Positions 1 to 35,310 of a stretch of DNA of 35,310 nt are shown here, one piece after another. A model generated the notes under the pieces. The model was not told the origin of the DNA. It did not search any database and worked only from the letters and a program-made list of their open reading frames with translations. This DNA comes from Bacteroidaceae bacterium (lineage in GTDB: Bacteria; Bacteroidota; Bacteroidia; Bacteroidales; Bacteroidaceae), in assembly GCA_017933995.1 (NCBI GenBank), contig JAGBKI010000029.1, positions 1 to 35,310 of the forward strand, written 5' to 3'. Every line of letters begins with the position of its first letter. The first letter of the stretch is position 1. The translations under genes were made by a program, and so were the position numbers.

Positions 1-166
1 CACCGGCCAAGGCGGGCGCTGCGCCCGCCGCCGCGCCGCGTCCCCGGGCGGGGGCGACGGTGATTTCCTTGAACGTGTTCCACTCGCCGCATTTGGGGCA
101 GCGTCCCTGCCATTTCGGTGTGTCGTACCCGCACTCCGAGCAGACGTAGGCGGTTTTTGCTTTCAC
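1..166 (-). CDS. radA: RadA DNA repair protein, N-terminal zinc-finger part (cut by window edge)
   Basis: This is the start of RadA, a RecA-like ATPase that processes recombination intermediates in the cytoplasm. Only the first 55 codons lie in the window; the ATPase and Lon-like domains would lie beyond position 1. The translation shows the RadA rubredoxin-like zinc finger: CSECG near residues 9-13, then KWQGRCPKCGEWNT near residues 18-31, giving four cysteines in two CxxC pairs. The start is taken as GTG at 166-164 because no in-frame ATG lies upstream and the finger begins eight residues later, as is usual for the family. After the finger there is a short Ala/Gly/Pro-rich linker. It follows the MerR-type gene on the same strand after 214 bases, which hold a possible structured RNA. 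Confidence 0.88.
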   Translation of the reverse strand, partial: MKAKTAYVCSECGYDTPKWQGRCPKCGEWNTFKEITVAPARGRGAAAGAAPALAG

Positions 167-260
167 TTTTGTAGATTCGGATTTAGTATTTAGGCTGCGC
201 TGGTGTGGTGCGCTCCAAGGCTACACACACGAGGAGCAAACATAACAGGGGAGAGGTGGT

Positions 261-371
261 ATGACTCTTGCGCCGCCTCCAGCGGGAAAGAAAAGGGCGG
301 GCGTTCCCGTAGCCATTCCGAGGTATCGCCGGAAACCTGTGCATATGCAGCCAGGAAGCCCGCGCCAGTAA
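261..371 (+). CDS. Possible 36-residue basic small protein (doubtful)
   Basis: An ATG at 261 opens a 36-codon frame ending with TAA at 369-371. The product would be Pro/Arg/Lys-rich (starts MTLAPPPAGKKRAG, ends MQPGSPRQ), with no signal peptide or membrane segment. A purine-rich stretch GGGGAGAGG lies just upstream of the start, which is unusual in this GC-rich Bacteroidales-like DNA where such sites are rare. It points against both neighbouring genes. Because the same bases form a multi-helix fold, the frame may be only a by-product of a structured RNA. I do not recognise a family. Confidence 0.25.
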   Translation: MTLAPPPAGKKRAGVPVAIPRYRRKPVHMQPGSPRQ

Positions 372-375
372 GAGT
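264..375. ncRNA. Candidate structured RNA between merR-type gene and radA
   Basis: The gap folds into nested helices on paper. An outer helix ACTCTT (264-269) pairs with AAGAGT (370-375). A small hairpin CCGC (273-276)/GCGG (282-285) follows. GCGGGC (297-302) pairs with GCCCGC (358-363) and encloses two hairpins: TTCCG (316-320)/CGGAA (330-334), and CCTGTGC (336-342) with GCA (347-349) plus CAGG (352-355). The fold is nearly the same on both strands. On the minus strand the GCGGGC stem is followed by a pyrimidine tract with T-runs, so it could also end the hexosaminidase/merR transcript. I do not recognise an Rfam family. A short reading frame overlaps it (261-371, plus), listed separately as a competing explanation. 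Confidence 0.42.
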
Positions 376-380
376 GGAGT

Positions 381-716
381 CTACTGCAGCGCGTCGAGGT
401 GGTTGCGGATGGAGAGGAGGTCGGCGCGGAGGGCGCGGAGGCGGTCGAGGACTTCCTGGGGCTGGCGCTCGCCGCTGCGGTTGTTCTTCAGCAGTTCGCG
501 GGCGGCGGCTATCTTGAGGCCGCGCACCTTGACGAGGTTGTAGACGGTGCGTATCTGCTCGATGTCGTCGCGGGTGTACTGCCGCACGTTACGGCCGGAC
601 TTCTTGGGGCTTATCTGGCGGGGGAACTGCCGCTCCCAGAAGCGCAGGGTGGTGTCCTTGACGCCGAACATGGCGGCCACCTCGGCTATGGAGTAGTAGA
701 GCTTGAGGTCGTCCAT
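381..716 (-). CDS. Short MerR-family transcriptional regulator
   Basis: A 111-residue cytoplasmic DNA-binding protein. Residues 6-55 form a MerR-type winged helix-turn-helix: YYSIAEVAAMFGVKDTTLRFWERQF, followed by the wing region with RQYTRDDIEQI; a helical stretch with RGLKIAAARELL and a short coiled coil (RLRALRADLLSIRNHLDAL) follow and would serve dimerisation. There is no C-terminal effector domain, typical of the very short MerR proteins of Bacteroidetes, so no ligand can be named. The ATG at 716-714 shares its A with the TGA stop of the hexosaminidase gene (TGATG), which points to coupled translation. A longer upstream reading in the same frame only shadows the hexosaminidase and was not used. 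Confidence 0.85.
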   Translation of the reverse strand: MDDLKLYYSIAEVAAMFGVKDTTLRFWERQFPRQISPKKSGRNVRQYTRDDIEQIRTVYNLVKVRGLKIAAARELLKNNRSGERQPQEVLDRLRALRADLLSIRNHLDALQ

Positions 717-2773
717 CACTTTATGATGATTTCGTCGGTGAAGAGCCAGCCTCCGGGGCGTCCGCTGGCCTTTGCGGTGAGGCGGACGTAGCGTACGCGG
801 GTGGCGCCTTCCCAGGTGTAGGTGCGGAAGATGATGGCGGGGTTGTCGAAGTCCACTTCCTGCGGCTCGCGCGAGAGGATGCGGTAGTCCTGTCCGTCGT
901 CGCTGACGCTGATTTGCACCTCGGAGGGGAGCCATATCCACTGGTCGGCGCGCTGCATGAAGGAGGCGGCGACGTAGGCGATGGGCTGCACGCTGTCGAG
1001 GTCGAGGGTGACTTCGCAGTCCTGGTTCTCGAAGCCGAGCCACTGGCCTTCCTGGTAGTTGTAGCTGCCGCGCTCGCCGTCGGTGAGTGTGGCGGGGCCG
1101 CGGCCGGGGTACTTGGGCGAGGGGGCGTGGGTGTAGGCGGGCGTGCGTCCCACGGCGAGGTGCCGGACGGGCTGCTGCGCCTCGGGGCGGTCGCCTTTCT
1201 CGGCGGCGAGGTTGAAGGCGTTGTAGCCCTGCGCGTGGAGGTAGTCCACTTCGTCGAGGGCGAAGCGGTGGAAGCGCTCCCACGACTTGCGCTCGGGCAC
1301 GGTCCATCCGTTTTCGGCCACGGCGCAGATGCGGGGGTAGAGCATGTATTCGGCGTGCGCCTCGGTGGCTATGCGCTCTGTCCACAGGTTGCCCTGCACG
1401 CCCAAGATGTGGGGCGCGGCTGCGGCGTCGAGGCCGACGGGCACGGCGTCGAGGGCGTAGGTGAGGCGCAGGGGTACGTACCCGCCCACGCCGCGCGGCT
1501 CGGTGGTGGGGTCGTCCTGGGCGTTGTCGAGGTAGCACTGCCACGGGGTCATCACGACGTCGTGGCCGTCGGTGGCGGCCTCGACGGCGCTGCGCTCGCC
1601 GCGCCACGACATCACGGTGGCGCGGGGCGAGAGGCCGCCTTCCATAATCTCGTCCCATCCCAGGAGTTTGCGCCCGCGCTGTGTGAGCCAGTCTTCGAGC
1701 CGCCGGGTGAACCAGCTTTGCAGTTCCTTGACGTCGGCGAGCCCCTCGCGCTGCATCAGGGCCTGGCACTTGGGGCAGCGCGCCCAGTGGCTGCGGTCGG
1801 CCTCGTCGCCGCCGATGTGGATGTACTCGGAGGGGAAGAGGTCGAGCACCTCGGTGAGTACGTTGGTGACGAAGGTGAAGGTTTCGTCGTTGCCCAGGCA
1901 GAGTTCGCTGTTCTCGTAGGCGCGCCCGGTGCAGGCCAGGGCGGGGAAGGCAGCGAGCGCGGCGCGCGAGTGGCCGGGGACGTCGATTTCGGGCACGACG
2001 GTGATGCCGAGGCACTGGGCGTAGTCCACAATCTCGCGCACGTCGCGCTGGGTGAAGTAGCCACCGTAGGCGCCCGGGGCCTTTGCGGAGCAGAAGCGCG
2101 CGCCCTGGTCCCCCCACTCCTCCCACAGTGCCTGCGGGCGGTAGGCCGTGCTGTCGGTGAGCTGCGGGTAGCGCTTGATTTCGAGGCGCCAGCCGGAGTC
2201 GTCGGTCAGGTGCCAGTGGAAGCGGTTGAGTTTGTAGCGCGCCATCATGCGGAGCTGCTTCGTGAGGAACTCCTTGCCGAAGAAGTGGCGCGAGACGTCC
2301 ATGTGCCACCCTCGCCACTGGTGGGCCGGTTCGTCGAATATCTTAACCAGTGGCAGGCTGTGGTCGCCCGTCCCTGCTGGCGCGGCCTGCCCGTCGAGTT
2401 GCATGAGCGTCTGGAAGGCGTAGAAAAGCCCCTGCGGGTGGCAGGCGTATGCGTCGGCGCCCTGGGGCGTGATTTCGAGGCGGTATGCCTCGGGCTGCTG
2501 CAGGCTGGGGTCAAGTTCGTCGAGCAGCAGGCGCACGTGTGCCTTGGCCTGCTTCTTCACGGCCTTGAGCGGCAGGGGCGAGGAGGCGATGTAGTCGAGC
2601 AGCTGGCGCCGGTCGTCGCCTCGCAGGTCGGTGTAGACGGTGGCGACGCCGCCCTCGGGGGCGTACATCCCCTCGTCGGCCTGTAGGTAGAGGGGATAGG
2701 GGATGAGGCGCAGTTCCTGCGCGGCGGCCAGGAATGGCAGCAGGGCGAGCAGGGGCAGTAGGAAACGTTTCAT
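716..2773 (-). CDS. Secreted GH20 beta-N-acetylhexosaminidase
   Basis: A 685-residue exported glycoside hydrolase that removes terminal N-acetylhexosamine from glycans (host mucins, glycoproteins or chitobiose-type substrates) by substrate-assisted catalysis. A signal peptide ends near residue 18 (LLPFLAAAQ). Residues 20-145 are the GH20b alpha/beta domain. The barrel follows, with GWHMDVSRHF (155-164), HWHLTDDSGWRLEIK (186-200), VPEIDVPGHS (260-269) and the catalytic pair in HIGGDEADRSHW (D323, E324). The last about 130 residues look like a discoidin-type (F5/8 C, CBM32-like) sugar-binding module: SYNYQEGQWLGFENQ to VRYVRLTA. The length is usual for Bacteroidetes GH20 enzymes. A TATCTTTG promoter box lies 52 bases upstream, and the stop overlaps the next gene. 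Confidence 0.95.
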   Translation of the reverse strand: MKRFLLPLLALLPFLAAAQELRLIPYPLYLQADEGMYAPEGGVATVYTDLRGDDRRQLLDYIASSPLPLKAVKKQAKAHVRLLLDELDPSLQQPEAYRLEITPQGADAYACHPQGLFYAFQTLMQLDGQAAPAGTGDHSLPLVKIFDEPAHQWRGWHMDVSRHFFGKEFLTKQLRMMARYKLNRFHWHLTDDSGWRLEIKRYPQLTDSTAYRPQALWEEWGDQGARFCSAKAPGAYGGYFTQRDVREIVDYAQCLGITVVPEIDVPGHSRAALAAFPALACTGRAYENSELCLGNDETFTFVTNVLTEVLDLFPSEYIHIGGDEADRSHWARCPKCQALMQREGLADVKELQSWFTRRLEDWLTQRGRKLLGWDEIMEGGLSPRATVMSWRGERSAVEAATDGHDVVMTPWQCYLDNAQDDPTTEPRGVGGYVPLRLTYALDAVPVGLDAAAAPHILGVQGNLWTERIATEAHAEYMLYPRICAVAENGWTVPERKSWERFHRFALDEVDYLHAQGYNAFNLAAEKGDRPEAQQPVRHLAVGRTPAYTHAPSPKYPGRGPATLTDGERGSYNYQEGQWLGFENQDCEVTLDLDSVQPIAYVAASFMQRADQWIWLPSEVQISVSDDGQDYRILSREPQEVDFDNPAIIFRTYTWEGATRVRYVRLTAKASGRPGGWLFTDEIIIK

Positions 2774-2824
2774 AGCGGAGTTAGGAAAAAAGTACGGCTA
2801 TTGTGGCTGGATTGGCTTGCGGTG

Positions 2825-2832
2825 CAAAGATA
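2825..2832 (-). promoter_or_regulatory. Bacteroidetes -7 promoter box before the hexosaminidase gene
   Basis: The minus strand reads TATCTTTG, an exact match to the Bacteroidetes -7 consensus TAnnTTTG, 52 bases before the ATG. A clear -33 TTTG is not seen at the usual spacing. Confidence 0.55.
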
Positions 2833-2930
2833 ATGAAAGGCGGGCGTAGCGGAAAATATGCGGGCGTTCTTTTCCTGCATGGCCTTGCGGTGTTTGTTAC
2901 TTGACGCTTGTAAAAAGGGAGATTCCCCGC

Positions 2931-3070
2931 AAAAAACTTTCTGTCTCGGATCAAATCTCCAAACTTAGGCTTAAATTGTAAAAACTAAGCCTAAGTTTGT
3001 ACAAATTAAGGCTTAATTAGCACAAATCAAGCCTTAGTTTGGAGTTTTAATCCGCTGTAGGAAGTTTTTG
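2931..3070. repeat. Palindromic element 1: four 17-bp units on a 21-bp period
   Basis: Four units close to AAAYTWAGSCTWARTTT start at 2961, 2982, 3003 and 3024, exactly 21 bp apart, with 4-bp spacers GTAA, GTAC and GCAC. The array is bounded by CTCC (2957-2960) and GGAG (3041-3044). Outside this, 30-base arms at 2931-2960 and 3041-3070 are inverted repeats with 22 of 30 positions matching. A second element of the same design lies at 30593-30714. Nothing coding is seen. The rest of the 2774-3208 gap holds only the hexosaminidase promoter box and the terminator at 3121-3187. Confidence 0.85.
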
Positions 3071-3120
3071 AGTGGGTTATATATGAATGGATGCGGGAAG
3101 TTCGATGGTTGCACCCATTA

Positions 3121-3187
3121 AAAAACTACGGAGTTATGGTTTTAAGGATTCTTTCACTCCTTTTGTCCATAACTCCGTAGGTTTTTT
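3121..3187 (-). terminator. Strong terminator hairpin after the barrel gene
   Basis: CTACGGAGTTATGG (3126-3139) pairs perfectly with CCATAACTCCGTAG (3167-3180). Inside the loop AAGGA (3144-3148) also pairs with TCCTT (3158-3162). On the minus strand a run of five T follows the stem and a run of A precedes it, so it ends the transcript of the gene stopping at 3209; it could also work on the plus strand (TTTTTT at 3182-3187). Confidence 0.85.
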
Positions 3188-3208
3188 ATGGGGGCGGTGT
3201 TTTATTGT

Positions 3209-6090
3209 TTAATGTTTCTTCGGCTTGACGTTGATGCGGTAGACAGCGTGGAGGGTGATGTAGCTGGGGATGGTGTTGTACCACGTCTCGGTGTAGCCCT
3301 GGTCGTTCACCGTGCGCTGTACGGTCTTGAGTTCGTGGAGAATGTCGAAGGCCACGGCGCGCAGGAGCCATTGCTTCTTCCTGTCGGGGGTGAAGGAGAG
3401 GGAGGCGTTCCACACGAAGTCGGTGCCGTTCATCGTCCTATCTGCGTAGCCGCTGCGGGCGTAGGCCATCGCGTCGGTCTCGAGGCCGAGTTTCGCCGTC
3501 AGGGGCAGGGTGAGCGTGAGGCCGTAGGAGTAGTTGGTGAAGGCGTTTCGGTAGTAGGCTACGGGGCGTGCGGTCTGCCGCGTGTGGTCCAGCCGCCCCT
3601 TCGCGCCGACGTGTATGCCGCCCTGCGTGCGGTAGGTGAGCGAGGCTTCCGCGCCAGCGTTGTAGTTGTAGACCTTGGAGCGGACGCTGCTGCCGCTGCC
3701 TGTGGTCTGCGCCACCCAGCTGAAGTCCACGCTGCGGCGTATGCTGCCCCAGGCACCAGTGGAGAGCGACAGGCGGCGGGCTTTGCCGAGCTGCTGGCCG
3801 TAGCCGGTGTTCAGACTTGTGTTCCACGAGCCGTCCACGTTGCGGGGCTTCGTGGTGTAGATGCCTGTGGTGGCGTCGTAAGTGCGCTCTTGCCCGATGG
3901 CTTTGTCGTTGAGGTTGCCCTGTAGCGAGATGTTGAACCAGCGGGCGCGCTTTGTCCATGAGCGGTTGTAGCTGAGACCGACTGTGTGCTGCACGCTCTT
4001 TTTCAGGTCGGGATTGCCCAGGAAAACGTTCTGCCAGTCGGAGGCGTCGCGCACGGCCATGAGCTGTGACATCGGGGGCAGGAACTGGGTGTAAGAGTAG
4101 AAGGTGCGTAGCTTGCCGACATTCAGAGTCACGGAGGTGCTGAATGTCTGGTCGCGGCGCGTGATGTGCTGGTCATTACCCGCGCGCTGGTCGAGCAGGC
4201 GGCGGTGGGAGAAATTGTAGTTGGCGAGGAGGCGGATGGTGGCTTTCTTGAAACGCAATGAGAACTGCGGGCGCAGCAGGTGGTTGCGCTTGAACTCGCC
4301 CGTGAGGTAGGTGTTGAGCTGGTCTACCTGCCAGTTGGCGTCGGCGGTGGTCGAGGGGAGCAGGGCCGCGCTGGAGGGCACTGTGTCCTCGAGCTCCATC
4401 CGCGTGCGCGCATCGCGGGAGTAGGACTGTATGTAGAAGTAACTGAACTCGGACGTGATGTTCAGGTTCTTGCGCTTGAGGTAGAGCAGGTTGCGGCTCA
4501 GCCGTAGTTTGTACTCGTAATTATGGCGTGGGGAGTGCTGATCCCACTCAAGCCACGAAGGGGTGCGCCCGGTGTATTCGATGCGCTCGCCCCGGAACTG
4601 CGAGCGGCTGGTATGGGAATAGTTCGCCTGGAACATAAGGCCATAGTTCTTGCGGCTGATGGGCGACTTGACGCGCGATTCGATGGCGATGGACGGTGCC
4701 ACACGTCCGATGTCGAGCCTCCGTCGCGCTCGCGCGAATAGAGCTGTGTCCACAAGTCTTCGCCGCCGTTCGCGCTCTGGTGTTGCAAGGAGGTGTTGCT
4801 GTTTTTCCCTGTGTTGTGGCCGTAGGAGAGTGCGGGGCTGAGCTTGATGTAGGCGCTCCTTGTCTTGAGCGAGAGGTCGCCCGCCCACTTCACGTCGGTC
4901 TGCCCGTTGTCGCTCAAGGCGTTCCCGCTGTTACGCAGCCGCAGTGCGTCGGCGTTCTGCACGGACGTGGTCTGCGTGCGTGTCAGGATGTCCTCGTGGC
5001 GCACCTCGAACGACGTGACAAGTTTCGTCTCCGTCCGCTTCCAGTCCACCGACAGGTTGGCGCCCGCCACCGCCACGGTGCGCTCGCCCGCTGTGACGTC
5101 CATTTTCTTCCACTCCCCCTTGCGCCCCGGCGACTGGTTGTCGCCCAGGTTGTTCACACTGCCGAACAGCCCTACGGTGGAGTGGTCGGTGAGGCGCATC
5201 GCGAAAAGGCGGGCCAGATAGCGCCCGTCCCACCCGCCGTGCAGGCTGCTGCCTCCGGCCAGCTCGAAGTTGGCCAGCCAGCTCTCGGAGTACTCGCGGC
5301 GCAGGCGCACGTCCACCACATAGTCCTTCTTCGTATTGTCAGCCTGGTTGCGCTCGTCGATGAGGTGCTCCCACGGGAGCGCCTGGTGGTAGACCTTCAC
5401 CTTGTCCACGGTGTAGGCTGGGAGGTTGTCGAGTGCCACGCGCGGGTTGCCGTTGAAGAAGTCGCGTCCGTTCACCAGCAGCTTGTCCACGAACTTCCCG
5501 TTCACGTAAATCTGCCCCGATGCCGTGACGTACATGCCGGGCAGCATCGACAGCAGGTTGTCGAGCATCGACCCCTCGGCCAGACGGAACGCCCGCGCAT
5601 CGTATTCTATCGTGTCGCCCTTCACCACCATCGCCACGCGCGAGGCGGTGACAACGGCCTCGCCCAATTTATAGGGCGTATATGTGTTCTTGCGCATCAC
5701 GAGCGGATTGGCGCGCCACTCCCTGACCCTTGCCCCCAGTTTCCGTCGCGGCACGGTGACGCGCGCATAAAGTGTGTCGTAACCCTCGTGCACCGCGCGC
5801 ACCACATACACCGTGCGTTGCGGCACGGAGGCATAGAAGTAGCCGTTCAGCGCATCGTTGAAGTAGTATCTGTTGTCATAATCCATCCTCTCGCACAGGA
5901 TTGTCGTGCTGTCTTGCTCGAACAGTGAAACAGTCGCTTCGCCCAACACATTCCGTGTAAAGGAGTCAATCACCTTCACGCCCAAATGCAGTGTGTCGTC
6001 TTTCGCTTGCTGCGCCCGGGCGGCGCAGGGCAGCAAAATAAAAACGGTCGCCAATACCTGTAAAGCAATCCGAAATTGTTTTATCTTAAT
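3209..6090 (-). pseudogene. Broken outer-membrane beta-barrel protein (plug plus barrel, TonB-receptor-like)
   Basis: Two overlapping frames together encode about 960 residues of one protein. The N-terminal frame (to about 4700) has a signal peptide ending ARAQQ, a carboxypeptidase-regulatory-like beta-sandwich (about residues 40-125) and a plug-like part (LDNLLSMLPGMYV, YVNGKFVDKLLVNGRDFF). The second frame (about 4720 to 3209) carries the rest of the barrel (YSHTSRSQFRGERI to YRINVKPKKH). This matches the Bacteroidetes outer-membrane beta-barrel family related to TonB receptors. The frames join by a -1 shift near 4700-4725; no slippery heptamer is seen. The best signal peptide needs a start at 6090-6088, but that codon is ATT (read KIKQFRIALQ after it); the only standard alternative is TTG at 6054, which removes the positive n-region. 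Two faults suggest decay, though a sequencing error could explain the frameshift. Confidence 0.75.
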
Positions 6091-6118
6091 TCAGGGTGAC
6101 TGAAAAGCAGTTGTGCCG

Positions 6119-6152
6119 CAAAGTTATGAAGAACCGCCGTTACGGTAACAAA
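6119..6152 (-). promoter_or_regulatory. Promoter of the barrel gene (-33 TTTG, -7 TAACTTTG)
   Basis: On the minus strand TTTG (6152-6149) is followed after 22 bases by TAACTTTG (6126-6119), close to the Bacteroidetes promoter pattern TTTG-N19..21-TAnnTTTG. It lies 28 bases before the presumed original start at 6090, which supports that start over TTG at 6054. Confidence 0.6.
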
Positions 6153-6187
6153 TACCGTTCAAAAACACACTTGTTATAAATGAAAAG

Positions 6188-6243
6188 TGAGGGATTAGGA
6201 GTGAGGAATTGGGAATGAGGGATTAGGAGTGAGGGATTAGGCT
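6188..6243. repeat. Four 14-bp tandem repeats at the 3' end of the transferase gene
   Basis: Units close to TGAGGGATTAGGAG start at 6188, 6202, 6216 and 6230. The last unit covers the stop codon (6237-6239) of the fusion gene. Units 1 and 3 are identical; unit 2 is diverged. Confidence 0.8.
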
Positions 6244-8084
6244 GCGCGGGAGCGGGTGTAGTGCGTGAACCCCGCATCGGCAAGCATCCGCTCCAGCGTC
6301 GCGGTACAATAAACCATACGGTGGCCCCACAGCCGTATAAAGTTGTTCACGACCAATGTCGCCAGTTCGGCTTCGCCCAGTTCCGCGAGGTCGGCATACA
6401 TTCGCGCGGCGTAGTGCTGCAGGCTCCATCGGACATAACGCCGGTTCCGGGCATCCTGCGGGTCTGCAAGCAGGCGTTTCAGGAAGTCCATCGTGGGCAG
6501 TGTGATGCGGATCACACCACCGGGCTTCAGCGTGCGGTAGCATTCACGCAGCATGGACTTGCCCCCTTCGTATGAAAGGTGCTCGAACAAATGTTCGGAG
6601 AAGATGGCATCGAATGTGCCGTCGGTGTATGGAAAAGGCTGCGTGGCATCGAGGAAACGCACCTTGTCGTTTGCTGGTTTAATGTCTGTATCCACCCAGC
6701 CTTGCCCCAGCAGGTTGTCGCCGCAGCCGAGGTGAAGCCCGCTGAAATCCTTGGAAGTGCTGACGAAGCCGCCCGCAGGCTCCGGCGCGGCATACTGCAT
6801 GGCAAGCCGCCTGTAGGGGCGGGCGCGACGCTCGCTTTTGTTAAAGAAGGCCGTGATGCTCCCGCGCACGTTGTTGCCCCTTGTGACATCGGAGTAACCG
6901 AAGTCCTGCTGTATGGAGATGAACGGGTAGACGACCAGTTTGTTTGGCAAAAGCCGTGAAAGGAACTCGTCGGCCACGTCTTTTTCCGTGAACTCGGCCG
7001 AGAGGATTGTCGCGTAGGCGCGTTTGTAGACCACCAGAAACTGCGTGCACCACAACCAGTCGGCCCAATACAGGTCGTTCTTCACGGGCACGAGGTCGCC
7101 AAAGCCGCCGATGCCGCCGAGCAGAATCTGCGTTCCCCACGCCCCAGCCTGCCACACCTGCCCAAGGAAGCGCTCCGTGTCGTAAGCAGGCGTGAAAACG
7201 TGGTCGTCCTCGCAGATCAACACCGCATCTTCCCCTTTGTCGCGGGCTTCCCGCACGATGGCGCAGATGCTTTTCCACAACCCCACGGCGCCCACCTTGT
7301 CGCGGCAGGCATCAAAGTATGTCACGCTGAACTCCGGCCTCTCCTCAAACTGTTTCCGGGCGGACTTCAGCCTTTCCTCCCGCTCCGGCAGGTGAATAAC
7401 GTATGTGCTGAGGGAAACGTTTTGTAGGTCGGGAAGCTGTAGTCGGGTAGCGTCGAGGTTCTTGTAATATCCGTGTACCTTGTGCAGGCGGCGCAGACGG
7501 CTGGCCGTGGTCTGGAACAGCCAGGGCACGCGCCCGTCTTCGTTATTCTTGCCAGTGGCGTCCGAATATCCGAAATCGTCTTGGACGCTGATGAAAGGAT
7601 ATGTTACAAACATCCTTTCGGCGATTTCCGAAAGAAAGATGTCCGTCACGCAGTCCCTGTCGGCGAACAAAAGGATTTTGCTGTACATCCGCCTGAACAC
7701 CACCGTGAACTGCATCCCGGTGAACGCGTCGACAGCAAACAGGTTGTCCGAGACCTGCACGGGGCTGTACACCCAGCTCATGCCGCCCGACAAAAGGTCG
7801 GCGCCGAGCGATGCAGCTTGGGTTATACATTTCTCAAGGAAAGCCGTGTGGTAAGCGTCCGTGAAAACGTGGTCGTCCTCGCAGAAAATGAAGCACTCGC
7901 TCCCTTTCGCTTCCTCTTGGCGCACAATCCCGCAGAACGTCTTCCACAACCCGTAAGCCCCGGTCTTGTGGCTGATGGCCGGGACGACTTCAAGGGCGAA
8001 CTCACTCCTCCCCTTGAACTGGACTTCCACGGACTCCTTGCGATCCGTGCGTTTTGCAAGGTTGGCGACGTAGACGGAATACAT
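6237..8084 (-). CDS. Fusion of two GT25-like glycosyltransferase domains and a SAM methyltransferase
   Basis: A 615-residue cytoplasmic protein without signal peptide. Residues 1-205 and 226-425 are two copies of a glycosyltransferase fold like LPS-type family GT25: YVANLAKRTDRK and YVIHLPEREERL at their starts, CEDDHVFT at 68-75 and again at 291-298 (the acidic motif), and QDDFGYSD (168-175) versus QQDFGYSD (392-399). Residues 448-615 are a class I SAM-dependent methyltransferase: HLGCGDNLLGQGWVDTD (451-467), FSEHLFEHL and YRTLKPGGVIRITLP. It probably transfers two sugars and methylates the glycan or its carrier; the acceptor is unknown. It is the last gene of the operon with 8123-9700 and 9703-10161 (38-base gap). 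Three such domains in one chain is unusual. Stop lies in a 14-bp tandem repeat. Confidence 0.8.
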   Translation of the reverse strand: MYSVYVANLAKRTDRKESVEVQFKGRSEFALEVVPAISHKTGAYGLWKTFCGIVRQEEAKGSECFIFCEDDHVFTDAYHTAFLEKCITQAASLGADLLSGGMSWVYSPVQVSDNLFAVDAFTGMQFTVVFRRMYSKILLFADRDCVTDIFLSEIAERMFVTYPFISVQDDFGYSDATGKNNEDGRVPWLFQTTASRLRRLHKVHGYYKNLDATRLQLPDLQNVSLSTYVIHLPEREERLKSARKQFEERPEFSVTYFDACRDKVGAVGLWKSICAIVREARDKGEDAVLICEDDHVFTPAYDTERFLGQVWQAGAWGTQILLGGIGGFGDLVPVKNDLYWADWLWCTQFLVVYKRAYATILSAEFTEKDVADEFLSRLLPNKLVVYPFISIQQDFGYSDVTRGNNVRGSITAFFNKSERRARPYRRLAMQYAAPEPAGGFVSTSKDFSGLHLGCGDNLLGQGWVDTDIKPANDKVRFLDATQPFPYTDGTFDAIFSEHLFEHLSYEGGKSMLRECYRTLKPGGVIRITLPTMDFLKRLLADPQDARNRRYVRWSLQHYAARMYADLAELGEAELATLVVNNFIRLWGHRMVYCTATLERMLADAGFTHYTRSRAA

Positions 8085-8122
8085 AAGTTTGTCAATAGAT
8101 AAGTTTGTTAGTCATGAGGGTC

Positions 8123-9700
8123 TTAGTTCACTGGCAGGGCGTGAAACAAACCGATTAAATCTTCCACGTCATAGTGTTTCGGCATCGGGCGGCCGTCTAC
8201 CAGTACGACAGGCGTGCCAATGATGCCAGCTTCGGACGCCCACTTGCCGGTCGACGCAATCACCATATCCGCTTCCCTTCGCAGCCCGCCGGTAACAGTC
8301 CATGCAGCGCGAAGTTTTCTTCTTTCCTCTGCGCTGCCGTACCAGCGGGTCAGCCTCTGCCAAGATTTTTCCGCTCCGTTCTCTATATAGTCTGCGATGA
8401 TGAAGGCTGCGGCTTCTTTGGAGGCTTCACCGAAAGTCATCAAGACGTATTCAATGGGGAAACCCGCTTCCAGCAACCTTTGCAGCCGACGGTGCATCCC
8501 AGCGCAATGGTGGCAGAACAAATTGCTGACCACTGTTATGGTAGGGCGGGCAGACTGCGGGGTTCCACCATACCGCAAAGTATTCACTTCGTTAAGCGAT
8601 GGGAACATCTTTTCTTTTTCCAGCAGGCATCTGAAAACGGCTGCTTGCCGCTTAATGCCCATTAGCGACGAAAGCCAAGTTTTGGCCTCGTCCCGCTCAC
8701 GGTGATACAAAGCGACGCGGTGAAAAGCGATGCCAAGCAACGTGTACAGGCAGAGTAGGGGTATGTATTGGTATGCCTCGCGAAGGAGTTCTGTAATCGT
8801 ATTTTCAGTATACACACCCGCCCATAGACAAAAGAGGGTTTGCACCCACACCAGCACCATCACGCTTAAACACAGCAGACACCACTGGCTTGCGCGTATG
8901 CTTTGATACCATACGCTCCAAACCGTCAAGGGGAGAGCCAAAATGAAAACGAAGGGAATAATGGCCATAGCCGCCGCAGGGCAAAGCAGCATATAGGTGG
9001 TGTTGCCCAGGAAGAAAGCAAGGCCGATTTCACTTAGATTATAGTTTGCTGGCAGGACGGCATGGTGCTCCTTTGCCAATCTGCCGCAGTTCTGTTTGCG
9101 GTTTAGGAGGCAAAACTTCCTTATTAGGCTGCTGGAAGAATCGCCTATGGAGAGTTTGAAAAGCAGAAAACATAGGGCGGCAGCCAAACCATTTATGACA
9201 AGATCTGCAATAAGCGGAATGGAATAGACCTGCAACCTGGGCAAAATGACCGCCAAGATGAAGGCACAGGTACTGATTAAGATGCCTGCCGCTTCAGCAA
9301 TCCGAACCCTTTGCTGTGTGATGTGCTGGTCGTATTCTGGCTCAATGGCTTTATCTGACGGCTTCGCGAACAAGACAGCCCCCGACCACAAGTCCTGAAA
9401 ACGGGTGGGCGTGACATTCCACGTTTTACCGTCCTTATCTATTGAAACGCAGCTGCGGGAAACTTCCGTCACGATCCTTACCCTGCCTGAGACCTCAGCT
9501 AAGAACGGAGTGGGGAGTTTCCCGATATCGTGCTTGTCCCTAACCCTTATGGCAACTGGGGTAAGCCCGTACTCCTCCAATACCTGCGAAATGCCCAGCA
9601 GGTTGTCCCGATAAGGATGTGTGTCGCACACCTCCCGAGTGTACCTCGTTGTATGGGGCACATTGTAATAGGAAAGCAGGAATTCAAGAAGAGGGTACAT
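8123..9700 (-). CDS. C39-like / vitamin K epoxide reductase / thioredoxin fusion membrane protein
   Basis: A 525-residue disulfide-forming membrane protein. Residues 1-115 resemble the C39-peptidase-like domain found at the N-terminus of such Bacteroidetes proteins (YNVPHTTRY, DTHPYRDNLLG); a canonical catalytic cysteine is not evident, so it may be a binding domain. About 135-330 is a multi-helix VKOR domain with the loop pair C197/C205 (eight apart, as in VKOR) and the active CLLC (274-277) in SQWCLLC. Residues 385-525 form a DsbA/thioredoxin-like domain with CHHC (396-399) and the cis-proline loop IGTPVVLVDG. Start chosen at ATG 9700, two bases after the stop of the upstream gene and right before the domain; TTG at 9724 would overlap that gene. 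GC content is lower than in the flanking housekeeping genes. Confidence 0.88.
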   Translation of the reverse strand: MYPLLEFLLSYYNVPHTTRYTREVCDTHPYRDNLLGISQVLEEYGLTPVAIRVRDKHDIGKLPTPFLAEVSGRVRIVTEVSRSCVSIDKDGKTWNVTPTRFQDLWSGAVLFAKPSDKAIEPEYDQHITQQRVRIAEAAGILISTCAFILAVILPRLQVYSIPLIADLVINGLAAALCFLLFKLSIGDSSSSLIRKFCLLNRKQNCGRLAKEHHAVLPANYNLSEIGLAFFLGNTTYMLLCPAAAMAIIPFVFILALPLTVWSVWYQSIRASQWCLLCLSVMVLVWVQTLFCLWAGVYTENTITELLREAYQYIPLLCLYTLLGIAFHRVALYHRERDEAKTWLSSLMGIKRQAAVFRCLLEKEKMFPSLNEVNTLRYGGTPQSARPTITVVSNLFCHHCAGMHRRLQRLLEAGFPIEYVLMTFGEASKEAAAFIIADYIENGAEKSWQRLTRWYGSAEERRKLRAAWTVTGGLRREADMVIASTGKWASEAGIIGTPVVLVDGRPMPKHYDVEDLIGLFHALPVN

Positions 9701-9702
9701 TG

Positions 9703-10161
9703 TCAGTAAGTAAAGGAACCCCAATAAGCATAGCCGTTATATGCGACTGCAATATCGTAAGTCGCGCCCGCTGTTAAGTGTCCGATGTTATATGATTCTG
9801 TTCCACTTGCCAGTAATGTTATGAAGGTTTCTACTACTTTTTCGCCGCTTTGGTCATAAACCACAACATTGAAAGATATGCTGGAAGTGGTTTCGTTGCT
9901 AAACTGCAAAGTTTCATTCCAGATAAACACTTTTAGGAAAGCGTCAAGAGAAGGAACTTTTGTGGGAATGTGCAGCCCGCCTTTGTTTTTGCCACCCCCA
10001 ATAAAAGAAATCTTCGTCCCTACATCCAAGCTGTCCGTCATACACTTGGTACGATTCCTGGTAATATCAGTGCTACATACCGTTAAGAGATTGTTGTATG
10101 CAGCATGGAACTTAATGGTGCATAACGACAATATGCCAATGACAATAAAAAGTGGTTTCAT
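9703..10161 (-). CDS. Small secreted protein with two cysteines (DUF3244-like C-terminus)
   Basis: A 152-residue exported protein. Signal peptide at residues 1-20 (MKPLFIVIGILSLCTIKFHA). The mature part has exactly two cysteines, C29 and C40, followed by a Gly/Lys-rich stretch (GGGKNKGG) and an all-beta C-terminus (about 70-152) whose strand pattern and ending NGYAYWGSF recall the small Bacteroidetes DUF3244 immunoglobulin-like proteins; that match is by eye. It is the first gene of the minus-strand operon, has its own promoter, and stops two bases before the VKOR-fusion gene, so the two are likely made together. I infer it is the substrate of the oxidase. Its true role is unknown. Confidence 0.75.
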   Translation of the reverse strand: MKPLFIVIGILSLCTIKFHAAYNNLLTVCSTDITRNRTKCMTDSLDVGTKISFIGGGKNKGGLHIPTKVPSLDAFLKVFIWNETLQFSNETTSSISFNVVVYDQSGEKVVETFITLLASGTESYNIGHLTAGATYDIAVAYNGYAYWGSFTY

Positions 10162-10232
10162 GGTAATAGGGATTTATTTAAAGAAAGAAGAAGGTTTTAT
10201 AGAGAACCAGTCACCTTCCAGTGTTTCCGCCG

Positions 10233-10265
10233 CAAAAGTACGAACGCTGATTTGGAAGCCACAAA
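10233..10265 (-). promoter_or_regulatory. Promoter of the accessory operon
   Basis: On the minus strand TTTG (10265-10262) is followed after 21 bases by TACTTTTG (10240-10233), a full match to the Bacteroidetes -33/-7 pattern. The leader to the ATG at 10161 is about 65-70 bases. The 10162-10466 gap is divergent; beyond the two promoters I see no other feature in it. Confidence 0.7.
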
Positions 10266-10432
10266 GAAAAGCCGTTCCAATCCGTTTCACATCAGAAAAC
10301 AGATTTTACCCATTGTCTATCAGTGTGTTATACACGTGTCTTGTGAAAAAAGAGAAGATAAAAAAGGCTGAAATTAACAATAAAGCCTCCGTGAACGCCT
10401 CTTGACAGTGGGAAATACCTGCAAAAAAGCTA

Positions 10433-10440
10433 TAATTTTG
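10433..10440 (+). promoter_or_regulatory. -7 box of the divergent regulator gene
   Basis: TAATTTTG matches TAnnTTTG exactly, 26 bases before the ATG at 10467. TTGACA at 10402-10407 lies upstream, but the spacing fits neither the Bacteroidetes nor the sigma-70 pattern well. Confidence 0.5.
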
Positions 10441-10466
10441 CCACAAAACCGACGCTAAAGACACTT

Positions 10467-12134
10467 ATGAAGTACCTCGGATATCCGCTTGGCTTCCTTT
10501 TCCTGGTTATCTTTTTATGTGGATGCAAGGAGAACAATCAACCTGCTATAGCCAAGCTACACGAAATTTATAACCTATGTGAGAACCACCCGGCCTCTGC
10601 GCTATCGAAACTTAAACGTTTTGAAAAGGAATCTCTTGATAATACCAAAGAGACCGTGGCATATTATGATTTGGTTTATGTGAGAACTCTTGATAAGAAT
10701 AATGTCTGGCATACAACAGACAGCGTTATAAAGAGAGCCTGGGACTTTTATGGAAGCCGGAACGATGATACCTTAAAGGCGGTTTGCGCATACTATATGG
10801 CTCGCGTATATAATAATATGTATGATTCTCCAAGGGCGCTTGAATATCTCCTGCTGGCAGAACAGGCTATTAACAAATTGCCACAAAATACAGCTGCGCG
10901 GATAAATTCTGCTATTCGCTGGACGTTCTACATAAACTCTCAATTAAGCTCCTTGTATAGGCGCCACGACCAGAACCGCCTTGCCTTGGAGACTGAAAAA
11001 AAGGCTGTGGAACTTATACCTTACATAGAAGAGAGTATTGATTCTATTTGGGCATTTCTTGATTTAGGTGATACCTATGGTACGAATCTCGAGAGGGATT
11101 CCGCCGCATATTTTTATAACAAGGCACTGAAGCTAATATCAGGGCATAATCTTTGGGAAAGATATAACGAACAGGTTGGCTATGTCCTTTATGATTATTT
11201 GCTTTGGCATTGGGAAGCCAAGGCTGACGCGTTGGCCGACACCCTGCTGAAAAAGGTTCCTTCTTCAAAACGGTCTTCTTCTACAACGGGAACTCTCGGA
11301 GATTACTTTTATAGCAGGGGAGACAAGGACATCGCAGAGAGATACATAAAAAATGCCTATAGACAGACGAACGACTTGCGCGACTCCATCTCTATGGCAA
11401 TGAGCCTGATGCTGTTGTACAACGACGGGGCACACAATGACTCTCTGCGCAAATATGTGGGAGAGTTCCTTGACATACAGGCACGCCACGATGCGAAAGC
11501 CAGGGAAGAAGCGCTCGTGAAACGCTCCAGTCTTTATAAATACTATCAGGACAAAGCCGAGGAGGAACGCCTGCGTTCCCTTGCCTTGGAGCGGCTAAAC
11601 AATCTTTACAAACTATGCGCGCTGTTCCTGGTGGTCTGCATCTGCGGAATCCTCTTCGGGCGCAGGACTTACCGCAGGTTGCAGACTGTCATAAAGCGGC
11701 GCACGGCAGAGGTCAGAGAAGAGGCAGAGAAGAACAACAGGTTGGAAGAAACGCTCACTGGAAAAGAGAAGAAAATAAAGAGCCTCTCGGCCAGCCTCAG
11801 CCGTACGCGAAGAGAAGCTCGGCAGCAAAAGCTGTTGAAGAGAATTACCGCCGAAGTCGCGAGCGAGGTTCGGCGGAAGTTTGAGGCGGCGGCCAGCACC
11901 GGCAGGCGTGAGAACCTGACGGAGGAAGACTGGACTGCGCTGCTTGAAGCGAATAAAAACGAGCTGCTCCCGCTTGTAAAAGAAACCGCCGACGGCCTGC
12001 CATGCGGCGTGCCGCCCGACATCCCCGCCCGCGTCCTCATCCTCAAACTCCTGGGCTTCTCCTTCACCGGCATCGCCAACATCACCGGCCTCCCCCGTAC
12101 CACCGTATACCGTCTGTACAAGAAAGCACGGTAA
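10467..12134 (+). CDS. Membrane-anchored TPR lipoprotein regulator with C-terminal HTH
   Basis: A 555-residue one-protein sensor-regulator. The N-terminus is a lipoprotein-type signal (FLVIFLCGC, lipid Cys at 20). Residues 30-350 are helical TPR-like repeats in the periplasm (for example YYMARVYNNMYDSPRALEYL). One membrane helix lies at about 383-398 (LCALFLVVCICGILFG), followed by a basic cytoplasmic coiled coil (405-475). The end is a helix-turn-helix: LKLLGFSFTGIANITGLPRT then TVYRLYKKAR. This layout is known in Bacteroidetes for regulators next to surface or peptide loci. It faces the accessory operon and probably controls it. Odd: the sensor part is AT-rich (25 of 60 GC in 10501-10560) while the HTH part is very GC-rich (41 of 60 in 12001-12060), as if the gene were a mosaic. 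Confidence 0.82.
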   Translation: MKYLGYPLGFLFLVIFLCGCKENNQPAIAKLHEIYNLCENHPASALSKLKRFEKESLDNTKETVAYYDLVYVRTLDKNNVWHTTDSVIKRAWDFYGSRNDDTLKAVCAYYMARVYNNMYDSPRALEYLLLAEQAINKLPQNTAARINSAIRWTFYINSQLSSLYRRHDQNRLALETEKKAVELIPYIEESIDSIWAFLDLGDTYGTNLERDSAAYFYNKALKLISGHNLWERYNEQVGYVLYDYLLWHWEAKADALADTLLKKVPSSKRSSSTTGTLGDYFYSRGDKDIAERYIKNAYRQTNDLRDSISMAMSLMLLYNDGAHNDSLRKYVGEFLDIQARHDAKAREEALVKRSSLYKYYQDKAEEERLRSLALERLNNLYKLCALFLVVCICGILFGRRTYRRLQTVIKRRTAEVREEAEKNNRLEETLTGKEKKIKSLSASLSRTRREARQQKLLKRITAEVASEVRRKFEAAASTGRRENLTEEDWTALLEANKNELLPLVKETADGLPCGVPPDIPARVLILKLLGFSFTGIANITGLPRTTVYRLYKKAR

Positions 12135-12177
12135 ACAAAAACATAAACAAGACAGGGGCAAGCCCCAGCGCGCACAA

Positions 12178-12211
12178 AAGTGGGGCGTTCCGCAGCCGGG
12201 ACGCCCCACTT
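12178..12211. terminator. Bidirectional terminator between converging genes
   Basis: AAGTGGGGCGT (12178-12188) pairs perfectly with ACGCCCCACTT (12201-12211) around a 12-base loop. On the minus strand TTTTGTG follows the stem. It separates the regulator (plus) from the acyl-CoA dehydrogenase (minus). Confidence 0.8.
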
Positions 12212-12231
12212 CCGATGTTTAACGTCTGATG

Positions 12232-13965
12232 TCACACTTGCTTGAAGGCGGGGAGGTCTTCTGCGATGAACTGCTTCACGTAGCTGGCCTTGCCGATGAC
12301 GTCCTCCTCGGCCATACGGACGTAGACGTTGGCGGACTTGACGAATTGCTCGGCGCAGGCTTCGTTCTGCTCGGCCTTAGCGCGGGTGGCGTCGTCGAGG
12401 ATGAGGAGCGACATGATGATTTCGGCAGTCATGTCGTAGAGGCGGCGGGCCAGGAAGTCCTGCACCTCCTGGTCGTGCGCTTCCTTGACGTACTGCACGC
12501 TCTGCTCGTAGAGCGCGGCCATCGTCTCGACGCGGCGGTGGAGCGGGCGCAGTTCCTCGGCCACTTCGCGCTGGAGCATCTCCTTTATAATATTAAGGTA
12601 GGTGCCGTTGGTGATGTAGCGCACGGCGGCCACGACCTGTAGCTGCGTTGTGCCTTCGTAGATGGAGAAGATGCGGGCGTCGCGCATCAGGCGCTGGCTC
12701 TTGTACTCCATAATGAAGCCGCTTCCTCCGTGCACGCTCACGGCGTCGTAGGCGTTCTGGTTGGCGTATTCGGAGTTCATGCCTTTGGCCACGGGCGTGA
12801 AGGCGTCGGCCAGGCGCTGGTACTTCTTCATCTGCTGCTTCTCCTCGGGCGTGAGGGCGCGGTCGCGCTGGATGTCTTCGAGGCACTTGTAGATGTCGAC
12901 GTAGCGCGCCGTCTGGTAGAGCAGCGAGCGGCCCGCGTCGAGTTTGGCCTTCATGCGGCTGAGCATGTCGTAGACAGCAGGGAAGCCGACAATCTTCTGG
13001 CCGAACTGCTGGCGGTCGTTGGCGTAGCTGAGGGCTTCGTTGTAGGCTTCCTGCGAGAGGCCGACGCTCTGGGCGGCGATGCCGAGGCGCGCGCCGTTCA
13101 TCAGGGCCATCACATACTTGATGAGGCCGAGGCGCGTGGAGCCGCAAAGCTGGGCTTTGGCATTCTTATAGGTGAGTTCGCAGGTGGGCGAGCCGTGGAT
13201 GCCGAGTTTGTGCTCAATGTGGCGCACGTCGACGCCGCCGTCGCGCTTGTCGTAGATGAACATGGAAAGGCCGCGTCCGTCGGTGGTGCCCTCCTCGCTG
13301 CGTGCGAGTACGAGGTGGATGTCGGAGTCGCCGTTGGTAATGAAGCGCTTCACGCCGTTCAGTCGCCAGCAGTCGTTCTCCTCGTCGCGGGTGGCTTTGA
13401 GCACCACGCGCTGCAGGTCGGATCCTGCGTCGGGTTCGGTCAGGTCCATCGACATACCCTCGCCCCGGCAGACGCGCGGGATGAACTCTTGCCGCTGCTC
13501 CTCGGAGCCGAACTCATAGAGCGTGTCGATGCAGGATTGCAGGCTCCAGATGTTTTGGAAACCGGCGTCGGCGGCGGAGATGACTTCACTCAACATGGAG
13601 AACACGGCGTTGGGCAGGTTCAGTCCGCCGTAGCGGCGGGGCATCGACACGCCCCAGAGGCCGGCTTTCTTGGTGGCCTCTATGTTCTCGAATGTCTTGG
13701 AGGCGTATACCATACGTCCGTTTTCGAGGTGCGGCCCTTCGAGGTCTACGCTCTCGCTGTTGGGTTCGATGACGTTTGCAGCCACGTCGCCGGTGATTTC
13801 AAGCACGCGGCGGTAGTTCTCGATGGCGTCCTCGAAGTCCACGGGCGCGTAGTCGAACTTGTCTTTGTCTTCGTAGTTTTTCTCGCGCAAATCGACAACC
13901 TTGCGCATTTCGGGATGGCTCAAGTGGAAGCCAATCTCGGGATGGTCGGTATAATAGTTGGCCAT
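12232..13965 (-). CDS. Acyl-CoA dehydrogenase (long form)
   Basis: A 577-residue cytoplasmic FAD enzyme that oxidises acyl-CoA to enoyl-CoA and passes electrons to electron-transfer flavoprotein, whose genes lie just upstream. Visible family features: RYGGLNLPN near 111-119, MDLTEPDAGSDL (173-184, FAD/substrate region), RFITNGD (207-213), the helical C-terminal domain with ARLGIAAQSVG and FGQKIVGFPA, VHGGSGF (411-417) and the catalytic glutamate in IYEGTTQLQ (E437). It is longer than the about 380-residue classical form because of an N-terminal extension and an extra C-terminal helical region, as in the AcdA-like group of Bacteroidetes. Substrate chain length cannot be read from the sequence. 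Likely part of the etfB-etfA transcript. Confidence 0.92.
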   Translation of the reverse strand: MANYYTDHPEIGFHLSHPEMRKVVDLREKNYEDKDKFDYAPVDFEDAIENYRRVLEITGDVAANVIEPNSESVDLEGPHLENGRMVYASKTFENIEATKKAGLWGVSMPRRYGGLNLPNAVFSMLSEVISAADAGFQNIWSLQSCIDTLYEFGSEEQRQEFIPRVCRGEGMSMDLTEPDAGSDLQRVVLKATRDEENDCWRLNGVKRFITNGDSDIHLVLARSEEGTTDGRGLSMFIYDKRDGGVDVRHIEHKLGIHGSPTCELTYKNAKAQLCGSTRLGLIKYVMALMNGARLGIAAQSVGLSQEAYNEALSYANDRQQFGQKIVGFPAVYDMLSRMKAKLDAGRSLLYQTARYVDIYKCLEDIQRDRALTPEEKQQMKKYQRLADAFTPVAKGMNSEYANQNAYDAVSVHGGSGFIMEYKSQRLMRDARIFSIYEGTTQLQVVAAVRYITNGTYLNIIKEMLQREVAEELRPLHRRVETMAALYEQSVQYVKEAHDQEVQDFLARRLYDMTAEIIMSLLILDDATRAKAEQNEACAEQFVKSANVYVRMAEEDVIGKASYVKQFIAEDLPAFKQV

Positions 13966-13980
13966 AATTTTGAGTTTTTT

Positions 13981-14454
13981 GTAGAGAGTAGTTAAGTAGT
14001 TAAGTAGTTAAGCCGAATGGCAAACTAATTCGTATATCTTTTTATATGACTCTGCTGAAATCGCGTTCGATCACGCCCTTACAGTAGCCGTTCAAGACTT
14101 TGCTCGTTTCTTCCACGGTATTGAAGAGTTGATTATATTCTTCTTCGTCAATGTACCCAAGGTCTTTAGAAAGCAAGACGTAATATCGACATTCTTCCAA
14201 ACTTCCTTGAGCTATATTGTAGAAACGTAGTTTGTCGGCTCTGCTTAATTTCTTATATCCTTCGGCAATATTGGCAGGTATAGATACGGCTGCACGTTGG
14301 AACTGTGAACAAAGACCAAACTTCTCATAGGAAGGAAAGTTCTTTGTTGCACGATAGACCATTAGGACAAACTCATGAGCCTTTTGCCAAGCGTATACGC
14401 CATGGAAATTCGTAGTCATATAGGTAATGGCTTAACTACTTAACTACTTTCTAC
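13981..14454. mobile_element. Four-helix-bundle gene cassette with terminal inverted repeats
   Basis: The small gene at 14042-14419 is bounded by inverted repeats. Read inward, the left end (13981-14014) is GTAGAGA, then GTAGTTAA three times, then GCC; the right end (14454-14429) is GTAGAAA, then GTAGTTAA twice, then GCC. The innermost 19 bases match perfectly. The cassette is AT-rich (24 of 60 GC in 14221-14280 against 38 of 60 in 15181-15240) and sits between etfA and the acyl-CoA dehydrogenase gene. No transposase is present, so movement would need an outside enzyme. Target-site duplication is not evident. Confidence 0.5.
14042..14419 (-). CDS. Four-helix-bundle protein (23S rRNA intervening-sequence / S23 family)
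   Basis: A 125-residue cytoplasmic helical protein. The family signature is clear: HGVYAWQKAHEFVLMVYRAT at the start and RAAVSIPANIAEGYKK in the middle, followed by GSLEECRYYVLLSKDLGYI. This family was first seen inside 23S rRNA intervening sequences and is related to the accessory protein of diversity-generating retroelements; stand-alone copies are common in Bacteroidetes and their job is not known (nucleic-acid binding is assumed). Here it interrupts the etf/acyl-CoA dehydrogenase gene set inside an inverted-repeat cassette, with much lower GC than its neighbours, a sign of transfer. It has no recognisable promoter of its own. Confidence 0.9.
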   Translation of the reverse strand: MTTNFHGVYAWQKAHEFVLMVYRATKNFPSYEKFGLCSQFQRAAVSIPANIAEGYKKLSRADKLRFYNIAQGSLEECRYYVLLSKDLGYIDEEEYNQLFNTVEETSKVLNGYCKGVIERDFSRVI

Positions 14455-14464
14455 TTCACTACTC

Positions 14465-15487
14465 TTACTTGCTGTTTTGCTTATAATACTTGATGAGTTT
14501 CGGCACAACCTCCTCGACGGTGCCGGTGATGACGTAGTCGGCGATGCGGTTGATGGGGGCATCGGGGTCGGAGTTGACGGAGATGATGATTTTGGAGTCC
14601 TGCATACCGGCGATGTGCTGGATTTGGCCACTGATGCCGCAGGCGATGTAGACCTTGGGGTGTACGGTGACGCCAGTCTGGCCTATCTGCCGGTCGTGGT
14701 CGCAGAAGCCCGCATCGACAGCGGCGCGGCTGGCGCCCACCTCGCCGTGGAGCAGGCGGGCGAGGTCGAAGAGCAGGTCGAAGTTTTCCTTGCTGCCCAC
14801 GCCGTAGCCTCCAGCGATGACGATGGGCGCGCCCTTGAGGTTGTGCTTGGCGGCCTCAACGTGGCGCTCGATGACCTTGACCACGTAGTCCTCGGCAGGC
14901 ACGAAGTCGGCCACGTTTTCGTAGACCGCCTCGCCCTTGTAGTCGGGGGCGAGCACCTGGGCCTTCATCACACCGCTGCGCACGGTGGCCATCTGCGGAC
15001 GGTGGTCGGGGTTGACGATGGTGGCGACGATGTTGCCGCCGAAGGCCGGGCGTATCTGGTAGAGCAGGTTCTTGTAGACCTTGCCAGCGCGCTTGTCCTC
15101 GTAGTCGCCGATTTCGAGTTGGGTGCAGTCGGCGGTGAGTCCGCTGGTGAGCGACGAGGATACGCGGGGGCCGAGGTCGCGCCCGATGACGGTGGCGCCC
15201 ATCAGGCATATCTGCGGCTGCTCGCGCTTGAAGAGGTTCACGAGGATGTCGGTGTGGGGCTTGGAGGTGTAGGGGAAGAGGCCCTCGCCGTCGAAGACGA
15301 AGAGTTTGTCCACGCCGTAGGGCAGGATTTGGCTCTCCACCTTGCCCTTGATGTCGGTGCCGGCGACGACGGCGTGGAGCTGCACGCCCAGTTCGTCGGC
15401 CAGTTTGCGGCCCTTGGTGAGGAGTTCCTGCGAAACCTCCTGCACCTTGGTGCCTTCGAGTTCTATGTATACAAAAACGTTCTGCAT
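14465..15487 (-). CDS. etfA: Electron transfer flavoprotein alpha subunit
   Basis: A 340-residue subunit that, with EtfB, carries electrons from acyl-CoA dehydrogenases through FAD. The N-terminal domain begins MQNVFVYIELEG, and the C-terminal FAD domain shows GGYGVGSKENFDLL, ASRAAVDAGF, QIGQTGVTVHPKVYIACGIS, GQIQHIAGMQ and VNSDPDAPI, the standard EtfA motifs. The start is ATG 15487, where the family's first strand begins; an ATG at 15538 would add 17 residues unlike the family. It follows etfB after 55 bases on the same strand, and its stop lies just outside the right arm of the inserted cassette. Confidence 0.95.
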   Translation of the reverse strand: MQNVFVYIELEGTKVQEVSQELLTKGRKLADELGVQLHAVVAGTDIKGKVESQILPYGVDKLFVFDGEGLFPYTSKPHTDILVNLFKREQPQICLMGATVIGRDLGPRVSSSLTSGLTADCTQLEIGDYEDKRAGKVYKNLLYQIRPAFGGNIVATIVNPDHRPQMATVRSGVMKAQVLAPDYKGEAVYENVADFVPAEDYVVKVIERHVEAAKHNLKGAPIVIAGGYGVGSKENFDLLFDLARLLHGEVGASRAAVDAGFCDHDRQIGQTGVTVHPKVYIACGISGQIQHIAGMQDSKIIISVNSDPDAPINRIADYVITGTVEEVVPKLIKYYKQNSK

Positions 15488-15542
15488 TTGGTTTGTGTGG
15501 GGTTTGGGGTTGCTGCGATGCAGCAACATACACAACATATTG

Positions 15543-16418
15543 TCAGCCGATTATCTTCTCGTTTAACAACTCTTGGATTAACTCGTTCACGTCGTCGTCG
15601 GAGGCGGTGAGGACTTTGCTTTCCTTGGCCTTGAAAGCGATGTTCTGCACGGCCTTCACCTTGGTGGGTGAGCCGCTGAGGCCGCATTGCGCGACGTCGC
15701 CATCGACGTCGGCCACGCTCCACTGGGTGATGGTGAGGTAGGGCTTGCGCTCGTACTCCTCGGCGTAGGGCAGCGAGCCGTCGGCGGGGCGTTCGATGGG
15801 CGTCGTGGCGCGCTTGTATTTCATCACGAGTTTGGCGTTCTGGGGTCGGCAGGGCGCTGCGTCTCCGTTGACGGTGAGCAGGATGGGCAGCGGCGCCTCG
15901 ACTCGCTCCACACCGCCGTCGATGTGGCGCGTGACGGTGATTTTGCCGTCTTCCACCTTGTCGATGCTCGTGACGTAGGTCACCTGGTTGTATCCCAGTT
16001 TCTGTGCCACCTGCGGCCCCACCTGTGCGGTGTCGCCGTCGATGGCCTGGCGTCCGCCGATGACGATGTCGGGCAGCCCCATTTTGCGTATGGCCGTGGC
16101 CAGGGCGTAGCTGGTGGCCAGCGTGTCGGCGCCGGCGAAGGCGCGGTCGGTGAGCAACACGCCGCCATCGGTGCCGCGATAGAGTCCCTCGCGGATGATT
16201 TCGGTGGCGCGCGGCGGCCCCATCGTCACGATTTGCACGTTGGCGTCGGGGTCGGCGTCCTTGAGGAGCAGTGCCTGTTCGAGCGCGTTCATGTCCTCGG
16301 GGTTGAAAATCGCGGGCAGCGCGGCGCGGTTCACCGTCCCTTCGGGCGTCATCGCGTCGGGCCCCACGTTGCGTGTGTCGGGCACTTGCTTGGCAAGCAC
16401 TACAATTTTTAGGCTCAT
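15543..16418 (-). CDS. etfB: Electron transfer flavoprotein beta subunit
   Basis: A 291-residue EtfB, partner of EtfA in a soluble heterodimer that binds FAD and a second nucleotide. It starts MSLKIVVLAKQVPDT; the nucleotide-binding part shows MGPPRATEIIREGLYRGTD, then VIGGRQAIDGDTAQVGPQVA (residues near 120-139), a hallmark of EtfB. It is the first gene of the etfB-etfA-(cassette)-acyl-CoA dehydrogenase series. No TAnnTTTG box was found in the 184 bases upstream, which hold a 9-bp minisatellite instead, so its promoter is unclear. Confidence 0.95.
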   Translation of the reverse strand: MSLKIVVLAKQVPDTRNVGPDAMTPEGTVNRAALPAIFNPEDMNALEQALLLKDADPDANVQIVTMGPPRATEIIREGLYRGTDGGVLLTDRAFAGADTLATSYALATAIRKMGLPDIVIGGRQAIDGDTAQVGPQVAQKLGYNQVTYVTSIDKVEDGKITVTRHIDGGVERVEAPLPILLTVNGDAAPCRPQNAKLVMKYKRATTPIERPADGSLPYAEEYERKPYLTITQWSVADVDGDVAQCGLSGSPTKVKAVQNIAFKAKESKVLTASDDDVNELIQELLNEKIIG

Positions 16419-16442
16419 ATTCTTTTTTATGGTTTGGTTCTT

Positions 16443-16550
16443 GGGGGGGATGGGGTTTATGGGGTGACTGGGGTAACTGGGGGGCTGGGGTTTTATGGGG
16501 TTAATGGGGTTTATGGGCTTTCTGGGCTTTCTGGGCTAACTGGGGAATAC
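16443..16550. repeat. 9-bp G-run minisatellite, 12 units, upstream of etfB
   Basis: A run of G begins every 9 bases at 16443, 16452, 16461, 16470, 16479, 16488, 16497, 16506, 16515, 16524, 16533 and 16542. Units include GGGGTTTAT, GGGGTTAAT, GGGCTTTCT (twice in a row) and GGGCTAACT. The plus strand could form G-quadruplexes; the etfB transcript would carry the C-rich copy. No coding frame fits. Confidence 0.9.
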
Positions 16551-16602
16551 CACAGCAACCAACTTATCAACTGATTAACTCTTCAACAGATCAACTGATA
16601 AA

Positions 16603-17556
16603 TTACACCGCCCACAGCAGCCAGCCCATATAGCCGGCGAAGATGGCGGTGAGCACGGCGCCTTCCCAACGCTCGATGGTGAAGCGCGTGTAGGCGAAAA
16701 TCCAGAGCAGCAGCGCGCCGCCTGTCAGCACGGTGAAGTCCACCATCGTGATGCCGTCCAGTTGCATAGGGCGGACGAGGCCCGTCACGCCGAGTATCAT
16801 CAGGATGTTGAAGACGTTCGAACCGATGACGTTGCCGATGGCTATTTCGCTCTGCCCCTTGCGCGCGGCGACGACGCTGGTGGCGAGTTCGGGCAGCGAT
16901 GTGCCGCCCGCCACGATGGTGAGGCCAATGACGGCGTCGCTCACGTTGAGTGCGCGGGCGATGTCCACCGCCGCGTCCACGAAGAGGTCGCTGCCGAAGA
17001 CGAGGGCGCCCAGTCCTGCCACGACGTAGGCCGCCGCCTGCCACCACGGCATCGGGTCGTCGGGTCCGAGGGGGGCGTCTGCTTCCTGTTCCTTGCCCGC
17101 CTTGCGTTCGCGCAGCGCCTTGCGCACGGTGTAGGCCATAAAGGCCACGAAAGCGGCGAAAAGCACGGCGGCGTCGAAGCGCGACAAGTTGTGGTCGACC
17201 GCCAGGAACAGCAGAAGCACCGTGGCCGCCAGTCCCACGGGGACTTCGCGCTTCACGGTGCTGCGGCTAAGTATCATCGGGGCGGCCATGGCAGCCACGC
17301 CTACGATGAGCAGGGTGTTGAAGATGTTCGAGCCGACGACGTTGCCCACGGCGATGTCGCTTGTGCCTTTCAGGGCCGAGGTGAGGCTGACGAAGAGTTC
17401 GGGTGCGCTGGTGCCCATCGCCACGACGGTGAGGCCCACCACGATGGGCGGCACGCCGCATTTGCGTGCCATGGCCGACGCGCCGTCGGTCAGCCCCGTG
17501 GCGCCGAGCATCACGAGCACGATGCCCACGAGGCCGAAGAGTATCGTAAGGAACAT
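16603..17556 (-). CDS. Calcium/sodium antiporter (CaCA family)
   Basis: A 317-residue inner-membrane antiporter that exports Ca2+ against Na+ (or K+/H+). It has the two inverted alpha repeats of the family: GTSAPELFVS (49-58) with GNVVGSNIFN (71-80), and GGTSLPELATS (217-227) with GNVIGSNVFN (241-250), whose acidic and polar residues bind the ions. About ten hydrophobic helices surround a short basic cytoplasmic loop (RKALRERKAGKEQEADAP). Length matches YrbG-like proteins. ATG 17556 was chosen because the first membrane helix starts there; upstream codons in frame belong to a repeat-derived leader. A TATCTTTG box lies 40 bases upstream. Confidence 0.92.
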   Translation of the reverse strand: MFLTILFGLVGIVLVMLGATGLTDGASAMARKCGVPPIVVGLTVVAMGTSAPELFVSLTSALKGTSDIAVGNVVGSNIFNTLLIVGVAAMAAPMILSRSTVKREVPVGLAATVLLLFLAVDHNLSRFDAAVLFAAFVAFMAYTVRKALRERKAGKEQEADAPLGPDDPMPWWQAAAYVVAGLGALVFGSDLFVDAAVDIARALNVSDAVIGLTIVAGGTSLPELATSVVAARKGQSEIAIGNVIGSNVFNILMILGVTGLVRPMQLDGITMVDFTVLTGGALLLWIFAYTRFTIERWEGAVLTAIFAGYMGWLLWAV

Positions 17557-17595
17557 TAAAGACTTGTAAGTTTCTTGTTTATAGCTAAATCGGGG

Positions 17596-17603
17596 CAAAG
17601 ATA
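17596..17603 (-). promoter_or_regulatory. -7 box of the antiporter gene
   Basis: The minus strand reads TATCTTTG, matching TAnnTTTG, 40 bases before the start at 17556. It sits right next to the hairpin element at 17618-17683, which resembles the 84-bp repeats at the window end. Confidence 0.55.
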
Positions 17604-17617
17604 GTGCAAGGCAAGCG

Positions 17618-17683
17618 CGGAGAAAAGGAAAAACAACGTTTTTTCGTTTCTCCGTTGAGTTGCCGCCTATCTTCGCGAAGCAG
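17618..17683 (-). repeat. Single diverged copy of the hairpin repeat found at the window end
   Basis: Read on the minus strand it has, in the same order as the repeat at 35176-35310, a GCGAAGATAGGC-like block (17680-17665 region) and a core GTTTTTTCG/AGGAAAAAC. The stem arms are CGGAGAAA (17618-17625) and TTTCTCCG (17647-17654), different from the GGCGTG/CACGCC arms of the other copies but still paired. The rest of the 17557-17863 gap holds only promoter boxes. Confidence 0.6.
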
Positions 17684-17838
17684 GAATGGCGAACTTGGAC
17701 TTGCCACGCCGTTCTGCATGCGCCGTAATGGCGTTTCAAACGGCGGGAGTGTATACCCGTGTTTGCGTCGACGGCCAGCGGCGGACGGATGGTGGCATTT
17801 TAAATACGCGCGCGTAGCCGCTTTCAAACGGAAAACCT

Positions 17839-17846
17839 TAACTTTG
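17839..17846 (+). promoter_or_regulatory. -7 box of the LptF/G-type permease gene
   Basis: TAACTTTG matches TAnnTTTG and lies 17 bases before the ATG at 17864. No -33 TTTG at the standard spacing. Confidence 0.5.
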
Positions 17847-17863
17847 CGCGCCAAAGGGAATTT

Positions 17864-19777
17864 ATGTTCAAACGACTTGACCGATACGTGCTCGGGAAGT
17901 TCTGCCTCATCTTCGTGGCGGCCTTCTTCATCAGTTTGTTCATCTTCATGATGCAGTTCATGTGGGTGCACATCGACAAACTGGTGGGCAAGGGGCTGAC
18001 GATGGACATCCTGGGGCAGTTCTTCTATTATATGAGCCTGACGCTTGTGCCGCAGGCGCTGCCGGTGGGCATACTGCTGGCCTCGCTCATCTCGTTCGGC
18101 AACCTTGGCGAAAGCCTGGAACTGCTGGCGATGAAGAGCGCGGGCGTGGCGCTGGTGCGCGTGATGGCCCCGGTGGGCGTGATGGCGGCGGCGCTAGGCG
18201 GCGTGTCGTTCTACTTCCAGAACGTCACCAGCCCCATGGCGCAGCAGCAGCTCGGCGCCCTGCTGATGACGCTGCGGCAGACGTCGCCGGCGGTGGAAAT
18301 CCCGGAGGGCATCTTCTACAACGGCGTGCCAAACATCAACCTCTACGTGGAGCGCAAGGATGTCAGGACGGGTATGCTCTACGACCTGACCATCTACAAG
18401 ACCGACCAGGGCTTCGACAAGGCGCAGATTGTGGTGGCCGACAGCGGGCGGCTGGCCATGTCGGCCGACAAGGGCCACATCATCCTGGACATCTGGCAGG
18501 GCGAGCAGTTCGAGAACCTACAGAGCGGCGGCATGGGCGAGATGAAGAACGCCAGCCAGCCCCACGACCGCGAGACGTTCGGCCACAAGCGTTTCCTCAT
18601 AGACTTCGACAGCGACTTCAAGGTGATGGACGCCGACATGCTCAGCGGTATGGCCAAGGCGAAGAACATGGTGCAGATTGTGGAGAGCGTCGACTCGATG
18701 AACGCCGACCTCGACAGCCTGGGCCATTCGTCATACGAGCGCGAGTTGGGCAAAACGTATTTCGCCCCGCCCACGGCGCAACAGACAAAGGCCGCCGCGC
18801 GCGCCAAGACTGCGGCGCTGCCTTTCGACACGCTGATGGCCCGCCTGGCGCCCGAGCGGCGCGACGCCGTGATGGCCACGGCGGCGGGCGAGGTGAAGCG
18901 CACCGTCAGCGAACTGGACTTCCGCCAGGAGGAGGTGAAGGCGATGGAGAAGGACGTGCGCAAGCACTGGATTGAGTGGCACACGAAAATCTCGTCGTCG
19001 CTGGCCTGCTTCCTCTTCTTCCTCATCGGCGCGCCGCTGGGCGCCATCATCCGCAAGGGCGGCCTGGGGCTGCCGGCGGTGGTGAGCGTCATCATCTTCA
19101 TCATCTACCTCATCATCAACACCAGCACGATGAAGATGGCGCGCGACGGCTCGCTCAACATGCTGGTGGGCATGTGGACGAGCACGGCCATCCTGCTGCC
19201 CACGGGAATTTTCCTCACGTACAAGAGCAACAACGACAGCGTGGTGTTCAACCTGGACGCCTACCGCAACTTCTTCGCGCGGCTACTGATGCTGCGCACG
19301 CGCCGCCACGTGGCGCTCAAGGAGGTCATCATCCACGACCCGGACTACGCCGCCCTCGCGCCGCGCCTCGCTGCGCTTGAGGCCGACAGCCGCCGCTACG
19401 TCGAGGACCACCGCCTGGTCAGCGCGCCGAACTATCTGCACATCTTCTTCCGCCACACGCCCGACACCGCCGTGGCCGACCTCGACGCGCGCATGGAGGC
19501 CGTGGCCGACGAACTGGGCAACAGCCGCGACGCCCGCGTGCTGCACGACCTGGGACGGCTGCCCATCCTCTACACTACGGCGCACGTCACGCCTTTCGCG
19601 TCCGACCGCTGGAACAAGGCGGCGGGCATATTGCTGCCCGTAGGCGCGGTGCTGTGGCTGCGCATCTGGATTTTCCGCGTCCGCCTGCGCAAAGACCTCC
19701 TGCAAATTGCCGACACGGCACGCGCTTTGCAAGAGCACTGCAAGAGGCTTTGCGACAACACCGCGAAGAAACTCTGA
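17864..19777 (+). CDS. LptF/LptG family lipopolysaccharide-export permease
   Basis: A 637-residue inner-membrane protein of the YjgP/YjgQ (LptF/LptG) family, the permease of the ABC machine that pulls LPS out of the inner membrane towards the LptA bridge. Three N-terminal helices carry the family pattern (LDRYVLGKFCLIFVAAFFIS, then LPVGILLASLISFGNLGESL at about 67-86). A large periplasmic beta-rich part spans about 120-375, and three more helices follow (FLFFLIGAPLGAIIRKGGLG at about 385-404). It is longer than the about 360-residue enterobacterial proteins because of an extra C-terminal region (about 470-600) before a last helix, as is usual in Bacteroidetes. Whether it acts as LptF or LptG cannot be told from one gene. 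First gene of the plus-strand series. Confidence 0.88.
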   Translation: MFKRLDRYVLGKFCLIFVAAFFISLFIFMMQFMWVHIDKLVGKGLTMDILGQFFYYMSLTLVPQALPVGILLASLISFGNLGESLELLAMKSAGVALVRVMAPVGVMAAALGGVSFYFQNVTSPMAQQQLGALLMTLRQTSPAVEIPEGIFYNGVPNINLYVERKDVRTGMLYDLTIYKTDQGFDKAQIVVADSGRLAMSADKGHIILDIWQGEQFENLQSGGMGEMKNASQPHDRETFGHKRFLIDFDSDFKVMDADMLSGMAKAKNMVQIVESVDSMNADLDSLGHSSYERELGKTYFAPPTAQQTKAAARAKTAALPFDTLMARLAPERRDAVMATAAGEVKRTVSELDFRQEEVKAMEKDVRKHWIEWHTKISSSLACFLFFLIGAPLGAIIRKGGLGLPAVVSVIIFIIYLIINTSTMKMARDGSLNMLVGMWTSTAILLPTGIFLTYKSNNDSVVFNLDAYRNFFARLLMLRTRRHVALKEVIIHDPDYAALAPRLAALEADSRRYVEDHRLVSAPNYLHIFFRHTPDTAVADLDARMEAVADELGNSRDARVLHDLGRLPILYTTAHVTPFASDRWNKAAGILLPVGAVLWLRIWIFRVRLRKDLLQIADTARALQEHCKRLCDNTAKKL

Positions 19778-19831
19778 ATACTCTGAGTACTCTGAGAACT
19801 CCGAAATCCCCCACGAAAAACCCCATTCCCA

Positions 19832-21037
19832 ATGACCATCGCCACCATAGACCAAGCCCTTGAGGACTTCAGACAGGGCAAGTTCGTCATCGTTGTGGAC
19901 GACGAAGACCGCGAGAACGAGGGCGACCTCATCATGGCCGCCGAACTCTGCACGCCCGACCACGTGAACTTCATGCTGCGCGAGGGGCGCGGCGTCTTGT
20001 GCGCCCCCGTCACGATGGAGCGTGCGCGCGAGCTGCGCCTGCCCCACCAGGTGGAGGACAACACCAGTATGCTCGGCACGCCGTTCACCGTGACGGTGGA
20101 CAAACTGGAGGGCTGCACCACGGGTGTGAGCAGCAGCGACCGCGCCGCCACCATACGCCACCTGGCCGACCCCGCCGCGCGTCCCGAGGACTTCGGGCGT
20201 CCGGGCCACATCAACCCCCTCTACGCCCAGCCGCGCGGTGTGCTGGCGCGCGCCGGCCACACCGAGGCCGCCGTCGACCTGGCGCGCCTGGCCGGGCTGC
20301 GGCCCGTGGCCTGCCTCATCGAAATCCTCAACGAGGACGGCTCGATGGCGCGTATGCCCCAGTTGCAGGAGTTCGCCCGGAAGCACGGTCTCAACGTCAT
20401 CACCATCCGCGACCTCATCGCCTACCGCCTGCGCAAGGAGAGCCTCGTGGAGCGCGGCGAAGAGGTGGACATGCCCACGCAGTACGGCCACTTCCGCCTC
20501 ATCCCCTTCCGCCAGAAGGACAACGGCCTGGAGCACGTGGCCCTCATCAAGGGCCGCTGGAAGGAGGGCGAGCCGCTGCTGGTGCGCGTGCACAGTTCGT
20601 GCGTGACGGGCGACATCTTCGGTTCGGCGCGCTGCGACTGCGGCGACCAGTTGCACAAGGCGTTGCGCATGGTCGAGGAGGAGGGCAAGGGCGTTGTGCT
20701 CTACCTCAACCAGGAGGGGCGCGGCATCGGGCTGATGGCCAAGATAGCCGCCTACAAACTGCAGGAGCAGGGCTACGACACGGTCGACGCCAACATCCAC
20801 CTGGGCTACGACCCCGACGAGCGCGACTACGGCGTGGGTGCGCAGATACTACAGAGCCTGGGCGTGACGCGGATGCGCCTGCTGACCAACAACCCCGTGA
20901 AGCGCGTGGGCCTCGAAGCCTACGGCCTGGAGATTGTGGAGAACGTGCCCATCGAGGTGGAGCCCAACCCCTACAACGAGCGCTACCTGCGCACCAAGAA
21001 GAGCCGCATGGGCCACACGCTGCACTTCAAGAAGTAG
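19832..21037 (+). CDS. ribBA: Bifunctional DHBP synthase / GTP cyclohydrolase II (riboflavin synthesis)
   Basis: A 401-residue cytoplasmic enzyme that catalyses two entry steps of riboflavin synthesis: ribulose 5-phosphate to 3,4-dihydroxy-2-butanone 4-phosphate (N-terminal half), and GTP to the diaminopyrimidine precursor (C-terminal half). The first domain shows [13 protein letters not shown] (about 23-35) and [18 protein letters not shown]. The second has the zinc site [20 protein letters not shown] and the catalytic [13 protein letters not shown]. Length is usual for RibBA. It lies 54 bases after the permease gene and 58 before the Bax-inhibitor gene. No FMN riboswitch was seen upstream; the gap holds only a short repeat built on ACTCTGAG. 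Confidence 0.96.
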
Positions 21038-21095
21038 AGGCAATAGAGACAATAGAAACAATAGAACCCAAAAACCTTCAACCCCCAAAACAACT

Positions 21096-21809
21096 ATGAT
21101 CAACCAAGTAATCGACTACGGCGCGCAGCCCATCGTCTCCGAGAGCGCGGTCGCCAAACTGATGCGCAACGTCTACCTGTGGATGACGCTCGCGCTTGTT
21201 GTCACCGGCATGGCCGGCTATTATGTGGCCAGTTCGCCCGCCTTGTTTCAGACCGTCTTCGCCAGCCGGGCCACGTTCTGGATTCTCGCCATCGCCGAAC
21301 TGGGCATCGTGGTCTACCTCAGCGCGCGCATCGACAAGATGGCGTTCAGCACGGCTGCCATCATGTTCGTCGTCTACTCCGTGCTGAACGGTGTGCTGCT
21401 GTCGTCCATCTTCGTGGTCTACACGATGGAGAGCCTGGCGAGCGTCTTTTTCATCACCGCCGGCACGTTCGGCGCGATGGCCCTGGTGGGCAGTTTCATC
21501 AAGACCGACCTCAGCGCGATGGGGCGCATACTGGTGATGACCCTTTTCGGCCTCATCATCGCCACCATCGTCAATATGTTCATCGGCAGCAGCGGCCTGA
21601 CGCTTGTGCTGAACTACGTCGGCGTGCTGGTGTTCGTGGGGCTGACGGCCTACGACGCCCAGAAAATCAAGATGATGCTCTACCAGTACGGCACGGACGT
21701 GAACGAGGGCACGATGAAGATTGCCCTGCTGGGCAGCCTGTCGCTCTACCTCGACTTCATCAACCTGTTCCTCTACCTGCTGCGCATCTTCGGCAGCAGC
21801 CGTGACTGA
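21096..21809 (+). CDS. Bax inhibitor-1 / YccA family membrane protein
   Basis: A 237-residue seven-helix inner-membrane protein of the Bax inhibitor-1 (TMBIM/YccA) family, which includes pH-sensitive calcium-leak proteins and FtsH modulators. Helices alternate with short loops from VYLWMTLALVVTGMAGYYV to the end; the last parts show LTAYDAQKIKMML and GSLSLYLDFINLFLYLLRIF, a signature of the family, including the paired acidic residues in the last helices. The start is ATG 21096 because the frame upstream reads through the end of ribBA. It ends 16 bases before the CapA-like gene, so both are probably on one transcript. Confidence 0.93.
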   Translation: MINQVIDYGAQPIVSESAVAKLMRNVYLWMTLALVVTGMAGYYVASSPALFQTVFASRATFWILAIAELGIVVYLSARIDKMAFSTAAIMFVVYSVLNGVLLSSIFVVYTMESLASVFFITAGTFGAMALVGSFIKTDLSAMGRILVMTLFGLIIATIVNMFIGSSGLTLVLNYVGVLVFVGLTAYDAQKIKMMLYQYGTDVNEGTMKIALLGSLSLYLDFINLFLYLLRIFGSSRD

Positions 21810-21825
21810 TTTTGCCCTGCCGACG

Positions 21826-22965
21826 ATGAAACGCAAGCCATTCCTACTGCTCACGCTCCTGCTGCTCTGCTTCGCCTGCCAGGGCGGGGCGCAGCAGCCG
21901 GGCGCGCAGGCCGGCGCGGGTGCCGACGGCGCGGAGACGGAGGACACCGTGCGCCGCGTCACGCTGCTCTTCGCGGGCGACCTGATGCAGCACCAGGGGC
22001 AGATTAACGCCGCGCGCCGCGCCGACGGCACGTGGGACTACACCGACTGCTTCCGCTACGTGCGCGACGAGATTTCCAGCTACGACCTGGCCATAGCCAA
22101 CCTCGAAGTGACGCTGCCCGGCCCGCCCTACACGGGCTATCCGCAGTTCCGCGCGCCGGACGCCTTCCTGCAAGGCGCGCTCGACGCAGGCTTCGACGTG
22201 ATGCTGACGGCCAACAACCACTGCTGCGACAGCCACCAGGCCGGCCTTGAGCGTACCATCCGCGTGCTCGACTCCCTGCAGGTGCCCCACCTCGGCACCT
22301 ACCGCACGCAGGAGGAGCGCGATGCCAATTATCCCCTGCTCGTCGAGCGCAACGGCATACGCATCGCCCTGCTCAACTACACCTACGACACCAACGGCAT
22401 ACCTTTCCGCAAGCCCAACGTGGTGAACCTCATCGACCGCACGCAGATGGCCGCCGACATAGCCCGCGCCAAGCGGATGAACCCCGACGTCATCATCGCC
22501 AACATGCACTGGGGCATCGAGTACGTGATGACGCCCAACAAGCAGATGCGCGACCTGGCCGACTGGCTGCTGGCGCAGGGCGTCGACCACGTCATCGGCG
22601 GCCACCCCCACGTGGTGCAGCCCGTCGAGGTGCGCCAGGGCAAGGACGGCGCGAAGCACCTCGTCGTGTGGTCGCTGGGCAACTACATCTCGAACATGAC
22701 CAAGGACAACACCGAGGTGGGTCTGATGGTGAACCTGACGCTCGAAAAGGACAGCGTGACGCGCCTGACCGACTGCGGCTACACCATCACGTTCTGCTCG
22801 CGCCCCGCTGTCAGCGGACGCCGCGTCCACACCGTGCTGCCCGCCTCGTTCCCGCAGGGCGAGATGCGCCCCGCCGAGCGCGAACGCTTCAACCGCAACA
22901 TCGCCACCGCCCGACGCCTGTTCGAGAAGTATAATGTGGGCATAAAGGAAAACAATAGACAATAA
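21826..22965 (+). CDS. CapA-family poly-glutamate-synthesis/metallophosphatase-like exported protein
   Basis: A 379-residue exported protein of the CapA (PGA_cap) family, a calcineurin-like fold. N-terminal signal LLLTLLLLCFACQ with a cysteine at 18; the lipobox is imperfect, so lipid anchoring is uncertain. Family motifs: LLFAGDLMQHQGQ, IANLEVTLPG, LTANNHCCDSHQAGLERT, ALLNYTYDTNG, IANMHWGIEY, IGGHPHVVQP and VVWSLGNYISNM; the His/Asn/Asp residues would form a metal site. In Bacteroidetes these proteins are widespread and mostly uncharacterised, so capsule synthesis should not be assumed. Start is ATG 21826. The last four codons and the stop fall in a 7-bp tandem repeat. Confidence 0.88.
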   Translation: MKRKPFLLLTLLLLCFACQGGAQQPGAQAGAGADGAETEDTVRRVTLLFAGDLMQHQGQINAARRADGTWDYTDCFRYVRDEISSYDLAIANLEVTLPGPPYTGYPQFRAPDAFLQGALDAGFDVMLTANNHCCDSHQAGLERTIRVLDSLQVPHLGTYRTQEERDANYPLLVERNGIRIALLNYTYDTNGIPFRKPNVVNLIDRTQMAADIARAKRMNPDVIIANMHWGIEYVMTPNKQMRDLADWLLAQGVDHVIGGHPHVVQPVEVRQGKDGAKHLVVWSLGNYISNMTKDNTEVGLMVNLTLEKDSVTRLTDCGYTITFCSRPAVSGRRVHTVLPASFPQGEMRPAERERFNRNIATARRLFEKYNVGIKENNRQ

Positions 22966-23022
22966 ACAATAGACAATAAACATTAGACAATAAACAATAG
23001 ACAATAAACAATAAACAATAAG
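22953..23022. repeat. 7-bp tandem repeat overlapping the CapA-like stop codon
   Basis: Ten units of CAATARA type, start at 22953 and every 7 bases to 23016, mostly alternating CAATAGA and CAATAAA with one CATTAGA. The stop codon at 22963-22965 lies within it. The rest of the gap to 23151 is low-complexity C/T-rich sequence; I see no promoter match in it. Confidence 0.9.
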
Positions 23023-23151
23023 CGTCCACCGCCACTTGTTGCGTCTGCTGCTGCATCGCCGCAGCCCTGCCGCAGCCCCGCAGCTCCGCCTCCCGCTACT
23101 CCCCGTAACTCAACTTTTCACTTTTACTTTTTAACTTTTCACTAAAAGGTA

Positions 23152-24345
23152 ATGGCACACCTATCCTCCACCGTCACCCGCCTGCAGCCGTCGGCCACGC
23201 TGGCCATGTCGCAGAAGAGCGCCGAACTCAAGGCGCAGGGCATCGACATCATCAACCTCAGCGTCGGCGAGCCGGACTTCGACACGCCCCTCCACATCCG
23301 CCTTGCGGCCAAGCAGGCCATCGACGACGGACACACGCGCTACACCCCCGTGCCGGGCATACCCGCCCTGCGCAAGGCCATCGCCGCCAAACTCAAGAAC
23401 GAGAACGGCCTGGACTACGCGCCCGAGCAGGTCATCGTCTCGAACGGCGCCAAGCAGAGCGTCTGCAACACGCTGCTCGCCCTCTGCGACGCGGGCGACG
23501 AGGTCATCATTCCCGCCCCCTACTGGGTGAGCTACCCGCAGATGGCCCTGATGGCCGGAGCCACGCCCGTCATCGTGGAGGCAGGCATCGAGCAGGGCTT
23601 CAAAATCACGCCCGCGCAGCTTGAGGCCGCCATCACGCCGCGCACCCGCGTGCTCATCCTCTGCACGCCCAGCAACCCCACCGGCGCCGTCTACACCGCC
23701 GCCGAACTCGACGCCCTGGCCGACGTGCTGCGCCGCCACGAGCAGGTGACGGTCATCGCCGACGAAATATACGAACACATCAACTACACCGGCCGGCACG
23801 CCAGCCTCGCCGCCTGCGAGGGTATGAAGGAGCGCACCGTCATCGTCAACGGCGTGTCGAAAGCCTACGCCATGACCGGCTGGCGCATCGGCTTCATCGC
23901 CGCCCCGCTCGACATCGCCAAGGCCACGCAGAAACTACAGGGTCAGTACACCAGCAACCCCGGCAGCGTCAGCCAGTACGCCGCCCTCGCCGCCTACGAG
24001 GGCGACCAGCAGTGCGTCGAAGAGATGCGCCAGGCCTTCGCCCGCCGCAAGGACCTCATCGTCGCCCTGACGCGCGAGGTGCCCGGCTTCGAGGTCAGCG
24101 AGCCGGACGGTGCCTTCTACGTCTTCCCCAAGTGCAGCGCCCTGTTCGGCAAGACCGACGGCAAGCGCGTCATCAAGACCAGCACCGACTTCGCCCTCTA
24201 CCTGCTCGAAGAGGCCCACGTGGCCACCGTCGGCGGCGACGCCTTCGGCTCGCCCGAGTGCTTCCGCATGAGCTACGCCACGAGCGACGACAACATCCGC
24301 GAAGCCCTCCGCCGCATCAAGGCCGCCGTCGAGCGGCTGCATTAA
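23152..24345 (+). CDS. Aspartate aminotransferase-like PLP enzyme (class I)
   Basis: A 397-residue cytoplasmic fold-type I aminotransferase, most like the Igamma aspartate aminotransferases. It shows INLSVGEPDFDTP (34-46), YTPVPGIPALRKAI (64-77), NGAKQ (98-102), the CTPSNPTGAVY block (171-181), ADEIYEHI (203-210) and the PLP lysine in VNGVSKAYAMTGWRIGF (K237). R386-type substrate arginine region is RMSYATS near the C-terminus. Likely reaction: aspartate plus 2-oxoglutarate to oxaloacetate plus glutamate, although related enzymes use other amino donors. It precedes the saccharopine-dehydrogenase family gene by 72 bases, which contain an AT-dinucleotide run. Confidence 0.93.
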   Translation: MAHLSSTVTRLQPSATLAMSQKSAELKAQGIDIINLSVGEPDFDTPLHIRLAAKQAIDDGHTRYTPVPGIPALRKAIAAKLKNENGLDYAPEQVIVSNGAKQSVCNTLLALCDAGDEVIIPAPYWVSYPQMALMAGATPVIVEAGIEQGFKITPAQLEAAITPRTRVLILCTPSNPTGAVYTAAELDALADVLRRHEQVTVIADEIYEHINYTGRHASLAACEGMKERTVIVNGVSKAYAMTGWRIGFIAAPLDIAKATQKLQGQYTSNPGSVSQYAALAAYEGDQQCVEEMRQAFARRKDLIVALTREVPGFEVSEPDGAFYVFPKCSALFGKTDGKRVIKTSTDFALYLLEEAHVATVGGDAFGSPECFRMSYATSDDNIREALRRIKAAVERLH

Positions 24346-24417
24346 CTTCTTACAAGCATACCGTATATATATATATAAGGACTCCTAACCCTTGAAATAA
24401 AGACCAAATAATACACC

Positions 24418-25644
24418 ATGGGAAAAGTACTCATCATCGGCGCGGGCGGCGTGGCCACCGTGGCCGCCCACAAAGTGGCGCAGAACAGCGACGTGTTCAC
24501 CGAAATCATGATTGCCTCACGCACTAAGTCGAAGTGTGACGCCATCGTCAAGGCCATTGGCCGCCCCGACATCCGCACGGCCAAGGTCGACGCCGATAAC
24601 GTGGCCGAACTCGTCGCCCTCTTCCGCGACTTCCGGCCCGACCTCGTGATGAACCTCGCCCTGCCCTACCAGGACCTGACCATTATGGACGCCTGCCTCG
24701 AATACGGCTGCTCCTATCTCGACACGGCCAACTACGAGCCCAAGGACGAGGCGCACTTCGAGTACTCCTGGCAGTGGGCCTACCGCGAGCGCTTCGAGAA
24801 GGCCGGCCTGACGGCCATCCTGGGCTGCGGCTTCGACCCCGGCGTGACCAGCATCTTCACTGCCTACGCCGCCAAGCACCACTTCCGCGAAATCCAGTAC
24901 CTCGACATCGTGGACTGCAACGCCGGCGACCACCACAAGGCTTTCGCCACCAACTTCAACCCCGAAATCAACATCCGCGAAATCACGCAGAAGGGCCTCT
25001 ACTGGGAGGACGGCAAGTGGGTGGAGACCGCCCCGCTCGAAATCCACAAGGACTTGACCTACCCCAATATCGGCCCGCGCGACAGCTACCTGCTCCACCA
25101 CGAGGAAATCGAGAGCCTTGTGCTGAACTATCCCACCATACGCCGCGCGCGCTTCTGGATGACCTTCGGCCAGCAGTACCTCAAGCACCTCGAAGTCATT
25201 CAGAACATCGGCATGAGCCGCATTGACGAAATCGAGTACGACGCCCCGCTGGCCGACGGCACGGGCACGGCGCGCGTCAAGATTGTGCCGCTACAGTTCC
25301 TCAAGGCCGTGCTGCCCAACCCGCAGGACCTCGGCGAGAACTACACGGGCGAGACCTCCATCGGTTGCCGCATACGCGGTATAGGTCAGGACGGGCAGGA
25401 GCATACCTATTATATATATAACAACTGCTCGCACCGCGCGGCCTATGAGGAGACGGGGATGCAGGGCGTCAGCTACACCACCGGCGTTCCCGCCTGCATC
25501 GGCGCGCGGATGTTCATGCTCGGCCTGTGGAACAAGCCCGGCGTGCACAACGTCGAAGAGTTCGACCCCGACCCCTTCATGGCCGAGCTGAACAAGCAGG
25601 GACTGCCTTGGCACGAGCTGCACGACGTAGACCTGGAACTCTAA
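24418..25644 (+). CDS. Saccharopine dehydrogenase family protein, probably carboxynorspermidine synthase
   Basis: A 408-residue cytoplasmic NAD(P)-dependent enzyme. The Rossmann motif is at the start (VLIIGAGGVATVAAHKVA, 4-21), then IASRTKSKCDAI and a conserved MNLALPYQDLTIMDACLEYG. The middle has LGCGFDPGVTSIF and DCNAGDHHKAFATNFNPEIN, which fit the carboxynorspermidine/carboxyspermidine dehydrogenase branch rather than lysine synthesis. That branch reduces the imine from aspartate semialdehyde and a diamine, making carboxy(nor)spermidine in the alternative polyamine pathway. Its usual partner, the decarboxylase NspC, is not in this window. A strong bidirectional terminator follows. Confidence 0.87.
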   Translation: MGKVLIIGAGGVATVAAHKVAQNSDVFTEIMIASRTKSKCDAIVKAIGRPDIRTAKVDADNVAELVALFRDFRPDLVMNLALPYQDLTIMDACLEYGCSYLDTANYEPKDEAHFEYSWQWAYRERFEKAGLTAILGCGFDPGVTSIFTAYAAKHHFREIQYLDIVDCNAGDHHKAFATNFNPEINIREITQKGLYWEDGKWVETAPLEIHKDLTYPNIGPRDSYLLHHEEIESLVLNYPTIRRARFWMTFGQQYLKHLEVIQNIGMSRIDEIEYDAPLADGTGTARVKIVPLQFLKAVLPNPQDLGENYTGETSIGCRIRGIGQDGQEHTYYIYNNCSHRAAYEETGMQGVSYTTGVPACIGARMFMLGLWNKPGVHNVEEFDPDPFMAELNKQGLPWHELHDVDLEL

Positions 25645-25719
25645 GCCCGTTCCCCTTGTCCCTCTTTCCGTGCATGGATACACGGCGCGGTTAGCAATAA
25701 TTTCCGACCGTGTTGATAG

Positions 25720-25767
25720 AACAACCGGGCTGGCTCTCCACTTTGACGGAGAGCCAGCCCAGTTGTT
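25720..25767. terminator. Bidirectional hairpin between converging genes
   Basis: GGGCTGGCTCTCC (25727-25739) pairs perfectly with GGAGAGCCAGCCC (25748-25760) around an 8-base loop; after one mismatch AACAAC (25720-25725) pairs with GTTGTT (25762-25767). It separates genes ending at 25644 (plus) and 25810 (minus). No long T-run follows on either strand. Confidence 0.75.
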
Positions 25768-25809
25768 TGGATATAGAGGTGTGGTGAGCGGGTTGTCCCC
25801 GTGCCGCCA

Positions 25810-26766
25810 TCACTCGCTGACGTAGGTGTATTTCGTTCCGTTTTCGGTGGAAATCGTTCCGTTACTGTTGAGAACGATGTTGATGGACGAGCTACGGCCT
25901 ATAGAGCTGTTGTAACTGTAGCTCTCGCCAGTCTTGACGTCGGTCACTTCCACAAAGTGCGTTTCCGAGATAGGCAGACGGGCAGGCCCTTTGCCTAATA
26001 GGCCGAGCAGAGCCAAATCATCGCCACAGGAGGTGAAAGCCACGAACTCGTCGTCCACTCGCCCGATGCGGTCGGCTATGTAGTCGGGCATCTGGCGGAG
26101 CGGGTTGGCGCGTGTGCCGTATTGGAACTCGAAGGTCTGCCTGTATTTGTAGTGGCCGGAGATGCTCTTTCCGTCCTCCACGCCACTTTCTTTCTCTTCC
26201 ACTTCAAGCACGCAACGCACGAGGTTACCGTCCTCCCAGGTGTTGGTCTGTTTGATGTTGTAGTTGTGCGTGCCGCGCTCCCCGCTGCGATTGGGGCCGT
26301 AGGTCTCGACATAGGTGCCGCTGAAACCCGTGCACTGGTTGTCGCCGTCGTAGGTGAACGAAAGATGTCCTTGGTATTTCTCTGGCGAGTCCTCGTCCCT
26401 GTCTTCGCCAATGTAGTTGAGGGCGGTGACCAGGTTCCCGTTTGCGAGCGCAAGCGTATATGTGCCGTATTCGTCCCAGTCTGTTGTATAGACAATCTTG
26501 TTGCCTTCAAAAGAAATCTTTTCCGAATCGGAGTACCGGCATCCTTTTATTACGCCGCGCTCGTCATAGTCAAACGTATAGCTGCCGATAGAGGCGATGC
26601 GCAGGGTGTTGCCGTTTAAGTCGGTAATGGTCGGCGCGAGCGAAGAAAGGTCGCTTCCGCCTTCATAGCCTTTTTCGCCGTCGTTATCGTCGTCGCCGCA
26701 TGAGGCAAGCGTGGGGATGAGCAGGGTTGCAAAGGCGATAGCAAAGAGTCTGAAATTCTTTTTCAT
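25810..26766 (-). CDS. Lipoprotein of unknown function (DUF4595-like beta-rich repeats)
   Basis: A 318-residue lipoprotein. Signal peptide MKKNFRLFAIAFATLLIPTL with lipobox LASC (Cys 23), followed by an acidic stretch GDDDNDG, the pattern linked to surface-exported Bacteroidetes lipoproteins. The rest is beta-strand rich with RHS/YD-like segments such as YTFDYDERGVIKGCRYSD, LSFTYDGDNQCTGFSGTY and TFEFQYGTRANPLRQMPDYI, which resemble the Bacteroidetes DUF4595 domain (by eye). No catalytic motif is seen. The gene has an unusually long leader of about 215 bases from the best promoter box, and that leader contains a strongly foldable segment. Confidence 0.78.
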   Translation of the reverse strand: MKKNFRLFAIAFATLLIPTLASCGDDDNDGEKGYEGGSDLSSLAPTITDLNGNTLRIASIGSYTFDYDERGVIKGCRYSDSEKISFEGNKIVYTTDWDEYGTYTLALANGNLVTALNYIGEDRDEDSPEKYQGHLSFTYDGDNQCTGFSGTYVETYGPNRSGERGTHNYNIKQTNTWEDGNLVRCVLEVEEKESGVEDGKSISGHYKYRQTFEFQYGTRANPLRQMPDYIADRIGRVDDEFVAFTSCGDDLALLGLLGKGPARLPISETHFVEVTDVKTGESYSYNSSIGRSSSINIVLNSNGTISTENGTKYTYVSE

Positions 26767-26830
26767 TGTTTTTGTTAGGGTTTAATAGGAGTTGGTTGTT
26801 GTTCAGTCCGGGGGCTGTGGGGATGGCGAC

Positions 26831-26981
26831 AAAAAAACGTGGACTGAATACTCCGTTTCCGTCCTATCAGGTATCGCCAAACACCTTGACTGCATCAACG
26901 AGTAACAGGCCCACGCTGTTTTGCGAGGGCATTAACTTCAACTCTTGCAGTCATTTGAAAATTGGCGATTTCGATAGAACA
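26831..26981 (-). ncRNA. Candidate structured leader or free small RNA upstream of the lipoprotein gene
   Basis: On the minus strand, starting about 7 bases after the promoter box, four helices nest inside each other: CTATC/GATAG (plus-strand coordinates 26864-26868 and 26973-26977), ATCGCCAA/TTGGCGAT (26873-26880 and 26962-26969), TGACTGCA/TGCAGTCA (26887-26894 and 26946-26953), and an inner hairpin GCCCACGC/GCGAGGGC with one mismatch (26909-26916 and 26923-26930). A run of seven T on the minus strand follows at 26837-26831. The rod with a central bubble recalls 6S RNA, but a cis-acting leader is equally possible. The remainder of the 26767-27330 gap holds three promoter boxes and nothing else I can support. 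Confidence 0.5.
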
Positions 26982-26987
26982 AGAATA

Positions 26988-26995
26988 CAAAGCTA
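26988..26995 (-). promoter_or_regulatory. -7 box just before the structured segment
   Basis: The minus strand reads TAGCTTTG, a match to TAnnTTTG. Transcription would begin near 26981, four bases before the first helix of the folded segment. Confidence 0.5.
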
Positions 26996-27108
26996 ACGCT
27001 TCTTTATCTTATGTGCCTTTCAGCGGTTTGTTACATAGGCGGGGAGTTGCGGTTGGACATCGTAGGATTTCTCTTGTGGGGAAAAAGGCGGCGTGCTTTT
27101 CCCGTGTG

Positions 27109-27116
27109 CAAAGATA
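27109..27116 (-). promoter_or_regulatory. Second possible -7 box upstream of the lipoprotein gene
   Basis: The minus strand reads TATCTTTG, a match to TAnnTTTG, but it is 343 bases from the lipoprotein start and has no clear -33 box. Confidence 0.35.
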
Positions 27117-27254
27117 AGGGAAGTTTTTTGAAGAACGTAGTCCCACTCGCGAAAAGCTGTTTTTCTCCCCCTACAAACGGGGTGGGGAGAAGCGCAGACT
27201 GCGTTTGGCGTGCAAAAAGCGGGAACTTGTGTGCCGTCGGTAGCGGAAAAGCCT

Positions 27255-27262
27255 TACTTTTG
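27255..27262 (+). promoter_or_regulatory. -7 box of the repeat-protein gene
   Basis: TACTTTTG matches TAnnTTTG and lies 68 bases before the ATG at 27331. It probably drives the repeat-protein gene and prfA, which follows after 31 bases. Confidence 0.5.
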
Positions 27263-27330
27263 CCGAAAACAGGCGGGTGGCATACGCCGTCGCGTCAAAA
27301 AATCTTTTTGAAAATCCCTTTGCTTCTGCT

Positions 27331-27822
27331 ATGAAGAACATCGTGCGTATCTTCTTTTCCGTCCAGCTTCTCATCCTCGCCCTGCTGCCCGCCACGCTGG
27401 CGGCACAGAGCCGTGCCTATATCTATCAAGGCAACAGTATGTACAGCGGCGACATCCTTTTTACCTTCGACGGCGAGCACCTCTACCGTGGCAACAGCAC
27501 TTATTCCGCCGATATCGTCCTGACTTACCGTGAAGGGCGTGTCTATCGTGGCAACAGCACTTATTCCGCCGATATCCTGCTGACTTTCGACGGCAAGCAC
27601 GTTTTCCGTGGCAACACCACTTACACCAGCAGTATCCTTTGCACCGTCGGCGGCAAGTTTATTTATCGCGGCAATAGTACCTATTCGGCCGACACGGTTT
27701 GTACTTACGACGGGCGGCACGTCTATAAGGGCCGCTCCAACTATTCGGGCGACATCCTCTACACCACCGACTACGAGCTGCCCGTCCCTGTTCTCGTTGG
27801 CGCGGCCATGAACCTGCGCTAA
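27331..27822 (+). CDS. Secreted protein made of six exact 20-residue repeats
   Basis: A 163-residue exported protein. Signal peptide MKNIVRIFFSVQLLILALLP ends near ATLAAQ (26). Six repeats of exactly 20 residues start at residues 32, 52, 72, 92, 112 and 132, with consensus YRGNSTYSADILLTFDGKHV. Repeats 2 and 3 are almost identical in DNA as well, showing recent duplication. The strand-turn-strand look (YRGNSTYSADI then LTFDGKHV) suggests a beta-solenoid or beta-meander; two cysteines occur in repeats 4 and 5. I do not recognise a family. Start is ATG 27331, at the signal peptide; the frame stays open 18 codons further upstream without reason to use them. The short gap to prfA suggests co-transcription. 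Confidence 0.8.
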   Translation: MKNIVRIFFSVQLLILALLPATLAAQSRAYIYQGNSMYSGDILFTFDGEHLYRGNSTYSADIVLTYREGRVYRGNSTYSADILLTFDGKHVFRGNTTYTSSILCTVGGKFIYRGNSTYSADTVCTYDGRHVYKGRSNYSGDILYTTDYELPVPVLVGAAMNLR

Positions 27823-27853
27823 GTCCCTGCCATTTCATTTTTCTCCCACACCC

Positions 27854-28969
27854 ATGCCCAGTCAAAACAGCCTTTTGGACAAACTCGACGCACTGCAAGC
27901 GCGTTTCGAGGAAACTGCCACGCTCATCACCGACCCCGCTGTCATTGCCGACCAGGCGCGCTACGTCCGCCTGGCCAAGGAATACAAGGAACTTGAAGAC
28001 CTCATGGCCGCGCGCCGCGAGTATGCCGCCCTGCTCGCCAACATCGACGGCAGCAAGGACATTCTGTTCGGGGGCGAAAGCGACGCGGAACTCAAGGAAA
28101 TGGCACGCGAGGAACTCGCCGCCTGCGAGGCGCAGCTGCCTGCTATGGAGGAGCGCATCAAGTTGATGCTCGTGCCGCGCGCCCCCGAGGACGCCAAGAA
28201 CGCCATCCTGGAGATACGCGGCGGCACGGGCGGCGACGAGGCCGCGCTCTTTGCAGGAGACCTCTTCCGCATGTATGCCAAATACTGCGAACGCAAAGGC
28301 TGGCGCCTCGAAGTGTCGAACGCCAACGAGGGCGCCGTGGGCGGTTTCAAGGAGATTGTGTGCAGCGTCACCGGTGCCGATGTCTATGGCACGCTGAAGT
28401 ACGAGAGCGGCGTGCACCGCGTGCAGCGCGTGCCGCAGACCGAGACACAGGGGCGCGTCCACACCAGCGCCGCCACCGTGGCCGTGTTGCCCGAGGCCGA
28501 GGCGTTTGATGTCGACATACAGGAGGGCCTCATCAAGTGGGACACGTTCCGCAGCAGTGGTGCGGGCGGACAGAATGTGAACAAGGTGGAGAGTGGCGTG
28601 CGCCTGCGCTATCCTTGGAAGAACCCCGTCACCGGCGAGACCGAGGAAATCCTCATCGAGTGCACCGAGACGCGCGACCAGCCCAAGAACAAGGAGCGCG
28701 CTCTGGCACGCCTGCGCACCTTTATCTACGACCGCGAGCACCAGAAGTACGTCGACGACATCGCTTCGCGCCGCAAGACGCTCGTGTCCACTGGTGATCG
28801 CTCCGCAAAGATTCGCACCTACAACTATCCCCAAGGCCGCATCACCGACCATCGCATCGGCTACACCATCTATAACCTCCCCGCCTTTATGGACGGCGAC
28901 ATTCAAGACTGCATCGACCATCTCATCGTGGCCGAGAACGCCGAGCGCCTCAAGGAAGCCGAACTCTGA
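27854..28969 (+). CDS. prfA: Peptide chain release factor 1
   Basis: A 371-residue cytoplasmic release factor that reads UAA and UAG and triggers hydrolysis of peptidyl-tRNA. It shows the RF1-type codon-recognition PxT as PQT (194-196) in RVPQTETQGRVHTSAATVAV, and the catalytic GGQ (238-240) in SSGAGGQNVNKVESGVRL. EIRGGTGGDEAALFAGDLFRMY (near 120-141) is also typical. Length is normal. It follows the repeat-protein gene by 31 bases and ends before a strong terminator shared with the converging aldolase gene. Confidence 0.97.
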   Translation: MPSQNSLLDKLDALQARFEETATLITDPAVIADQARYVRLAKEYKELEDLMAARREYAALLANIDGSKDILFGGESDAELKEMAREELAACEAQLPAMEERIKLMLVPRAPEDAKNAILEIRGGTGGDEAALFAGDLFRMYAKYCERKGWRLEVSNANEGAVGGFKEIVCSVTGADVYGTLKYESGVHRVQRVPQTETQGRVHTSAATVAVLPEAEAFDVDIQEGLIKWDTFRSSGAGGQNVNKVESGVRLRYPWKNPVTGETEEILIECTETRDQPKNKERALARLRTFIYDREHQKYVDDIASRRKTLVSTGDRSAKIRTYNYPQGRITDHRIGYTIYNLPAFMDGDIQDCIDHLIVAENAERLKEAEL

Positions 28970-28995
28970 GGTTCGCTGTAGCGCAGACCAGACAG

Positions 28996-29039
28996 AAAAA
29001 TCACCCGCCACACGGAAAGTCCGTGGGCGGGCGATTTTT
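28996..29039. terminator. Bidirectional intrinsic terminator between prfA and fba
   Basis: AAAAATC (28996-29002), CCCGCC (29004-29009) and CACGGA (29011-29016) pair with TCCGTG (29020-29025), GGCGGG (29026-29031) and GATTTTT (29033-29039), with a 3-base loop. T-runs end the stem on both strands, so it serves both converging genes. Confidence 0.92.
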
Positions 29040-29064
29040 CTATGCCGTCTTTGTGGCGTGGCGT

Positions 29065-30069
29065 TTACTGAGCCAGTTTGTTGTCGCTGCCCAGCACGTC
29101 GGTAATCTTGTGCTTGTAGAGCTCGGTCATCAGGTCGCGGGCGGGGCCGCAGTACTTGCGCGGGTCGAACTCACCGGGCTTCTCGGCAAACACCTTGCGC
29201 ACAGCAGCGGTGAAAGCCAGGCGGCTGTCGCTGTCGATGTTGATCTTGCAGACGGCGCTCTTGGCGGCCTTGCGCAGCTGCTCTTCGGGAATACCTACAG
29301 CGTCGGGCAGTTTGCCGCCGTTGGCGTTGATGATGTCCACATACTCCTGGGGCACGCTGCTGCTGCCGTGGAGCACGATGGGGAAGCCGGGGAGTTTCTC
29401 CATGATGGCATCGAGCACGTCGAAGGCCAGGGGCGGGGGCACGAGGCGGCCGGTCTGCGGGTCGCGCGTGCACTGTTCGGGCTTAAACTTGTAGGCGCCG
29501 TGGCTGGTGCCAATGCTGATGGCCAGGCTGTCAACGCCCGTGCGTGTCACGAAGTCAATGACCTCTTCGGGCTGCGTGTAGTGGCTCTCTTCGGCCACAA
29601 CCTCGTCCTCCACGCCGGCCAGCACACCGAGTTCGCCTTCAACGGTTACGTCGAACTGGTGAGCGTACTCCACGACTTTTTTGGTCAGGGCGATGTTCTC
29701 CTCATAGGGCAGTGCGCTGCCGTCGATCATCACGCTGCTGAAGCCGAAGTCCACACAGCTCTTACAAATCTCGAAGCTGTCGCCGTGGTCAAGGTGCAGG
29801 CAGATTTCGGGGTGCTCGCAGCCCAGTTCCTTGGCGTATTCCACAGCGCCCTGAGCCATATAGCGCAGCAGGGTTTGGTTGGCGTAGTTGCGCGCGCCCT
29901 TGCTGACTTGCAGGATAACCGGGCTGCGCAGCTCGCTGCTGGCTTTGATGATGGCCTGCAGCTGCTCCATGTTGTTGAAGTTGAAGGCGGGAATGGCGTA
30001 TCCGCCGTTGATGGCCCGCTTGAACATTTCGCGCGTGTTCACCAGGCCGAGGTCTTTGTAGCTAACCAT
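29065..30069 (-). CDS. fba: Class II fructose-1,6-bisphosphate aldolase
   Basis: A 334-residue zinc-dependent aldolase of glycolysis and gluconeogenesis: fructose 1,6-bisphosphate to dihydroxyacetone phosphate and glyceraldehyde 3-phosphate. Zinc and catalytic motifs: HLDHGDSFE (92-100), VEGELGVLAGVED, GTSHGAYKF, and LHGSSSVPQEYV with a phosphate loop. It resembles the short class II group common in Bacteroidetes and has the standard length. ATG 30069 begins MVSYKDLGLVNTREMF as in the family. A TACCTTTG promoter box lies 44 bases upstream. Confidence 0.95.
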   Translation of the reverse strand: MVSYKDLGLVNTREMFKRAINGGYAIPAFNFNNMEQLQAIIKASSELRSPVILQVSKGARNYANQTLLRYMAQGAVEYAKELGCEHPEICLHLDHGDSFEICKSCVDFGFSSVMIDGSALPYEENIALTKKVVEYAHQFDVTVEGELGVLAGVEDEVVAEESHYTQPEEVIDFVTRTGVDSLAISIGTSHGAYKFKPEQCTRDPQTGRLVPPPLAFDVLDAIMEKLPGFPIVLHGSSSVPQEYVDIINANGGKLPDAVGIPEEQLRKAAKSAVCKINIDSDSRLAFTAAVRKVFAEKPGEFDPRKYCGPARDLMTELYKHKITDVLGSDNKLAQ

Positions 30070-30112
30070 AGTGTTTGTGGTTTTGGGTTGTTTGATTTTG
30101 TCGTTTGCCGCG

Positions 30113-30120
30113 CAAAGGTA
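30113..30120 (-). promoter_or_regulatory. -7 box of fba
   Basis: The minus strand reads TACCTTTG, matching TAnnTTTG, 44 bases before the ATG at 30069. Confidence 0.55.
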
Positions 30121-30294
30121 AGAAAAAAGGGGGGAGTAAACCTATTTTGGGCTGATAAACGTCACTTTCGCCCATTTTCGGGCGTTTCCCGTGGCTTTTG
30201 GGGTTTCCACAAAGCGGATTCTTGCTGTCTGCCAAGAAAGCTGGAAACATTTCATAAACAACCGCTGTATAGTTGTTTACACGCCAAACCTCAC
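30121..30294. other. Gene-free stretch without recognised features
   Basis: Between the fba promoter and the first palindromic repeat I see no coding frame worth calling and no promoter match. A short hairpin GAGGAG/CTCCTC (30295-30300 and 30305-30310) directly precedes the 194-bp inverted repeat. Confidence 0.6.
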
Positions 30295-30310
30295 GAGGAG
30301 GCTTCTCCTC

Positions 30311-30504
30311 AACCCCAGCGGGGTTGCAGATATTAGGCCGGGGCAGCGCCCCGGATACAGGCACCACACACAATCAACCCCAGCGGGGTTGCACAAATCC
30401 GTAAATCAGCCGCAATCTTGTGCAACCCCGCTGGGGTTGGTTATAGTGTGTGCGTAAGACCCAGGGCGCTGCCCTGGTCTAATATCTGTAACCCCGCTGG
30501 GGTT
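30311..30504. repeat. 194-bp inverted repeat with four AACCCCAGCGGGGTT modules
   Basis: AACCCCAGCGGGGTT occurs at 30311-30325 and 30376-30390, and its reverse complement AACCCCGCTGGGGTT at 30424-30438 and 30490-30504. Between them CCGGGGCAGCGCCCCGG (30338-30354) faces CCAGGGCGCTGCCCTGG (30461-30477), ATATTAG faces CTAATAT, and GCACAA (30391-30396) faces TTGTGC (30418-30423) around a 21-base loop. Everything is centred on about 30407. Each module is itself a palindrome, so the RNA or DNA could form several hairpins or one long cruciform. Open frames across it are by-products. Confidence 0.92.
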
Positions 30505-30592
30505 AAGGCTGCGCAGGTGATATCAACGCTTTACTTTGCCCTGGTACCAGATAAAAGCGGATTTATTTTCGCGTAGAAGCACACAAATCGCG

Positions 30593-30714
30593 CGCAGTGG
30601 CTCGCAATTCTCCAAATTAAGCCTAAGTTTCGCCAAATTAAGCCTAAGTTTGGCGAAATCTAACCTTAGTTTGTACAAATTAAGGCTTAATTTGGAGAAT
30701 TGTAAGCCACTGCG
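30593..30714. repeat. Palindromic element 2: four 17-bp units on a 21-bp period
   Basis: Units of AAAYTWAGSCTWARTTT type start at 30614, 30635, 30656 and 30677, exactly 21 bp apart, bounded by CTCC (30610-30613) and GGAG (30694-30697), the same 88-bp design as at 2957-3044. Here the flanking arms are CGCAGTGGCTCGCAATT (30593-30609) and its complement at 30698-30714; with CTCC/GGAG 19 of 21 positions pair. These arms have no sequence similarity to those of element 1. Confidence 0.88.
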
Positions 30715-30787
30715 TGTGAATTACTCCGCTCCCATCTGCTTTTTTATAGATTTCCGTGATAATTTTCAGGCCATAAATCCATGCAGT

Positions 30788-30942
30788 GACGCTGGAAGCG
30801 TCCCCCACGACGGGAAAACGTAAGCAAAAGCGCTTGTGGGGCACGCTTCCAGCGTGCATTCGGTGGGGTCCCGCCAGCCGCAGGTGCGCTCCGTTTCACT
30901 TCGCGTACCTGCGGTTACAGAGGGGGAGACGCTTCCAGCGTC
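30788..30942. repeat. Cluster of CGCTGGAAGCG palindromes with a hairpin
   Basis: GACGCTGGAAGCGTC (30788-30802), GCACGCTTCCAGCGTGC (30841-30857) and GACGCTTCCAGCGTC (30928-30942) share one palindromic core in both orientations. Between the last two, CCGCAGGTGCGC (30878-30889) pairs with GCGTACCTGCGG (30903-30914) at 11 of 12 positions. The following 30945-31186 holds only an unconvincing frame and G-rich sequence before the purA promoter. Confidence 0.85.
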
Positions 30943-31186
30943 TTTCAGACGGCGGAGGCACGATGAGACCAAACGTTGGCTATGAAAAGAAAATTCCTGG
31001 CAGCCGTTATGGCTTTTCTGAGACCAATGAAAAAAAATATCGGTGGGGCAATGTTTGCCTTCCGTGCCCCGCCGCGATGGCTTGCAACGCGAAGCGCTGT
31101 TGCCGATGTGGGCGGCGGGGGGCGCGCTTTTCTGTTAAAACTTTGTAAAAGCGGGGGAGGGGTGGGGTGGTGTGGCGGCGAATGCC

Positions 31187-31194
31187 TATCTTTG
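31187..31194 (+). promoter_or_regulatory. -7 box of purA
   Basis: TATCTTTG matches TAnnTTTG and lies 26 bases before the ATG at 31221. The -33 region is G-rich and lacks TTTG. Confidence 0.55.
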
Positions 31195-31220
31195 TCGGCA
31201 GAAAATCCACTGACTTATAT

Positions 31221-32519
31221 ATGGCAAACAAAGGAAAAGTCGATGCCCTGCTCGGCATCGTGTTCGGCGATGAGGGCAAGGGCAAGATTGTCGATTGGCT
31301 CGCGCCACGCTATGACGTGGTGGCTCGTTTCGCAGGCGGCCCTAACGCTGGCCACACGATTATATTCGGTGGGCGCAAGTTTGTGTTGCGTTCCATTCCG
31401 AGCGGTGTGTTCGACGAAGGGAAACTCAATGTTATTGGCAACGGCTGTGTGATTGCTCCCGATCTTTTTATGGCCGAGGCGCGCGAACTCGAAGCGGCAG
31501 GCTACACGCTTGCCGAGCGCCTTGTCATCAGCCGCCGTGCACACCTCATTCTGCCCACCCACCGTGTGCTCGACCGCGCCTACGAGGCGGCCAAGGGCAA
31601 GGACGCCGTGGGCACCACGGGAAAGGGTATAGGCCCGGCCTATAGCGACAAAGCCGCGCGCACGGGGCTGCGCGTGGGCGACATAGAGGAGGACTTCGAG
31701 GCCAAATACCGCCAGCTGAAAGCGCGCCACGAGCAGATTCTCGCCGACCTCGGCTTCACCAGCTACGACATTGCCCAGGAAGAGGCGCTGTGGCTCGAGG
31801 GCGTGGACTATATGCGCCGTTTCCGTTTGGCCGACACCGAGGCCGAGGTGAACCGCCTGCTTTCCGAGGGCAAGCATGTACTGGCCGAAGGCGCGCAAGG
31901 CTCGTTGCTCGACATCGACCACGGCACCTACCCGTTCGTATCCTCGTCGAGTACCACAGCGGGCGGCGTCTGCACGGGGCTGGGCGTAGCGCCGGGCAAG
32001 ATAGACCGCGTGTGGGGCGTTTTCAAGGCTTACAGCACCCGTGTGGGTGCGGGTCCGTTCCCCGTGGAACTGTTCGACGCCACCGGCGACACGCTGCGCG
32101 ACATCGGCCATGAGTATGGCGCTGTGACGGGTCGCAACCGCCGTTGTGGCTGGCTCGACCTTGTGGCGTTGAAATATGCCATCATGGTGAACGGCGTGAC
32201 CGACTTGGTGATGATGAAGAGCGACGTACTCGACACGTTCCCCGTCATTAAAGTGTGCACGGCCTATCGCAAGGGCGACGCCGTCACGTCCACGTTGCCC
32301 TACGACCTCACGGGTTGGGAGGCCGTCTACGAGGAGTTGCCCGGCTGGCAGACACCGACGGACGGGCTGCGGCGCGAGGAAGATTTCCCCAAAGCATTCC
32401 GCAATTACATCGCCTATGTAGAGCGCGCCGTGGGCGTTCCCATCAGCATCGTCTCCGTCAGCCCCGACCGCGACGCTACCATCGTGCGCCGCGCCGCTGC
32501 CGCGATGGCGAATCCGTAA
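31221..32519 (+). CDS. purA: Adenylosuccinate synthetase
   Basis: A 432-residue cytoplasmic enzyme that joins IMP and aspartate using GTP to make adenylosuccinate, the first committed step to AMP. Motifs: the N-terminal FGDEGKGKIVD (15-25) with the catalytic Asp, GGPNAGHTI (His of the active site), TTGKGIGPAYSDKAARTGL, EGAQGSLLDIDHGTYPFVSS, and GRNRRCGWLDLVALKYA. Length is standard. ATG 31221 (MANKGKVDALLG) was chosen; 18 upstream codons in frame include the promoter box and are unlike the family. The upstream 1.1 kb is repeat-rich and gene-free, so it has its own promoter. Confidence 0.97.
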   Translation: MANKGKVDALLGIVFGDEGKGKIVDWLAPRYDVVARFAGGPNAGHTIIFGGRKFVLRSIPSGVFDEGKLNVIGNGCVIAPDLFMAEARELEAAGYTLAERLVISRRAHLILPTHRVLDRAYEAAKGKDAVGTTGKGIGPAYSDKAARTGLRVGDIEEDFEAKYRQLKARHEQILADLGFTSYDIAQEEALWLEGVDYMRRFRLADTEAEVNRLLSEGKHVLAEGAQGSLLDIDHGTYPFVSSSSTTAGGVCTGLGVAPGKIDRVWGVFKAYSTRVGAGPFPVELFDATGDTLRDIGHEYGAVTGRNRRCGWLDLVALKYAIMVNGVTDLVMMKSDVLDTFPVIKVCTAYRKGDAVTSTLPYDLTGWEAVYEELPGWQTPTDGLRREEDFPKAFRNYIAYVERAVGVPISIVSVSPDRDATIVRRAAAAMANP

Positions 32520-32593
32520 GTCCCTTCCCGCCCTGCCGCCAGACTTGCTGCTTGGCGCGGGCGCGGATTTTGATAAAAAGAAAACCGTCAGCA

Positions 32594-33277
32594 ATGAAAC
32601 GCACGCTCACCTTCCTTCTCGCCTTGTCGCTGCCGTTGCTTGGCATACGGGCGCAAGGCGAAGCCGACTGCCTCGCGCAACTGGCCGATACCGCGCCGAC
32701 CACACCAGTGCGCGCGCCGGTGGCCACGGTGCTTGTCCGCGATGCCTTCACTCCCGCTTCGTCGCTCTGGGGCTGGGGCTTGGGCGGCTACGATGCGTGG
32801 ACGCTCCACGAGGGTGTGAATGCGCGTTTCAGTTTCGGTGCGGCAGCGGGTTTCGGGCGGCGCAGCCCGCACGGCGTGGGCTTGTCCGAGCGTGTGGATT
32901 TTGCCTATGCGGGCAAGTACAAGAAGCGCCTGTCGTGGGTCGTGATGGTCACGGCCAACAACACCACGTGGGGGCCGCTGCGCCACCGTGGCGCCAGTGT
33001 GACCGCTGCGGCCAACTACCAGTTGAGCGACGCTTTCAGCATCTACGCCTATGTCACGAAGAGCCTGCTGACCCACCAGTCGGGCGGCTACATAGGGCTG
33101 TGGGGCGAGCCATCGGTGGACCGCGTGGGCGTGGTGGCCGACTGGACACCCTCCGAGTCGTTCAGCCTGCAAATAGCCGTGGAGGCCGCCCGCGTGCGGT
33201 GGAACGGCTTCGAACCCTTCTGCCACGTGCGCGAGCGTTTCGGCGCGTATGCACCTTTCGGCTACGGCGTTTGGTAG
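32594..33277 (+). CDS. Small outer-membrane-type protein of unknown function
   Basis: A 227-residue exported protein. Signal peptide MKRTLTFLLALSLPLLGIRA followed by Q. After about residue 55 the sequence alternates polar and hydrophobic residues in strand-like blocks (RFSFGAAAGFG, RLSWVVMVTANNTT, FSIYAYVTKSLL, FSLQIAVEAARVRW) and ends with the aromatic GYGVW, consistent with a small beta-barrel, perhaps eight strands. I do not recognise a family. ATG 32594 starts at the signal peptide; upstream codons in this frame overlap purA. It lies 74 bases after purA and 31 before the helicase gene, so the three may be co-transcribed. Confidence 0.75.
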   Translation: MKRTLTFLLALSLPLLGIRAQGEADCLAQLADTAPTTPVRAPVATVLVRDAFTPASSLWGWGLGGYDAWTLHEGVNARFSFGAAAGFGRRSPHGVGLSERVDFAYAGKYKKRLSWVVMVTANNTTWGPLRHRGASVTAAANYQLSDAFSIYAYVTKSLLTHQSGGYIGLWGEPSVDRVGVVADWTPSESFSLQIAVEAARVRWNGFEPFCHVRERFGAYAPFGYGVW

Positions 33278-33308
33278 GTCCGCCGCCTTCACGCACAGAC
33301 CTGGAAAC

Positions 33309-35180
33309 ATGAACCTTTCAGAGCAACTGCGCCTGCTCCGCATCGAATACGAGCACGAGAAAACCGCGTTCCGTCAAGAGACGGAACTTTTTGGTATCGG
33401 TCGCAAGGTGAGGCGCGGTGAGTGTTGGTATCCCGTTGCTGTGGGACGCCAACGCTACAATGCGCTCAACCGTTTGGTTGTGCCGCTTTCGCGAACCGAC
33501 GAAACGGACATCGACCATGTGTTTGAGCACGGGCGGCGTGTTGCTTTTTTCTCCGAAGACGGGGTCGGACGGCTGCACTACCTCAGTTTCACAGCCCTGG
33601 TAAGCTATGCCAGCGAAGACACCATGGTGGTGGAACTCGACAACGAGGAGCAGGCGGCCCGGCTTGCCCAGACCGAACGCCTCGGTGTGCAGCTGAGTTT
33701 CGACGAAACCACCTATAGGCTGATGTTCGACGCTTTGAACCGCGTTGCGAGTGCCAAGGACGGACGTTTGGCCGAGTTGCGCGACTTGTTTCACGGCAAG
33801 GCGCGTCCCGCCTTTTCGACCTCGATACCCGCACCGTCTCTGCCGTGGCTCAACAGTTCGCAGCAAGAGGCGGTGGGGCACGTGCTGCGTGCGCGCGACC
33901 TCATGATAGTCCACGGGCCGCCGGGCACAGGCAAGACTACGACGATGGTCGAGGCGGTGTGCGAGGTGTTGCGCCGCGAGCCGCAGGTGATGGTGTGTGC
34001 CCAGAGCAACACCGCTGTGGACTGGATCAGCGAGCAACTGAGCGACCGTGGGGTGGGGGTGTTGCGTGTGGGAAACCCTACCCGCGTGAACGACAAGATG
34101 CTGGCCAACACCTATGAGCGGCGTTTCGAAGCCCACCCCGACTATCCGCAGCTTTGGGCCATTCGCCGCACGATACGCACCCTGCAGTCCACACCGCGCC
34201 GCCAGCGCACGGAGAGTTACCACCAAAAGATAAGCCGCTTGCGCGAGCGCGCCGACGAACTCGAAGTGCGCATCCGCCAGTCGCTCTTTGACTCCTGCCG
34301 TGTCATAGCCTGCACGCTTGCAGGCTCGGCCTCGGCGGTGCTGATGGGGCAGAAATACCACACGCTCTTCATCGACGAGGCCGCACAAGCGCTCGAAGCC
34401 GCTTGCTGGATAGCCCTGCAAAAGTGCCACCGCGTTATCTTGGCGGGCGACCACCAGCAGCTGCCGCCCACGGTGAAGTCGCCCGAGGCCATGCGTGGGG
34501 GACTGGCACGCACACTGATGGAGACGCAGGCCGAGCGCCATCCCGAAGCGGTCAAACTGCTGACGGTGCAGTACAGAATGAACGAGGAACTGATGCGTTT
34601 CTCGTCGGACTGGTTCTACGGGGGACGCCTTGTGGCTGCCCCCGAGGTGCGCCACCGCAGCCTGCTCGACACCCTCGACACACCGCTGTTGTGGATAGAG
34701 AGCGGCAGTGCCGAAGAGTTTGTGGCTGGGTCGTATGGACGCATCAATAAGGCCGAGGCCGAGCTGACCATACGCACGCTGTGCGACTATGCCGCCCGCA
34801 TCGGCATACGCCGTTTGGTCGAGGAGCGCGTGGACATCGGAGTCATTTCGCCCTATCGCGCCCAGGTGCACTACCTGCGCCACCTGCTGAAACAGGAACG
34901 AGCCTTGCGCCCGTTGCGCGCGGCCATCACCATCAACACCATCGACGCTTTTCAGGGGCAGGAGCGCGACGTTATCATCGTGAGCCTTGTCCGCGCCAAC
35001 GAGCGGGGCGAAATCGGTTTTCTCGGCGACCTTCGCCGTATGAACGTGGCCATCACGCGCGCCCGCACCAAACTCATCATTCTTGGCGACAGCCCCACGC
35101 TGTGCCGCCACCGCTTCTACCGCGAACTCTTCAGCCGTTGCAAGCATGTGGAGGAACTGGCTGGGAGTGGACAAGGATAG
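33309..35180 (+). CDS. Superfamily 1 DNA/RNA helicase (Upf1/IGHMBP2-like)
   Basis: A 623-residue cytoplasmic SF1B helicase. An N-terminal beta-rich part (1-175) precedes the motor. Motifs in order: Q-like LNSSQQEAV (181-189), Walker A GPPGTGKTTT (203-212), CAQSNTAVD (Ia), FIDEAAQALE (II), LAGDHQQLPPTVKS (III), VQYRMNEELM (IV), ISPYRAQV, TIDAFQGQERDVIIVS (V) and RMNVAITRARTKLIILGD (VI). This set is that of Upf1/IGHMBP2-type enzymes, which move 5' to 3' on single strands; the bacterial role is not established. No nuclease domain is fused. ATG 33309 begins MNLSEQLRLLRIEYEHEK as in relatives. Directly followed by the 84-bp tandem repeats. Confidence 0.93.
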   Translation: MNLSEQLRLLRIEYEHEKTAFRQETELFGIGRKVRRGECWYPVAVGRQRYNALNRLVVPLSRTDETDIDHVFEHGRRVAFFSEDGVGRLHYLSFTALVSYASEDTMVVELDNEEQAARLAQTERLGVQLSFDETTYRLMFDALNRVASAKDGRLAELRDLFHGKARPAFSTSIPAPSLPWLNSSQQEAVGHVLRARDLMIVHGPPGTGKTTTMVEAVCEVLRREPQVMVCAQSNTAVDWISEQLSDRGVGVLRVGNPTRVNDKMLANTYERRFEAHPDYPQLWAIRRTIRTLQSTPRRQRTESYHQKISRLRERADELEVRIRQSLFDSCRVIACTLAGSASAVLMGQKYHTLFIDEAAQALEAACWIALQKCHRVILAGDHQQLPPTVKSPEAMRGGLARTLMETQAERHPEAVKLLTVQYRMNEELMRFSSDWFYGGRLVAAPEVRHRSLLDTLDTPLLWIESGSAEEFVAGSYGRINKAEAELTIRTLCDYAARIGIRRLVEERVDIGVISPYRAQVHYLRHLLKQERALRPLRAAITINTIDAFQGQERDVIIVSLVRANERGEIGFLGDLRRMNVAITRARTKLIILGDSPTLCRHRFYRELFSRCKHVEELAGSGQG

Positions 35181-35310
35181 GCTGCGGTTCGGGCGTGAAA
35201 GGAAAAACAGCGTTTTTCCTTTGCACGCCACTCACTTTGCACTACTTTGCTTGCGCGAAGATAGGCTGCGGTTCGGGCGTGAAAGGAAAAACAGCGTTTT
35301 TCCTTTGCAC
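35176..35310. repeat. 84-bp tandem repeat with a strong hairpin, cut by the window end
   Basis: A 51-base block starting GATAGGCTGCGGTTCGGGCG occurs at 35176-35226 and identically at 35260-35310, so the period is 84 bp; the array may go on outside the window. Each block folds: GGCGTG (35192-35197) with CACGCC (35224-35229), and AAAGGAAAAAC (35198-35208) with GTTTTTCCTTT (35212-35222), with a 3-base loop and one bulged G. The first copy overlaps the end of the helicase gene and may act as its terminator. Between blocks, ACTACTTTGC resembles a promoter -7 box. Confidence 0.9.

Follow-up and report, generated by a model that had tools for sequence, protein, structure and literature searches.

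A probably decayed Bacteroidales cassette for double-glycine six-cysteine peptides, encoding a candidate leader-docking disulfide oxidase

The window analyzed here, a 35,310-nucleotide stretch of a Bacteroidaceae genome (GCA_017933995.1, contig JAGBKI010000029.1), carries three genes, P0001, P0002 and P0003, and a divergent regulator gene, P0004, which together raise the question of what product they serve and whether the set is complete. A first-pass annotation proposed that the locus produces and oxidizes a secreted protein, P0001 being the one meant, or a cell-surface glycan, perhaps with sugar and methyl groups added. From comparison with related loci we favor, as a fairly likely reading, that the window holds a partly deleted Bacteroidales cassette for a double-glycine six-cysteine peptide, for which we propose a pathway of modification, oxidation and export.

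The four open reading frames are real, and the spacing claimed for the minus-strand genes, 2 and 38 bases, is correct (Table 1); a longer TTG start for P0002, at 9724, is also listed. Their lower GC was likewise borne out: 0.487 for the regulator, 0.412 for P0001, 0.521 for the oxidase P0002 and 0.584 for P0003, against 0.61 for positions 14465-35310 and 0.669 for 1-2773. The promoter proposed upstream of P0001 fits a pattern that we take to be the Bacteroidales-type consensus, which has two matches in the window against 0.21 expected. The first-pass annotation overlooked the barrel gene (3209-6054), whose region is not low in GC (0.618), the repeat array (6174-6241) and the probable deletion discussed below.

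Table 1. Coordinates of the locus features within the window.
Feature	Coordinates	Strand	Description
TPR/HTH regulator P0004	10467..12134	+	555 aa; lipobox/signal-like start, TPR region, TM residues 380-398, C-terminal HTH
P0001	9703..10161	-	152 aa; signal-peptide-like start; DUF3244-like slot protein
P0002 oxidase	8123..9700	-	525 aa from ATG; degenerate C39-like domain + VKOR + thioredoxin
P0003	6237..8084	-	615 aa; two GT25-like halves + methyltransferase fusion; relatives' C-terminal tail absent
14-nt tandem repeat array	6174..6241	+	4 copies in register, at P0003 end; candidate deletion scar
Barrel gene, N-terminal piece	4498..6054	-	outer-membrane barrel; homology to ~6084; no ATG start
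Barrel gene, C-terminal piece	3209..4888	-	OMP_b-brl_3; frame differs from N-terminal piece
Promoter-like site TTTG-N-TAnnTTTG	10233..10265	-	upstream of P0001
Second promoter-like site	6119..6152	-	just upstream of barrel pieces

The domains assigned earlier were recovered in a Pfam scan, some above and some below the curated cut-offs. In P0002 the VKOR (28.9 bits, cut-off 27.5) and Thioredoxin_4 (24.3 bits, cut-off 23.2) matches pass, and Peptidase_C39 reaches 21.2 bits against a cut-off of 22, or 24.6 bits when the whole genome was searched. The cysteines comprise a loop pair (C197, C205), a core CxxC (C274/C277) and a thioredoxin CxxC (C396/C399). With VKOR and thioredoxin domains above curated cut-offs and all of the expected cysteines, P0002 is, judged by its sequence, a disulfide oxidase of the VKOR-thioredoxin type. 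The VKOR loop pair is found in 26 of the 27 family members, as is, by pattern, the VKOR CxxC. P0002 matched eight records of a plasmid collection, four of which were inspected, and none among phage records. In P0003, Methyltransf_11 scores 37.5 bits (cut-off 21.2) and Glyco_transf_25 (PF01755) 21.0 bits, below its cut-off of 24; the relative in locus L129 reaches 38.1 bits for the latter. The TPR and HTH matches of P0004 all lie below cut-off.

The C39-like part of the oxidase aligns with exporter C39 domains (hhalign P 1.8e-12, against an exporter set chosen by the catalytic DCG motif itself), and that motif of active Peptidase C39 occurs in none of the 27 family members, the window copy included. 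Since the motif is absent, the domain probably docks leaders and is not to be taken for a protease. The available part of PMC6363468 describes a comparable C39 fold lacking the catalytic cysteine, the CLD of HlyB-type exporters, which is thought to recruit substrate; that domain is carried on an ABC transporter, whereas the one considered here is fused to a VKOR-thioredoxin oxidase.

A neighborhood search of relatives upheld the claim that these genes belong together. Locus L129, from a Bacteroidaceae metagenome-assembled genome, keeps all four families within a six-part series that runs TPR regulator, DUF3244-like protein, C39/VKOR/thioredoxin oxidase, GT-GT-methyltransferase, double-glycine six-cysteine peptide and barrel, with 53% identity to the window in the GT-GT-methyltransferase and 28% in the oxidase. 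The regulator is co-directional there and divergent in the window, and the window copy resembles its counterparts only weakly, at 22-25% identity, which in L129 extends over no more than 148 residues. L040 and L044 keep three families: regulator, DUF3244 protein and oxidase. All five loci with an uncut GT-GT-methyltransferase (L129-L133, of which L130 and L132 represent the same-genus genomes G309 and G325) also have an oxidase match, a double-glycine peptide and a barrel; a sixth, L134, is cut by a contig end and shows no oxidase. L130-L133 contain a C39 ABC exporter and HlyD in addition. The 13.9 kb covered for L129 shows no such exporter, so that the lack of one next to the window genes does not indicate damage. 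Among 58 genomes of the genus, six have an oxidase relative, five a P0003 relative and four both (Fisher p 1.7e-4); the two genes adjoin in all four, although one of these has its oxidase split across two contig ends and another has the GT halves and methyltransferase as separate pieces.

The peptide itself recurs beside the oxidase. Of 24 oxidase relatives, 16 have a cysteine-rich ORF with a double-glycine leader nearby, compared with none of 24 in reversed sequence, under a leader rule that was revised after missed leaders had been seen (the earlier rule gave 12/24 and 2/24). Adding by eye L039, found by the earlier rule only, and G325, whose peptide is on a second contig, brings the count to 18/24; the final rule overlooks the peptide of L056. 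The aligned peptides from six genomes all (10/10) fit a single leader-and-core pattern, written after inspection of the same ten, and diverge outside the leader. Each of the ten is followed, 10-225 nt downstream, by a barrel homologue, and several tandem peptide-barrel pairs occur in L058, L059, L131 and L133. A barrel by itself has no diagnostic value: 55 of the 58 genus genomes match at 1e-30, and of nine loci chosen because they had barrels or, in one case, a weak match to the peptide, one contains a C39 exporter. A search for a solved structure matching the barrel profile found none.

The first-pass annotation probably picked the wrong substrate in P0001. P0001 fits a five-sequence profile of the DUF3244-like slot proteins (E 2.6e-5, against 0.16 for the best of 500 shuffles); its score against an earlier three-sequence profile was no better than shuffles, an outcome reversed by the addition of L129 and L134. 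The DUF3244 Pfam model PF11589 does not match P0001 at E<=1; a genus-wide scan with it gives matches, weak for the most part, in 47 of 58 genomes, none of them at P0001. Searches of Pfam, NCBIfam and PDB returned nothing useful, no match was found among 60 other genomes, and a single-sequence predicted fold reached a pLDDT of 47.9. We regard P0001 as a putative DUF3244-like accessory and probably not the substrate.

That P0001 might itself be oxidized, glycosylated and methylated is suggested by its signal-peptide-like start, the two cysteines behind it (residues 29 and 40) and its place as the first gene of the operon. However, besides the slot-profile match, the cysteine pair has no counterpart in the slot proteins of L129, L134, L040 and L044, the relatives have a separate six-cysteine peptide, and the C39-like domain implies a double-glycine leader, which the start of P0001 lacks; we consider P0001 a very improbable product. 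The original proposal stands insofar as a pathway for oxidizing, and perhaps glycosylating and methylating, a secreted peptide is the likeliest reading, but not with P0001 in that role. The target of P0003 could also be a cell-surface glycan, the peptide locus adjoining by chance, given that Pfam describes GT25 as belonging to LPS biosynthesis. Against this, P0003 relatives in L129-L133 have the oxidase as a neighbor, and homologues of one GT half adjoin a C39 exporter and HlyD in L135-L139; we give the glycan little credence. Since most oxidase loci have no GT-GT-methyltransferase match, we infer sugar and methyl transfer to the peptide from gene position.

In the window, several parts of the cassette appear to be broken or missing. 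The barrel gene downstream of P0003 is in two out-of-frame pieces without an ATG, one with OMP_b-brl_3 and the other with a weak CarboxypepD_reg match. P0003 lacks a C-terminal tail of about 50 residues that is present in five relatives, and the gap between it and the barrel is 152-182 nt, compared with 326-416 nt in L129, L039, L056, L131 and L133, where the wider gap contains the peptide gene. The strict, broad and final double-glycine rules gave no convincing six-cysteine precursor in the window, the P0003-barrel interval included; six ORFs picked up by the broad rule in the first 13 kb lie inside other genes or at an internal P0001 start and were judged to be chance. The window thus probably holds a partly deleted copy, which seemingly lost its peptide gene, together with the 3' end of P0003, at the repeat array; what is left is probably a group of orphaned genes heading to decay.

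Two other explanations of these gaps were weighed. The locus could work in trans, with precursor and exporter encoded elsewhere, either unassembled or in diverged forms that escape the profile. The reading frames of P0001, P0002 and P0004 are open, as is most of that of P0003, and a dead locus would be under no need to preserve them; the assembly is 84% complete, so that exporter or peptide could be in the missing part; and the peptide profile, which found no six-cysteine double-glycine peptide in this assembly, also overlooks the diverged G298 peptides of the same genus. However, no C39 domain besides that of P0002 was found in the assembly, an exporter query matched it at 15 places (23-32% identity) but never before query residue 183, leaving the C39 part uncovered, and the P0003 tail and the peptide are absent at one place; we regard action in trans as unlikely. 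Alternatively, gap, repeat and frameshift could be errors in a draft of 66 contigs and the true locus an intact cassette, tandem repeats being trouble spots for assembly. The two defects are separate, about 1.5 kb apart, and further copies in the genus are damaged too: in G311 the oxidase match ahead of the barrel is confined to residues 2-52, and in G331 a stop lies inside the oxidase match and the exporter match spans residues 2-124 of 736 (the G309 oxidase has no stop in its aligned part). An artefact therefore appears quite improbable to us, and we retain partial deletion as the preferred reading.

For the intact cassette we propose that the peptide would first be modified in the cytoplasm, where the GT-GT-methyltransferase fusion would attach sugar and methyl groups. 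Its double-glycine leader would be gripped by the oxidase through the dead C39 domain, while the VKOR and thioredoxin parts would introduce as many as three disulfides at the periplasmic face. The C39 ABC exporter would then cleave the leader and secrete the peptide, and the paired barrel may be its outer-membrane partner, as exit, receptor or immunity.

A description of this cassette was not found in the literature searched, mainly openly available papers and partly among the matches listed. We would place it among the Bacteroidales double-glycine peptide loci, the present copy being probably decayed. As described in the accessible portion of PMC6671954, bacteroidetocin loci of Bacteroidetes similarly combine a double-glycine precursor with cysteines, a dedicated thiol oxidoreductase (the toxin is less active when it is deleted) and a C39 ABC exporter, a type that was not found in the window locus or in the 84%-complete assembly. 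They differ in being a four-gene region with a five-TM protein, for which that portion gives no GT-GT-methyltransferase, DUF3244 protein, TPR regulator or barrel, and their mature peptides are of 42 aa with four cysteines rather than six. Bacteroidales RiPP clusters share double-glycine precursors, C39 ABC exporters, outer-membrane proteins and TPR proteins, and also hold LanC-like proteins without cyclase motifs, some glycosyltransferases and one methyltransferase; in contrast to the present cassette, eight of the nine selected encode a radical SAM enzyme and the remaining one a LanM, and neither 'vitamin K' nor 'thioredoxin' occurs in the text available (PMC10352776). Bacteroidetes VKORs with an extra N-terminal domain share the VKOR core and conserved cysteines, but in the available text of PMC4555120 that domain is neither called C39-like nor tied to peptides, and 'peptidase' does not occur. 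Glycocins, in the parts of PMC12139839 and PMC8620827 at hand, are glycosylated exported peptides, whereas here sugar transfer is a conjecture.

Taken together, these comparisons suggest that bacteria related to Prevotella probably use the cassette for making, decorating, disulfide-bonding and exporting small six-cysteine peptides. Tentatively, and with somewhat less than even confidence, we suggest an undescribed class of exported Bacteroidales peptides that contain three disulfides, receive sugar and methyl groups from the GT-GT-methyltransferase and are oxidized by a membrane enzyme whose dead protease domain grips the double-glycine leader. Each peptide would have its own barrel in repeated modules, a ligand-receptor or toxin-immunity array with fast gain and loss, of which the window would be a snapshot of loss. 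The damaged copy is also a warning against taking accessory proteins for the product. Bacteroides are said to be without general disulfide machinery (available part of PMC6671954, citing earlier work), so a specialized oxidase able to dock leaders would account for the formation of cystine-rich peptides in these anaerobes. The peptide-barrel pairs would offer a direct handle on the outer-membrane receiver of such peptides.

Re-derivation of the open reading frames placed the four genes of the locus, and the spacing between them, where the first-pass annotation had them, and the computed composition bore out their low GC. The domain calls also agreed with Pfam: the VKOR and thioredoxin domains of the oxidase P0002 score above the cut-offs and its Peptidase C39 part at the cut-off; the GT-GT-methyltransferase P0003 has a clear methyltransferase match and two mutually similar GT25-like halves, each with an EDDH motif; and the regulator P0004 has a signal/lipobox-like start, one transmembrane segment, and weak TPR and HTH matches. 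Upstream of the 152-residue protein P0001 lies a Bacteroidales-type promoter pattern. The annotated extent of the locus overlooked the next gene downstream on the same strand, which encodes an outer-membrane barrel. The barrel of L039, a relative's locus, aligns to this gene over residues 5-455 in one reading frame and over 488-975 in a different one, and no ATG was found at the start region of the window's gene. A single 15-base pattern from the neighboring repeat was searched for, and its sole genomic occurrence is the array itself.

Additional features of the window
Feature	Position	Strand	Match
Outer-membrane barrel gene, two out-of-frame pieces	3209-6054	-	OMP_b-brl_3
14-nt tandem repeat, between barrel gene and P0003	6174-6241		
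TIGR02436 four-helix-bundle protein gene	14042-14419	-	E 1.3e-37

The TIGR02436 gene, outside the locus, is flanked by acyl-CoA dehydrogenase and electron-transfer flavoprotein genes, and the kilobase around it has a lower GC (0.518).

Searches for P0002 relatives hit 12 of 295 genomes at the level of the order (E <= 1e-10) and 6 of 58 at the level of the genus (E <= 1e-6); each count includes the genome of the window. Their neighborhoods were compared in 24 loci (L024-L047; 20 plus four of eight plasmid-collection records). Under a leader rule revised after an earlier version, 16 of the 24 have within 6 kb a short ORF that combines a double-glycine-type leader with at least three core cysteines, against 0 of 24 reversed-sequence controls. 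A C39 ABC exporter domain was matched in 12 (the L043 copy is cut short); the exporter for L040 lies beyond the end of that locus as compared and is seen in L059, and that for L041 is on a separate contig, L056. The C39-VKOR proteins of L030 and L032 are short and have no thioredoxin domain, and neither locus has such a peptide by the revised rule.

Taken as a profile, the N-terminal domains of 27 oxidase family members, the window's among them, align to 17 C39 domains from exporters (hhalign P 1.8e-12). None of the 27 carries the DCG motif that holds the catalytic cysteine; the exporter domains are no independent control here, because they were chosen by that motif. C39-like domains lacking this cysteine in HlyB-type exporters are thought to recruit substrate, according to PMC6363468. 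Pattern matching recovers the VKOR loop pair in 26 of the 27 members, the VKOR CxxC likewise in 26, and the thioredoxin CxxC in 23. Of the four without a thioredoxin CxxC by this test, three are short or broken (L030, L032 and L043) and one, L038, shows the motif in the alignment.

Ten peptides from six genomes all fit one pattern, drawn up after inspection of the same ten: a leader of G..L[TS].[EQ]E[LM]K followed by GG, AG or SG/GS, and a core of CxC, a gap of 21-30, CxxxCxxxC and a final C. Eight have six cysteines and two have seven, and a barrel homologue starts 10-225 nt downstream of every one. Two genus genomes, G309 (L058) and G298 (L059), each carry several tandem peptide-barrel units; the barrels there are about 950 aa, the peptide cores diverged and the leaders similar. 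Long Gly-Ser repeats separate leader and core in two of the ten peptides (L129:6071-6397 and L042:6531-6899), possibly as a glycosylation tract or spacer.

A GT-GT-methyltransferase profile scan of named genomes gave 13 loci. L129, from a Bacteroidaceae MAG of roe deer omasum, is ordered TPR regulator, 121-aa DUF3244-like protein, oxidase, GT-GT-methyltransferase (53% identical to P0003), double-glycine six-cysteine peptide (108 aa, with a Gly-Ser stretch) and barrel; no exporter was found within its 13.9 kb. L130-L133 each contain oxidase, GT-GT-methyltransferase, peptide, barrel, and exporter with HlyD, L132 beginning inside the oxidase. Since L130 and L132 belong to the genus genomes G309 and G325, the new cases are L129, L131 and L133. 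L134 has a regulator, a DUF3244-like protein and a GT truncated where the contig stops, and the preceding 8 kb shows no oxidase; L135-L139 match a single GT unit adjoining an exporter and HlyD, with a weak oxidase match in L137 and none in the other four; L140 is a short locus, and L141 has an oxidase and double-glycine peptide with a small GT match. In L057 (G332), a GT25-like P0003 relative lies near a C39 exporter, HlyD and two more GT-like genes, with no oxidase match in the 18 kb of this locus. The literature searched yielded no printed description of this peptide cassette.

P0001 had been proposed as the oxidized product. A profile of the four DUF3244-like proteins at its place in L129, L134, L040 and L044, plus one other DUF3244-like protein, matched it with an E value of 2.6e-5, against 0.16 for the best among 500 shuffled sequences; Pfam's DUF3244 model gave no match to P0001, and a smaller DUF3244 profile failed. 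The four proteins at the P0001 position do not share its cysteine pair, and cysteines vary among them. Because of this profile match and the unshared cysteine pair, we read P0001 instead as a DUF3244-like accessory.

A rule-based ORF search found no convincing double-glycine peptide in the window, and the peptide profile found none in its genome, a weak negative as this profile also misses the G298 peptides. A profile search of the assembly found no C39 domain besides that of P0002. P0003 ends about 50 residues early, coinciding with the 14-nt repeat, whereas the tail is present in L129, L131, L133, L039 and L056; the tail motif tried fits four of these five, L056 being a variant. The P0003-to-barrel gap is 152-182 nt in the window, compared with 326-416 nt in the same five loci. 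Three of the seven genus loci with an observed oxidase trace (G000, G298, G309, G310, G311, G325 and G331) are damaged: the window, G331 (a stop inside the oxidase, and an exporter match reaching residue 124 of 736) and G311 (oxidase residues 2-52 only), whose locus L085 is a second decayed copy. In G310, the methyltransferase and each of the two GT halves form separate pieces. At L085:7576-10616, a barrel that shares 97% identity with the G309 barrel, over the stretch compared, comes after the oxidase fragment.

Beyond the gene content, order, conserved motifs and missing parts, which are read directly from these loci, we propose that the leader would dock, that sugar and methyl groups may be transferred to the peptide, that disulfides would form in the periplasm, and that the peptide would be exported, with a putative role for the barrel. 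The nearest experiment comes from the Bacteroidetocin loci, where deletion of a thiol oxidoreductase gave weaker toxin activity, as described in PMC6671954. The locus in the window is probably a decayed copy of a conserved peptide cassette.
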